Position numbers and translations under genes: made by a program. 64,000 nt of DNA from positions 95,610,941-95,674,940 of the forward strand of contig CP092870.1 in NCBI GenBank assembly GCA_030710605.1, read 5' to 3'. The DNA comes from Cordylochernes scorpioides. Its lineage: Eukaryota; Arthropoda; Arachnida; Pseudoscorpiones; Chernetidae. Under the pieces are notes generated by a model. That model had not been told where the DNA came from. It saw nothing but the letters and a program-made list of their open reading frames with translations, and searched no databases. This document shows positions 1 through 64,000 of this stretch, in pieces; within the stretch, counting starts at the first letter, position 1; the number at the start of each line of letters is the position of its first letter.

Positions 1-135
1 CTAAGCTTTTTAGGCAAACTGATGGGAGAGGTGACCTTTGTTCTTATTTTTAGCGTCTATTTAAAACAAGAGAGGTGAACTTTATTTTTAAAGATCAATT
101 TCTTCTTGTCAAAACTTCCATCTATATATATATAA
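1..135. repeat. Outer-arm fragment of an FB4-type element
   Basis: The stretch resembles the outer part of the foldback element at 30,664-31,235 (GTCTATTT, GAGAGG, GATCAATTTC, then a CCATCTATATA end) and the similar stretch at 9,300-9,400. It lacks the inner arm, so no ribozyme is present. Similarity was judged by eye. Confidence 0.4.
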
Positions 136-359
136 ATCCATCTATATATATCACCGCCCCCCAATCAAAGAAACATCGACTTTTAATATAACTATAAAAT
201 AATATAAATTTTTCTCTAAATGTGATTTTTAATCCTTTTAGCAAAGGAGAAAAACAACAAAGTTTTATAATATATAATCGTAAGAGAGAGAGAGTGGGGT
301 TTTAAAATTCAAGTTTAAATATATTTTATAATGGAATATTTTATTTGAGCACAAGAAGC

Positions 360-1010
360 TTCTCTAGCTTTATTTCCTCCTCCATTCAGTCTCTCACTCA
401 AATTCTTCTTCAGTTTACCTGCTCTCTTGAGCAGGTTCTGGTCTCCAGTGACGTCATACTTCTCTATCTTGAGTACTTCTCTTTATAACTTCCCATTCAG
501 TCTATCAGTCCAATTATTCTACAGTTCCTCTGTTCTTGAGCAGGTTCTGGTCTCAAGTGAGGCCATGCTTCTCCATATTGACTATTTTAAGTCTTCATAA
601 CTTTCCATCCATCCCGTCATTCTAATTCTTCTTCAGTTTCCCTGCTCTCTTGAGCAGGTCCAGGTCTCCAGTGACGTCATATTTCTCTATCTTGACTTCT
701 TTAAGTCTTCACAACTTCCCATCCAGTCGACCAGTCCAATTCTTCTACAGTTTCTCTGTTATTGACCAAGTCCTGGTTTCCAGTGACGTCATACTTCTCT
801 ATCTTGAGTTCTCCTCTTTATAACTTCCCATCCACCCCATAACTCTAATTATTCTTCAGTTTATCTGCTATCTTAAGCAAGTCCAGGTCTCCAGTGACGA
901 CATACTTCTCCATGAGTTTTTCTCTTTATTTCTTTATAACTTCCCATCCAGTCCATCAGTCTAATTCTTCTTCAGTTTCTCTTAAGCAGGTTCTGTCTCC
1001 GGTATAACAC
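360..1010 (+). repeat. ~100-bp minisatellite, family MS-A
   Basis: About six degenerate tandem copies of a pyrimidine-rich unit. Landmarks in each are CAGGTCTCCAGTGACGTCAT, a CTCTATCTTGAG block, CTTTATAACTTCCCATCCAG and a TTCTTCAGTTTCTCTG block. The same unit recurs at 7,640-8,930 and, inverted, at 26,440-27,165. Most copies carry the palindrome TGACGTCA. No coding function is inferred. Confidence 0.85.
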
Positions 1011-1498
1011 AAGAGTTACAATAAAATCTAATACCAATACAAATAAATCTGTATTCAAATAACTGTAATATATATTGGATTTTATTACTACACTAGTCAT
1101 ATTTGTGATTTATTTGAAAGTGTTTTTTCTTCTGTAGAAAGGCTTTCGTATCCGAAAACTAGAAACGTATGAAATGAATGGGTTTGAAAGAAACCTATCC
1201 TTAGGAGTCTTGATATTAAAACTGTTGGAATATTACACAGAGTAGCAATGGCTATAGATGAGCTCGTTTTTGAAAAGGAACTTCTATGCATATAATATTA
1301 TTGTTTTTGTTGTTTTCACGTAAAACATATACCAAGATTTGTTTTGAATAATTGCTTTTAATAATATATAATATGCAAAGTTAAATTGGTTACGGATTCA
1401 TCCTTTTTACTTACTTTAATTACATAACAAAAACAAGAGGTTATTTTATTGAACTGAAAAACATGTTGAATTTTGAAATTATTTATATTTTGCATACT
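1011..1498. other. AT-rich unique sequence, no feature seen
   Basis: No credible coding frame, RNA gene or recognised repeat. It ends where the chimeric tandem unit starts. Confidence 0.5.
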
Positions 1499-2189
1499 CT
1501 CTGTGCGGTATCGCTTCTCGGCCTTTTGGCTAAGATCTTCCCCACCAGGCCCCCCAGTAGAAAGGAATGAGGCACCAGCTACACCTAGAACTATATCAAG
1601 TGTCCTCATTCATGATCCCGTGAGCCCCCCTCCATGGACCTATAATTTTGAGGACCAGAAAGAACTAGATGGTACTCCACCCCACGGAACCCAATCTCAA
1701 GACCCCCCTGCCCCAACAGACCCCCTAGGAGTTAAGAGCGAGGCACCAGCTCCACCTAGAAGCAAACTTGGCCTCCTCGTTCACGATCCTGGGGGCTCTT
1801 CTCCGAGGATCTGCAGACCTAGTGACCAAACAGGTCTAGAAGGATCGCCACCCTGCCGGAACCGAACCCAAGACTCGCCTGCCCCTGAGGACCACCACTG
1901 TAAATATTTTTGGACCCAGGAAAGGAGACGGACCAGTGACCGGGAGGAGCAATGGAGAGTAGCCGCAGTCCCCAGGCACCGAAAATGGAGGACCCCGCCC
2001 TGGCCCTTTTTGAGAAAGTGGACCCACCCCCCATGGCCAGAAACCCTGTACCCCAAAGCCTAGACTGCTTGACCATTTTACCTTACCAAACTAGCACTGG
2101 CAAGCATTTTCTAGTGAAGGCTCTTCAACTATATCTCTTATTTTCTTTTTTAAGATGCCTCCAATAAAAGTTTTTTCTTTTCTTATCAG
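1499..2189 (+). pseudogene. Chimeric, truncated first unit of the 1.1-kb tandem array
   Basis: This unit starts with CTCTGTGCGGTATC, as in the later units, but about 430 bp of the unit are missing and replaced by 28 nt identical to the 5' end of U2 snRNA. It then rejoins the unit at TTCCCCACCAGGC. Its open frame (1,473-2,063) keeps a six-C run and so stays open through two internal protein repeats with the pattern EAPA-x-PR-x(3)-V/L-L-x-HDP, rich in Pro, Asp and Glu. I do not recognise the protein. No ordinary intron precedes it, unlike the later units, so it looks like a rearranged or retroposed copy. Confidence 0.55.
1510..1537 (+). pseudogene. U2 snRNA 5'-end fragment (nt 1-28)
   Basis: The 28 bases match the conserved 5' end of U2 spliceosomal RNA (ATCGCTTCTCGG, then CCTTTTGGCTAAGATC) without mismatch as I remember that sequence. 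The branch-point recognition region and everything after it are missing, so this is a fragment and not a functional snRNA gene. It is joined at both sides to the tandem-unit sequence with a few bases of overlap (ATC at the left, GAT-C/TTCCCC at the right). Confidence 0.8.
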
Positions 2190-3284
2190 CTCTGTGCGGT
2201 ATCAACGTCGAATGGTAAACTGTTACCAGGAGGAAGCGGACAATAAGTCTCCTTCGCCAGCAGGCGCCTTCACCTCAGAACCTCCAGACTGGCCCCTAGA
2301 TGAAGACTGCTATCTGGAGTGGGAAGAAGAGGACAACGCGCCACCATCTTCCCCTGATTCTGAAGTTCAGGCCCCTCAAGAACCAAGCTCCAAGCTGGAA
2401 CAAGAGACTCCTCTCTCAGAAGGACAAGATACCACCACAGCAACGTCCACCAAGGACCCTACCCCTACTGACCCCCTGGATAACAAGAACGAGGCACCAG
2501 CTTTATCTATAAGTACATTAGGTGTCCTCACTCATGATCCTGGCGGCCCCTCTTCATGGACCTCATGGACCATTAACCCAGAGGACCAGCAAGACCAAGA
2601 AGGAGCCTGTGGGAACCAGATTCAAGACCCTGATTCCCCACCAGGCCCCCAGTAGAAAAGAATGAGGCACCAGCTACACCTAGAACTATATCAGGTGTCC
2701 TCATTCATGATCCCGGGGGCCCCCTCCGTGGACCTATAATTTTGAGGACCAGAAAAAACTAGATGGTACTCCACCTCACGGAACCCAATCTCAAGACCCC
2801 CCTGCCCAAACAGACCCCCTAGGAGTTAAGAACGAGGCACCAGCTCCATCTAGAAGCAAACTTGGCCTCCTCGTTCACGATTCTGGGAGCTCTTCTCCGA
2901 GGATCTGCAGACCTAGTGACCAAACAGGTCTAGAAGGATCGCCACCCTGCCGGAACCGAACCCAAGACTCTTCAGCCCCTGAGGACTACCACTGTAAATA
3001 TTTTTGGTCCCAGGAAAGGAGACGGACCAGTGACCGGGAGGAGCAATGGAGAGTAGCCGCAGTCCCCAGGCACCGAAAATAGAGGATCCCGCCCTGGCCC
3101 TTTTTGAGAAAGTGGACCCACCCCCCATGGCCAGGAACCCTGTACCCCAAAGCCTAGACTGCTTGACCATTTTACCTTACCAAACTAGCACTGGCAAGCA
3201 TTTTCAAGTGAAGGCTCTTCAACTATATCTCTTGTTTTTTTTTAAGATGCTTTCAATAAAAGTTTTTTTTTCTGTTCTTATCAG
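2190..3284 (+). pseudogene. Tandem unit 1 (~1,096 bp) with proline/glutamate-rich frame
   Basis: The unit begins just after a pyrimidine tract and TTATCAG, which looks like a 3' splice site; CAATAAAAG lies just upstream. The frame (open to 2,655) starts MVNCYQEEADN, continues with an acidic WPLDEDCYLEWEEED block and then with ~58-residue repeats having EAPA and HDPGG signatures. A five-C run at about 2,645 (six C in the first and third units) shifts the frame and ends it at PPGPQ. I do not recognise the protein family. One reading is a duplicated exon plus intron of a host gene; a low-complexity repeat protein of a mobile element is also possible. Confidence 0.5.
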
Positions 3285-4382
3285 CTCTGTGCGGTATCAA
3301 CGTCGAATGGTAAACTGTTACCAGGAGGAAGCGGACAATAAGTCTCCTTCACCAGCAGGCGCCTTCACCTCAGAACCTCCAGAATGGCCCCTAGATGAAG
3401 ACTGCTATCTGGAGTGGGAAGAAGAGGACAACGCGCCACCATCTTCCCCTGATTCTGAAGTTCAGGCCCCTCAAGAACCAAGCTCCAAGCTGGAACAAGA
3501 GACTCCTCTCTCAGAAGCACAAGATACCACCTCAGCACGTCCACCAAGGACCCTACCCCTACTGACCCCCTGGATAACAAGAACGAGGCACCAGCTTTAC
3601 CTATAAGTACATTAGGTGTGTCCTCACTCATGATCCTGGCGGCCCCTCTTCATGGACCTCATGAACCATTAACCCAGAGGACCAGCAAGACCAAGAAGGA
3701 GCCTGTGGGAACCAGATTCAAGACCCTGATTCCCCACCAGGCCCCCAGTAGAAAAGAATGAGGCACCAGGTACACCTAGAACTATATCAGGTGTCCTCAT
3801 TCATGATCCCGGGGGCCCCCTCCGTGGACCTATAATTTTGAGGACCAGAAAAAACTAGATGGTACTCCACCTCACGGAACCCAATCTCAAGACCCCCCTG
3901 CCCAAACAGACCCCCTAGGAGTTAAGAACGAGGCACCAGCTCCATCTAGAAGCAAACTTGGCCTCCTCGTTCACGATTCTGGGAGCTCTTCTCCGAGGAT
4001 CTGCAGACCTAGTGACCAAACAGGTCTAGAAGGATCGCCACCCTGCCGGAACCGAACCCAAGACTCTCTCTCCTGCCCCTGAGGACTACCACTGTAAATA
4101 TTTTTGGTCCCAGGAAAGGAGACGGACCAGTGACCGGGAGGAGCAATGGAGAGTAGCCGCAGTCCCCAGGCACCGAAAATAGAGGATCCCGCCCTGGCCC
4201 TTTTGAGAAAGTGGACCCACCCCCCATGGCCAGGAACCCTGTACCCCAAAGCCTAGACTGCTTGACCATTTTACCTTACCAAACTAGCACTGGCAAGCAT
4301 TTTCTAGTGAAGGCTCTTCAACTATATCTCTTGTTTTTTTTTAAGATGCTTTCAATAAAAGTTTTTTTTCTGTTCTTATCAG
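3285..4382 (+). pseudogene. Tandem unit 2 (~1,098 bp), frame disrupted
   Basis: Nearly identical to the unit before it. It has a changed ACC/ACG junction near 3,538 that shifts the frame, a TGA where unit 1 has a Trp codon (about 3,660), an added GT near 3,618, and the five-C run. The coding capacity is therefore broken at several points although overall similarity is very high. The unit ends with a poly-T tract and a CTGTTCTTATCAG acceptor-like site. Confidence 0.5.
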
Positions 4383-5478
4383 CTCTGTGCGGTATCAACG
4401 TCGAATGGTAAACTGTTACCAGGAGGAAGCGGACAATAAGTCTCCTTCACCAGCAGGCGCCTTCACCTCAGAACCTCCAGAATGGCCCCTAGATGAAGAC
4501 TGCTATCTGGAGTGGGAAGAAGAGGACAACGCGCCACCATCTTCCCCTGATTCTGAAGTTCAGGCCCCTCAAGAACCAAGCTCCAAGCTGGAACAAGAGA
4601 CTCCTCTCTCAGAAGCACAAGATGCCACCTCAGCAACGACCACCAAGGACCCTACCCCTACTGACCCCCTGGATAACAAGAACGAGGCACCAGGTTTACT
4701 TATAAGTACATTAGGTGTCCTCACTCATGATCCTGGCGGCCCCTCTTCATGGACCTCATGAACCATTAACCCAGAGGACCAGCAAGACCAAGAAGGAGCC
4801 TGTGGGAACCAGATTCAAGACCCTGATTCCCCACCAGGCCCCCCAGTAGAAAAGAATGAGGCACCAGCTACACCTAGAACTATATCAGGTGTCCTCATTC
4901 ATGATCCCGGGGGCCCCCTCCGTGGACCTATAATTTTGAGGACCAGAAAGAACTAGATGGTACTCCACTCCACGGAACCCAATCTAAAGCCCCCCCCTGC
5001 CCCAAAAGACCCCCTAGGAGTTAAGAGCGAGGCACCAGCTCCACCTAGAAGCAAACTTGGCCTCCTCGTTCACGATCCTGGGGCTCTTCTCCGAGGATCT
5101 GCAGACCTAGTGACCAAACAGGTCTAGAAGAATCGCCACCCTGCCGGAACCGAACCCAAGACTCACCTGCCCCTGAGGACCACCACTGTAAATATTTTTG
5201 GACCCAGGAAACGAGGCGGACCAGTGACCGGGAGGAGCAATGGAGAGTAGCCGCAGTCCCCAGGCACCGAAAATGGAGGATCCCGCCCTGGCCCTTTTTG
5301 AGAAAGTGGACCCACCCCCCATGGCCAGGAACCCTGTACTCCAAAGCCTAGACTGCTTGACCATTTTACTTTACCAAACTAGCACTGGCAAGCATTTTCT
5401 AGTGAAGGCTCTTCGTAAATCTCTTGTTTTTTTTTTTTAAGATGCCTTCAATAAAGGTTTTAAATCTGTTCTTATCAG
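4383..5478 (+). pseudogene. Tandem unit 3 (~1,096 bp), frame disrupted
   Basis: Third full unit. The frame is open at 4,387-4,761, then stops at the same TGA as unit 2. The six-C run is present here, so the C-run length differs between otherwise near-identical units. The unit is followed at 5,479 by one more acceptor-like boundary and about 35 bp of the next unit (GTGTGCGGTATCACCGTCG), where the array stops. Confidence 0.5.
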
Positions 5479-5513
5479 CTGTGTGCGGTATCACCGTCGA
5501 ATGGTATCTATCA

Positions 5514-6090
5514 ATTAGAATCAGCACTTACACTCCTCCAATCTTTTTTCCTCAGTTATATAAGAAATAGATAAACAGCAAGGATATATACTTTTGATAC
5601 CATTTTAAAGCTTTTGCAATCCATTTCTATAAACATTTAATACAAGAGGTTCATATTGGATAGTTTCGCATTTAATATTATATTGACATTTTGATAAGTA
5701 GAACGATATCAAAGTATAATATCATCCAAAAAGATTTTATTGATTGTATCCTCAAATTATTGTGAAATTTTATGTGAGCTTTGCGATCTTGTAGAGTATA
5801 AAAGTAAAGAAAATAGTTTTTTCTCTCGAATTCGGCAAAATGGTTTTTCAACTCCCCGATTGCTACGCTCCCCTCCTACCATTAAATAATAAACTAACAC
5901 ACATTAATTATTACTTTGTTGTTAATTAAGAGGATTCTTTCACATATAAATTTGTTATATACTTGATGGTGGTATTTCCCATGAGAGACTGAGTCGAGAT
6001 TGATGGAGGTTGTGGAGATTAGAATAGATCAAGGCGTTTCTTATTTTAGAAAGATGAACGTTCGAGGAGGTAGTGGTTCGTAGTTAGGTG
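5514..6090. other. AT-rich unique sequence, no feature seen
   Basis: Short frames only. No repeat family recognised from elsewhere in the window. Confidence 0.4.
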
Positions 6091-6094
6091 CCCT

Positions 6095-6335
6095 ATGTGC
6101 TGTTTCATTCTTCCAAAATACAAGTTGATGTATGGAAACTTGAAGTATACTTATCTTGAAGATAGAGGCTGCCTGGCCGGCATTCATATTTCAATAAAAA
6201 TAGACACTTCGGCCAGACACGCCTTGCCAAATGCTTTATTTTTATTTACTTCTCCTACGAAAACAACAATTTTTGTCGAAACGTTGAGAAAATAAAAAAC
6301 TCTAACTGGCCGAAGAGTCTATTTTTCATAGAAAT
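6095..6335 (+). repeat. FB5-family dispersed element with degenerate hammerhead-like motif
   Basis: Shares with 34,055-34,275 and 46,545-46,840 the stretches CTTGCCAAATG, TACGAAAACAA, TTTTGTCGAAACGTTGAG and GGCCGAAGAGTC. The CTGACGA of the better copy at 46,722 is here CCTACGA, so the catalytic core is lost. Confidence 0.55.
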
Positions 6336-7032
6336 ATATTCCTTTTATGCATTCTTTTTGTGTTTGTTTTTGTATATAATTTTTATGTGCTTTTAATTGC
6401 TTCCATTGTTGCCATTTTTGTGTATTAATTCTAATTTATCTTTTTTTTGTTCCTTTAATGCGTTTATTTTGTGTTTTATTCTTGCATATTACTTCTTGTG
6501 CATGATTTTATGTGTTCTTTTCGTATTTTTTTATTTTTGTGTGTGTATGTGTTGTTTTCTGGTGTTCTTTTTTGTGCCTTATGTTTTGTGTGTTGATTCT
6601 GTTCATTTATGTGTTCTTTTGTTTGTAATTATTTGTGTATAACTTTTGTGAGAGTTATATGTTTTCTTTTTTGCATGGTGTTTTTATGTTATTTTGTATT
6701 ATTTAATGTTGTTCTTTTTGTAATCTGCTTTAGGCTGCTAAAATAAGTTTCCTTTGCTCGAGAGAGAGAGAGAGGGAGAGTAAAAACCTTTTTAGTATTT
6801 TCTTTTATCTTCGAAAGTTTCAACTAAAAGGTTATTCTATACCGAAACGCATCAAATTTTTTTTCAAGAACTAAATATTCAAAAGGTCTGGGAATAGAAA
6901 TAATTTTGCGTATAACGACACAATTCGATTTTTTTCAATGATAATTTGTAATTTCAAATAAAGTATTAATTATGAAAACACACAATAAGGCGTTATAATC
7001 TCTATTCAATATTATTTCTAAAAGTTATATAT
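6336..7032. other. T/TG-rich low-complexity DNA and a short (GA)n run
   Basis: From 6,360 to 6,730 the plus strand is dominated by TTTTGTG and TTGTGT words, with a (GA)n run at about 6,762-6,780. The open frame over it is compositional. Nothing else seen. Confidence 0.6.
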
Positions 7033-7639
7033 ATAAAAATATATATGTTGAAAATATTCCGATAGTTGGCGCAAGCCATCAGCAATTTTCAGTTGCCCGA
7101 TAAAGAGATGCCCTTTTTTCTCTTTAAAAAAATATACATGTTTTTCTCTTACTCAATCCTATATGAATGTGTGTTTAATAGCAACATTCTGAACTCTCCC
7201 AATAAGGAATGAGAGAGAATTGAAGAATTGACAATACAAATTTTAATTATTTTTTCCTATTGTTGTGAATTTTCCACACAAACAACTAAGTAATTGAAAT
7301 GACCTAGAAAAATAAGATTGAAAAATAAGATTTCATTTTTCTCTCAAATGTGAAATCCAATCGAAAATTTAAACCACGTGACCGAATTGCTTTCCTGTTC
7401 CTGTGAGTCAATATTATCATTTCATTTTGTGTGTTGATCTACTAATTGCTAGGTTTAGTGGAAGAATTCGCGTCCAATAACTATTTCTGTGTAGAAGATA
7501 TTTATAGTAAGAGGAGTAGAAAGTAAATATTGATGTTTTAATGGTTTCTTTATTCTCTATTGTAAACATTTGATGTGAGAATTGTGGAGATTATATTCAT
7601 AAAGTGTTTGGATAATCAAAATATTTATTTTTAGAATTA

Positions 7640-8930
7640 TTTTCTTCATTTTTAAATTGCTCTGCCTTTGAAGAGGTCCCAGTCTTCTGTTACGTCATAC
7701 TGCCCTATCTTGGGTTCTTCCCTTTATAACTTCCCATCCAGTCCATTAGTCTGATTCTTCAACTTCTCTGTTCTTGTCCAGGTCTCCAATGACGTCTCTA
7801 TCTTGGGTTCTTCTCTTCATAGCTTCCCATCCAGTCCATCAGTCTGATTCTTCAACTTCTCTGTTCTTGTCCAGGTCTCCACTGACGTCTCTATCTTGGG
7901 TTCTTCTCTTTATAGCTTCCCATCCAGTCCATCAGTCTGATTCTTCAACTTCTCTGTTCTTGTCCAGGTCTCCAATGACGTCTCTATCTTGGGTTCTTCT
8001 CTTTATAGCTTCCCATCCAGTCCATCAGTCTGATTCTTCAACTTCTCTGTTCTTGTCCAGGTCTCCACTGACGTCTCTATCTTGGGTTCTTCTCTTTATA
8101 GCTTCCCATCCAGTCCATCAGTCTGATTCTTCAACTTCTCTGTTCTTGTCCAGGTCTCCAATGACGTCTCTATCTTGGGTTCTTCTCTTTATAGCTTCCC
8201 ATCCAGTCCATCAGTCTGATTCTTCAACTTCTCTGTTCTTGTCCAGGTCTCCAATGACGTCTCTATCTTGGGTTCTTCTCTTTATAGCTTCCCATCCAGT
8301 CCATCAGTCTGATTCTTCAACTTCTCTGTTCTTGTCCAGGTCTCCACTGACGTCATACTTCTCTATCTTGGGTTCTTCTCTTTATAACTTCCCATCCAGT
8401 CCATTAGTCCAATTCTTAAGTTTCTCTGTTCTTGTCCAGGTCTCCAGTGACCTCATACTTCTCTATCTTGAGTTCTCTTTATATATTTATAGCTTCCCAT
8501 AAGGTCCATCAGTCAAATTCTTCCTCAGTTTCTCTGTTCTTGAACATGACTTGGTCTCCAGTGATACCACACTTATCTATCTTGATTTCCTCTCTTTATT
8601 TATTCCTAACTTCCCATCCAGTCCTTCAGTCCTATTCTTCTTCAGTTTCTCTGTTCTTGAGTATCGTCCCAGTCTTAAGTGACGGCAAACTCCTCTATTT
8701 TGAGTTATTCTCTTTATTTCTTCATATATTCCAGTCCATCAGTCTGATTCTTCTTCAGTTTCTGTTCTTAAGATGGTCCCGACCTCGCATAATTCCATAC
8801 TTCTCTATCTTGAAATCTTCTCTTTATTCCTTGATAGCTTTCCAAACTCATCAGTTCAATTATTATTATTCTCATCAGTTTTCTTTCCTTTCAACACTTT
8901 CTATATAATCATATTCACTCTTTATAGATT
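7640..8930 (+). repeat. MS-A minisatellite with a homogeneous 93-bp array
   Basis: Degenerate ~100-bp units flank a homogeneous block (about 7,774-8,345) of 93-bp units. Because 93 is divisible by three, the block reads as an uninterrupted repeating frame with 31-residue periods (for example MTSLSWVLLFIASHPVHQS). The mirror array at 26,440-27,165 lacks this expansion, so the 93-bp block probably amplified after the inverted duplication. Confidence 0.85.
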
Positions 8931-9006
8931 TCCCATCCAATTCTTCTTTTTATTATTATTTTTTTATGATAACCTTCAACGGGCTTTCTTGTATTTATAT
9001 ATGTTC

Positions 9007-9201
9007 GTGACGGCCTCGGCAATTTTTTTTTTTTGTAAAATAAATTAATTTATTTAAAGTCCGAAATATTAAAGAGAAAAGAAGTAACGGCCGTTGGAAG
9101 CAAGCCTTGTTGTTGAACGACGCGCGTGGCCAGAGTCCCGGATGCCGCCAGCGCATGCGTAGTGAGGTGTTCTCTCAGCTCGCGGTTGCCGAGGCCGTCA
9201 C
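9007..9201 (+). mobile_element. 195-bp TIR element, GC-rich
   Basis: It is bounded by 16-bp inverted repeats GTGACGGCCTCGGCAA and TTGCCGAGGCCGTCAC. The interior goes from an A/T run to a CpG-rich stretch. The homologous element is at 26,175-26,369 in the other arm, where one TIR has lost GC. No target duplication was seen, so assignment as a MITE is provisional; a structured promoter or CpG island is an alternative. Confidence 0.5.
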
Positions 9202-9880
9202 ACTACTGCCCGTATGTTTAGTGAAGCTTTGTCCCAGTTCGCGCTCGCTGAAGCAAAGTGTGGTCGCCACATGTTTATTATAGAGGGTGCATATATAGCT
9301 GATGATTAGCTTTAGCGTTTATTTTGATGGGAGAGGAAATTGAGAGATCAATTTTCCTTCGTCAGAATTCCCATCTATATTTTGGCCATAAATTTGACTA
9401 CTCTACCAGCTAAAACATCTCTTCAGCGGATTGTAATATGTCAATCTGCATTGTCATCACGCGTAAAATTACAAATATTATATTTGATATTGAATAATTT
9501 GAAAAAAGGTACCTAGAATTGACCCCCCGCTCTCTTTAATATAGAATTCCGTTGTCAATGCAGCTTCCTATGAACTAGAATATACTACGTTTTGAATGCC
9601 TAGTGAACTCAAAGCTGATTAGCTAGGCGATGTCACATGACATTGAATAACCAATCAGAACGAGAGAAAAATGCACATAGTTATGATTGCAAATACATTA
9701 AAACCTTACATAAGTGCCACCTTTCCTTAAGTTGCCCTGTTCAACTTTAATTTCTCTCAGTTTCAATTTATATATTCTTTAAAGCCTATTACATTCGACC
9801 AACCTAATTATTTCTATTAAGTGAATATTCTGTTAAAAACACATATGGACTAATAATCTTATCCATATTGTAATATTGTT
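9202..9880 (+). other. Duplicated non-coding flank
   Basis: CpG-rich to about 9,270, then AT-rich, with a short FB4-like stretch at 9,300-9,400. It matches 25,560-26,170 inverted. No gene seen. Confidence 0.5.
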
Positions 9881-9914
9881 AAATTAATTTAACCAATCAA
9901 TGAAAATACTCAAC

Positions 9915-9915
<1 letters not shown>

Positions 9916-10004
<89 letters not shown>
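9916..10004. repeat. (AT)n microsatellite, ~89 bp
   Basis: Uninterrupted TA dinucleotides. At this place in the right arm there is a Helitron cluster (23,182-25,555) instead. Confidence 0.95.
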
Positions 10005-10007
<3 letters not shown>

Positions 10008-10069
10008 AAAAACAATAGGAAAAAAATAGAAGGGTCAGATGTTGATATTAAAAATAATGAAAGCATATC

Positions 10070-10232
10070 CTGACCAGGAGCTCATGTGCTTTGTAGATGG
10101 CAGAGCGCCATCTGGTGGAACAGAAATCAACTAATATTGATTTAGCTTATTCCCTGACGTTAATTGATTTCTGTTCCACTAGATGGTGCTCTGCCGTCTA
10201 AAAAGCACATGTGCGCCTGGTCAGGATATGCT
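10070..10232. mobile_element. FB3 foldback element with inverted CTCF-like sites
   Basis: Two arms of about 70 bp in inverted order. The left arm contains GCAGAGCGCCATCTGGTGGA and the right arm its mirror with two changes (TTCCACTAGATGGTGCTCTG). Arm ends read CCTGACCAGGAG and GCGCCTGGTCAGG. There is no coding capacity. Relatives lie at 22,940, 32,757, 51,085 and 59,520. The GATGGCGCT core on each arm fits the bilaterian CTCF motif. Confidence 0.7.
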
Positions 10233-10289
10233 TCCATTATTTTTAATATATATATATTACTCTGTATTTGCAAAATCATTATAAATATA

Positions 10290-10430
10290 TTTCTTATCTT
10301 GCTTATTCAAGATTCTCTAGCTGTAGATAGTTTTGTTGATAATTGTCGACTAGTCGTACTGACGTCATCAATAAATACTTTTACATCTTAAGGTATTCAA
10401 AGACTTGATTTTTCGCTGCAATATCTTATT
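10290..10430 (-). repeat. Diverged solo-LTR relic (related to the LTR at 38,923)
   Basis: In reverse complement it matches the LTR of the gag-only element: GATGTAAAAGTATTTATTGA, TGACGTCA, GTCGACAATT and the CAGCTAGAGAATCTTGA region, with many changes. The mirrored relic is at 22,711-22,850. Confidence 0.7.
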
Positions 10431-11660
10431 CAATTTCATTGTTTAAAAACAATTGGAATACCCTCGTTTTTTGTTTTAAAGCGCGCGCGTATTTTATAAT
10501 TGACTCTCTATAGCACCATCCTGGCGTCTGCCAAGACACACATCTATAAGTACTTCCTCGGTGTGGAACTAAGGAGTGAAGACCTTGTCTGGAGAAGAAC
10601 TCTCTCAAGGTGGGGAGTTCTCCCTTGCTGAAGAAATTTGTACATAACTATATATATATTCCCCTACATTTTATCTACCCTTTATTTACTATTTTATTAT
10701 ATATATTTTTTACACCTATGTAAATATTGATTAGAAGAATCAATAAAATTGTTTTAATTATCAATTGTCTTTAGCACCAAACCTCCTGAATCCATACATT
10801 TTGGTTGTTCATTGGGGCGATCAACAATAATATTTCGGATAGTTGACGCAAATATTTATTTCATTCCAAATAAAACAGAAGTTGTTGAGTGCGCCTAAAT
10901 TATTACGTAGAATGTATTGAGTTTATTTATTTGTATTTATCACATATGGGGAGATGTTAGATCTATGAAGAGATGTCAAATAAATATTTTGGGAAGTTTC
11001 CGAAGAATTCCTGAGTTGTTGATTTGAATGGAGGATATATGTAAATATAGAATTCTGGAGAGACAAATTCCCCAGTTGGATACTTAACTGCTAATAAGGG
11101 ATTGTGTAACATCTTAGGTTCCAATATTTGGAAAGTTTTAACAGAATAAGACCAATTTTTACGCTATATTCACAATACAATATTGTACCTTTATAGCTTA
11201 TAGGAAACAGATAACTGTGAAAAAATCAACAAATTTAAAGATTTGTCTAAATTATACCTAGTTGTAATAAATTGAAAGTATTCTATACACGTATGTTTTT
11301 TTTTTTTTAAATAAATATTTATTATATCTATCATAGTTGTGTTATTATGACTATCATGAAAGAAAACTTTTAAAATGATAAAATTATAGTAGGGATTGGA
11401 AAAGCCTGTTTTTTTTTTAAATTCGGATCTGTGTATTCTTTATTATTTCAAAATTTTATTTTTTTCAAAATTGAAAATAAATATATTTTTTAAATTAAAA
11501 AATTGAATCTGTTTTTCTCCTTATAATATATATTCGAATATTCATTATTTATAAATACATTATTTTTCTGTCTCTTCAAAATTTAATATTGTGTATACTT
11601 ACTTATATATATTTGAGAAAAAATATTCAAAAATAATTATTAAATTAAATCACGCCAGTC
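10431..11660 (+). other. 5' flank of the left LOTUS-Tudor gene
   Basis: AT-rich sequence mirrored at 21,474-22,700. It includes a conserved block near 10,500-10,640 (TGGCGTCTGCCAAGACACAC, AAGTACTTCCTCGGTGTGG) that may be an old repeat. No other gene, and no convincing TATA/initiator pair could be singled out. Confidence 0.4.
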
Positions 11661-13157
11661 ATGGATCAATTTGCTTTAATCAAAGAATCAATTTCACGGA
11701 ATCTGGAGAAGAAGCCACGAATGTCAGGCTGGGATTTATTAATTTCTTGTGTTCAAGACCATCGAGACTTGGATATCGAGGAATTGGGATTCGACTCTCT
11801 GAGAAGTTTACTTTTATCTTTTTCTGATTGTTTTCATATCAGCGGCTATGCACGATCTACCTCAGATATTTATATTAGCAACAAAGATCCAAAAGGAGAA
11901 AAAATCGTCAAAGAAGGAAATGTAAACAAAGCGGATTTAGTCATAAATGGATTAATTGACATCCTGGCGAACACAGAATTTGGAATGTCCGTCAAGATGT
12001 TGTTGGAAAAATATTCAGCCAATTATGACATTGATTTACCCCAAGATATCCTATCATTTCTAAGGTCGGTGCCACATCTTACATTACATCTATCACAATG
12101 CGATAATTGGTTCGTGCGTTTGGATAAAAACAAGAGGATTGAATATTTAAGTCAGAAGAAATCAAAACCAAAGGTGAAAGATGTATCAACTTGTCTTTCA
12201 GATGAGAAACTTAAATATGTTATGAAGAGGATCGAATTAATTTTCGAAGAAATATTTCAGAATATCAATGAAGGCATTTATGTCAGTGATCTTATGTACC
12301 TCCTTAAGAATAAGTATAAGGTTATTCCTCTACCTTGGAAATACTTAGGATTTACATCCGAAATCGCCTTTGTTAACTCAATTCTAAATCACTTCAAGTT
12401 GACGGTAAAAGAGTATTTAGGCCATGACTACCTTGTTAAACCAGACGTGAAGCTTAACAATTATCACATTCCTAAAGATGCGTGTTTAAGTTTACCATTG
12501 ACAGATGATTCTTTCCTCTATTTGAACAATGTGTATTTTAGAGCCAAGGTCGTGTATGGATATAGTCCTGATGAATTATGGATTACATTTGACATGAGAA
12601 ATAATGAAGAGAAAATATGCAGTCTTTTAAAGGAATTTTACAGTCAAGAAGCCATGGCGAATTACAGAATCCCACCTAAATATGTCAGAGAGGGACAGCT
12701 GTGCGCTGCTCTTTGCCGGGAAAATATGGAATGGTACAGAGTTAAAATACAAAATCGTTTTGATCTCGATTTGGTTGAAGTTCTTTACATTGATCTTGGA
12801 GCAAGAGATTATATCCACATCTCTGAACTGAGATTTCTACCTCAACATCTTGGAAAGATACGAGCCAATGCTCATCGAATTAAAGTGGCTGGTATTAAAC
12901 CTCACAATTCGAAGGAATGGAATCCAATTGCCTTGAATCATATCTATAATCTAATATCCAATAAAGAGGTTTTGGCTCTTCTTATGCCTCCAGAAGATGG
13001 GAAAACCTATTTGGCATACCTTTGTGCGAGAGGCGAAAACAAAGAAATACATATAAACGACGAACTTGTGAAGTTAAATTTGGCAGAATACCTTCCTGCG
13101 ACTGTTGAAGAGAATATAGATGAAGCTATCGAGAGATTTACCTCAACAATGGTTTAA
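11661..13157 (+). CDS. LOTUS- and Tudor-domain protein (TDRD5/TDRD7-like), left copy
   Basis: A 498-aa protein in one exon. I see three OST-HTH/LOTUS-type winged-helix segments (about residues 3-60, 92-155 and 186-262). A Tudor domain follows (core about 340-394, with MEWYRV and VLYIDLG-x(10)-ELRFLP), in an extended-Tudor setting ending INDELVKLNLAEYLP near residue 478. In animals such proteins act in germ granules: LOTUS segments bind Vasa-type helicases or RNA, and Tudor domains bind methylated arginines of Piwi proteins. That role is inferred from the family. Family members usually have several introns; the intronless frame suggests a retrocopy ancestor. The ATG lies in CCAGTCATGG, and the right copy starts identically. 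About 19 substitutions separate the copies and neither has a stop. Confidence 0.85.
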   Translation: MDQFALIKESISRNLEKKPRMSGWDLLISCVQDHRDLDIEELGFDSLRSLLLSFSDCFHISGYARSTSDIYISNKDPKGEKIVKEGNVNKADLVINGLIDILANTEFGMSVKMLLEKYSANYDIDLPQDILSFLRSVPHLTLHLSQCDNWFVRLDKNKRIEYLSQKKSKPKVKDVSTCLSDEKLKYVMKRIELIFEEIFQNINEGIYVSDLMYLLKNKYKVIPLPWKYLGFTSEIAFVNSILNHFKLTVKEYLGHDYLVKPDVKLNNYHIPKDACLSLPLTDDSFLYLNNVYFRAKVVYGYSPDELWITFDMRNNEEKICSLLKEFYSQEAMANYRIPPKYVREGQLCAALCRENMEWYRVKIQNRFDLDLVEVLYIDLGARDYIHISELRFLPQHLGKIRANAHRIKVAGIKPHNSKEWNPIALNHIYNLISNKEVLALLMPPEDGKTYLAYLCARGENKEIHINDELVKLNLAEYLPATVEENIDEAIERFTSTMV

Positions 13158-13345
13158 CAAGTTCAATTATTTCTTCAGAATATTTCGCCTCTACCCAAAA
13201 ACTTAAGATGTAAAATATTTTCGATTGGAACATATTCTATAGCGCTTATATATATAAAATATAAAAAATTATATATAGGAGATCACATGTAAAAATCACA
13301 AAAAATAACTCCACCTGTAAATAAAAAACACAATCCTAATTTTAC

Positions 13346-13495
13346 TACAGTTAAACCTGTCTATAGCGCCCCCTCTTGGGACTCACCAAAAATAGGGTGC
13401 TATAGATAGGTCACTTTTAATGTAAAATGTTTACATTTTAATGTTTAAAATCGGGCGCTATTTAGAGGGGGGCGCTGTAGACAGGTTTAACTGTA
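13346..13495. mobile_element. Mariner-type MITE in the left arm only
   Basis: 150 bp with TIRs TACAGTTAAACCTGTCTATA and the complementary end TGTAGACAGGTTTAACTGTA, flanked by TA. The right arm lacks it at the equivalent site (about 19,790), so it inserted after the inverted duplication. Confidence 0.8.
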
Positions 13496-13962
13496 TATTT
13501 TTTAATGTATCCTCTTATATATATAATATTTTTTTAAATATGTATTAAAGTTAATAAACTCGTTCCTATATAATGATTCTCTTTTTATTGTAGTTATATA
13601 TTCTAATTTTTAAAAAAAGTGCAACAAAGTTTTCTATCGGCTCGATTATTTACACAATATATATGTCGTACCAGGTACTTCAGTCTTGTCTTCAGACATG
13701 CCAGAATATGTTCCTACAAGGTCAGATAAGTGGAGATATTCTAAGTAGCCTCCAGAATTATTTCTCTCATCAAAGTTTAGAGAGTTGTAAAGTCACACAG
13801 TATACCAAAATACAAATGGTGATTTAATTAGATATAATCTATTTATATATTCTGTTTATTAAAATGAATATATATAAAATATCAATTTGAATTTTAAAAA
13901 TATATGAAAATTAATATCACAAATTAAAATAAAATAGGTACATTAGTCATGATGTAACAATA

Positions 13963-14855
13963 TCTATATATATAAAAATGAATGTATGTGTGTCTGTTTG
14001 TTTGTTTGTCCTTTATGCCTGACCAAACCACTCATTGGATCGCCATGAAACTTTGGGAAGTTATTTAGTATAGTACTGGGAAGGTTTCTAGCAAATAGAT
14101 TTTTGAAATAACTTTTCGCCTAAAAATAATCAAGATAAATATTCTAATTTATCTGTTATAATTCAACAATCTGCTCTAAATATTATCATGATGATACAAT
14201 GATTTTGTAATGTAGAAAATGAGGAAAGACAAAATTCAGGATGACACGGCAATTTATTTGAGACAAGAATAATGATACAATTCAAAGGCAAGATACTATT
14301 CCTTTAACTTCCAATTACCGAGGGAACCAATTAATATTGATTTTATTCAACTTATCGAGTATTTTTCAAGGGACCGGGAAAAAATGTTCACTTTATCGAG
14401 AGATTCGTTAAACAAACCTTTACTCGGGTAAAACCCGGGCGAAGCCGGGTACATCCATACAAGAATAATGATACAATTCCAAGGCAAGATACTATTCCTT
14501 TAACTTCCAATTACCGAGGGAACCAATTAATATTGATTTTATTCAACTTATCGAGTATTTTTCAAGGGACCGGGAAAAAATGTTCACTTTATCGAGAGAT
14601 TCGTTAAACAAATCTTTACTCGGGTAAAACCCGGGCGAAGCCGGGTACATCCATACAAGAATAATGATACAATTCCAAGGCAAGATACTATTCCTTTAAC
14701 TTCCAATTACCGAGGGAACCAATTAATATTGATTTTATTCAACTTATCGAGTATTTTTCAAGGGACCGGGAAAAAAAATGTTCACTTTATCGAGAGATTC
14801 GTTAGACAAACTTTTACTCGGGTAAAACCCGGGCGAAGCCGGGTACGTCCGCTAG
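13963..14855 (+). mobile_element. Non-autonomous Helitron with three tandem 3' ends
   Basis: Starts TCTATATATATAAAAATG after an A and ends CTAG before a T. The terminal hairpin ACCCGG-GCGAAG-CCGGGT lies a few bases before the end. The ~205-bp 3' segment, each with its own hairpin, occurs three times in tandem; the first two end GGTACATCCATAC instead of GCTAG. No Rep/helicase frame is present. Its left boundary coincides with the inner end of the left palindrome arm. Confidence 0.85.
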
Positions 14856-16224
14856 TGATATATAAAAGAGGCACTAAAAATAAATTATTTAGATACTGCC
14901 TTCGAACAATTAGATTTATTTGAGTTAGAAAGAAAACTGCGGGGAGATAATCACAGTGAATTGAACTTAATGTCATTTAATATGAAGCAATTTTCTTTCA
15001 ACTCTTCACTCACTATATGATATTTTGTCCCGCCGGTTTTACTTATAAATATAATTGTTCAATGGAAGAAGATAAAACATTTTTGTTTATTGAATTTTAA
15101 TAAAAGCTTTAAAAATATATTTTATTTGTTTTAGGTATTTATTCAAATTTTAGTCTTTTAAAAGCATTTATTTAACTTGCCTATCTGTCTGTCTCTCTGG
15201 ATGTCTGTCACCAAATCTTGTAATCAATTTTTAATATACTTATAGGGCACCTAGAAATATGAAATTTGGTACATATGTTCAAACCTGATGACAATACTGG
15301 CTGACCAATTTTCAGACTTCTGGGTTGTCAGGTTGGCCAAGAACGGACAAATTTCCTTTCAAATTTTGTATATTTAATTTTAATATGCTTCCAGACCATA
15401 TAGAATAATGAAACTCACAATACTCGCTCAGTCCAATTAATAATTGACAGATAGACAGACATACATTCATTTTTAGATATAGAGATTAGCAGTAATCAAA
15501 CGTAACAGTAAGAAAATGTTGATTTTAATATATGTAAATAGAGTCTCTTAAGAAAGACCACCTAAAAACATGACTCAACTTGTTTCTCTTGTAGGTGGTC
15601 TCTCTTTGGAGATTCTAATTGATATTAAAGAATCTCTAATAGATCTTTAATAAGAGACTGCCTCTTGGAGAGACGGGTTAAGCTACGATTTTAGGCATCC
15701 TCTCAATGGAAGCTCTACTGTATCTACTTTTTCACACTGTTTGGCTTAATAAATGCCATTTTAACCATTTTGAATGTCTATCAATCCAGTCTATTTTTTG
15801 ATATTTTATAGGCAAAATCACTTCATTTCAATTCATAGGGAATTCTTAACATTTTTTTTTGTCTTCATTCAGCTTACTTTCTATTATTATTTAAGTCATT
15901 GTTCCATTATACATATTTAATACCGTATACACTGTTTTACTTTCAAAAATGTAATTAATAATTTGAATACAGACACATTGAAAACCTTCTTAATAATGAT
16001 GATAATTTTTAATAAAAATTTTAATGGAATTTGGGAAATAAAATGAAACGAAAAAAGGAAATCTGACCAAAAAATAGCTTTATAACTTTCCCCAAAGTTC
16101 TAAATGGTCAAATATATATATATTTCTCAAAGTTAAATTTCGATGAAATGAGTAGTTTGGTCCGACATAAAGAAGAGGCATATAATCATTTTTTTTCTAT
16201 ATGCATGATAATATTTAGAGCAGA
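14856..16224. other. Spacer DNA with Helitron 5'-end relics
   Basis: Contains a fragment with CTATCTGTCTGTCTCTCTGG at 15,180 and, inverted, CAGACATACATTCATTTTT near 15,460. A hairpin-forming stretch lies at 15,535-15,725 (GACCACCTA and TAGGTGGTC). The rest is AT-rich without a credible frame. Confidence 0.5.
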
Positions 16225-16431
16225 TTGTTGAATTATAACAGATAAATTAGAATATTTATCTTGATTATTTTAGGCGAAAAGTTATTTCAAAAACTTTATT
16301 TGCTAGACACCTTCCCAGTACTATACTAAATAACTTCCCAAAGTTTCATGGCGTTCCAATGAGTGGTTTGGTCAGGCATAAAGGACAGACACACCACACA
16401 CACACATACATTAATTTTTAAATATATAGAT
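16225..16431 (-). mobile_element. 5'-half Helitron fragment
   Basis: In reverse complement it matches the first ~230 bp of the Helitron at 13,963 (ATGCCTGACCAAACCACTCA, TTTCGCCTAAAAATAATC) and ends at AAATATATAGA. No 3' hairpin, so it is truncated. Confidence 0.75.
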
Positions 16432-17583
16432 GATCTGGCTTTGTGTCTTCTACTCGAATGAATGTTTTCTGTTAGAATTTTGTTTCTACATACTAAAAGT
16501 GAACTCGCTTCACCCGTGGTCTCTGCTCTTTTGGAATTTTTTCCCTATATAATTTTGTATCTGATTATCAAACATGATACAGCAATATTTTCATTATCAT
16601 TTTCTGACTAAAAAACAACTATTTTTTCCCCAGAACCTGTCAATTTCAATTTTTCTTGGCTAAAAATGCGACAATGCTGGAGGTTGCGAAAGGATTTTTT
16701 CAATAAATGTTCAAGACATGGAAGGAATTAGAAATCCAAATATTCAGATTTCTATCTAAAACGTCCTTGGAATTACAAGCAAATAAATGAGAAAATCCAA
16801 CAAATATATTAATTTTATCTGTTATAATTTAGTCATCTTATTCCAATATCATCACGCATATATTTATATCTATCTATATTAATAAAATGGAAATTTCATA
16901 AGTGGACATCACTAAAAACTTTCGTTACAATGCATCAATTTCAACCAAATTTTCAACATTTATGTAAAACGAGATGGAGCTGGTTTTGCTTAACATCAAA
17001 ATATATTTCCTAACATTAACATGCGTAACTTCGCTGTTATCGATTAAATACAAAAAAAAATCAACAGAGTTAATATTATTTATATATAAATACAAAATTA
17101 AATTTCAACAAAGTTAATTTTTTTACATACTAGCTAATAATCTCAATCTAAAAAATATTCAAAACAAGCAATTTTAAGATAACACCATATGTAAAACAGT
17201 CGGCCAAGAAAAGAACAACGATATTACATCTTTCTCACATATTCACACACAATCTTGAATAATAATTAAAACTAATCTTTAACATTGTTTATTATACTTC
17301 AACTTTTATTTCTACATTTGTTTTTAAATACCCAATTGTTTTATCATGTTTCTAATTTCGCCTAACAAATATACAAATTTATAGTGACCAACATATGCAA
17401 ATTTTATCTTTGTTTTTATTTAACTTGATATCGTAAACATAACATCCATTGTAAGCATTTTTCTGTTCACCTTCCGTGGTTTCTCTTTTCTCTGATAGTC
17501 TTTAGGTGTAGTATATTTTCTTATTACTAGACTACAAACATTCCCTCGAGAAAAACCTGGGCGAAGCCGGGTACATCCGCTAG
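16432..17583 (+). mobile_element. Helitron-related segment ending in a CTAG terminus
   Basis: AT-rich sequence ending in a hairpin (AACCTGGGCGAAGCCGGGT) and CTAG before T at 17,583. A CACCCGTGGTCTCTG stretch near 16,510 is shared with 63,386. The 5' boundary is unclear and no protein is encoded. Confidence 0.55.
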
Positions 17584-17584
17584 T

Positions 17585-18258
17585 ATATATATAAATGAAT
17601 GTATGTGTGTCTGTCTGTTCTTTATGCCTGACCAAACCACTCATTGGAACGCCATGAAACTTTGGGAAGTTATTTAGTATAGTGCTGGGAAGGTTTCTAG
17701 CTAATAAAATTTTTGAAATAACTTTTCGCCTAAAAATAATCAAGATAAATATTCTAATTTATCTGTTATAATTCAACAATCTGCTCTAAATATTATCATG
17801 ATGATTTTGTAATGTAGAAATTTAGGAAAGACAAAATTCAGGATGACACAGCAATTTATTTGAGACAAGAATAATGATATAATTCAAAGGCAAGATATTA
17901 TTCCTTTAACTTCCAATTACCGAGGTAACCAATTGATATTGATTTTATTCAACTTATCGAGTATTTTTCAAGGGACCGGGAGAAAATGTTCACTTTATCG
18001 AGAGATTCGTTAGACAAACCTTTACTCGGGTAAAACCCGGGCGATGCCGGGTACATTCATACAAGAATAATGATACAATTCCAAGGCAAGATACTATTCC
18101 TTTAACTTCCAATTACCGAGGGAACCAATTAATATTGATTTTATTCAACTTATCGAGTATTTTTCAAGGGACTGGAAAAAAATTTCACTTTATCGAGAGA
18201 TTCGTTAGACAAACCTTTACTCGGGTAAAACCCGGGCGAAGCCGTGTACGTCCGCTAG
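17585..18258 (+). mobile_element. Non-autonomous Helitron, two tandem 3' ends
   Basis: Begins directly after the previous element with TATATATATAAATGAATG (initial TC lost). It carries two ~205-bp 3' modules with hairpins and ends CTAG at 18,255-18,258. Same subfamily as 13,963. Confidence 0.8.
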
Positions 18259-18658
18259 TTCATTATATATATATAGGTGTGTGTGTAACAATATACCACC
18301 ATACATTTCACGACACCTTTTTAAATAGTTCCCCTTTTTCAATTAGTATGTTGTTACTTTTAACTATTTAATCAATTGTTTAATTATAATTCAAATTTTA
18401 TATGTACCAATTATCCCCTAACAATAATCCACTGGGTGTCTCTAACTTTGTAATATAATTCAATAAATTTACGGTTCCCAAAAGCAAAGAGACGCAGTTC
18501 TGTAAGTAACGGATTTTGCTTACGTCACTTCCGACCTCCCACGAGGTATTGACCAATCTGCTGCGAGCAGGCTTGCAGCTATTTAAGGCCAACGTCGTCT
18601 CAGTGATAAGGCTTTTTTTTTGGACTGGCATATATACGACTAAAAATAGCGTGAATAA
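18259..18658. other. Unique spacer sequence, no feature seen
   Basis: A less AT-rich segment at 18,490-18,620 contains a 77-codon minus-strand frame with no recognisable domain. I do not call it a gene. Confidence 0.4.
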
Positions 18659-19237
18659 TCTATATATATAAAAATGAATGTATGTCTGTTTGTTTGTCCT
18701 TTATGCCTGACCAAACCACTCATTGGATCGCCATGAAACTTTGGGAAGTTATTTAGTATAGTACTGGGAAGGTTTCTAGCAAATAGATTTTTGAAATAAC
18801 TTTTCGCCTAAAAATAATCAAGATAAATATTCTAATTTATCTGTTATAATTCAACAATCTGCTCTAAATATTATCATGATGATACGATGATTTTGTAATG
18901 TAGAAAATTAGGAAAGACAAAATTCAGGATGACACGGCAATTTATTTGAGACAAGAATAATGATACAATTCAAAGGCAATATACTATTCCTTTAACTTCC
19001 AATATTACCGAGGGAACCAATTAATATTGATTTTATTCAACTTATCGAGTATTTTTCAAGGGACCGGGAAAAAATGTTCACTTTATCGAGAGATTCGTTA
19101 AACAAACCTTTACTCGGGTAAAACCCCGGGCGAAGCCGAGTACGTTTTATAAGCTTAAAGAGAATTGTTTTAACAAATGTTCGTTAGACAAACATTCACT
19201 CGGGTAAAACTCGAGCAAAGCCGGGCACATCCGCTAG
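18659..19237 (+). mobile_element. Non-autonomous Helitron next to the right arm
   Basis: Starts TCTATATATATAAAAATG and ends GCACATCCGCTAG before T. Two terminal hairpin modules are present; the first has one extra C (AACCCCGGGCGAAGCCG). Confidence 0.85.
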
Positions 19238-19976
19238 TATATCATAAAAGCTTTATATAAAAAGGTATTTTTTAAAATTTATTATATATATTGTTACATC
19301 ACACATGACTAATGTACCTATTTTATTCTAATTTGTAATATTATTTTTCATATATTTTAAAAATAAAATTGTTATTTTATATTTATTCTAATAAACAGAG
19401 TATATATTATAAATAGATTATGTATAATAAAAATCACATTTTGTATATTGGTACACTGTGTGATTACACAACTATTTACAAACTTTAATGAGAGAAATAA
19501 ATAAATAATTCTGGAGGCTACTTAGAGTTATCTCCAATTATCTAACCTTGTAGGATGGTTGTTCTGAAATGTCTAAGAACAAGGTTGAAGTACCTAATAC
19601 AACTATATATTGTGTAAATAATCGAGCCGATAGAAAACATTGTTACACCTTTTTTAAAATTAGAATATATAACTACACAATAAAAGGAGAATCATTTTAT
19701 TTGAACGAGTTTATTAACTTTAATACTTATTTAAAAAAATAAGATTATATATATGCAAACAAAATGAAGTAATATTTAAAAAAATAGAAAAATTAGGTGT
19801 TTTTATTTACAGGTAGAGTTCTTTTTTTCTTTCTGTTTTTGATGCTTTTTACATGTGATCTCCTGTGTATATTATATATATAAGAGCTATAGAGAATATT
19901 ACAATCAGAGATATTTTACATCGCGAGTTTTTTGGATAAAGGAGAAATATTCTCCAAGGAGAAATAATTGAACTTG

Positions 19977-21473
19977 TTAAACCATTGTTGAGGTAAATCT
20001 CTCGATAGCTTCATCTATATTCTCTTCAACAGTCGCAGGAAGGTATTCTGCCAAATTTAACTTCACAAGTTCGTCGTTTATATGTATTTCTTTGTTTTCG
20101 CCTCTCGCACAAAGGTATGCCAAATAGGTTTTCCCATCTTCTGGAGGCATAAGAAGAGCCAAAACCTCTTTATTGGCTATTAGATTATAGATATGATTCA
20201 AGGCAATTAGATTCCATTCCTTCGAATTGTGAGGTTTAATACCAGCCACTTTAATTCGGTGAGCATTGGCTCGTATCTCTCCAAGATGTTGAGGTAGAAA
20301 TCTCAGTTCAGATATGTGGATATAATCTCTTGCTCCAAGATCAATATAAAGGACTTCAACCAAATCGATGTCAAAACGATTTTGGATCTCGACTCTGTAC
20401 CATTCCATATTTTCCCGGCAAACAGCAGCGCAAAGTTGTCCTTCTCTGACATATTTAGGTGGGATTCTGTAATTGGCCATGGCTTCATGGCTGTAAAATT
20501 CCTTTAATAGACTGCATATTTTCTCTTCGTTATTTCTCATGTCAAATGTGATCCATAATTCATCGGGACTATATCCATACACGACCTTGGCTCTAAAATA
20601 CACATTGTTCAAATAGAGGAAAGAATCATCTGTCAATGGTAAACTTAAACACGCATCTTTAGGAATGTGATAATTGTTAAGCTTCACGTCTGGTTTAACA
20701 AGGTAGTCATTACCTAAATACTCTTTTACCGTCAACTTGAAGTGATTTAGAATTGAGTTAACAAAGGCGATTTCAGATGTAAATCCTAAGTATTTCCATG
20801 GTAGGGGAATAACCTTATACTTATTCTTAAGGAGGTACATAAGATCACTGACATAAATGCCTTCATTGATATTCTGAAATATTTCTTCGAAAATTAATTC
20901 AATCCTCTTCATAACATATTTAAGATTATCATCTGAAAGACAAGTTGATACATCTTTTACTTTTGGTTTTGAATTCTTCTGACTTAAATATTCATTCCTC
21001 ATGTTTTTATCCAAACGCACGAACCAATTATCGCATTGTGATAGATGTAAGGTAAAATGTGGCACTGACCTTAGAAATGAAAGGATATCTTGGGGTAAAT
21101 CAATGTCATAATTGGCTGAATATTTTTCCAACAACATCTTGACGGACATTCCAAATTCTGTGTTTGCCAGAATGTCAATTAATCCATTTATGATCAAATC
21201 CACTTTGTTTACATTTCTTTCTTTGACAATTTTTTCTCCTTTTGGATCTTTGTTGCTAATATAAATATCTGAGGTAGATCTTGCATAACCGCTGATATGA
21301 AAACAATCAGAAAAGGATAAAAGTAAACTTCTCAGAGAGTTGAATCCCAATTCCTCGATATCCAAGTCTCGATGGTCTTGAACACAAGAGATTAATAAAT
21401 CCCAGCCTGACATTCGTGGCTTCTGCTCCAGATTCCGTGAAATTGATTCTTTGATTAAGGCAAATTGATCCAT
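19977..21473 (-). CDS. LOTUS- and Tudor-domain protein (TDRD5/TDRD7-like), right copy
   Basis: 498 aa in one exon, same length and start as the left copy, with the same LOTUS segments and Tudor core (MEWYRV, VLYIDLG). Changes from the left copy include D45N, G86R, A91V, K158M, I160N, H255N, Q329H, K362E, K399E, P422L and S433A. They are scattered, several are charge changes, and none destroys a Tudor signature residue. An open frame of this length in such AT-rich DNA after this much divergence argues for selection or recent gene conversion. Upstream and downstream flanks mirror those of the left gene. Whether each copy is transcribed cannot be judged from sequence. Confidence 0.85.
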   Translation of the reverse strand: MDQFALIKESISRNLEQKPRMSGWDLLISCVQDHRDLDIEELGFNSLRSLLLSFSDCFHISGYARSTSDIYISNKDPKGEKIVKERNVNKVDLIINGLIDILANTEFGMSVKMLLEKYSANYDIDLPQDILSFLRSVPHFTLHLSQCDNWFVRLDKNMRNEYLSQKNSKPKVKDVSTCLSDDNLKYVMKRIELIFEEIFQNINEGIYVSDLMYLLKNKYKVIPLPWKYLGFTSEIAFVNSILNHFKLTVKEYLGNDYLVKPDVKLNNYHIPKDACLSLPLTDDSFLYLNNVYFRAKVVYGYSPDELWITFDMRNNEEKICSLLKEFYSHEAMANYRIPPKYVREGQLCAAVCRENMEWYRVEIQNRFDIDLVEVLYIDLGARDYIHISELRFLPQHLGEIRANAHRIKVAGIKPHNSKEWNLIALNHIYNLIANKEVLALLMPPEDGKTYLAYLCARGENKEIHINDELVKLNLAEYLPATVEENIDEAIERFTSTMV

Positions 21474-22700
21474 GACAGGCGTGATTTAATTTAATAATTA
21501 TTTTTTGAATATTTCTCAAATATATATATATATATATATAAGTAAGTATACACAATATTAAATAATTGAAGAGACAGAAAAATAATGTATTCATAAATAA
21601 TGAATATTCGGATATATATTATAATGAAAAAAACAGATTTAATATTTTTATTAAGAAAAAAAATATTTTTAATTTTGAAAAAAAAAATTGAAATAATAAA
21701 GAATACACAGATCCGAATTTTAAAAAACAGGCTTTTTCAATACCTACTATAATTTTATTATTATCCAAGTTTGCTTTCATGATAGTCATAATAACACAAC
21801 TATGATATAATAAATATTTATTTTATAAAAAGATTCATACGCCTAGAGAATAGTTTCAATTTATTACAACTAGGTATAATTTAGACAAATCTTTAATATT
21901 TTCATTTTTTCATAGTCAGCTGTTTCCTATAAGCTATAAAGGTACAATATTGTATTGTGAATATAGCGTAAAAATTGGTTTTATTCTGTTAAAACTTTCC
22001 AAATATTGGAACCTAAGATTTTACACAATCCCTTTATTGCCAGTTAAGTATCCAAACTGAGAATTTCATTCCAGAATTCTATATTTACATATATCCTCCA
22101 TTCAAATCAACAACTCAGGAATTCTTCGGAAACTTCCCAAAATATTTATTTGACATCTCTTCATAGATCTAACTTCTCCTCATATGTGATAAATACAAAT
22201 AAATAAACTCAATACATCCTACGTAATAAACGATATTTTAGGCGCACTCAAATAACTTCTGTTTTATTTGGAATGAAAATAAATATTTGCGTCAATTTTC
22301 CGAAATATAATTGTTGATCATCTCAATGAACAACCAAAATGTATGGATTCAGGAGGTTTGGTGCCATAGACAATTGATAATAAAAACAATTTTTTTGATT
22401 CTTCTAATCAATTGTTACAAAGGTGGAAAAATATAATAAAATAGTAAATAAAGGGTATATGAAATATAGGGGGATATATATATAGTTGTGTACAAATTTC
22501 TTCAGCAAGGAAGGCTTCCCCACCTTGAGAGAGTCCTCCTCCAGACAAGGTCTTCACTCCTCAGTTCCACACCGAGGAAGTACTTATAGATGTGTGTCTT
22601 GGCAGACGCCAGGATGGTGCTATAGAGGGTCAATTATAAAGTACGCGCGCGCTTTAAAAAAAAAAGGGCATTCAAATAGTTTTTGAACAATAAAATTGAA
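21474..22700 (-). other. 5' flank of the right LOTUS-Tudor gene
   Basis: Mirror of 10,431-11,660, AT-rich, with a (TA)n run at about 21,520-21,541. No other gene seen. Confidence 0.45.
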
Positions 22701-22710
22701 TAAGATATTG

Positions 22711-22850
22711 TAACGAAGAAATCAAGTCTTTGAATACCTGAAGATGTAAAAGTATTTATTGATGGCGTCAGTACGACTAGTTGACAATTATCAACAAAGC
22801 TATCTACAGCTAGTGAATATTGAACAACCAAGCTAAGGAATATTTTTATG
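22711..22850 (+). repeat. Diverged solo-LTR relic
   Basis: Begins TGTAACGAAGAAATCAAGTC and continues with GATGTAAAAGTATTTATTGA, as in the LTRs at 38,923 and 40,753. The 3' half is degraded. It is the mirror of 10,290-10,430, so it predates the inverted duplication. Confidence 0.75.
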
Positions 22851-22939
22851 ATTATTTTACATTTAAACATTTTACATATAAACACAATAGAAAAAAAAAT
22901 AATAAAAAGATCAGGTGTTAATATTAAAAATAAAAAGGC

Positions 22940-23172
22940 ATAGCCTAACTAGGAGCACATGTGCTTTTCAGAAGGCAGAGCGCCATCTGGTGGAACAGAA
23001 ATCAACTAAACATTGATTTAGCCTGTTCCCTGATATTTGACCAACCCAATTTCTTGATAAATCAAGAAAAGTCATCCACGAATTTCTGATAATTCATAAT
23101 TGATTTGTGTTCCACCAGATGACGCTCTGCCTTCTGAAAATCACATGTGCTCCTGGTCAGGATATGCCTTTT
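22940..23172. mobile_element. FB3 foldback element
   Basis: Arms with GCAGAGCGCCATCTGGTGGA (left) and TTCCACCAGATGACGCTCTG (right). The centre contains TTTCTTGATAAATCAAG, itself palindromic. Mirror of 10,070-10,232 but with a longer centre. Confidence 0.75.
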
Positions 23173-23515
23173 TATTTTTAATCTATATATATAAATTTGA
23201 ATGTCTGTCTGTTTGTCTGTCTGTTTGTTTGTACTCTATAGATTCAAAAACCATACATCCAATCGCCGTGAAATTTTGGGATATTATTAGGTATATCACC
23301 GGGAAGGTTTTTGAAAAATAATTTCATGAATATCCTTTGAGTTACTTGCAGATTTGTAGATTTAACTCGCAAGCAGCGCCCCCATTGTGACGATGATAAC
23401 AAGTTTTCTTATCACTAAGTTTGTTATCTTAAATATTATTTATCAAAAGTAAGATTATCTCAGGATGACACGGCAATATGACACTGGAAAAAATGTTCAC
23501 TAGATAAAACTATGA

Positions 23516-24466
23516 TTTTCTATATGATATAAAAAGCCAACAATGAAGAGTGAATGTAATATAAAAAGCCAACAATGAAGAATGAATGTAAGATAAAAAG
23601 CCAACAATGAAGAGTGAATGTAAGATAAAAAGCCAACAATGAATAGTAAATGTAATATAAAGAGCCAACAATGAAGAATGAATGTAAGATAAAAAGCCAA
23701 CAATGAAGAGTAAATGTAATATAAAAAGCCAACAGAGTGAATGTAAGATAAAAAGCCAACAATGAAGAGTGAATGTAATATAAAAAGCCAACAATGAGAA
23801 TGAATGTAAGATAAAAAGCCAACAATGAAGAGTGAATGTAAGTTAAAAAGCCAACAATGAAGAATGAATGTAAGATAAAAAGCCAACAATGAAGAGTGAA
23901 TGTAAGATAAAAAGCCAACAATGAAGAGTAAATATAATATAAAAAGCCAACAATGAAGAGTGAATGTAAGATAAAAAGCCAACAATGAAGAGTTAATGTA
24001 ATATAAAAAGCCAACAATGAAGAGTGAATGTAAGATAAAAAGCCAACAATGAAGAGTAAATGTAATATAAAAAGCCAACAGAGTGAATGTAAGATAAAAA
24101 GCCAACAATGAAGAGTGAATGTAATATAAAAAGCCAACAATGAGAATGAATGCAAGATAAAAAGCCAACAATGAAGAGTGAATGTAAGTTAAAAAGCCAA
24201 CAATGAAGAATGAATGTAAGATAAAAAGCCAACAATGAAGAGTGAATGTAAGATAAAAAGCCAACAATGAAGAGTAAATATAATATAAAAAGCCAACAAT
24301 GAAGAGTGAATGTAAGATAAAAAGCCAAAAATGAAGAGTAAATGTAATATAAAAAGCCAACAGAGTGAATGTAAGATAAAAAGCCAACAATGAAGGGTGA
24401 ATGTAATATAAAAAGCCAACAATGAAGAATGAATGTAAGTTAAAAAGCCAACAATATGAAGAGTAA
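23516..24466 (-). repeat. ~32-bp minisatellite with higher-order structure
   Basis: About 29 copies of a unit such as AAAAAGCCAACAATGAAGAG plus TGAATGTAAGAT. Variant units (AACAGAGTGAATG, ATGAGAATGAATG) recur in the same order at ~346 bp and then ~281 bp spacing. Open frames over it on the minus strand are periodic and not genes. Confidence 0.9.
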
Positions 24467-24705
24467 ATCTCTATATATATATATATAAGTCAATTTCTGT
24501 CTGTCTGTCTGTTTCGCGATAAACTCAAAAACTACTGAACCAATTGGTACCAAATTTTGCATGTCGCTTTTTATAAACCTGAGGAAAATTTTCGGCTGCA
24601 TTTTGATTAGTATTTTTGGCTATTTCTTTTTTTCATTTGAAGAACTTTTTTTTACGCGGACTAATCCGGAATGGAATGAATACCTAAATATGGCCATTTT
24701 TTTAA

Positions 24706-24761
24706 GCATCGGTGGTTCAGTGGTAGAAATGCTCGCATGCCATGCCATCCCGGCCGATGCA
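24706..24761 (+). pseudogene. tRNA-Gly(GCC) pseudogene
   Basis: The 5' part is a clear tRNA-Gly: GCATCGGTGGTTCAGTGGTA (acceptor strand and D arm), then GCTCGC and the GCC anticodon loop. The 3' part jumps to TCCCGGCCGATGCA, so most of the anticodon-stem 3' side, variable loop and T-arm 5' side are missing. An 11-T run follows, like a Pol III terminator. It lies in a Helitron-rich cluster. Confidence 0.75.
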
Positions 24762-25555
24762 TTTTTTTTTTTTACAATTTTTAAAACTAATTCATATTAT
24801 CTTATATATATAAAATAGAATGTCTGTCTGTCTGTACTCTATAGATTCAAAAACCATACATCCAATCGCCGCGAAAATTTGGGATATTATTAGGTATATC
24901 ACCGGGAAGGTTTTTGAAAAATAATTTCATGAATATCTTGAATATCCTTAGAGTTATTTGCAGATTTGTAGATTTAACTCGCAAGCAGCGCCCCCATTGT
25001 GACGATGATAACAAGTTTTCTTATCACTAAGTTTGTTATCTTAAATATTATTTATCAAAAGTAAGATTATCTCAGGATGACACGGCAATTTATTTGCGAC
25101 AAGAATAATGATACAATTCCAAGGTGAAGATACTATTCCTTTAACTTCCAATTACCGAGGGAACCAATTAATATTGATTTTATTCAACTTATCGAGTATT
25201 TCTCAAGGGACCGGGAAAAAATGTTCACTAGATAAAACTATGATTTTCTAATGTAGAAAATTAGGAAAGACAAAATTCAGGATGACAAGGCACACAGGGA
25301 CCGGGAAAAAATGTTCACTTTATCGAGAGATTCAAATTTACGAGTTTCAAATTATCAAAATAAATCTTTTTTATTTTTAAATAAGTTTTTAGAGAATTGT
25401 TTTAACAAATGTTCGCTAGACAAACCTTTACTCGGGTAAAACCCCGGGCGAAGCCGAGTACGTTTTATAAGTTTAAAGATAATTGTTTTAACAAATGTTC
25501 ATTAGACAAACATTCACTCGGGTAAAACCCGGGCGAAGCCGGGCACATCCGCTAG

Positions 25556-26174
25556 TTTATATATATTTTGAGGATTATAATTGATTGATTAAATTAATTT
25601 AACAAAATTACAATATGGATAGGATTATTAGTCCTTATGTGTTTTTAACAGAATGATTCACTTAATAGAAAGAAGTAGGTAGGTCAGTATGTAATAGGTT
25701 TTAAAGGTTATATAAATTGAAACTTGAGAGAAATTAAAGTTGAACAGAGCATATCGAGGAAAGGTGGCACTTATGTAAGGTTTTACTGTATTTGCAATCA
25801 TAACTATGTGCATTTTTTCTCGTTCTGATTGGCTGTTCAATGTCATGTGACATCGCTTAGCCAATCAGCTTTGAGTTCATTTGCCATTCAAAAAGTAGTA
25901 TATTTTAGTTCATAGGAGGCTGCATTGACAACGGAATTTTATATTAAAGATAGCGGGGGGTCAATTCTAGGTACTTTCTTTCAAATTATTCAATATCAAA
26001 TATAATTTTTGTAATTTTACGCGTGTTGATAATGCAGGTTGACATATTACAATCCGCTGAAGAGATGTTTTAGGTATCTATATATGCACCCTCTATAATA
26101 AACATGTGGCGACCACACTTTGCTTCAGCGAGCGCGAACTGGGACAAAGCTTCACTGCACATACGGGCAGTAGT
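25556..26174 (-). other. Duplicated non-coding flank
   Basis: Mirror of about 9,202-9,880. The 68-codon frame at 25,658-25,864 is not preserved as a clear gene in the other arm. Nothing else seen. Confidence 0.45.
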
Positions 26175-26369
26175 GTGACGGCCTCGGCAACCGCGAGCTG
26201 AGAGAACACCTCACTACGCATGCGCTGGCGGCATCCGGGACTCTGGCCACGCGCGTCGTTCAACAACAAGGCTTGCTTCCAACGGCCGTTACTTCTTTTC
26301 TCTTTATATATCTCTGACTTTAAATAAATTAATTTATTTTACAAAAAAAAATAATTTCGAGGCCGTCAC
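26175..26369 (-). mobile_element. 195-bp TIR element, GC-rich (mirror copy)
   Basis: Counterpart of 9,007-9,201. One end is GTGACGGCCTCGGCAA; the other reads TTCGAGGCCGTCAC, with two bases lost from the TIR. Confidence 0.5.
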
Positions 26370-26439
26370 AAACATATATAAATACAAGAAACTCTGTTGA
26401 AGGTTATCATCAAAAAAAATATAAATAAAAAGAAGAATT

Positions 26440-27165
26440 GGATGGGAAATGTATTAAGAATGAATATGATTATATAGAAAGTGTTGAAAGGAAAGAAAAC
26501 TGATGGAAATAATAATAATTGAACTGATGAGTTTGGAAAGCTATGAAGGAATAAAGAGAAGATTTCAAGATATAGAAGTATGGAATTTTGAGAGGCCGGG
26601 ACCATCTTAAGAACAGAAACTGAAGAAGAAAAGGACTGATGGACTGGATGGGAATTTATGAATAAATAAATAGAAGAATTCAAGATAGAGAAGTTTGCCG
26701 TCACTTGAGGCTGGGACGACCTGCTCAAGAACAGAGAAACTGAAGACGAATAGGACTGAAGGACTGGATGGTAAATTATAAAGAAATAAAGAGAACTCAA
26801 GATTGAGAAGTATGACGTCACTGGAGACCAGGACAAGAACAGAGAAACTGAATAAGCAGACTGATGGACTGGATGGGAAGTTAGAAAGAAATAAAGAGAA
26901 GAAATCAAGATAGATAAGTGTGGTGTCACTGGAGACCAAGTCATGTTCAAGAACGAAGAAACTGAGGAAGAATTTGACTGATGGACTGGGTGGGAAGCTA
27001 TAAATATATAAAGAGAACTCAAGATAGAGAAGTATGACGTCAATGGAGACCTGGACAAGAACAGAGAAACTTAAGAATTGGACTGATGGACTGGATGGGA
27101 AGCTATAAAGAGAAGAACCCAATATAGAGAGGTATGACGTAACTGGAAACTGGGACCACTTCAAA
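26440..27165 (-). repeat. MS-A minisatellite (mirror copy)
   Basis: About seven degenerate ~100-bp units on the minus strand, without the 93-bp expansion of the left arm. Confidence 0.85.
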
Positions 27166-27570
27166 GGTAGAGCAATTTAAAAATGAAGAAAATAATTCTA
27201 AAAGTAAATATTTTGATTATCCAAACACTTTGTGAATATAATCTCCACAATTCACAGAAATAGTTATTGGACATCGCGCGAATTCTTCCACTTACATAGC
27301 AATTAGTAGATCAACACACAAAATGAAATTATAATAATATTGATTCACAGGAAAGGAAAGCAATTCGATCACATGGTTTAAATTTGTGATTGGATTTCAT
27401 ATTTGAGAGAAAAATGAAATCTTATTTTCCAAACTTATCTTTGTAGGTCATTTCATTTACTTAGTTGTTTGTGTGGGAAATACACAACAATGGGAAAAAA
27501 ATAATTAAAATTTGTATTGTCAATTTTTCAATTCAGTTTCCTTATTGGGAGAGTTCAGGATGTTGGTATT
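27166..27570 (-). other. Duplicated non-coding flank
   Basis: Mirror of about 7,180-7,640; no gene seen. It ends at the 11-bp target duplication of the composite element. Confidence 0.5.
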
Positions 27571-27695
27571 AAACACATATATTACGATGTACTAGAGCGC
27601 CATCTGTTATCAAATTATAAAACTATTTTAGAGGCGTAATATTCTTTTTAAAATAAAACAATTTCCACTGTCCTTATTGCGATTGAAAAATTAAA

Positions 27696-27762
27696 GGGAG
27701 GGCCTGGCTCATCAGTGGTGAACCCTCCCAGCGGTTTCGCCAGTTTAATCTACCATACCGCT
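27696..27762 (-). ncRNA. FB1 strand-permuted hammerhead, copy a
   Basis: On the minus strand: AGCGGUA (stem III plus H17), UGGU (stem I), CUGGC-GAA (stem II plus core), ACCGCU (stem III), GGGAGGG (stem IV), ACCA-CUGAUGA-GCCAG (stem I, core, stem II), CCCUCCC (stem IV). Stem IV differs from other copies by a compensated pair. Confidence 0.55.
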
Positions 27763-27780
27763 GTTATATTGCATTTTTGG

Positions 27781-29262
27781 TAGTACAATTTGTTCCGCCT
27801 TCTACATGCTATTCGAGAAGCATTTTAAGGCAACAACAGGTCGCAGAAAGGGCGCGAAGCGCCCCGAGGTGGAGGAGGCAGGGGCAAGAAGATCAAGGAT
27901 CTGGCAGGGGGGGAGGAAGCTGGAGAGGTCAGGGAAGCAGCGCCAAGAAGAGAGAGAAGCCCGGAAGGTGGCCAGATGAGGAGGCAGGAGGCCCTGGAAG
28001 CCTAGAACTTGAGGGCTCTAAGCTTCAAGGTGGGGCAGCTCGAGGCTCTTGCCTCGTGCTTGTCAGAGAGGCCCTTGGCACAGCAGTTGGCGCACTTGGA
28101 AGTGCGCCGGTCGGCAGCGGAGGGGCAGGCGCGGCCTTCGTGGCCGCCATCACCGCAGTGGAAGCACTTGGAGTCTCTGGTGCATTGGGCGGAATTGTGG
28201 CCGAAGCCACAACAGCGGAAGCAGAGCCGTGCGCGGATGGACTCCTCGAAGTTGAGAAGCACTCCGTCCACCACGATCCTTCCGCGGTTGCCCAGAGCTC
28301 TGAAGGTGTCGAGGTCCACCTCGATGAAGGCGGTGCAGGTCCCGTTTCTGGGAGCAGAACGGTGCGCCACACGCACCACCTTGTCCCCAGGTAGTTGGCT
28401 GACAGCAGGAGTCCTCAACAGCGTCTCCTCAATGGTGGAGTTGGACGTATCCTCCTCCACTTTGAAGAGGCAGATGCGAGGCAGGAGCACCTTCTGTTGG
28501 CGGACCTTCATGCCTTGCAGCTTGTTGGTCAGGGAGGTGGTGACAGCCGGGATGGTGTCGGGGTTGCTGGAGTGGAGGACAAGCTTCCCTTTGGTCCGCA
28601 GGGAGGCCCAGACACCTTGGGGAAGAGTGTGGGCAGCGCGGACGGCTTTGAGCATGGCTCTAGGGTCAGCTTGTGGGTCATCAGAGATGACCACTGTGTG
28701 GGCCGCCGATTTATCCCCATGGAGGACCACTGGGGCGGCCGCAGGCTTGGGGACGCGGGTGGGCGCAGGTTTGGCGGGTCCTTTGAGGTTGGTCCTCTTT
28801 GCGGGCGGGCAGGGAGCCTCTGGCTGCTTCCTTTTGGTTGGAGCCGGAGTGGCGGGCTCGGTGGAGTCGGTCTGGGAGCTGGTGTCCTTGCAGGAAGGAG
28901 CAGGGCTGGTTTGAGTGCACTGGAAGGCACTCTGCGGTTTGATATCGTCCAGTTCCTTGAAGGACGCGAGGGTGCCAGAGAGGTTCTCAACCTCGGCGAG
29001 GAGGGCCTTGATCTGCTTGTTCCGTAGTTTGATGAGATCAGTAATGACTATGGACAGGCGATTTTGGCAGGTGGGTTCAGGATACATTAACGCCTTCGCA
29101 GCGTCATCCATCGCCTCTTCATTCTCCAACTCCAGTTGGGCGAGGGTCACGAGGTGCTTTGCGGCGACCTCGGCAGTCCTCTTCTTCTTCCTAGTGGGGG
29201 CCATGGCAGGAGCGAGCGCAAGAGGGGAGAGATGTTCGCAGGTAGAGAGCTAGCGGCGAACC
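27781..29262 (-). mobile_element. ORF1-only non-LTR retrotransposon insertion in FB1
   Basis: A 1,482-bp, strikingly GC-rich block flanked by the 15-bp duplication ATATTGCATTTTTGG (27,766-27,780 and 29,263-29,277). The host FB1 sequence is continuous if one copy is removed. It encodes only an ORF1 with zinc knuckles and ends without a poly-A tail. The reverse-transcriptase ORF is absent, so it must have been moved in trans or be a deleted copy. Confidence 0.8.
28002..29204 (-). CDS. Non-LTR retrotransposon ORF1 (Gag-like, CCHC zinc knuckles)
   Basis: 400 aa. The basic N-terminus (MAPTRKKKRT) is followed by a helical segment (about 15-85) and a long Pro/Ala/Thr-rich linker. A domain at about 215-320 with PAVTTSLTNKLQGMKV resembles the RRM-like part of I/Jockey/R1-group ORF1s. 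The C-terminus has cysteine knuckles: CFRCCGFGHNSAQC, CFHCGDGGHEGRAC and a third C-x2-C-x(8)-H-type motif. Such proteins coat element RNA and act as chaperones. The start ATG is 58 bp inside the element. Composition is far more GC-rich than the surroundings. The frame is intact, consistent with a recent insertion. Confidence 0.85.
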   Translation of the reverse strand: MAPTRKKKRTAEVAAKHLVTLAQLELENEEAMDDAAKALMYPEPTCQNRLSIVITDLIKLRNKQIKALLAEVENLSGTLASFKELDDIKPQSAFQCTQTSPAPSCKDTSSQTDSTEPATPAPTKRKQPEAPCPPAKRTNLKGPAKPAPTRVPKPAAAPVVLHGDKSAAHTVVISDDPQADPRAMLKAVRAAHTLPQGVWASLRTKGKLVLHSSNPDTIPAVTTSLTNKLQGMKVRQQKVLLPRICLFKVEEDTSNSTIEETLLRTPAVSQLPGDKVVRVAHRSAPRNGTCTAFIEVDLDTFRALGNRGRIVVDGVLLNFEESIRARLCFRCCGFGHNSAQCTRDSKCFHCGDGGHEGRACPSAADRRTSKCANCCAKGLSDKHEARASSCPTLKLRALKF

Positions 29263-29563
29263 ATATTGCATTTTTGGAACTTCCTTTTATAGGTGACTGT
29301 TGTAAGACTCTTGGAATGGGTATTTTAGAAGAACTATGGACATAAGCTTTTAGGACAGCAGAATTAAATATAATTATAAATATATAATATGCTTCGAGCA
29401 ATCGCTCTTCCGCAAATATCAAATTGTGTCTTTTATTAGAACAATAATGTTACGATGTACTAGAGCGCCATCTGTTATCAAATTATAAAACTATTTTAGA
29501 GGCGTAATATTCTTTTTAAAATAAAACAATTTCCACTGTCCTTACTGCGATGGAAAAATTAAA

Positions 29564-29630
29564 GGGAGGGCCTGGCTCATCAGTGGTGAACCCTCCCAGC
29601 GGTTTCGCCAGTTTAATCTACCATACCGCT
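29564..29630 (-). ncRNA. FB1 strand-permuted hammerhead, copy b
   Basis: Same sequence and same parts as copy a (stem IV GGGAGGG/CCCUCCC). It lies in tandem, same orientation, about 1.87 kb from copy a, so a transcript across both could also form the core in the canonical strand order. Confidence 0.55.
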
Positions 29631-29675
29631 GTTATATTGCATTTTTGGAACTTCCTATAACAAGGCTGGCAGATT

Positions 29676-30455
29676 TCAACATTGATGATAGATTTTTATC
29701 TGAAGTTTGAATCGCCGTGTTTTAAAAAAAAATCTCGGCCAAAATGATTTTCTTCGAGGGCAAGAATCATACTCCGAATCAGAACTGCTTGTATCTTCGC
29801 GGAAAAAGAGGTCCTTGCAGAATTTCTTGATGCTGATGACGTTGCTCGCGGGATAAAGGTAGCTTTGGTAGGTACTGGCTCCCGATGGATGCTGATAAGG
29901 CTGGAAATGACGTAGCAGAGAGACCACTTCGTCCTCCAGAGGTGCCCCACGCTCCAAATTCAACACAACTCTAGGAGTGGAGTCTCCACCAAAGAAGGAT
30001 CCACGTCGAAATCTACTAAGATATTCTTTTTTCGAATTAGTTCTCTTAAGGTATCGAACTCCAAAGAGGAAAAATAAAAGATAAACGCATATTATTGTCA
30101 TTCCAAGGGCAAAGATGGGATGTAAAAAGCCAAAATGATTTGAAGATTGATTACCAAGGAAATCCTCATCTTCTAGGAAAGACGATTCTTCTTGGACACC
30201 ATGTATCTTATATAAGGGCTCGATGTATCTGAAGGAGGAATAATTGTGGAGGTCGGCGAATCTTTTTCTAGTTGCATCAGTTATAGAGGCAAATGGTCTT
30301 GAAACGATATTCTGCTCCGATTCTGAAGAGATTTGGGATTTCTTGAACGTGGAACTTTCTCTAATTTCGACGGTTCTGAGATAGGCTCTCAGCATCAAGG
30401 TATTGTTGGCCTTCATTTCAGGAATAGACCCCCAGTGTGAAACCACCTGCTTCAT
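29676..30455 (-). CDS. Unknown single-pass membrane protein captured between FB1 arms
   Basis: 259 aa. I do not recognise the family. The N-terminal ~110 residues are polar and Ser/Glu-rich, with no obvious signal peptide. One hydrophobic segment lies at about 113-133 (PIFALGMTIICVYLLFFLF), followed by a basic stop-transfer RYLKR. The cytoplasmic-like tail has an RFRRGSFFGG stretch, a Ser/Asp-rich patch (DTSSSDSEYDS) and a Lys/Arg/Phe-rich end. The frame fills almost exactly the space between an FB1 arm ending at 29,665 and an inverted arm starting at 30,463. That position suggests host sequence carried by the element (transduplication), with its true N-terminus perhaps cut off. An element-encoded protein is the alternative. 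Confidence 0.5.
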   Translation of the reverse strand: MKQVVSHWGSIPEMKANNTLMLRAYLRTVEIRESSTFKKSQISSESEQNIVSRPFASITDATRKRFADLHNYSSFRYIEPLYKIHGVQEESSFLEDEDFLGNQSSNHFGFLHPIFALGMTIICVYLLFFLFGVRYLKRTNSKKEYLSRFRRGSFFGGDSTPRVVLNLERGAPLEDEVVSLLRHFQPYQHPSGASTYQSYLYPASNVISIKKFCKDLFFREDTSSSDSEYDSCPRRKSFWPRFFFKTRRFKLQIKIYHQC

Positions 30456-30589
30456 TCAACACATTAATTTTTCCATCGCAGTAAGGACAGTGGAAATTGT
30501 TTTATTTTAAAAAGAATATTACGCCTCTAAAATAGTTTTATAATTTAAACACATATATGATTGAGTAAAAAAACATATTTAAAAAAAGG

Positions 30590-30655
30590 GCATCTCTTTA
30601 TCAACTGAAATTTGCTGATGGCTTGCGCCAACTATCGGAATATTTTCAACATATA
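30590..30655 (-). repeat. FB2-family arm relic at the palindrome end
   Basis: GGGCATCTCTTTATCAACTG and GATGGCTTGCGCCAACTATC match the mirror relic at 7,055-7,115 and FB2 arms at 49,620 and 49,790. Confidence 0.65.
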
Positions 30656-30828
30656 CATTTTTATATAGATGGAAATTTTCCGGGAGGAAATTGATCCATA
30701 GAAGCGTAGGGCGCCTCTCCGGTCAAAATAAACGTCAAAACCTGACGCCATCTATTGACCGTCGCCGCAACTAGCGGCCTCGGGTCGGTGACCAAAGCCA
30801 CAACACCAGCTATGGCATACTGAGAAGC

Positions 30829-30883
30829 GTCCACCTAGAGACCATGGTTTCAGGCTAATGGCCCTCGTCAGTCTAGGGCGGAC
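30829..30883 (-). ncRNA. Type I hammerhead ribozyme (FB4 left arm)
   Basis: Identical in sequence to the plus-strand copy at 30,996-31,050; see that entry for helices. It faces the other copy, so each strand of the element carries one ribozyme in sense and one complement. Confidence 0.8.
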
Positions 30884-30995
30884 TTTTCCATCTATGTTTT
30901 GCCAATAGATTTGGCCCAGCCACATTGCCAGCAAAACACCTCTTTGGTAGATTGTGAGGATTCCATTAGATCCCGTGTGGATCTCATGGAATAAA

Positions 30996-31050
30996 GTCCG
31001 CCCTAGACTGACGAGGGCCATTAGCCTGAAACCATGGTCTCTAGGTGGAC
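30996..31050 (+). ncRNA. Type I hammerhead ribozyme (FB4 right arm)
   Basis: Stem I pairs CCUAGA with UCUAGG, then an internal loop, then GUCC with GGAC. Core CUGACGA is at 31,008-31,014. Stem II is GGGC/GCCU with a CAUUA loop, and core GAAA is at 31,028-31,031. Stem III is only ACC/GGU closed by AU, a self-complementary ACCAUGGU, followed by C at 31,039, the expected cleavage point (GUC). Very short stem III is typical of hammerheads in Penelope-like elements and retrozymes, some of which cleave as dimers. The 10.1-11.1 pair is G-U here, which may slow cleavage. Confidence 0.8.
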
Positions 31051-31319
31051 GCTTATCAATTTGCCAAAGTTGGTGTTTGTGGCTTTGTCACCGACCCGAT
31101 GCCGCTAGTTGCGGCGACGGTCAATAAATGGCGTCAGATTCTGACGTTTATTTTGACGGGAGAAGCGCCCATTGCTTCTATGGATCAATTTCCTCCCGGC
31201 AAATTTTCCACATATATATATGTTATTTAAAAAAAGGTTTCTGTTAATTTTAATCATCTTGAGGCTTATGCTATGGAAATGCAGTCGTGGTTAAAATCTT
31301 GAATGTATAATAATAAGAA

Positions 31320-31590
31320 TGGTTTTGATCAGAAATTGCTTTAATTGAGCTTAAGCAATATAGAAAACATAATTTGAGAAAGGTATGCCTGACTTAGGGC
31401 GTAAGAATAAAAAAATGAAAAACTTGTTTACATAATTTACAAAAGGTTTGAACCGGCCATCGGGAAACAACAACAACAGGTTATATAAAGGGAAAAGCGC
31501 GACCTCTGGCGGTGGATTTAACAGAGTATTTGAATCTATGAGATATAATTTTTTTTTTAAATAAAGAATATTTTTATATAACATATTGAT
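31320..31590 (-). repeat. Dispersed repeat DR6
   Basis: Minus-strand landmarks: GACCGCCAGAGGTCG-type, GGCCGGTTCAAACC and CGCCCTAAGTCAGGC. Four other copies occur at 43,190, 50,110, 60,310 and 62,222. No coding capacity; type unknown. Confidence 0.65.
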
Positions 31591-32274
31591 ATATATATAT
31601 ATATATATACTAGAACATTATCCCGCTTTATTGACGAGTCTATAAAGACAGCCACAAAGCCTTATTAAAGCAATTTACCTATCTGTACCTAGAGAGGCAT
31701 ATCTCCCTTTAATTATGCATCTGAACAATTGCACCATTAAATCCTCAACTTTATGTCGAATTATAGCCTGTAAATCGGCCCTTTCCACTTTAATTAAACA
31801 CCTGTTTGGTAAATTTGGCCGATTTCTTAACCACTCTCGTAGATTGTATGAAATCGAAGCCGCCCCTGTACAGATGAGGGACATAGACCGAAACCATGGT
31901 ATACAGGTTGTTGGCTCTTTGTCTGAATTTTCCTAAACTGGTGTTGTGGCTTATTCTATATCACCACTAGTAAAGGCTTTACTAGAGTGATGCACAGTGC
32001 CAATGTTCTAATGCATAATTAAAGAGGAAGATGTCTCTCCAGGTACATGATTCCTCCCGCAACTTTATGTTATATTTACATACATCGACATTTATATCCA
32101 GCCAAGGTTGAGTAGGCATCGTATTGCCGTACAATTCGTTAAGTTGTACAACTTTCAAAATCACGGAATATTTCCATTGAAAGCCCGCTCATTATGCGAT
32201 ACCTTTTTAAAATTTATTTCGGCTAAGTGATTTTTGTCTCCCTCTGTCGATAAAATTTCGAATTAAAATTGTAA
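31591..32274. other. AT-rich sequence, no certain feature
   Basis: A (TA)n run lies at about 31,590-31,608. Two opposite 69-73-codon frames at 31,675-31,936 have no recognisable domain. Nothing else seen. Confidence 0.4.
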
Positions 32275-32683
32275 TACAGTAGAACCTCCATGAGAGGATA
32301 CCTCTCTACAAAAGACAGTTTTTATATTATAAAGGACTGCGGCGTATAATTATAAAACAACACTTAAAGTTTCACCGCATAAGTTTCTTTTTATTTATTT
32401 ATTTTTATTTATTTTTTATTTATTTTTATTTTTTTGTGAAAAAACCAATATTTATTTCAAAGAGAAATATTTACTATTTCTAACTTTTTTGGATGAAGTA
32501 TGAAAGGGTGAAAATATGAAGAGTAATGGCGAACGGAAAAATAAAAGTGTCCAGGGATGGGAATATATATACAAAATTACAATTTTTACTATTTTGCAAC
32601 TCTCCGGTAGGAGGACACCTCTCCTTAAAGGACACTTTGGCTCTGCACTTAGGTATTGTCCTTTACAGGGAGGTTCTATTGTA
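32275..32683. mobile_element. Mariner-type MITE
   Basis: Ends TACAGTAGAACCTCC and GGAGGTTCTATTGTA are inverted. Subterminal GAGAGGATACCTCTC and AGGAGGACACCTCTCC also mirror. Contains an A/T-rich (TTTAT)n stretch. No transposase. Confidence 0.65.
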
Positions 32684-32756
32684 TTAAAATATAACATTTA
32701 AATATACATATTCAATTATATCAACGATATATTTATTATTAAAACATAAAAGGCAT

Positions 32757-32915
32757 TTCCAGACCGCTTACATGAGTATTTTAGATGGCAGAGCGCCATC
32801 TGGTGGACTTGTTTACTTGTTCCATGATATTTGGCCAACACAATTTCTTGATAAATCAAGAAAAGCCAATCACGTACAGGTTTCGGATTGTTGGCCCTCG
32901 TTAGCGCGGTGCAGG
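32757..32915 (-). mobile_element. FB3 element, one arm plus hammerhead-bearing centre
   Basis: The left arm has GCAGAGCGCCATCTGGTGGA. The centre has TTTCTTGATAAATCAAG and a hammerhead relic at 32,866-32,912. The second arm is missing. Confidence 0.65.
32866..32912 (-). ncRNA. Decayed type I hammerhead (FB3)
   Basis: Minus strand: GCACCGCG (stem I), core CUAACGA (expected CUGACGA; the essential G5 is A), stem II with GGGCCAACAAUCC, core GAAA, then CCUGUA and CGUGAUUGG (stem I 3' strand). The G5 change should abolish cleavage. Confidence 0.55.
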
Positions 32916-32999
32916 CTGCACCACCTCTACGATCAAAAGTTTTTTTTTTCTCCAATAGGCTTTCTGAGAATTTATTATTTTCTAACATATTTATCATTC

Positions 33000-33205
33000 A
33001 ATACGTTGCATTAGCGCACCATCTGTTATAAGAAATTATAATTATTTCTGACGCGTATAAATCTTTTTTTTAAACTGGCGAAACCGCTGGGAGGGTTCAC
33101 CTTGATGAGCCAGGCCCTCTCATTATTTTATCATTGCAGTAAGGGCAGTAGAAAATTGATTTATTATTTTTTTAAAGAATTATACGCGTCAAAAAAATGG
33201 TTCAA
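33000..33205 (+). repeat. FB1 relic with incomplete ribozyme
   Basis: Contains the outer arm (TAGCGCACCATCTGTTATAA), then CUGGC-GAAACCGCU and a damaged CUUGAUGAGCCAG. The cleavage strand AGCGGUA is missing. The right side repeats the outer arm inverted (GTAAGGGCAGTAG). Confidence 0.7.
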
Positions 33206-34054
33206 ATTTCTTATATTTATTATTATTATCGTTTATTGACCGAAATATATATATATTTATGTTAATAGAGCACATTTTCGGTTTTCACGACGTTGGCGTT
33301 CTGCGCTCCAGGAACATGGGTTATAAATATATTTCTATGTTTTCACTTTAATCCAAAACTCAAAGTTATTCTCTCTATATCAAACTTGTATATTTTACTC
33401 CTCAATTTAATAATTCACAATACAGTAATTCAATTTCCTCTCATTATTCAAAAGATCCAGAAAACAAAGTTATTCAATCAAAGATAATGTAATAAAAGAG
33501 AAATAGAAGCTTCATCCGTTTCAGAAACCAGGAATATATATCCTAACATCCCCAAAAATACATTTTACCGGAAAAACAAACTAGACTTTTTGCAAAATTT
33601 ACCAAAAAAAAAGTATGATTGAGAATAGAAAACGTGCAAGATCTGGAAAAACGCCAAAACTGAAGAAGTTTTGCTTTTATGGATAAGACCAATTACCAAT
33701 TATTTTATTTCCAAAGCGCTATATCCCGCAAGGGATACTTGCGCCAAACAAGGAGAAAAGTTTATTTACATAAGTTATTTACATTATTCAACGCATGAAA
33801 ACATTAGAGATCCAGATTTTGTAGAGAGTTTAGAATGTATTTACAAAATGAATAAGACAAAAGTACAATATGAACATTGCTTTAATAGGCGAATCAATTA
33901 GACAACAACCACATATTTTTGCCTTTAAATTATAGGAAGATAATATTGAGTGTACTGTTGGTTGGGTTTCAAGAGTTAAAGTAAGGCATGGGGTAATTTG
34001 TAAAATGTGCATTGAGTTTAATATTTGTTTTTGATTCGTGATATAGATGCAATG
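33206..34054. other. AT-rich unique sequence, no feature seen
   Basis: Frames of 60-76 codons lack recognisable domains. A short TA run lies near 33,247. Confidence 0.4.
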
Positions 34055-34275
34055 GACTAAATTTGAAAGATTGCGTAGAGAACGCTCTTATAACTTCATT
34101 TTTAACGCCTTGCCAAATGTTTTATTTTTTTGTCTGACGAAAACAAAAGATTTTCGGTCGAAACGTTTAGATAATAAAACCTTTTCTAGCCGAAGAGTCT
34201 TTTATTTAAGAACTATGAATGTTGGCCAGGTAACCTTATTCTTCAAGGTAATAAAGATAAGTAGAACAGAGATCC
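34055..34275 (+). repeat. FB5-family element with hammerhead-like motif
   Basis: CTTGCCAAATG, then CTGACGAAAACAAAAG, TTTTCGGTCGAAACGTTTAG and TAGCCGAAGAGTC, as in 6,095 and 46,545. CUGACGA and GAAA are both intact. The intervening stem AAAACAAAA/UUUUCGGU pairs only partly. Confidence 0.6.
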
Positions 34276-34454
34276 TTACCGTGGGCTTATTTGTCCATCC
34301 TTGATACAACAGCAACGGTATGTAACAATATTTATGGTTTATTTACATAATTGACAATTTAAACACCAATATTCACTTTTAGTTAATGGATACAAATATT
34401 TAAAATGGTTTATTCAGAGAAAGGTGGAATGAATATATATTTAATAAACAATCT

Positions 34455-34670
34455 ACAGTAAAACCCCTCTATAACAAACCCCAATGGGACTGAACCTGTG
34501 GTTTACTATAGAGTCATGGTTCATTATAGCCATAGTTCACTGTTAATACAAAGCAATAACGCCACATCTATATATAGAAAATGAAATCATTTAGAAGCAC
34601 GAATGTTTATTTAATACACAAAAACAAACTTCTACTATATTTACTGCGATGAAAATATATTGAGAGCAGC
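34455..34670. repeat. Left part of a TACAGTAAAACCCC-type MITE
   Basis: TACAGTAAAACCCCTCTATA with the TATAGCC and GGTTCATTATAG words seen at 37,137 and 37,668. Its probable other end (GTTTGTTATAAAGGAAG) is at about 36,215-36,245, beyond the mariner and an FB1 copy. Confidence 0.5.
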
Positions 34671-34673
34671 ATA

Positions 34674-35985
34674 TACAAGGTATGTCCCATAAGTTCCCGG
34701 ACTGGGTCCATAAAAGAATAAATAAATGAAAAATGTAAATAAATTTGACTGTTTATTATAGAAAAAATATCTGGCTACACGGTGGTACCAATATCGAGGC
34801 GGTACTTGCGCGCGCGCCAAGGTTATTCTAATTTATTTAAAGGTCACACCTAGCGCTGCGGCGATTTTACGATGGAACAAAAATTGAAGCAGAGGATTTG
34901 CATAGAATTTTGTGTGAAACTTCAAATATCAGCAACCGAAACTTTTGAAATGCTTAATAAAGCATTCCCCAATGACGCCCCAAAGAGAACAACTGTTTTT
35001 GAATGGCATTCTAGATTTAAAGCCGGCAGAATTTCCATTGAAGATGATCCTCGTCAAGAACGCCCAAAATTTCAAAGGACTGATGAAAATGTGCAAAAAA
35101 TCACCGATTTGATAAAAGAAAATCCTCGAACCACTTTGCTGGAGCTAGAGCAAGACACAGGCATCTCTAAAACAACGATTGGAAGGATCGTAACCGAAGA
35201 TTTGAAGCTCAAAAAGACTCCTGCAAAATTCATCCCAAGATTCCTCACCAATGAGCAAAAACTGTGTCGGCTTGCAACCTGTGAGGACATGATGGAAATG
35301 ACAAGAACGGATCCAGAATGGAAAGACAAGATAATCACAGGCGACGAGACATGGGTCTATGGCTATGACCCTGAAACCAAACCTCAATCTGCCGAGTGGA
35401 GAGGTTAGGGTGAGCCTAGACCCAAAAAATCCAGAAACAAGGTGTTGCGGGTCGCTTTTTTGGTTAACAAGGGCATTGTTTATCACGAGTATCTTCCTGC
35501 AGGCCAAACAGTTATTAAGGAAATGTATTTGGGCATTGTTCGCCGTCTAAGGGAAGCGATTCGAAAAAAAAGGCCAGAAAAATGGACTAATGGTGGCTGG
35601 ATCCTACACCATGACAATGCTCGCCCTCACACAGCGCACTTGATGACTAGCCTTTTGGCGAAAAACGGGACACAAATCCTACTTCAACCACCCTATTTCC
35701 CAGACATCGCACCAAATTACTTTTTCCTGTTCCCCAAACTTAAAGCAGTTCTAAAAGGAAGACATTTTGACACCAGGGATGACATAACAGAAAAATCGCC
35801 GTTAGCATTGAAGAGCATTCCAAAAGAGGCTTATAAAAACTGTTTCGACAATTGGGAGAAACGATGGCGCTGGTGCGTTGAAGCAAGGGGGGATTACTTT
35901 GAAAAGTTTTAATTAAAAAAAAATTAAAAAATCTTATCTTTTTTTTTATGGACCCAGTCCGGGAACTTATGGGACATACCTTGTA
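34674..35985 (+). mobile_element. Mariner transposon, 1,312 bp, perfect 42-bp TIRs
   Basis: TIRs at 34,674-34,715 and 35,944-35,985 are identical; they begin TACAAGGTATGTCCCATAAG. TA target duplications flank both sides (34,672-34,673 and 35,986-35,987). Identical ends imply fairly recent movement, although the encoded transposase is dead, so mobilisation in trans is likely. Confidence 0.9.
34872..35912 (+). pseudogene. Mariner transposase pseudogene
   Basis: Full-length frame of 346 codons, the usual mariner size, interrupted by a single TAG at 35,406-35,408 with no frameshift. The N-terminal paired-type helix-turn-helix half is present (about residues 1-110, with TTVFEWHSRF). The linker motif is FIPRFLT. 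The first catalytic Asp is in TGDETW and the second in HHDNARPHT. The third Asp, expected 34 residues after the second in a (C/S)DFF-like motif, is Tyr (APNYFF). The protein would be catalytically dead even if the stop were read through. Confidence 0.9.
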
Positions 35986-35999
35986 TAAGCAGAGTCAGC

Positions 36000-36130
36000 C
36001 AATACAGTAATAGAACTCCGAGAAGCGGTCTGGTAGATTAAATTGGAGAAACCGCTGGGAGAGTTCACCCCTGATGAGCCAAGCCCTCGAAATATATTTT
36101 TTTCATCTCAATAAGAAAAATAGAAGTTTA
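36000..36130 (+). repeat. FB1 fragment
   Basis: Only the ribozyme-bearing segment and a few flanking bases of FB1 are present. Confidence 0.65.
36024..36088 (+). ncRNA. FB1 strand-permuted hammerhead, diverged copy d
   Basis: AGCGGUC gives a GUC triplet. Stem III ACCGCU is intact, core GAA and CUGAUGA intact. Stem II is GCCAA/UUGGA: the outer pair changed from G-C to A-U on both strands, but the pair next to the core is G-A. Stem I has a mismatch (UGGU/ACCC). Confidence 0.5.
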
Positions 36131-37136
36131 TTTTGTGTGTAAAAGAAACCTTCGCGCTTTTAAAGGATTACATTTTCTATAGTTCACTGTATTATAAAAT
36201 GGGGATTATTTCAGGTTTGTTATAAAGGAAGTTTCGCTATATCTCCGTTTCTTTTTAACAAGGTTTTGATTAATGTTCTAGTTTCATTTTAACATTAACT
36301 GAATGTATTCAGTGAATTTAGTCCTTCCTATATATAATGTAAATGTGTAAATATGTTTTACATAGAGAAGAGCTTCAATTCAGCATGTGCTAACTTTATT
36401 GAATGTATTATTCCTTCAAATTAATTCTTATCCTTTTATCAACCTATATCCATTTTGGCATAATTACAATACATATGTAAATATTATTCTGAATATAGAG
36501 CAATCCATAATATATATATATATATTTTAAATTAGGCTTATTTTGGATTGTAATAAGATTATTTATTAATCCAATATTTCGATGGACCAATCGTCCATCT
36601 TTTACAAGGGTTTTTGTTATGAAGCACGCAGCAGGTCGCGTGCTTCAAGTGAGCCACGGACGTCTTACAAGCCCTTTGGACGATAAACCATCTAATATGT
36701 AAATATGTTTAACATAATTTCCATGCAGACGAATGCCATCCTCCTGCAACTTAGTGTTATATATAAGAATTAAGCCATATTTTATATAGTTGGTAAAGGA
36801 AATAATGTGTCAATTTATTCTTAATATCATTCCTCGTCAAGCTGGTAGATTAAATGTGTTTATTACAGCACTATATCACTGTCGGCTATAGCGGGCTATA
36901 TATTAGAAGTTTATTATATAGGATATATGTGTGAAAATATATAGAGTTTCTTATAACACCTTGTATTTAATAAAGCTTGTGTTTATTGCCCAGTCTCTCA
37001 GGATTTTCATTAATCTTGTTCTATAAAACGGGATAAAATTAAAGAATATATATATGAAATAGGATTATACGTTTTATTTATATTTAATAAACTATCTCAA
37101 TATATTGATTAAAAATAAAGTTTTTAAAATGTATAT
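36131..37136. other. AT-rich sequence with a hammerhead-like hairpin
   Basis: Near 36,575-36,625 (minus) CTTGTAAAAGATGGACGATT is followed by GGTCCATCGAAATATTGG. This resembles the decayed motif of FB7 (48,862). No gene seen. Confidence 0.4.
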
Positions 37137-37560
37137 ACAGTAAAACCTTGTTTATAGCAAACTCTAATTGGACTGATATTTTGGTTCATTATAGCCATGG
37201 TTTCATTATGGCCATAGTTCATTATAGCCATTGTTAACTGTAGCCTTGGTTTCATTATAGCCATGGTTTCATTATGGCCATAGTTCATTATAGCCATTGT
37301 TAACTGTACCCTTGGTTTCATTATAGCCATGGTTTCATTATGGCCATGGTTTCATTATAGCAAATACGGCTTCATTATAGCCACGGTTAAGTATAGGCAT
37401 GGTTGCATTATAATCATGTTTCACTATAGCCATGGTTCATTATAACCATGATTTCACCTGAGCCATGGTTCACTATATGGTATAACTTATATTGGGAATA
37501 TTTTAGGTTGTTATAAAACAAAGTTCTCAATATCCCTCCGGTAGGTTTCAGCGGGGTTTT
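37137..37560. repeat. MITE with internal ~18-bp minisatellite
   Basis: Begins TACAGTAAAACCTTG and ends GGGGTTTTTAATGTA. Between them lie about 15 degenerate copies of TTCATTATAGCCATGG. Confidence 0.6.
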
Positions 37561-37667
37561 TAATGTATTAAGGAAGTGTTGTGAAGGGTTTGTTATTCAT
37601 ATTTTTCTATTTTCAATTTACAAATTATTTTTACCTTTTTACATTGCATAAATATATATTTTAAAAC

Positions 37668-37840
37668 TACAGTAAAACCCCTTCATTGTGAACCCCAATG
37701 AAACTGAACCTGTGGTTCACTATAGCCATGGTTCATTATAGCCATATAGTTCACTGTATTATAAAATGGGGATTGCTTCAGGTTTGTTATAAGGGAAGGT
37801 TTGTTATATCTCCGGTTCATATTATCGAGGTCTTACTGTA
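37668..37840. mobile_element. Mariner-type MITE
   Basis: TACAGTAAAACCCC at the left and CGAGGTCTTACTGTA at the right. Contains the same GGTTCACTATAGCCATGG word as the previous MITE. Confidence 0.65.
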
Positions 37841-38922
37841 TATAGGCGCATTACGAGTTATTTTAACCTTTGTTCATCCATTTGTCACAGATTAAAAAGT
37901 TGAGATTGTTTACAATACATTGGAGGTATGGAAGGTTTTTTTTATAAAGGTAGAAACACATTTTAATTATTTACATATAGGAAAAAGTGGTTAAGATGGG
38001 ATGTTTTGCAGGTTAAGCTAGGTGATATATAACGTTTATAAACTGTGACATATTTACATATCCATTTTAAACAAACATAATTCATTATATATTTTTTCTT
38101 ATTCCAAACATTGAAACTTTTTTTAAATCAAAAATTTTCAAGTTGTAAAATTATAAATTTTAAAAGTTGCATTTAACATGTGAAAAAAAAAAGGAGTTGT
38201 GTGCCTTAAAAACTTTAAATGTTACATTTTAATATCAGTAAAAATGTTATTTTGAATTATGTTAATAATAGAAGGCAAGAGAATAATGTCTTATTAAAAT
38301 TTCAAATGAATAATTTAAATCAAAAGTTTTAATTATACTCTGTTGGGGTTATTTAAATTAATTTCTTAAGAACTTTTTAAAAATTACCTCATGGAAATGT
38401 TAACTTGCGATTGTGTTTTAAAATTCTCAAGGCGCTGTTGAAATGACTTAATTTATCTTCAGAGACCACCATTTTGTAATTTAACCCCCTCGTGTCAAAT
38501 ATACTTCTTTTAATTTCTTCAACTTTTGTAAACTTATTACTTTTTTTTTTCTTAGAGCTCACAGATAAAGTTTTATCATTCTTTTGCAACTTTTTCTTCC
38601 TCATATTTTAATTTAAAATGTTATTCAAATATAATTTGTCGCGTTTTATTAATTAAAATAAATGATTGAAATACTTTACTTTTAATTACACAATTATACG
38701 TATATACAAAGGTATGAAAATATAAAAAATGCATATATTGTATTTGTAACATATTTATTCACACAAGATTTCGAGGGTCAACTCGCCTCTCTTTTATCGA
38801 GGATGTCTGTGTGTTTAGAATTAGAGTGAACCATTCTCGTTTTGCAAAGCCAAGTTTTGACACCTATTTTGACGGGAAAGACGACGGAATCAGTTTCATT
38901 CTGGCAAAATTTTCATATATAT
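37841..38922. other. AT-rich sequence, no gene seen
   Basis: A lysine-rich 71-codon minus-strand frame at 38,389-38,604 is compositional. An FB4-like outer-arm stretch (TTTTGACGGGAAAGACG) is at 38,865-38,915. Confidence 0.45.
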
Positions 38923-39175
38923 TGTAACGTAGAAATCAAGCCTTGAAATATCCTAAGATGTAAAAGTATTTATTGATGACGTCACAGCGACGAGTCGACA
39001 ATTATTAACAGGTCAGCCCAAAACTATTTTACAGCTAGAGAATCTTAAGCAAGCAAGCAAAGAAATATTTTAAAGATGATTTCACAAATACAGATTAATA
39101 TATATTTTTATAATCTGTTGAATATATTTTCATTGAATAATATTAAATTAAATAATAAAATATTTCTTCGTCACA
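38923..39175 (-). repeat. 3' LTR
   Basis: Contains AATAATAAAATATTTC near one end and TGACGTCA internally. Differs from the other LTR by very few bases. Confidence 0.9.
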
Positions 39176-39215
39176 TAGCCTCCTCCTATAAAGAGCATCG
39201 ACCCGATGCTCAGCA

Positions 39216-39432
39216 GGAAACTTACGTCGTCAGTCTTAAGAACTAGTACTATGGCCAGGGATATTTTCAGGTGACTGCGGTGGATGTCTTCTTTCAGTTG
39301 AGATATCTTCTTCATGAGGACTTGGTAGGTCTATGTTTACGTCAAGGTAGCTTTTTCTCATTCTACTGTGGTCGGTAAGGGGGGATTTTATAACTTTGCG
39401 GCCTCGCCTCCAATGTGGTCTATCATCTAGTT
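39216..39432 (-). pseudogene. Possible C-terminal Pol remnant
   Basis: A minus-strand stretch reads RPHWRRGRKVIKSPLTDHS followed by an acidic, Pro-rich tail to a TAA near 39,222. It directly follows gag. It may be what remains after a gag-to-pol-end deletion; this is inference from position and composition. Confidence 0.35.
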
Positions 39433-40667
39433 TTAATGGCGGGGCGTCCAGCTAGATCTTCTAGCAGGTGAGAAATGTTGTCTGCTTCGACCGCGATATG
39501 AAGTAGAGCTTCGGTAGCGAGTGAAAGTTTTCCTCGATGATTCGTCATTGGGGTCCTGAGATTCAGCTCGAGAGTTGTAGGATACCATTGTGTCTTGCTT
39601 TCTTTGGAAATAAACATTTCTCCTTTCCTCATTGTGTCTCTTCCTGTCACGGCAATAGCGGACGACGTGACCTGGGCGTCCGCAGTAGAAACAGATTGGC
39701 CTTCCCTCAGTTGTACGCCAATCATTGGTGTCGCGTCTTCCTCCTTGTTTTGGGTATCGAGGTTCAGGGTGCGGTCTTATCGTTTCGGCCTCATATCTAG
39801 TATTTAAAAACTGTCGGGGTCTTTCCTTATGAGGGGGACTTCTCCTAGACTTTGAGATTGGCGCCAGGGTTCTTCCAATCTCCTCCTTTACAATTTCTTC
39901 GATTGTAGCATTTTTTGGTTCCTCCCGAGGAGAGCCTAATGCCCGCTGTACCTCCTCACGAACAATTTGCCTAATCATAGATGACAGATCTTCTCCGTCA
40001 TCCTGGTCACAGAGAGAGGCTACATTTGGTAGGCGCTCGTACCTGGTTGGGGTAACTCGCCTACAACGGAGCGCCTCAACACGGCGACATTCTGTAATGA
40101 ATTGCTCGGTGCTCTGTACATCCCTCGGTAGGAGTGCTTGATAAAGCTCCTCAGCTATCCCCTTCATGAGGTGGGAGATTTTATCTTCCTCACTCATTTG
40201 AGGATCAACCTCTTTGCACAAGCACAGGAGATCCTGGATGTAACATTCGGTACTTTCACCTTTTAATTGTGCCCGTGTTTTAAGTTTCTTCTCCGCTTGC
40301 AATTTTGAATTTTCTTTTTTTCCGAACACATTCTTTAATTGAGATGTGAATTCCTTCCAAGTCTGTATGCTTTCTTCGTTGTTCTCAAACCATTTGAGAG
40401 CAGTTCCAGACAGATAAAAATAAACTTTAGTAAGACAAAGGGTTTCGTCCCAATGGTTGTACTTTGCCACACGTGCATACCCTTTTAACCATTTTGGAGA
40501 TCTTCACCATCCTCCCCGGAGAAAATGGAAGGGTTCCTTGGCAGATGTTGAACAACGTAGTTGCTTACCTGAGTACCTTCCTTCTTTACATTCATAGAAG
40601 TTTCTTCTGGTTCAACAGAATCAATTTTTATTTTATTTCTTAATGGGTATCGGTCCAGTCTCTCCAC
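39433..40667 (-). pseudogene. LTR-retrotransposon Gag, one-base frameshift
   Basis: Long frame of 345 codons (39,433-40,470) preceded by a 60-codon frame (40,485-40,667). The two join if one A is restored in the A-run near 40,494; as it stands the frame is broken there. The retrotransposon-Gag domain is clear (WDETLCLTKVYFYLSGTALKW, then a WKEFTSQL segment), followed by Arg-rich sequence and one zinc knuckle CFYCGRPGHVVRYC. Gag would package element RNA. A homopolymer sequencing error cannot be excluded as the cause of the break. Confidence 0.75.
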
Positions 40668-40671
40668 CAGT

Positions 40672-40750
40672 TGTAACGTAGAAATCTAGTCTTGAAATAT
40701 CCTAAGATGTAAAAGTATTTATTGATGACGTCACAGCGACGAGTCGACAA
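40672..40750 (-). repeat. Partial tandem copy of the LTR beside the 5' LTR
   Basis: 79 bp repeat the first part of the LTR (TGTAACGTAGAAATCTAGTC to GAGTCGACAA) immediately before the full LTR. It separates the LTR edge from the expected primer-binding site. Confidence 0.85.
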
Positions 40751-40752
40751 GT

Positions 40753-41005
40753 TGTAACGTAGAAATCAAGTCTTGAAATATCCTAAGATGTAAAAGTATT
40801 TATTGATGACGTCACAGCGACGAGTCGACAATTATTAACAGGTCAGCCCAAAACTATTTTACAGCTAGAGAATCTTAAGCAAGCAAGCAAAGAAATATTT
40901 TAAAGATGATTTCACAAATACAGATTAATATATATTTTTATAATCTGTTGAATATATTTTCATTGAATAATATTAAATTAAATAATAAAATATTTCTTCG
41001 TCACA
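40753..41005 (-). repeat. 5' LTR
   Basis: Full 253-bp copy followed by ATAT and a (TA)n run (41,010-41,039). Confidence 0.9.
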
Positions 41006-41006
41006 A

Positions 41007-41039
<33 letters not shown>

Positions 41040-41286
41040 GGTAATTTAAAGCAACAACCCCATATTGTATATAACTTATAACAAGATTTTCATGTTGTAT
41101 AATTGAAACACATCTGTAAATGATTATACACATTATTGACATGTGTCATTACATCATCATATGTAATGTACTTTGTACAAACTGAGAATAAATAAATAAA
41201 ACTCTGTAATAGATTAAGAGTTGAGCTAAGGCAAAAGGTCAAAAACGTATAAAATCGAGATAGATTTAGAAGTCCCACAACAAGGT

Positions 41287-41724
41287 CTAAAGATGGAAAC
41301 TGCCACGGCGCCAGTGTAGAATTTCGCCAGACGATCCACGCTCTGGTCGCATCTGCTGAAATGCAATACTTCCTTTCTCGGAAAAGGTATATAAAGCCTC
41401 CGTCCTAGCCAAAAATATAGTCTTTGACAGTCTCTTCACCATCAGCGGAAGCCCTCGTCGGTTGTCACTCAGGTCCTCCTCATCCACCATGTAGACCAGT
41501 AAGAACTCTTCTATCTCTCCATCTTTCGCTCCTAGCTCAACTTTTATCTGTTCACGGAACTTTCTTAGTGAAACTGTGTCTTCGTTTTTTGTGTGGACAT
41601 TCCCAAGCTTTCCATTCTGCCTCAACCACGACTGCCTGTACTCTGTGAGAACTTTTAAAGGTCTTACAAGGTGCAGAGAGGTACTGGAAAACTCCTTATC
41701 CTGACTGTTCCTCTCTGTCAACAC
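41287..41724 (-). CDS. Hypothetical protein fragment, 145 codons
   Basis: Not recognised. It is less AT-rich than its surroundings and reads like real coding sequence (for example GAKDGEIEEFLLVYMVDEED and KTIFLARTEALYTF), with no low-complexity bias. No start context or splice signals could be confirmed, so it could be an exon, a gene fragment carried by an element, or chance. Flanks are (TA)n/AT-rich and an FB4 arm. Confidence 0.35.
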   Translation of the reverse strand: MLTERNSQDKEFSSTSLHLVRPLKVLTEYRQSWLRQNGKLGNVHTKNEDTVSLRKFREQIKVELGAKDGEIEEFLLVYMVDEEDLSDNRRGLPLMVKRLSKTIFLARTEALYTFSEKGSIAFQQMRPERGSSGEILHWRRGSFHL

Positions 41725-41754
41725 AGTATAGCGAGAGTCAACAGGATCTCATCA

Positions 41755-42003
41755 CATATATATATGTAAATTTTTCCGGGAGGAAATTAATCTATAAAAG
41801 AGCGCACATACACACATATATAGGGCGCCTCTCCCTTCAAAATAAACGTCAAAACTAGACGCCATCTATTGACCGTCGCCACAAACTAGTGACCTCGGGT
41901 CGGTGACAAAGCCACAACACCAGCTTTGGTAAACTAAGAAGCGTTCACCTGGAGACTATGGTTTCGGGCTAATGGCCCTCATCAGCGCCAAGGGCGGACA
42001 CAT
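41755..42003 (-). mobile_element. Single FB4 arm with hammerhead
   Basis: Matches the left arm of the element at 30,664 (TTTTTCCGGGAGGAAATTAA, GACGCCATCTATTGACCGTC, CACAACACCAGCTTTGG) and ends at the ribozyme. The inverted second arm is absent. Confidence 0.8.
41943..41999 (-). ncRNA. Type I hammerhead ribozyme, diverged FB4 copy
   Basis: Core CUGAUGA and GAAA intact. Stem II is GGGC/GCCC with loop CAUUA, so the 10.1-11.1 pair is G-C where the 31-kb copies have G-U. The cleavage triplet is GUC. Stem III is weakened to ACC/AGU, and stem I pairs only in part (CCAGG with CCUUGG). Confidence 0.6.
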
Positions 42004-42609
42004 ATATATGAAAAAAACTATTTTAAACTGTAATTTATTGAATTTATGAAGCGTTGAGTTTATTTACACAAATTAAATATGTTGTTGTACTTTGCCAAAG
42101 GTGCGAAATATTGCTGATAAATACATTTTTTTCAATCCAATATATGCCTTTTTATTATCAGAGGAATTTTCAATATGGATTGCTCTAGTTTCGAAAGGAA
42201 CGTATGCAAATATGTGTAAACAAATAGTTGGAAGCATCAAAAGAGAATCTGTAATGAGTTCACATGCTATACGTTAGTCTCCCCTCCCTCTCTCGAGATA
42301 ATTTGATGTACTTTGTAAATATTTTAATGTATGTAAACAAATAATGTGGAGAAATCTAGTGGAATTTATTAATTCACCTTACTCAATATTTTTAGTGTGT
42401 CCCTTCGACTTTTATATAGTCTTATGCAAATAGATTGGTGAATCTTGTACCACTATACATCATTTGTATATTTGAAAAAATAGCGTACCAGGAGATCTGA
42501 TAAATAAATAAAAATAATTCCTTAAAATATTTCAAGAGATTGTTCTCTCTTTATTTCAATTTATTGTACAATAAATTTAATTTACTATTTCTTGTATTCT
42601 AGATATACA
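42004..42609. other. AT-rich unique sequence, no feature seen
   Basis: Only short frames. Nothing recognised. Confidence 0.4.
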
Positions 42610-42835
42610 AGAATTTGTAAATTAAGTTACAAGGGAATAAGATCTAATCCAAATAAATTAATAGTGAGTGACGTTTCGGAAACAGCATTGTTATCATCAT
42701 CAGACAAAAGAATGTCTGATTTTGTCTGATGATGGTAACAGCGCTAATGCCGAAACATCACACACTATTAATTTATTTGGGTCATATCTTATTTCCTTGT
42801 TTCTATAATCCAAATTGTAATTTATCATGTAAGCT
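42610..42835. mobile_element. FB6 foldback with paired hammerhead-like motifs
   Basis: Inverted arms share AAATAAATTAATAGTG, GAAACGTCAC/CCGAAACATCAC and CTGATGATG-GTAACAG. CUGAUGA and GAAA occur in canonical order in both arms (minus near 42,668-42,712; plus near 42,727-42,765), but the stem II between them pairs poorly. Confidence 0.55.
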
Positions 42836-42947
42836 AAGATTATTGTGCAATAAATTAATAAAGAGGGAGCAATCTCTCGAAATATTTTGATTAAAAATTT
42901 TTTTTATTTTTTGTTATTACTTTTTTATTTAAAAAATCCAGGAAGGC

Positions 42948-42992
<45 letters not shown>

Positions 42993-43189
42993 CATTCGAT
43001 GGATCACGTTTTGACTCAAATTATACATCATCTGAATATTTATCGTATATGTTATAATTTTGAGATAAGAAATTATTTGCCGAGATTTCAAATTCATGAG
43101 CACATTGCTAATGGTTCGCAGTCTTAACATCTTAGAAAGTATAACAAAATAAATTTAAATCCCTATTTGATTTAATTACGCTGATAAAA

Positions 43190-43385
43190 TTATTGAGGAT
43201 GAAATACCTGACTTGAGGCGTAAAGAATAAATAAAATAAAACATTACGTATTTACATATTTACAAAGGGTTTATGCCAATGAATTTATATATAGGGTAAA
43301 ACGTCGCTATCTGGCGATCGACCTCAGCGTTTTGTTCTAGAAAATATAATAGAAAATGAAAAATAAATACTTTTTATATAATATA
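43190..43385 (-). repeat. Dispersed repeat DR6
   Basis: GATGAAATACCTGACTTGAG, GGCGTAAAG and CTGGCGATCGACC match the other DR6 copies. A (TA)n run follows. Confidence 0.6.
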
Positions 43386-43389
43386 TATA

Positions 43390-43606
43390 TACTCTCATGG
43401 AGAAACAAACCTTAAGTAGAAATTCTTTGATATCACCGGTTATATGTTTTTTTTTTTTTTAAGAGACAGCGGCAATTTTGTTCACACTTAGTTACCTCGT
43501 GTGTCTTCAATAAAGGTCACTGTAAAATCTTTCAGAGATTTATTGTCTGAGAATCCCGATATACATGCTAAAAGGTAAAACCTCTTTAAGTTTTGTCCAT
43601 GAGGTA
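43390..43606 (-). mobile_element. Tc1-type MITE
   Basis: Ends TACTCTCATGG and CCATGAGGTA are inverted. The interior matches the element at 61,289 in reverse complement (CAGTGACCTTTATTGAAGAC, GCATGTATATCGGGATTC). It has no transposase and only one copy of the region that is quadruplicated there. Confidence 0.7.
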
Positions 43607-43737
43607 TGTGTGAATGGGTTAAACATTTTCTTTAAATTACGTCTTGTCTATGACTATCTCTTTGTATTTTAATAGAAGATTAGTAAAGATTTTTTTAATG
43701 ATATAAACTAATATAATATTCGAAAAAGAAAAAATAC

Positions 43738-43885
43738 CCAATATATTAAGGTAAAGGGTTTCTTTTAATTTTGATTTTCGCAAGTTTTCGAGCAAAATTT
43801 CTGCTCTTTAACGGGCATATGCTTCTATATACAATATAGCTTGCGAAAATCAAAATTAAAAGAAACCCTTTACCTAAATTTTGTT
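43738..43885. repeat. Foldback with hammerhead-like loop
   Basis: Arms GGTAAAGGGTTTCTTTTAAT and its mirror enclose AGAGCAGAAATTTTGCTCGA. The GCUCGAAAA part recalls FB5/FB6 but CUGAUGA is not conserved (CCGUUAA). Confidence 0.5.
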
Positions 43886-43920
43886 TATTCTTTCTTTTTC
43901 GAATAATTTCTAGGTAACTG

Positions 43921-46060
43921 TTACTCCCATAATATAATATTGTGAATGTTTAACTGATAGTCCAAATGATCATCTTTGAATACAATCCTGTATCGACTAA
44001 ACACTATAAAAGAGTAGTTCTGAAGATCAGATTTGTTAGCTGGATGTTGATTCAGAGAAAAAAACACAGACACATCAACCTCTGATATATTCAACTCCCA
44101 ACATTTCAGTGAATTCCTGTCATTCTTCTCAGGGAAATGGTATCAGGTCACTGAAACGTCAGGAATCAAAAAATTTATTGGTTGATTGATGTGGCTGTAT
44201 TATAAAAGATATTGTTTTAAACAAATACTCTTTATTTGCCAAGATAAAAACTACAGCATCAAAAGTAGTTTAAGGCAACAAGGCTATTCTTATCCTAAGG
44301 CTGGACACGCACCCCTAACTCAATCCATATGTCCTATATATAGCTAGCACAAATAAGTTAAATAGCAACTATGCATATTTGTCCCGCACAAAGATCAAAC
44401 ATGCTAAGAGCAAATATGCAAAGAGCAAATATGCAAATATATGATATTCAAAATTTGAAGAGGTGGAATTCTCAAATACCTTATTTTATAATTAAAAATA
44501 TATCAAAATTTCATACACAATATATTCATAAACATATTAAAATATGATGTTAAAAAATAACACTGTAAAAATATACATTTTTGTATAAAATTATAAAATA
44601 AAAAATGTATGCGAATATGATGATAAATAAATTAACACATTTGATAGCTTTTTTTATATATTCTCTTCTAAACCTTCTTTTTTCATTTCATAAAAATACA
44701 ATAATTTTTTTCCAAAATAAAAAAGAGAGAAAATCAAGCACTAACTCGTTTCTCCTAAAATTTCAAAATGATAATAATAATTAATCATAATAACAATAAT
44801 AAAAAAGGCCAATATGTAATATAGGAATAAATAATGAAGGGATATCTCGCCCACGAGGTTCCAATAAAGGTAGAGAGGCAGGCTAGCGGACAAGTAAAGA
44901 AGGATTTTTATTGTCCTCTGTGTTTAATTACACCGACTGTTGACCGGGTGGCCAAATTGAAGCTAGAGATGTCGGCAGCCACCAGGTGGCGACTCTGAGA
45001 GGCGACTTTATTGGAAGAACATGTTCCCCCAACTAAACTACACTCCCAACTTGATCGCTTTTTATTGGCCTGGAAATGTTTAACAAATCTAGAAATTCCT
45101 AAGCCTATTCGTAGATATCTATAGTTATTTGCATAATACGCGATAAAAAGTAAGAAGTACCTTGCAATTCGTTCTTTTTTTTTTTTACGTGATTTGTGCA
45201 TGTAACTTCTTTCAAACCGTCACTGCCCACAGGACATAGAGAAATAAAAAAGAATTCATTTTACTTACTAGCCGAGTTAAGCTAAACAAGAATTACTACA
45301 ACACCCTAAGTATCTTCTTTATTAAACTAAACATGGCTGAAATTACTACACAGCGCGATCCTGGCATCTTCAATAATTAATATAAACATTATTTTTCGCA
45401 TTCCCGATGAGCTAAGTTTTTACCAAGTATTTTCATTTTCCGTCCAGTGTTCACACAATGGACGAAATATGTAAATAATAATGAATAAAAAGTTAAACTA
45501 ATTTGTATTTTAAAATATCAAAGAATGATAAGCAGGGGCTAATGATAAGATCAAATTATCATTTGAATTTGATATGAGTATTAAAAATGAAAGAGAGAGT
45601 TAAACAAAATGTATATTCAATAAAAAACGAAACATTCTCAATAGTGTTAATTTATACACCAAACGCCTATTCTATAAATATGTAATTAAGAGACAGGGAA
45701 AAAGTCATCCATTATAATTATATGTGCATATAGTTAAAACAGCTAATATGCAAGTAATTCATATATATATATATATATATTTAAATTTATGTAAATTAAG
45801 AAGCATATAATGGTAACTGCGAGTTATAGAGTTTAATTTCTGAATAGACAGTACTTAATTATACTCTGACAGGTTTTTTGTTAACTTTGAAAACTTTAAG
45901 TTTTTATGAGATAAATCACACCCACACAAAAGTCTCAATTAAGACATATAGGCATAAAAATGGATCTACCACGGAGAGTCTTTGCAATTGGAAAGAATAA
46001 AACTGATTATATTTAATGATATTCATGATAAAATTGTGAAAAACGTTTTAAAATTACAAA
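43921..46060. other. AT-rich sequence, no gene seen
   Basis: Contains a small inverted pair around 44,098-44,160 (ACATTTCAGTGA and TCACTGAAACG), and AT-rich runs. The 97-codon minus-strand frame at 44,908-45,201 has no recognisable domain. A (TA)n run lies near 45,765. Confidence 0.4.
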
Positions 46061-46215
46061 ATATTTTTTCACAATGAGTTTTTTTTTTATTTCAAAACGC
46101 TAGCTTTCAAGCGATAATCGCTCTTCAACGGGCTTAATAATCGTTTGAAAGCTAGCGTTTTGAAATAAAAAGAAACTCATTGTGAAAAATATATTTTGTA
46201 AATAATATGTAAGAT
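46061..46215. repeat. Foldback with hammerhead-like loop
   Basis: Arms TTTCACAATGAGTTTTT and AAACTCATTGTGAAAAA; inner GCTAGCTTTCAAGCGATAAT and its mirror. A decayed motif (CCGUUGAAGAGCG with CGCUUGAAAG) is present; the catalytic CUGAUGA is not. Confidence 0.55.
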
Positions 46216-46279
46216 AATGATGAAACTTATATACAGGTAAATTTAATTTTATGAGATAAATCAATGCAACTACCTCTAC

Positions 46280-46380
46280 AGAAAATATTGTGGATGAGAG
46301 GGCTTGGCTCATCATTTGTAAACCCTCTTAGCGGTTTCGCCACATTAAGTACCTAAAATTTTAGTAATCTATAGAAGCCA
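46280..46380 (-). repeat. FB1 relic, ribozyme decayed
   Basis: GAGAGGGCTTGGCTCATCAT and GCGGTTTCGCCACATTAA (plus strand) mark the ribozyme. On minus, GAAACCGCU survives, CUGAUGA is AUGAUGA, and the cleavage strand is lost. Confidence 0.6.
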
Positions 46381-46544
46381 TTTCAAATTGACATTTTTTT
46401 ATATACAAACAAAAATCTCCAAGATAAAATTGTGAAAATAGTTTAAAAACTACAAAGCCTGTTGAATGACGATTATCACTTGAAAGCGCTTCCATTTAAA
46501 ATAAATTCATCGTGAGAAAATATTTCACATTTAAAATGTCATTA

Positions 46545-46840
46545 AATATACTTCGGCCAGTAAATATTTTTATTATCTCGACGTTTCGACAAAAATCTTT
46601 TGTCCTCGTTAGGGGAGCGAACAAATATTAAAACATTTGCAAAGCGTTAAAAATTAAGGGAAAAAAGCGTTAGAATAATATTTTTTAAAGCTTTGCCAAA
46701 TATTTTAATTTTTGTTCGCTTCTGACGAGGACAAAATATTTTTGTCGAAACGTCGAGATAATAAAAAGATTTACTGGCCGAGGTATCTTTAATTTGAAGA
46801 ACTATGAATGCCGCCGGCCAGGCAGCAACCTTTATCTTTA
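46545..46840. mobile_element. FB5 foldback with paired hammerhead-like motifs
   Basis: Inverted halves share ATTTTTATTATCTCGACGTT and the mirror AACGTCGAGATAATAAAAAG. The right half ends GGCCGAGGTATC and GCCGGCCAGGCAGC. The right-hand motif at 46,722-46,760 has an intact core. Confidence 0.65.
46722..46760 (+). ncRNA. Hammerhead-like motif with minimal stem III (FB5)
   Basis: CUGACGA (46,722-46,728), one extra G, stem GACAAAA/UUUUGUC, core GAAA (46,747-46,750), then CGUC. Stem III would be the self-complementary ACGU, possible only between two molecules, and the triplet is GUC. Stem I is weak, so activity is doubtful. Confidence 0.4.
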
Positions 46841-47321
46841 CGATATAAAATGTCAGTTGTAACTATCCACGCTGCGCATGTATTGTAAAAATATCTTGTA
46901 AGACACAGTCGATGTTTTAATTAAGCCTGTTGTAGAGTGATTATCACTTGAAAGCTTCCATTTTGAAATAAAAAGAAACCAATTATGATCAAACAAATAT
47001 ACCTCTTTTTTTTTCTTCATTTAACCACTATTTTATCCCAGTAAAATATCACTTTTGTACTTTTTTTCCATTTTCGACTGGATTCTTTTCTACAATCCCT
47101 TTTACAAGCCAAGTGGAAGAAGAAAGAAAGAGGATTTGTCTTAGAAAGCAATTTCGGGACGATATATCCGCGATTTCAACAATAATATTATCGATACCGT
47201 TCTGTCTGATATCAAAAAATAGTTCCAACTATTGTAGTGGTGGTGGTGTCTTGTCCATCCATGGAAAGGGGGGGGGGTTACCATTGCCCCATTAGTCAGC
47301 CACATTTCAGAGTTTCCTATA

Positions 47322-47560
47322 GGCCTTTGCAAGACTTTGCACTTACAAATGTGTCAGATCCCCGTTTGGTTACTTGCACTCTCTCGTGGGGTTTGACTTT
47401 TGCAAGAATCGGAGGCCATTGAGACATTTTATTTTCACCAGAAAAAGTTCTCAATTCGGGATTCGATCCCGGGTCGTAGTGATAAAAAAAACAATGGTTT
47501 AGACCATCCTTCCACCGACCACCTTTAGGAACAACATCAACAGAAGGATAGATATCCCAG
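47322..47560 (-). mobile_element. tRNA-derived SINE
   Basis: On the minus strand a tRNA-like head has GGATGGTCTAAACC (A-box-like) and CCGGGATCGAATCCCG (B box, T arm). The body has CAATGGCCTCCGATTCTTGC and GAGTGCAAGTAACCAAACGG. Body fragments recur at 50,690 and 62,565; a complete relative surrounds the satellite at 52,415-55,750. Confidence 0.65.
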
Positions 47561-48224
47561 AGCAGTTCTGTCATATCCCAAATCAAATGTATAAATAACC
47601 ATCATTATATAAATCTCGCCCTTCTGTGCTCATTCTCAGTTTTAATTTTTGCCTTTTGAAGAACGAGACCTCGAAAGCTCGCGGTTTCCATAATGAACAA
47701 ACATATTACGAAAGGTTTTCTGATTATTTTAGAAGATTATATCGCAATTTTCTTATGTTCAACATAACTATAATGTTTTGGTATGAAGAAGCATTTGATG
47801 ACTTCAAACATGATAATATTTATTGTATATAATCATTAGTCATTTTTGTATTCTGTGTTACCATCATCATTTTGTTATAAAAATGAAATATGCTCTGAAG
47901 AATAATTCAACATTGATATATTGCGTTCAAATGTTGTTATTAATTTAAATAAAAAAAGTTTGGCAAGAGGATTCTCAATTAAGGATGTAAGTACAAATAT
48001 AAACTATTGATGATTTTAAATACGAAATATTTTTATAATGGCGAGTTTTGGCAATCAAGAAAATGTTGATTCATTTAAACCTGAGAAGTGAATTTCCTAT
48101 CTGGTATCAACAGATTGCCTCACTATATTCTGATAACACAGAACACAATTTTGGTTATCTGTTATTGTTTTATTGGAGTTTTTCTTTGGGCAAATACACA
48201 ACACGTCCTCTTTAAAAGAGAAAA
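47561..48224. other. AT-rich unique sequence, no feature seen
   Basis: A 68-codon plus-strand frame at 47,626-47,832 has no recognisable domain. Confidence 0.4.
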
Positions 48225-48462
48225 TCATCTTCTGATCGTGCAACTAAAATTTACTGATGGCTTACGCCATCTGGCGGAATAAATATCAACTAATCGTTTA
48301 TTTTTAGTTATGCAATTAAAAAATCTTAATTAATCAAGAAAGGGTATTTAGGCAATTTCGGAATAATTTTTAAAAATCAAAGATAAGTTTATTTTATTCC
48401 GATAGATGGCGAAATCCATCAGTAACTTTTAGTTTCACAATCAGGAAATGCCTTTCTCTTAA
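48225..48462. mobile_element. FB2 foldback element
   Basis: Arms AATTTACTGATGGCTTACGC and its mirror around CTTAATTAATCAAGAAAG. Each arm has a GCCATCTGGCGGA-like or CGATAGATGGCGAAA site. No coding capacity. Confidence 0.7.
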
Positions 48463-48861
48463 TATACCTGATCCCAGTACAATTTCACTTTTGTTCTGTT
48501 TTTTCCTATCGTCATCTTTGTTACCAAACATGTGGAAACCTACAAAGAACAATTCATATATGGGATAAGCGTGTGTTTGTACAAGAAGTAAAACACACAA
48601 GTGAAGAATACAACCGCAGCACTTTCTAATTTAATTGGTGTAAGAGAATCTGTGTGTGTGGCGTTTCTTTCAAAGAAATGCCATTAACCTAGAGGTCTAC
48701 CTAATTCCTCAAATCACATTAAAGAAACACGACTTCAACAAAACAGGAGTGTGAGCTATAGAAAGAGCGGAGGTTGGTAAGATTGATTGATTCTCTTCCT
48801 CTATTTTATATATTTACATATTTTGAAAATAGAGAAATTCATAGATAAATCTTTAATTAAA
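48463..48861. other. Unique sequence, no feature seen
   Basis: The 68-codon minus frame at 48,394-48,600 overlaps FB2 and has no recognisable domain. Confidence 0.35.
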
Positions 48862-49085
48862 AAGACATATATTGGATCAAAATATTTATTTTACCAATAT
48901 TTCAGTTGGCTGAACGCCAACCTTTATCAAGGTGTTATAACATTTTAATGTATGTCAACAATGGCGCTGAGTTTGTTGTTGGCACACTTTAAAATGTTAT
49001 AACACCTTGATAAAGGTTGGCGTTCAGCCAACTGAAATATTGGTAAAATAAATATTTTGATCCAATATATGCCTTTTTAATTAAA
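48862..49085. mobile_element. FB7 foldback element
   Basis: Near-perfect ~95-bp inverted arms (AAAAAGACATATATTGGATC and mirror) around GCGCTGAG. Each arm contains CTTGATAAAGGTTGG, CCAACTGAAATATTGG: a stem between CUUGAUAA and GAAA that recalls a hammerhead with a damaged core. Confidence 0.7.
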
Positions 49086-49327
49086 TCTTTACATATATTT
49101 ACTCAAATATTTATCAATATACAATCTTATTTATTTTATATTTAACCTTATAACGATTAAAGACATTAACACGCGAATGTTTCTTCGTGAAACATTCCCG
49201 TCTTAATGCCTTCATTCGTCATATATAGATGGCGTGTTATTGCTTTGTAGTAATTTAACCTTTTATAATCCTATATGAACGACTAATAAATCAGTTTCAA
49301 TCTCAATCTATCCTTTTATATATATAA
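49086..49327. other. AT-rich sequence, no feature seen
   Basis: Nothing recognised. Confidence 0.35.
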
Positions 49328-49422
49328 ATCTTTTTATCAAATTACGAAACTATTTTAGACGCGTGATATTCTTTTTGAAATAAAATAATTTCTACTGCCC
49401 TTACTGCAATGGAAAAATTTAA

Positions 49423-49489
49423 GGGAGGGCCTGGCTCATCAGTGGTGAACCCTCTCAGCGGTTTCGCCAGTTTAATCTACCATACCGCT
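49423..49489 (-). ncRNA. FB1 strand-permuted hammerhead, copy f
   Basis: Stems III (AGCGGU/ACCGCU), I (UGGU/ACCA) and II (GCCAG/CUGGC) and all core bases are intact. Stem IV is GAGAGGG/CCCUCCC with one mismatch. Confidence 0.55.
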
Positions 49490-49617
49490 GCTATATTGCA
49501 TTTTTGGAACTTCCTTTTATAGTGATACTGTTTCTAGACTTTTGGAATGGGTATTTTAGAAGAACTATGGACATAAGCTTTGAGGACAGTAGAATTACAT
49601 ACATTATAAATATTAAG

Positions 49618-49855
49618 AAAATGGCATCTCCTTATAGTGCAACTGAAAGTTGCTGATGGCTGGCGCCATCAACAGCCCGAAACGCGTCCGTGGTTAGCTT
49701 TTCTTGATTAATCAAAAATGGGTATTTGGCCAATTCTGGAATAATTAAAAATCAACGAGAATAGTTGATATTTATTCCGATAGATGGCGCCAGCCATCAG
49801 CAACTTTCAGTTGCACTATAAGGAGATGCCATTTTCTTAATTTATGCACCTTATC
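49618..49855. mobile_element. FB2 foldback element (nested)
   Basis: Arms AATGGCATCTCCTTATAGTG and CACTATAAGGAGATGCCATT. Contains GATAGATGGCGCCAGCCATC and, in the centre, CAACAGCCCGAAACGCG, which looks like the 3' half of an FB3-type hammerhead. Confidence 0.75.
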
Positions 49856-50109
49856 CCAGTACAATGTTACATTTGTACAATTTATTCACATTTATAAATA
49901 TATAATATGCTTCGAGCAATCGCTCTTCCGCAAATATCAAATTGTTTCTTTTATTAGAACATTTATAATATGATGCACTTAAAGTATTGCTATTGCAGTA
50001 AGGGCAGTAGAAATTGTCTATTTTCAAAAAGAATCTTACGCCTTTAAAATAATTTTGATAACAGATGACGCGCTAGTGCATCATATTACGGTATTGTTTT
50101 GCAGTCGTG

Positions 50110-50400
50110 GCAAAAATATTGAAAGTATAATAAAATAATAGTTTTGATCAGTAATTACTTTAATTGAGTTAAGGGAATATATATTTAAAAAAACATAATT
50201 CGACAAAAGTGCTGCCTGGCTTAAGGCGAGTAGAACAAGGAAACAAAAGATTATTTACATAATGTACAAAAGTTTGAGCCGGCCATCGGGAAACAACAAC
50301 AATGAGTTTTATAGGGCAAACGTGACCTCTGGCGGTCGATTTAGCAGATTATTTGAATCTATGAAATATAATTTTAAATAAAATAATATTTTAATATAAC
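50110..50400 (-). repeat. Dispersed repeat DR6
   Basis: CTGCCTGGCTTAAGGCGAGT, GAGCCGGCCATCGGGAAAC and CTCTGGCGGTCGATTTAGC; the best preserved copy in the window. Confidence 0.7.
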
Positions 50401-50431
<31 letters not shown>

Positions 50432-51084
50432 ACCATATATAATACTATATGAACGATGTGTGTAATAAAAGTGGTTTCAATCTTAATCTCTCTCTCTCTT
50501 TTTCTCTCTCATGAGGGGTTATAGAAGTATTTATTTCAGGTGAGTCAGTGACTGGTGTTGTTACCTCCTCATTCAGAAGACACCTTTCTCCATGTCGATT
50601 GATCAATAGTATTGGTTAGAAAAACTTGGTTGTTATGTCTTAGTCTAGTGTTGTCCCATTCATTATGGATTTTCGTGGGGATAATACGGTTGCTTTTAAC
50701 CTTCTTGTGAGGTTTCCAATAATGTATAAAAAAACGTTCGCAAAAAGTGTGTCAGAGCCCTGTTTGGCTACTTGCACTTATTGGTGTGGCTGAACGTATG
50801 TACAGTACAATCTGAAAGCAGTTTTATTATATTAAAATTTAAAAATAAAAGTGGTCTTGGTTATCGAAAATGAATTTTACCTCTCTTATCCTACCAAAAT
50901 TTGGGAATGCTATAAATAGCAATATCAACATAAATAAAATACATATCCACTATTTATCTATTCTACACCTGTGCACACAACATACAGCGGGTATGTAAAT
51001 AAGGTTAGCTTATATCGTAGTGAACATTTCTAAATTGCATATCTATTCGAGAATTATGTATATATGTATATATATAATTTTAAA
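50401..51084. other. AT-rich sequence with a SINE body fragment
   Basis: 50,740-50,800 contains GTGTCAGAGCCC and TTTGGCTACTTGCAC, the SINE body on minus. (TA)n and (CT)n runs occur near 50,400 and 50,490. No gene seen. Confidence 0.5.
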
Positions 51085-51292
51085 AAGGCATATCCCGACC
51101 GCTCACATGAGCATTTTAGATGGCCAACAGCCCGAAACGCTTACGTATTGGCTTTTCTTGATTTATCAAGAAAATGAGCGGTACAAATATTAATGAACAA
51201 ACCTAACTCAACATTTAGTTTATATTCGTCCCACTAGATGGCGCTCTGCTATCTAAAATGTTCATGTAAGCGGTCAGATTAAGTCTTTTTTT
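51085..51292. mobile_element. FB3 foldback element
   Basis: Arms GACCGCTCACATGAGCATTT and its mirror. The right arm has CCCACTAGATGGCGCTCTGC. The left arm is rearranged (GATGGCCAACAGCCCGAAAC), joining the arm directly to the hammerhead 3' half. Confidence 0.7.
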
Positions 51293-51359
51293 TTTATTTG
51301 TAATATCAACACCTTCCACCTTTCCTATTATTTCTTACTTCACAAATATATCGATATTT

Positions 51360-51520
51360 GACCAAAATACGTACAACAATCATATTCCTTTATTACATTT
51401 TTTTTTTCAAATAAAACGGAAGCTTTCGACTTCCAGTCTCTTCATCGTAAGGTAGTTCCTCACCAAGTAGCAACGTCGTCTGATAAAGAGCCGGATACTC
51501 GAAAGTTTTCGTTTTAATGT
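51360..51520. repeat. Foldback with hammerhead-like motif
   Basis: AAACGGAAGCTTTCGACTTC at the left and CTGATAAAGAGCCGGATACT, CGAAAGTTTTCGTTTTA at the right. CUGAUAA differs from CUGAUGA at the essential G8. Confidence 0.45.
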
Positions 51521-51574
51521 AAATAGAATCTTGTTACTGCGCGTATTTTTGTCAAATAACTATACATATATATA

Positions 51575-51782
51575 TGATGCACTAGCGCGCCATCTGTTAT
51601 CAAAATTCGAAACTATTTTAAAGGCGTAAGATTCTTTTTGATATTAAACAATTTCTACTGCCCTTACTGCAATGGAAAAATTGATGAGAGGGCTTGGCTC
51701 ATCAGTGGTGAACCCTCTCAGCGGTTTCGCCAGCTTAATTTTATTTTTCCATTGCAGTAAGGGCAGTAGAAATTGTTTTACA
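51575..51782. mobile_element. FB1 foldback, centre deleted
   Basis: Left outer arm (GATGCACTAGCGCGCCATCT) and partial ribozyme, then directly the inverted TTGCAGTAAGGGCAGTAG. The cleavage strand is missing. A TACATATATA-like target duplication is possible. Confidence 0.65.
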
Positions 51783-52414
51783 TATATACATAATGAAAAA
51801 ATATCTTGTTCTTGTTCCAAAATCACTTTATAAGGTACCCCTCAATATTTACATATTACAAGATATTTACAAGAATGATTAATATGTGAAAGTTATTCAC
51901 ATATTAAAAAACAAATGAAAAAAAAATATATACCTTTGAGGTAGATTATTTCAAAGTTTAAACACCACAATTGGTAAAAGACAAACAAAGGGAACTGCCA
52001 TTAAAACTTCATTATCTACCCAAAACCCCTATATATAAAATAGATTAACCCAAGTTACTATAGAGTGTACTCTCTTACCGATTCATCAATTGATTATTGA
52101 ATAGTTCACTGAGAAACGTTATTGGAGATGTCTAAGGATAAAATAATAAAAATCAATAAAAATCGTTTAACACCGTTCTATGAAGTTTTCCTCCCCGAGA
52201 TTGACCAATAGAATATATGTAGAAAAGGGGGAGAAAAAGGAGCTCTGAAAGTAATTTATTTTTCTTGCTTTTCAAAACAATTGAGTATCTCTTTAGTGAT
52301 AAATCTCTCTCTCTCCATACCTTAATTAAAATTAACTTTAATTAATTAATTAAAGAATTTATTTTTAAACTCTCTCTCTCTTAAAGTGTTTGGATAATAA
52401 AATTGCTCCGCCAT
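51783..52414. other. AT-rich sequence, no gene seen
   Basis: Short (CT)n runs near 52,300-52,380. Nothing recognised. Confidence 0.4.
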
Positions 52415-55400
52415 CGTTTTAATCAGTTTTGAAGCTTGTTATCAAAACTCAAGATCAACAAGGGGTAGGTGGAGAACTGGTACAAACCGTCGATTTCCGA
52501 TAACCACGAGCTGGGATCGAGTCCCTCATTGGACACTTTTTAACACTTTTTTTTGTGAAAAAGGATTTATACAAACCGTTGATTTCCGATAACCACGAGC
52601 CGGGATCGAGTCACTCATTGGACACTTTTTTTAACACTTTTTTTTTTTGTGAAAAAGGATTAATACAAACCGTTGAATTCCGATAACCACGAGCCGGGAT
52701 CGAGTCACTCATTGGACACTTTTTTTAACACTTTTTTTTTGTGAAAAAGGATTGATACAAACCGTTGAATTCCGATAACCACGAGTGGGATCGAGTCCCT
52801 CATTGGACACTTTTTTAACACTTTTTTTTTGTGAAAAAGGATTGATACAAACCGTTGAATTCCGATAACCACGAGTGGGTTCGAGTCCCTCATTGGACAC
52901 TTTTTTAACACTTTTTTTTGTGAAAAAGGATTTATACAAACCGTTGATTTCCGATATCCACGAGCCGGGATCGAGTCACTCATTGGACACTTTTTTTAAC
53001 ACTTTTTTTTTGTGAAAAAGGATTGATACAAACCGTTGAATTCCGATAACCACGAGCCGGGATCGAGTCACTCATTGGACACTTTTTTTAACACTTTTTT
53101 TTGTGAAAAAGGATTGATACAAACCGTTGAATTCCGATAACCACGAGCCGGGATCGAGTCACTCATTGGACACTTTTTTTAACACTTTTTTTTTTGTGAA
53201 AAAGGATTGATACAAACCGTTGAATTCCGATAACCACGAGTGGGATCGAGTCCCTCATTGGACACTTTTTTAACACTTTTTTTTGTGAAAAAGGATTGAT
53301 ACAAACCGTTGAATTCCGATAACCACGAGTGGGATCGAGTCCCTCATTTGACACTTTTTTAACACTTTTTTTTGTGAAAAAGGATTGATACAAACCGTTG
53401 AATTCCGATAACCACGAGTGGGATCGAGTCCCTCATTGGACACTTTTTTTAACACTTTTTTTTGTGAAAAAGGATTTATACAAACCGTTGATTTCCGATA
53501 ACCACGAGCCGGGATCGAGTCACTCATTGGACACTTTTTTTACACTTTTTTTTTTGTGAAAAAGGATTGATACAAACCGTTGAATTCCGATAACCACGAG
53601 CCGGGATCGAGTCACTCATTGGACACTTTTTTTAACACTTTTTTTTTTGTGAAAAAGGATTGATACAAACCGTTGAATTCCGATAACCACGAGCCGGGAT
53701 CGAGTCACTCATTGGACACTTTTTTTAACACTTTTTTTTTTGTGAAAAAGGATTGATACAAACCGTTGAATTCCGATAACCACGAGCCGGGATCGAGTCA
53801 CTCATTGGACACTTTTTTTAACACTTTTTTTTTTGTGAAAAAGGATTGATACAAACCGTTGAATTCCGATAACCACGAGCCGGGATCGAGTCACTCATTG
53901 GACACTTTTTTTAACACTTTTTTTTTTGTGAAAAAGGATTGATACAAACCGTTGAATTCCGATAACCACGAGCCGGGATCGAGTCACTCATTGGACACTT
54001 TTTTTAACACTTTTTTTTTTGTGAAAAAGGATTGATACAAACCGTTGAATTCCGATAACCACGAGCCGGGATCGAGTCACTCATTGGACACTTTTTTTAA
54101 CACTTTTTTTTTTGTGAAAAAGGATTGATACAAACCGTTGAATTCCGATAACCACGAGTGGGATCGAGTCCCTCATTGGACACTTTTTTAACACTTTTTT
54201 TTGTGAAAAAGGATTGATACAAACCGTTGAATTCCGATAACCACGAGTGGGATCGAGTCCCTCATTGGACACTTTTTTAACACTTTTTTTTTGTGAAAAA
54301 GGATTGGTACAAACCGTTGAATTCTGATAACCACGAGTGGGATCGAGTCCCTCATTGGACACTTTTTTAACACTTTTTTTTTGTGAAAATGGATTTATAC
54401 AAACCGTTGAATTCTGATAACCACGAGTGGGATCGAGTCCCTCATTGGACACTTTTTTTAACACTTTTTTTTTTTTTGTGAAAAAGGATTGATACAAACC
54501 GTTGAATTCCGATAACTACGAGTGGGATCGAGTCCCTCATTGGACACTTTTTAAACACTTTTTTTTGTGAAAAAGGATTGGTACAAACCGTTGAATTCTG
54601 ATAACCACGAGTGGGATCGAGTCCCTCATGGACACTTTTTTAAACACTTTTTTTGTGAAAAAGGATTGGTACAAACCGTTGAATTCCGATAACCACAAGT
54701 CGGGATCGAGTCCCTCATTGGACACTTTTTTAAACACTTTTTTTGTGAAAAAGGATTGGTACAAACCGTTGAATTCTGATAACCACGAGTGGGATCGAGT
54801 CCCTCATTGGACATTTTTCTAACACTTTTTTTGTGAAAAAGGATTGATACAAACCGTTGAATTCCGATAACCACGAGTGGGATCGAGTCCCTCATTGGAC
54901 ACTTTTTTAACACTTTTTCTTTTGTGAAAAAGGATTGGTACAAACCGTTGAATTCTGATAACCACGAGTGGGATCGAGTCCCTCATTGGACATTTTTTTA
55001 ACACTTTTTTTGTGAAAAAGGATTCATACAAACCGTTGAATTCCGATAACCACGGGTGAGATCGAGTCACTCATTGGACACTTTTTTAACACTTTTTTTT
55101 TTTTGTGTGAAAAAGGATTGGTACAAACCGTTGAATTCCGATAACCACGAGCTGGGATAGAGTCCCTCATTGGACACTTTTTTAACACTTTTTTTTTGTG
55201 AAAAAGGATTGATACAAACCGTTGAATTCTGATAACCACGAGTGGGATCGAGTCCCTCATTGGACACTTTTTTAACACTTTTTTTTTGTGAAAAAGGATT
55301 GGTACAAACCGTTGAATTCTGATAACCACGAGTGGGATCGAGTCCCTCATTGGACACTTTTTTTTAACACTTTTTTTTGTGAAAAAGGATTAATACAAAC

Positions 55401-55750
55401 CGTTGAATTCCGATAACCACGAGCCGGGATCGATTCCCTCATTGGACACTTTTTTAACACTTTTTTTTTGTGAAAAAGGTTTGGTACAAACCGTTGAATT
55501 CTGATAACCACGAGTGGGATCGAGTCCCTCATTGGACACTTTTTTAACACTTTCTTTTTTGTGAAAAAGGATTGATACAAACCGTTGATTTTTAATCAGT
55601 AAAGACCCAGATTTTAAACACCAAATTGGTCACTTTCTTCTGAAGAAAATGAAATCGCTTCAATGGCCTCTGATTCTTGCAAAAATTCCAATCTATCCAA
55701 TGAGTGCAAGTAACCAAACGTGTGGTCTGTCACACTTATAAGTCCAAGAG
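52415..55750 (+). mobile_element. SINE split by a satellite grown from its own head
   Basis: The left end has the tRNA-like head (GGTGGAGAACTGGTACAAACC, then ACGAGCTGGGATCGAGTCCC). The right end (55,640-55,745) has the SINE body (TTCAATGGCCTCTGATTCTT, GAGTGCAAGTAACCAAACG) seen at 47,322 on minus. Between them lies the satellite. Confidence 0.65.
52455..55590 (+). repeat. ~91-bp satellite, about 34 copies
   Basis: Unit landmarks: GGACACTTTTTTAACAC, a T-run, GTGAAAAAGGATTGATACAA, ACCGTTGAATTCCGATAACC and ACGAG-TGGGATCGAGTCCC. Each unit retains a Pol III B-box-like GGATCGAGTCC. Two subtypes (TGGG..CCCTC and CCGGG..CACTC) occur in blocks. Minus-strand frames over it are periodic artefacts. Confidence 0.9.
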
Positions 55751-56010
55751 TCGAACTGAGCTTTCCACATGTGTAGACATGTGGTGCACTTGAAGTAAAA
55801 TCAATTATGAACTCTGTCGATTAATAGATGTAAATCTTTAAATATTTAAAGTTTTAATTTATTTGTTGTTTTTGTTTCCTATATGCGCGCGCGCAAATAC
55901 TTTGATATTGCGCCTTGTTGACTATAATAAATGAATACAAAAGTAAAAGCAATTTATAAAAAACAAATTTACTGGCAATGTGTTTCTTTTCAATGATATC
56001 ATCAAATATT
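55751..56010. other. AT-rich sequence, no gene seen
   Basis: A short GCGCGCGC run near 55,886. Confidence 0.35.
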
Positions 56011-56230
56011 ATCTCTACAGACCTTACTGCAACGATATAAGTTATTGAATGAGAGAGCTTGGCTCATCAGTAGTGAACCCTCTCAGTGGTTTCGCCAAAT
56101 TAATCTCTAGATCGCTCTACTATTGTATTGGATTGGGATATACCCTGCATTTTCTATGGGAGGCAAATTAGGGATGTTTAGTGAACCTATGGATATAAGC
56201 TTATAGGTCTGTAGAGGTTATTGATAGATG
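56011..56230 (-). repeat. FB1 relic, old copy
   Basis: Diverged FB1 arm and central part (GGACATAAGC-type end at 56,200); the ribozyme portion is conserved with paired changes. Confidence 0.65.
56051..56116 (-). ncRNA. FB1 strand-permuted hammerhead, diverged copy h
   Basis: Core GAA and CUGAUGA intact; H17 is C. Stem I is UAG/CUA (G-C replaced by A-U at pair 1.2-2.2). Stem II is GCCAA/UUGGC (G-C replaced by A-U at the fifth pair). Stem IV is GAGAGGG/CUCUCUC. Stem III has decayed (AGCGAU/ACCACU). Confidence 0.5.
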
Positions 56231-56338
56231 CCAATAGAATTTATAAATTTAAAAGCAATTGCTAACAACCCACCTACCGTGATTATCATGTGTTGTGCCA
56301 CGTATACTAAGTAGAATAATAATAAATACGCTTTTAGT

Positions 56339-56340
<2 letters not shown>

Positions 56341-56380
<40 letters not shown>
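56341..56380. repeat. (AT)n microsatellite
   Basis: Forty bases of TA dinucleotides next to an FB1 end. Confidence 0.95.
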
Positions 56381-56382
<2 letters not shown>

Positions 56383-56384
<2 letters not shown>

Positions 56385-56550
56385 CTTTAGCGCGCCATCT
56401 GTTATCAAAATTGGAAACTATTATAGACCCCTATGATTCTTTTTAAAAATAAACAATTTCTACTGCCCTTACTGCAATGGAAAATATAATGAAAGGGCCT
56501 GGCTCATCAGTGGTGAACCCTCCCAGCAGTTTCGCCAGTTTAAACTATAA
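56383..56550 (-). repeat. FB1 arm, truncated
   Basis: Outer arm GATGCTTTAGCGCGCCATCT to TTTCGCCAGTTTAAACT. The ribozyme keeps CUGGC-GAAAC and CUGAUGAGCCAG but the cleavage strand is cut off. Confidence 0.75.
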
Positions 56551-57043
56551 AATATAAACGGTGTTTTAAAAAAGGTATGTGGACACCTGGGTAAATCTAC
56601 TCCTATAGTACCTGTATTGACTGGTGCAACATTAAGGTAAGCCCTTGTAAATTATTCGAGGTTTAATCTTATTAAAATATTAATTACACATTGCCAAATT
56701 AAATATTTAATATGTGCGTGCTTATTAAATATTAACAAACGGACAGAAAAAAAAACATTAAACTTTTTTTAAGAGTTTGAAAATATTTTATTTTTGATAG
56801 CAATTTTTAAAATCGGAAATATGCAAATATAGAGGAATAAAATTTACTGTAACAAATTTCTATTGCAAGTTTTATAAACGTTAAAATTTATTTTGTAAAT
56901 AGTTCATCTCTGCCACCAATCATATATATAATGAAGCTGTAGAAGAGCGAGATACTTTTCTCGAAAGCTTTATAATTAATTTTAACAAAAAAAAGTGAAT
57001 TGTTAATTTTCTATTGTCAAAGTTTAATAAATAATACTTTAAC
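56551..57043. other. AT-rich sequence, no gene seen
   Basis: Near 56,935-56,975 GAAGCTGTAGAAGAGCGAGA and CTTTTCTCGAAAGCTTT resemble the degenerate CUGUAGA..GAAAGC motif of several foldbacks here. Confidence 0.4.
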
Positions 57044-57134
57044 AATAAAACCAATTCAAAACTATTTTAAAGGCGTAAGATTCTTTTTGATATTAAACAA
57101 TTTCTACTGCCCTTACTGCAATGGAAAAATTAAT

Positions 57135-57201
57135 GAGAGATCCTGGCTCATCAGTGGTGAACCCTCTCAGCGGTTTCGCCAGTTTAATCTACCATACCGC
57201 T
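57135..57201 (-). ncRNA. FB1 strand-permuted hammerhead, copy j
   Basis: All core bases, stem III AGCGGU/ACCGCU, stem I UGGU/ACCA and stem II GCCAG/CUGGC are intact. Stem IV is slightly weakened (GAGAGGG with AUCUCUC). Confidence 0.55.
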
Positions 57202-57395
57202 GTTATATTGCATTTTTGGAACTTCCTTTTATAGTGATACTGTTGATAGACTCTTTGAATGGGCATATTATATATTTAAAAATGTATGTAATTCTGCTGT
57301 CCTCAAAGCTTATGCCCATAGTTCTTCTAAAATACCCATTCAAAGAGTCTACAAGAGTATCACTATAAAAGGAAGTTCCAAATATGCAATATAAC

Positions 57396-57462
57396 AGCGG
57401 TATAGTAGATTAAACTGGCGAAACCGCTGAGAGGGTTCACCACTGATGAGCCAGGCCCTCTC
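57396..57462 (+). ncRNA. FB1 strand-permuted hammerhead, copy k (reference copy)
   Basis: Order along the RNA: stem III 5' strand AGCGGU (57,396-57,401); H17 A (57,402), predicted cleavage point; stem I UAGU (57,403-57,406; UGGU in most copies); linker; stem II CUGGC (57,415-57,419); GAA (57,420-57,422); stem III ACCGCU (57,423-57,428); stem IV GAGAGGG (57,429-57,435); UUC; stem I ACCA (57,439-57,442); CUGAUGA (57,443-57,449); stem II GCCAG (57,450-57,454); stem IV CCCUCUC (57,456-57,462). The known types have CUGAUGA before GAAA after the cleavage strand; here the order is reversed. Activity is untested. Confidence 0.6.
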
Positions 57463-57648
57463 ATTAATTTTTCCATTGCAGTAAGGGCAGTAGAAATTGT
57501 TTAATATCAAAAAGAATCTTACGCCTTTAAAATAGTTTTGAATTTTGATAACAGATGGCGCGCTAGTGCATCATATAATAAAACCAATATAAACGAGTAA
57601 TATAAAACTGAATATTAATCTCTCTCTTATACACGAATGCATTAAGCT

Positions 57649-57697
57649 AACCACATACGCGTTCCGGATTGTTGGTCCTCGTCATTATGGTGCAAGC
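57649..57697 (-). pseudogene. Decayed type I hammerhead (FB3-like)
   Basis: Minus: UGCACCAUA, AUGACGA (expected CUGACGA), GGACCAACAAUCC, GGAAC (expected GAAAC), GCGUA, UGUGGUUAGC. Two core changes, so inactive. Stem I still pairs ACCA/UGGU. Confidence 0.5.
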
Positions 57698-57772
57698 AGT
57701 ACCTCAATGAATAAGTAAGGATGTCATGGAGGTCTCTTGATGAATCTGAGAAGCAGTATTTCAGGTCAAATG

Positions 57773-57884
57773 TACATTCATGGACAAAACTTATTGAAGT
57801 TTCATATTTCAGGCATAAATGACTTTTTTTTCTTGTTTATATAACGTCGGATTTTCCAAACATATAAATCCGAACATTCTCTTT

Positions 57885-57932
<48 letters not shown>

Positions 57933-57990
57933 TGTGATAAAACATATAATAATAAAAATATAAACATGCCAAAGTTTGTCCATGAGTGTA
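57773..57990. mobile_element. Tc1-type MITE with internal (AT)n
   Basis: TACATTCATGGACAAAACTT at the left and AAGTTTGTCCATGAGTGTA at the right are inverted; an (AT)n run occupies 57,887-57,930. Confidence 0.7.
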
Positions 57991-59519
57991 GATGAGAACA
58001 TCCCGAGATTTAAAAAAAAAATGTTTAAATTAATGAGAAAAGCATCTCATGGTAATGCAACTGTTGATGTCAACTCTATATGTATATATGTAAATGGTGA
58101 AAATATGCAACTTTCCAAACGTTCATGGTGAATCCAATAAAATATCAAAATTAGATTTTAAAAATTCCATCCTTTATTCATTAAAATTAAAGACCATTTC
58201 CCGCAATTATCTGATAATCAAAACCAAAAAAAAAAAAATAATAAAAACGTATATATTTTTATGTTTACATAATCTCATAAAAGGGTTCTATGTGTCCATA
58301 TTTGCACATTCTTTATGCGTTGTAAACTACCTCAGCAGACCAAAATCACAATAGATGAAATAATGGAAAAATAGCTGAAGATAGAAAGAATACATTTTCA
58401 ATTTCTTGATGATTCACCTTTTCCAATATCATGTTACCTTTTATGTGTGTGAAAAGTAATTTGCATAAGTAAATATATCTATATATATCATTTACATATA
58501 TCTCCTTTTGTGTATATCTAGTTGTGCATCCATCTCCTGTGTAAGTAAATTAAGATATTGATATGATATAGCTTAATATTTGGAAAATTATTATCAGAGT
58601 TCTGTCTTTGCTCTTTTCTACAAACATATCTCTTCGCTTATTCCTTTTTCTACTCAGCCTATGACGCGTAACTGCCGAAGCTATGCTGGAGTTTTCTTCT
58701 ATTCTATTTATCCTTCTATTTATTTATTATATATATACACACACACAAAAGCCTTTATTAGGGACTTGCCCCTAACAGATTCTCCCAATTGTGTAAGGTA
58801 ATAATCATCTTGTGTTATTTACATAGGTAGTGAAATAGAAATTTATTATATATATAAAAAAACAAACATCTTATGCTGAAATCAACTAACAAATACATAC
58901 AATTTTTAAAATTTCTTAATTGTATTATGTATGTATGTATATATAACATTAAGAAGAGATTATTATAGCGACCTAGCCTCTGCATTGCCGCATACATCAT
59001 TTTAAATCACAACTCGGCATTCACTCTCAATCTGGTACTTCCTCGCTGCCAGGGTAAAAAACAACTTCGCAGTCATCAATCACAGTCAGCCAATAGGCTT
59101 TTGACATTTGTATTTTATTCTTTTTACTTTTTAGCATATATTTATAATTATATATTTAGATTTTTTACATATGGGGTATGCGGGAGGATCTTATTTTTGT
59201 ACTAAAAGAGGCACCACCTCTCCCTTTAAAAAATGCAATAAAACAATGGATTTTAATTTATCACCCACCCTAGTACAAAACGTGACGGTTTATTTGTTGG
59301 CTTTTGTCTTTATTTTAAAAAAAAACTGATGTTGGGACACATTTTTTATCACTACCCTTTCTTTTGCAGTGGAGAGGTAAACAAAATTGTTTTAAGTTTT
59401 ATTACAATTAATTTTAATTATTTTACATGCATTGTTTTAATTCCTATTTAAAGGGAGAGGGGGTCTGATTTTATATATATGTATCTGAAAAATAGGGGGA
59501 GGGGAAATGGTGGTTGAAT
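57991..59519. other. AT-rich sequence, no gene seen
   Basis: Frames of 60-86 codons here are AT-driven. A less AT-rich patch at 58,975-59,090 and a G-rich patch near 59,450-59,510 have no recognisable function. Confidence 0.4.
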
Positions 59520-59640
59520 TTTCTTGATTTATCAATAAATGGGTTAGCCAAATAGTATGGAACAAGCCTAAATCAACATTTAGTTGATTTTTGTTCCACT
59601 AGATGGCGCTCTGCCATAGAATAAAATGGCCTTTAATTTG
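59520..59640 (+). repeat. FB3 relic, one arm with CTCF-like site
   Basis: CTTGATTTATCAATAAATGG centre and TTCCACTAGATGGCGCTCTG arm. The other arm is absent. Confidence 0.6.
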
Positions 59641-59759
59641 AAATGGTCTTTAATGAGGGTTACTAATTGTTATGTTAATAGCCTAATCAATAATTCCCAA
59701 CACTCATCTCCATTCCGGATTACTTATGTAAATAAAATGTGGATTGACACTTTATCTGG

Positions 59760-60150
59760 TACTTTATCATAGTAAAGCCTGTAGAAGGACGTCCGAAAAC
59801 TTGCTAATAAAATTCTTATAAGACACTTCTCTTTAATTGTCCTTATATTTTGCTACTTTATATTATTACTTGATGCGATGATAAGGCACAATTTGTGGAT
59901 TATATTAAATAATGCAACAGGGGTTTCTAATGATGAGTTTCTTTTCATTTTATTAAAGCAATATCAAGCTTTCGGGCATTTCTGCCCTTCTACAGGGGTA
60001 CATAAAAAGGAATAAACGCTCAAATATACATCGTCTACATGTTTAATTTACCTCACCAGACGAGGGTGAGTGGTGATATTTACCGAAACGTTGTGTAAAT
60101 AAAAGATTTTCCATTTGGCTGCCGAAGTATCCTTTTAAAAATAAATTTGA
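59760..60150. repeat. Three hammerhead-like relics
   Basis: CCTGTAGAAGGACGTCCGAA (59,776), its inverted relative with TTTCGGGCATTTCTGCCCTT (59,970-59,990), and CAGACGAGGGTGAG with TTTACCGAAACGTTG (60,055-60,105). Stems between the motifs are clear; CUGAUGA is degraded in all. Confidence 0.4.
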
Positions 60151-60309
60151 AAAAATCGCCTAGGCAACATCCAGCTTTAATCTAAATCATTGTTGGAGGG
60201 AGGAAATATACTGGATCGATTTGTTTTGGTTGTTTGTTGTGTTTCTCACTCATATTTACACGCACGCACTCACACACGCATGCACACAGACTCATAAAAA
60301 GACACACAA

Positions 60310-60520
60310 ACACACACATATTCTCATTTCCCGTTGGCCGGCTCAAATCTTTCTGTAAATATGGAAAAAAAGCCTTTTGTTTTCTTTATTTTACTCGCCT
60401 TAAGTCAGGCAGTACTTTTCTCAATTTATGTTTAAATATTTTTAGTAAGCTAATTTAAATCAATATTGATCTAAACATTTTTGTTATTTCGCCACGACTG
60501 CAATCTCAATCATGTATTCC
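60310..60520 (+). repeat. Dispersed repeat DR6
   Basis: CCCGTTGGCCGGCTCAAATC, TTTACTCGCCTTAAGTCAGG and CAGTACTTTTCTCAATTTATG. Preceded by a short (CA)n. Confidence 0.65.
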
Positions 60521-60590
60521 AATCCTCAAGATAAATAAAAAGAATTTCTACTGATTATGGAATATTATTCAGCTATAGAATTATTACCCG

Positions 60591-60628
<38 letters not shown>

Positions 60629-61288
60629 GTCTTTTCAAAACATTTTTATTATTCTATTATATTATATTATTATATATATATATATAGAACCACATCAGTT
60701 CATAAGGTATATATATATTTCTATAAATATCATCATTTTACAATATATGAACCAATATATAATGGAATAAAACACAAAAGGAACCTCATTATTCGAGGAT
60801 TACAGGTAATCAGGTTAAAAAGGATCTAATTAAAGGTTTAAACCAATTATTCCTAATTAGCCTTTGTTCGGTTATTATTGGAACACGCGGTATAACCCCC
60901 TCCTATACCTATCTACAAATCATTTCTTTAAAAAAGAACGACAAATTGGAATTTCCCCTTTAGATCTCTGATTCACTCAACTATACTTGGCCAACTTTCG
61001 ATACTTTCTCAGGAGATTTCTACCTGTCTCCATCTTTAAAAAAAAAAACATTCTTATTAAATAATAATAATCATTAAATAAAATATTGAACGATTTTCTT
61101 TTACGTTCTTCACTTCATTTTATAACTAAGACTAAAAATGTAGTTTATATTGTAGTTTTCCTCAATATATATTTTTTTAATGATCCGCAAAATTTAGACT
61201 TTTCGCAAATTCAACCGTGATATATCTTGTATATATATATTTATAATTTTACCGAAGGGATTATATTAATAACAAATATATTAATATA
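60521..61288. other. AT-rich sequence, no gene seen
   Basis: (AT)n at 60,595-60,624 and TATTA runs. A moderately GC-containing stretch at 60,880-61,030 has no frame of note. Confidence 0.45.
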
Positions 61289-61723
61289 TACACTCATGGA
61301 CAAAACATAAGGAAGTTGTACCTTTTAACATGTATATCTGGATTCAGACAATAACTCTGAAAGATACACTCATGGACAATACATAAGGAAATTGTACCTT
61401 TTAACATGTATATCTGGATTCAGACAATAACTCTGAAAGATACACTCATGGACAAAACATAAGGAAATTGTACCTTTCAACATGTATATCGGGATTCAGA
61501 CAATAACTCTGAAAGATACACTCATGGACAAAACATAAGGAAATTGTACCTTTTAACATGTATATCGGGATTCAGATAATAACTCTGAAAGATATTACAG
61601 TGACCTTTATTGAAGACACACAAGATAACCAAGTGTGAACAAAATTAACTCTGTCTCCTTAAAAAAAAAAAAAAACGACCGGATCAAAGACTTTCCACTT
61701 CCTTAATTTTGTCCATGAGAGTA
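61289..61723 (+). mobile_element. Tc1-type MITE with a quadruplicated 76-bp end
   Basis: Four exact-period (76 bp) copies of the left end start at 61,290, 61,366, 61,442 and 61,518. Each has ACACTCATGGACAA and ATTCAGACAATAACTCTGAA. A single inverted right end TTTTGTCCATGAGAGTA closes at 61,723, with TA on both sides. The related MITE at 43,390 has one copy. Confidence 0.8.
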
Positions 61724-62221
61724 TACACAATAAAAAAATTTAAAAATTGTCTTCAGCTTTTTTTAATCTAATAATCAATCTCGAGTAAATCGGTACGTCT
61801 ACGGGTTTTATATAAGAAAAATAGGACGGGATAAAATAAAACAATTTACAAAAAAGAAATATCGGCGTCATTTCTTTGTAAAAAAAAAAGTTTAATTTCC
61901 TTCCGTCTCATATATTTATTAAAAGCTTGTAGAAGAACAAATTTGTTCGAAAATACTTGCTTTTTTTACTAAAAGAAACCTAATTGTTAATTTATTTGTA
62001 GGTTTATCATTTAAGAGAAAAGATTCAGTCCACAGGGAAGTGTTTCTTGCAGAAAATATATTTTATTTGATTCTCTCTTTCTCGAGCCGTTTCGGGTCTT
62101 TTCTAGAGGAGTAAGTTTAATGTCACTTCTCTCATACTGATAAAAGTCTATATATATGTTATATAAAAATTATTTTATTTCAAAATTATAATTTCTATAA
62201 CAAATTACTCTGTTTAAATCG
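61724..62221. other. AT-rich sequence with two hammerhead-like relics
   Basis: AAGCTTGTAGAAGAACAAAT with TTGTTCGAAAATAC (61,923-61,960), and on minus GACCCGAAACGGCTCGAG (62,080-62,100). No gene seen. Confidence 0.4.
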
Positions 62222-62450
62222 ACCGCCAGACGTCGCCGTTTTCCTATATAAATCGATCGTTGTTTTTACCCGTTGGCCGGCTCAAATCTTTTTGTAGATA
62301 TGTAAATAAGTATTTTGTTTTCTTTATTCTACTCGCCTTAAGTCAGGTAGTACTTTTCTTAAATTATGTATTCTTTATCAGCACAATTAAATCAAATTGT
62401 GATTATAACATGTTTTATTATTTTTTACCACGACTGCAATTTAAATACTC
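62222..62450 (+). repeat. Dispersed repeat DR6
   Basis: GACCGCCAGACGTCG, ACCCGTTGGCCGGCTCAAAT, ACTCGCCTTAAGTCAGGTAG. Confidence 0.65.
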
Positions 62451-62564
62451 ATGTATACCAACCTCAAGCAAATGCTCAATCCTCAAAATAATCAGCATCA
62501 CAAGTAATAATTCTATATGAAATATTCTAAAATCAACAAAAAAAATTATAATATATATTCCAGA

Positions 62565-62705
62565 CGCACCCGTTTGGTTACTTGTATTCTCTGGTGTGGT
62601 TGGACTTTTTCAAGAATCGGGAGCCATTAGAGAATTTATTTTTTCCGGAAAGAAGTCTCGGGGTCGTAGCTGATTTATACCACTCACATCTTCCGACTTC
62701 TCATT
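62565..62705 (-). repeat. SINE body fragment
   Basis: CACCCGTTTGGTTACTTGTA, CAAGAATCGGGAGCCATTAG and a damaged B box (TCTCGGGGTCGTAGC). Same family as 47,322. Confidence 0.55.
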
Positions 62706-63283
62706 ATATATTGAAGAGAAAAAAAAACATCGACGGTATATAAGCAGAAATGTAATGGTAGAGTCTGGTAAATTATAGAGAAAGTGAGATATAGGGGTGT
62801 ATATATATATAGGTTTTATAATATTTAAGGAAAGTCATAGAAAATGTTGATGTCGAATTGAGAGTATAATGTCAGTATAGCACGATAAAGTAGAATTAGT
62901 ATGATTAGTAAAAAAGGTAGAATTAAATGTATATATAGAACGGAGTCTATAGATTAGAATAGACCGTGGTAAAAGAAGAGCTAGAAGGCCATAAGATATG
63001 GGTGTACGTGTTATAGAAGAAGCAGAGGGGTAATTATAGTAAGAAAGTAAGTTCAAAAAATTAAGATTGGTGGCTAAAACGTGTCGTTATTCTTATTCAG
63101 AAATAGGAGTTTAAAAAAAATCAGCCGTCAATTCTTTTTTTTTTTCGATATATGGCAGTGAGCCATGAGCAATATTCAGTTGCACACAATCGGGTGGCGA
63201 TTCTTTCTTTAATTTAAAAATTCGGAACCACTTACTTTACTTTTAACTCTATTTATATAAAGAGCAGATAGAGTATAATAAAA
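62706..63283. other. Purine-rich and AT-rich sequence, FB2 arm relic
   Basis: 63,140-63,205 has CGATATATGGCAGTGAGCCA and CAATATTCAGTTGCAC, an FB2 arm. No gene seen. Confidence 0.45.
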
Positions 63284-63329
63284 TACACACATGGACAAAA
63301 CTTAAGGTAGCTGTGCCTTTTATCATATA
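63284..63329 (+). mobile_element. Left end of a Tc1-type MITE, cut by a Helitron
   Basis: TACACACATGGACAAAACTT and the CTGTGCCTTTTATCATATA stretch match the ends at 61,289. The rest is displaced by the Helitron that ends at 63,330. Confidence 0.6.
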
Positions 63330-64000
63330 CTAGCCGAATGACCCGGGCAACGCCCGGGTTTTACCCTATTAAATGTACCCTGTTTCACCCGTGGTCTCTG
63401 TTTATTGGAATTTTTCCAGATATAATTTTGTATCTGATAATCAAACATGATACAGCAAAATTTTTAAAATAGCCTATCGTCTTCCCAGTATTCTTTTACG
63501 TATGTATGGAAATTTTGGTTTGAATTAGTGAACTACTGCGAATTTGTAGACGAATGATATACACGATTAAATGTATATTACATATGGAAGATGGACGTAG
63601 TTCCCGGAGGGCACCCGCGAAGTCACTCTGCCCCCGCGCTACTGTCCAACCGGGAGCGCCCCCCGCCGTCAAAATCGCCACGCGTTCTAGAGGGCGCTGC
63701 TCGTGAGCTCAACCGGCCGGCAGCCGGGAGATCTCATTTACTCGGCGGGGGGGGGGGGGGGGGGGGCAGGGAAGTCACGTGCTGCGCCGGCAGCCAATGT
63801 GCGCCCCCCGCCGTCAAAATCGCCACGCGTTCTAGAGGGCGCTGCTCGTGAGCTAAGTCGAATAATTTGAATATATAGTTTTAATAATTGATTTATATAT
63901 ATTTTTTTAAATAGCCTATCGTCATCCCCGTTATTTTTTACCTATGTATGGAAATTTTGGTTTGAATTAGTGAACTACTGCGAATTTGTATACGGGTCAT
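63330..64000 (-). mobile_element. Helitron 3' part, runs off the window
   Basis: In reverse complement it ends ACCCGGGCGTTGCCCGGGT (hairpin), CATTCGG, CTAG before T. It shares CACCCGTGGTCTCTG with 16,510. A GC-rich duplicated insert lies at 63,590-63,855. The 5' end is outside. Confidence 0.65.
63656..63854. repeat. 54-bp direct duplication around a 20-G run
   Basis: 63,656-63,709 and 63,801-63,854 are the same 54 bp (GCGCCCCCCGCCGTCAAAAT to GGGCGCTGCTCGTGAGCT). Between them is G(20) at 63,747-63,766. Strong G-quadruplex potential. Confidence 0.85.

What the first reader, a model, noticed from the sequence alone, without database searches (positions are those of the whole stretch)
57396..57462. 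A hammerhead core in a non-circularly-permuted strand order (FB1 family)
Seen: one 67-nt segment holds every invariant hammerhead nucleotide (CUGAUGA; GAA plus A15.1; U16.1 and an A or C at H17) and all three helices (III AGCGGU/ACCGCU, I UGGU/ACCA, II GCCAG/CUGGC). The order is cleavage strand, GAAA strand, CUGAUGA strand. Types I, II and III are circular permutations of the order cleavage strand, CUGAUGA strand, GAAA strand; this is the other cyclic order. Within one RNA all three helices then cross: stem III and an extra stem IV form adjacent hairpins whose loops kiss twice (stems I and II). Linkers of about 8 and 10 nt look long enough. I know of no described hammerhead with this topology, but I cannot search.
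Basis: partly seen in the sequence, partly recalled or inferred. Interest (0 to 1): 0.92.

Follow-up and report, generated by a model that had tools for sequence, protein, structure and literature searches.

The report
Rearranged hammerhead ribozyme in animal retroelement
A very common short repeat in this arthropod-like genome carries what looks like a self-cutting RNA whose three parts are joined in a rearranged order known from environmental RNA samples, and the repeat seems to spread by being copied through RNA.

Summary
The segment holds all hammerhead core letters in the order cleavage strand, GAAA strand, CUGAUGA strand. One detail is wrong: the flagged copy reads UAGU, not UGGU, so its stem I has an A.C mismatch; the sister copy (57135-57201, minus) has stems I-III intact.

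The topology is not new: Eckert et al. 2023 (PMC10085705) describe it as the type-SGC hammerhead, with a fourth stem and in vitro cleavage, but report no SGC example from the genome of a known organism.

What appears new is the setting. A 35-nt core pattern occurs 46,068 times in the 2.62-Gb host genome. Three subfamilies are 91% identical in the ribozyme, 57-71% in the flanks; their commonest forms differ by compensatory pairs in stems I, II and IV.

Copies form a 373-bp tandem array, dispersed head-to-tail dimers, and head-to-head pairs, often with 9-14 bp target duplications. Their outer 3' ends fall mostly at two sites about 32 nt apart, like the reverse-transcription start ("tail") sites published for a Penelope-like element.

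Best reading: a retrozyme-like non-autonomous retroelement with an SGC hammerhead, probably moved by Penelope-type enzymes. Cleavage and circular RNA were not tested.

The parts
57396..57462 (+). Flagged SGC hammerhead copy (subfamily A); stem I has an A.C mismatch at its second pair
57396..57401 (+). Stem III, 5' strand (AGCGGU; U16.1 is the last letter)
   Evidence: pairs with 57423-57428; stem III predicted by folding
57402..57402 (+). H17 (A); predicted cleavage after this nucleotide
   Evidence: by analogy with hammerheads; not tested
57403..57406 (+). Stem I, cleavage-strand side; UAGU here, UGGU in intact subfamily A copies
57415..57419 (+). Stem II, GAAA-strand side (CUGGC)
57420..57423 (+). 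GAA core plus A15.1
57423..57428 (+). Stem III, 3' strand (ACCGCU)
57429..57435 (+). Stem IV, 5' strand (GAGAGGG), directly abutting stem III with no linker
57439..57442 (+). Stem I, CUGAUGA-strand side (ACCA)
57443..57449 (+). CUGAUGA core
57450..57454 (+). Stem II, CUGAUGA-strand side (GCCAG)
57456..57462 (+). Stem IV, 3' strand (CCCUCUC)
57135..57201 (-). Sister copy in the inverted arm; stems I, II, III intact, stem IV with changes at two positions of its 3' strand
57056..57576 (.). Whole inserted element: two copies head to head; left arm with the shorter 3' end, right arm with the longer 3' end
57044..57055 (.). Left copy of a 12-bp target-site duplication (AATAAAACCAAT)
57577..57588 (.). 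Right copy of the 12-bp target-site duplication
27696..27762 (-). SGC copy, subfamily A, with G-C in place of A-U in stem IV
29564..29630 (-). SGC copy, subfamily A, with G-C in place of A-U in stem IV
49423..49489 (-). SGC copy, subfamily A, with an A.C mismatch in stem IV
36024..36090 (+). SGC copy, subfamily C, decayed
56051..56116 (-). SGC copy, subfamily B, decayed
51686..51753 (-). SGC copy with a diverged or truncated S block
56491..56553 (-). SGC copy with a diverged or truncated S block
46296..46354 (-). SGC copy with a diverged or truncated S block
33061..33121 (+). SGC copy with a diverged or truncated S block

Best explanation
This is a type-SGC (non-circularly permuted) hammerhead inside a short non-autonomous retroelement that works like a metazoan retrozyme and is probably moved by Penelope-like (PLE) enzymes. 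Shown by sequence: the conserved SGC core, compensatory changes in stems I, II and IV, units of about 373 bp (subfamily C) in a head-to-tail array, dispersed dimers, head-to-head insertions, target-site duplications at over half of the insertions examined, and two preferred 3' ends about 32 nt apart. Inferred: transcripts fold into two adjacent hairpins (III and IV) whose loops pair through stems I and II, building the core; it cuts after H17; multimers are trimmed to units and probably ligated into circles; a PLE reverse transcriptase starts inside the RNA at one of two sites and copies from both nicked target strands, leaving a head-to-head pair with one short and one long end.
For: Motif against chance: the strict SGC descriptor hits four family copies in the window and 1 place in 200 shuffles. 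Covariation: the commonest forms of subfamilies A, B and C differ by a double change in stem II (A), stem I (B) and stem IV (C), the other differences being at H17, in the linker, or a 1-nt deletion; a rough post hoc model gives about 2e-7. Pair counts: 14 sequences, 97.7% of 303 cells paired; 63 distinct sequences, 94.9% of 1351 cells; 0 of 500 shuffles as high in both; slid structures pair 36-58% of cells. Conservation, one copy per subfamily: ribozyme 60/66, 61/67, 60/66 identical, flanks 57-71% (71/125 to 82/116). Abundance: the 35-nt core pattern occurs 46,068 times, 0 in the reversed control. Array and dimers. TSDs: exact repeats of at least 9 bp at 14 of 25 insertions against 1.5% of 400 mismatched flank pairs. 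3' ends: 41 of 53 and 20 of 22 lie at u140-160 or u174-190; 17 of 24 head-to-head pairs have one of each. Published PLE reverse transcription starts at two internal sites that bound a 30-40 nt tail and extends both target strands (PMC11167929). GIY-YIG domains, the PLE endonuclease type, are abundant in this genome (146 listed); 11 neighbour pairs lie within 5 kb and all 11 are in minus-plus orientation, the arrangement seen for the ribozyme element.
Against: No cleavage, expression or circular RNA could be tested. Stem III shows no compensatory change. The number of pairs with a double change (4) is not above shuffles (184 of 500 as high) and one slid structure reaches 6; the tool also warns that a structure derived from the same sequences beats slid ones for that reason alone. 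The stem IV exchange also occurs inside subfamily A, so it is not private to C and one search is only a rough guide. In subfamily B stem I shrinks to 3 bp. Minimum-energy folds also pair core letters inside the loops, which competes with the kissing fold. With 0 nt between stems III and IV the path is tight; the 2023 paper calls this case not obviously compatible. 5' ends of insertions show no peak at the predicted cut (34 ends), so they give no trace of cleavage. Of 6 fetched GIY-YIG loci (about 1.5 kb each side), 5 have no SGC motif and the sixth only a decayed copy nearby; that these GIY-YIG genes belong to PLEs was not checked beyond the domain.
Confidence: 0.8

Rival explanations
1. Same letters, ordinary fold: in head-to-tail multimers the CUGAUGA strand of one unit pairs with the GAAA strand of the next unit, giving a nested type III-like (SCG) hammerhead with a very long loop; the SGC order within a unit is then incidental.
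For: A tandem array and dimers exist, so such pairing is possible. It uses the same base pairs, so covariation in stems I-III does not exclude it.
Against: Local folding puts S and G in one 6-bp hairpin and C in the loop of the adjacent hairpin in 4 of 4 sequences folded. Stem IV is conserved and covaries (A-U and G-C); it has no evident role in the nested fold but matches the fourth stem of validated SGC ribozymes. Some dispersed copies are shorter than one unit.
Confidence: 0.07
2. The conserved block is a structured RNA (or single-stranded DNA) recognition element for the reverse transcriptase or endonuclease; the hammerhead letters are inherited but catalysis is lost or unimportant.
For: A published PLE hammerhead is dispensable for insertion in vitro and cuts only with protein present (PMC11167929). 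No 5' end of 34 sampled lies at the cut site.
Against: The core letters stay fixed in three subfamilies whose flanks have drifted to 57-71% identity; 169 of 183 full-length copies, overlapping loci included, keep every core letter and 138 keep stems I-III as well.
Confidence: 0.1
3. A DNA-level foldback transposon (MITE-like) with hairpins near its ends; the hammerhead resemblance is chance.
For: Many copies are inverted pairs, often with target-site duplications.
Against: Single, tandem and head-to-head copies coexist, 5' ends are scattered and 3' ends mostly fixed, as expected from reverse transcription. Chance of the motif is about 0.005 per window (1 in 200 shuffles). Compensated changes occur in the crossing stems.
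Confidence: 0.03

Closest known systems
Type-SGC hammerhead ribozymes (HRIMA-1 motif and SGC variants), Eckert et al. 2023, PMC10085705
   Same: Strand order S-G-C, core nucleotides, stems I-III, and a fourth stem joining the far sides of stems I and II; in a few published cases also 0 nt between stem III and the fourth stem.
   Different: The paper reports no SGC example from the genome of a known organism. Here it is in a nuclear genome, in a repeat with tens of thousands of core copies. The linker between the stem I and II strands is 8 nt here, typically 3 nt in HRIMA-1. Stem I is 3-4 bp here, 5 bp in HRIMA-1.
Metazoan non-LTR retrozymes (Cervera and de la Pena 2020, PMC7229834)
   Same: Non-coding tandem units of a few hundred bp (373 here), low GC (0.35-0.37 here), dimers to large arrays, TSDs longer than 4 bp, a hammerhead in the unit.
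   Different: Theirs carry type I hammerheads and are shown to make circular RNA; here the ribozyme is type SGC and RNA was not examined. Head-to-head insertions with two preferred 3' ends are not mentioned in the parts that I read (1-3 of 6).
Penelope-like elements with hammerheads (Frangieh et al. 2024, PMC11167929)
   Same: Tandem or partial tandem copies, a ribozyme upstream of the reverse-transcription start, two start sites 30-40 nt apart, both target strands extended, AT-rich targets (target AT-richness here read by eye).
   Different: PLEs encode a reverse transcriptase with GIY-YIG and have a hammerhead with stems I and II of the canonical form; these units are too short (373 bp) to encode one and carry the SGC form.

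Membership tests
Type-SGC hammerhead | Blocks in the order S, G, C within one short RNA | tested here: met
Type-SGC hammerhead | Core nucleotides (CUGAnGA, GAA, A15.1-U16.1, H17 not G) | tested here: met
   Subfamily sequences; 169 of 183 full-length copies, overlapping loci included
Type-SGC hammerhead | Stems I, II, III pair, with covariation | tested here: met
   Stems I and II have compensatory pairs; stem III pairs (93.9% of cells) but shows none. The flagged copy itself has one mismatch in stem I
Type-SGC hammerhead | Fourth stem joining stems I and II | tested here: met
   Stem IV, 7 bp, with A-U and G-C forms
Type-SGC hammerhead | Self-cleavage after H17 | not testable with these tools
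   needs in vitro transcription
Metazoan non-LTR retrozyme | Tandem units of about 150-450 bp with low GC | tested here: met
   373 bp, GC 0.349-0.373
Metazoan non-LTR retrozyme | Type I hammerhead | tested here: not met
   SGC instead; no Rfam hammerhead at gathering score in window or L069, L071, L002, L014
Metazoan non-LTR retrozyme | Linear and circular unit-length RNA | not testable with these tools
   no RNA data
Penelope-like element | Insertions with two 3' ends 30-40 nt apart | tested here: met
   u140-160 and u174-190 (classes set); 17 of 24 head-to-head pairs are one of each, none two alike, 7 have one end outside both classes
Penelope-like element | Open reading frame with RT and GIY-YIG | tested here: not met
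   Units are about 373 bp; GIY-YIG domains lie elsewhere in the genome

The most novel reading that the evidence does not exclude
A retrozyme-class element in an arthropod has adopted the SGC permutation as its processing ribozyme and spread it to some 46,000 core copies using Penelope-type reverse transcription from both target strands: a first nuclear-genome, animal home for non-circularly permuted hammerheads, and a record in genomic insertions of paired use of the two PLE start sites (one short and one long end per insertion).
Probability: 0.72. Interest if true: 0.8.

Novelty: new variant of a known kind. Interest (0 to 1): 0.72.

Why it matters
In the one paper found that describes them, type-SGC hammerheads come from environmental sequence without a known host, so their hosts, role and evolution were open. 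A genomic family with many natural variants makes them testable: mutation tolerance, cleavage, circular RNA and in vivo role. It also shows that Rfam models, which listed no hammerhead here, can miss an abundant animal ribozyme. The regular short/long ends of head-to-head insertions bear on how Penelope-type reverse transcription starts on two target strands.

Tried and rejected
Ordinary hammerhead nearby: Rfam at gathering score found nothing in the window or in L069, L071, L002, L014; permissive scans of 57000-57700 and of L118-L123 listed no hammerhead. RF00163 over the whole genome found 0, but no control genome rang either, so it is inconclusive.

5' ends at the cleavage site: window copies starting at u4-u8 suggested that cleaved RNA is the template; a sample chosen without regard to the S block (20 loci, 34 readable 5' ends) showed no peak there, so I dropped it.

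SGC ribozyme inside a host PLE: 5 of 6 GIY-YIG loci had none, 1 of 6 a decayed family copy about 1.4 kb away; at the copy density of this window (11 in 64 kb) that is expected by chance, so it is no evidence.

Relatives elsewhere: exact patterns gave 0 in viral contigs and 0 in genome contigs. Host: at least 150 Chitin_bind_4 matches suggest an arthropod (inference); no Spidroin_MaSp, but no control rang; 6 contig ends held no telomere repeats. First scripted search timed out.

Rows dropped and biases: L001, L009, L039 (inside the window) left out; 4 of 67 distinct sequences with indels left out of A5; L041-L043, L048, L059 left out. L111 and L112 look like one duplicated locus, so 17 of 24 may be 16 of 23. 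L047 and L059 share a TSD, so 14 of 25 is 13 of 24; the repeats at L040 and L053 are simple AT runs. In one search the 5 ends at u373 and most of the 6 starts at u1 come from the length of my query, not from the copies. Counts include overlapping loci (L041-L043 with L069, L047 with L048 and L071). Query choice favours copies holding the ribozyme. The flank identities for subfamily B ran into a head-to-head junction; one search repeats them on a clean unit and replaces them.

Full report
OBSERVATION. The 67-nt segment at 57396-57462 (+) contains, in this order, a cleavage strand (AGCGGU-A-UAGU), a GAAA strand (CUGGC-GAA-ACCGCU) and a CUGAUGA strand (ACCA-CUGAUGA-GCCAG). Stem III (6 bp) and stem II (5 bp) pair fully, and an extra stem IV (GAGAGGG/CCCUCUC) encloses the CUGAUGA strand. 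The inverted sister copy (57135-57201, minus) has UGGU. Folding places stems III and IV as two adjacent hairpins in 4 of 4 sequences folded; the same minimum-energy folds also pair some core letters inside the loops. Stems I and II, which cross and so cannot appear in that prediction, would join the two loops.

CHANCE. A descriptor scan demanding the core letters, stem I >= 4, stem II >= 4 and stem III >= 5 bp found four places in the window, each a member of this repeat, none for the ordinary type III order, and one place in 200 dinucleotide-preserving shuffles. A covariance model containing only the nested stems III and IV finds 11 copies at E < 1e-7, four of them from its training set.

FAMILY. 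The window lies in an unnamed 2.62-Gb genome, probably an arthropod (at least 150 cuticle-protein matches; inference). A 35-nt pattern spanning the GAAA strand through the CUGAUGA strand occurs 23,033 times on one strand and 23,035 on the other, with 0 for the reversed control. The pattern does not include the cleavage strand, so the number of complete ribozymes among these may be lower. Of 209 profile matches in the fetched loci and window, 183 are full length (67 distinct); of the 183, overlaps included, 169 keep every core letter and 138 also keep stems I (3 bp), II and III.

COVARIATION. Three subfamilies were found by querying with different window copies. Comparing their commonest forms, A stands apart at H17 and at both sides of the outer pair of stem II (C-G against U-A); B at both sides of the second pair of stem I (A-U against G-C), at one linker position, and by a 1-nt deletion; C at both sides of the second pair of stem IV (G-C against A-U) and at one linker position. 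The stem IV exchange also occurs inside subfamily A (27696, 29564 and L015, with 49423 showing the half-change), so it happened more than once or predates the split; the linker letter of C also varies within C. Intermediates exist for stem I as G.U (3 sequences). A rough post hoc model of random substitutions in three lineages gives about 2e-7. On 14 sequences 97.7% of cells pair, on 63 distinct sequences 94.9%; no shuffle of 500 does as well in either, and slid structures pair 36-58%. Against this: the number of pairs with a double change (4) is not above shuffles (184 of 500) and one slid structure reaches 6; stem III has none; related copies inherit the same change. With one copy per subfamily the ribozyme is 60/66, 61/67 and 60/66 identical, the flanks 57-71% (71/125, 69/104, 79/126, 82/116, 86/130 and 65/112): the ribozyme is what has been kept.

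ELEMENT. At one locus the C unit of 373 bp (372-374) runs head to tail for all 10 kb of L069 (26.8 copies) and 2 kb of the overlapping L070, with 30 ribozyme motifs in all (27 and 6, 3 shared). Elsewhere C copies are dispersed: single, head-to-tail and longer than one unit (for example 588, 682, 832 and 1,100 nt), or head to head. Exact repeats of at least 9 bp flank 14 of 25 insertions, against 1.5% of 400 mismatched flank pairs; the flagged element itself (57056-57576) sits between two copies of a 12-bp AATAAAACCAAT. Counting from the first base after the predicted cut (u1), 41 of 53 3' ends in one sample and 20 of 22 in a second lie at u140-160 or u174-190, while 5' ends are scattered (recounted). 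Of 24 head-to-head insertions with both outer ends readable, 17 have one short and one long end, none two of a kind, and 7 have one end outside both classes; under equal odds 16 or 17 mixed pairs in a row have probability below 2e-5. The window element shows the same asymmetry.

MECHANISM. Published work on a Penelope-like element shows reverse transcription starting at two adjacent internal sites that bound a 30-40 nt tail, with both target strands cut and extended (PMC11167929, parts 1-2 of 4 and passages read). The two 3' ends 32 nt apart and the head-to-head pairs fit that closely. GIY-YIG endonuclease domains are abundant here (146 listed, only the best candidates scored); 11 neighbouring pairs lie within 5 kb and all 11 are in minus-plus orientation, as in the ribozyme element. 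Whether these belong to Penelope-like elements was not checked beyond the domain. Short tandem, low-GC, hammerhead-bearing repeats that make circular RNA are the metazoan retrozymes (PMC7229834, parts 1-3 of 6 read). I therefore read this as a retrozyme-like element moved by Penelope-type enzymes. Cleavage, circles and the enzyme are inferred, not shown. 5' ends show no peak at the cut site, so insertions seem to be copied from RNA that is intact or rejoined across it; this fits circles, but uncut multimers equally.

KNOWN OR NEW. The strand order is not new: Eckert et al. 2023 (PMC10085705; [quoted passage not shown] Six paper searches listed no later report of an SGC hammerhead in an organism's genome; the library holds open-licence PMC papers only and one search listed 12 of 64. 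So what appears new is the setting: a nuclear animal genome, a very large family, and the retroelement context. It meets the tested features of a type-SGC hammerhead; cleavage is untested. It works like a retrozyme but is not a member as defined, since the ribozyme is not type I. On rechecking I mended the 'private' changes and the flank identities; neither moved my odds.

Noticed in passing
G000:C14:45416000-45427051 (L069, L070 1-2052): A tandem array with 30 SGC ribozyme motifs in units of about 373 bp, 98% alike, an obvious source for transcription tests.
   Followed up: partly
window 11661-13157 (+) and 19977-21473 (-): Two nearly identical 498-aa open frames in opposite orientation about 7 kb apart; the first has a Pfam TUDOR domain (second not tested): a recent inverted duplication.
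   Followed up: no
window 23500-24390 (-), 7774-8502 (+), 26366-27164 (-): Long open frames made of repeated peptides, apparently tandem-repeat DNA rather than genes.
   Followed up: no
L118 1501-2832 (+): The GIY-YIG domain lies near the beginning of a longer open frame, as if endonuclease and reverse transcriptase were in permuted order in some Penelope-type elements (recalled, not tested).
   Followed up: no
for example G000:C1:8987892-8991117, C14:2435506-2439355, C3:60214170-60216900: 11 GIY-YIG pairs within 5 kb, all minus-plus, none of other orientation among the 146 listed.
   Followed up: partly
L001, L004, L007 and window 57271: Several subfamily A copies share one 5' end (about position 12 of the query), unlike the scattered 5' ends of subfamily C.
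   Followed up: no
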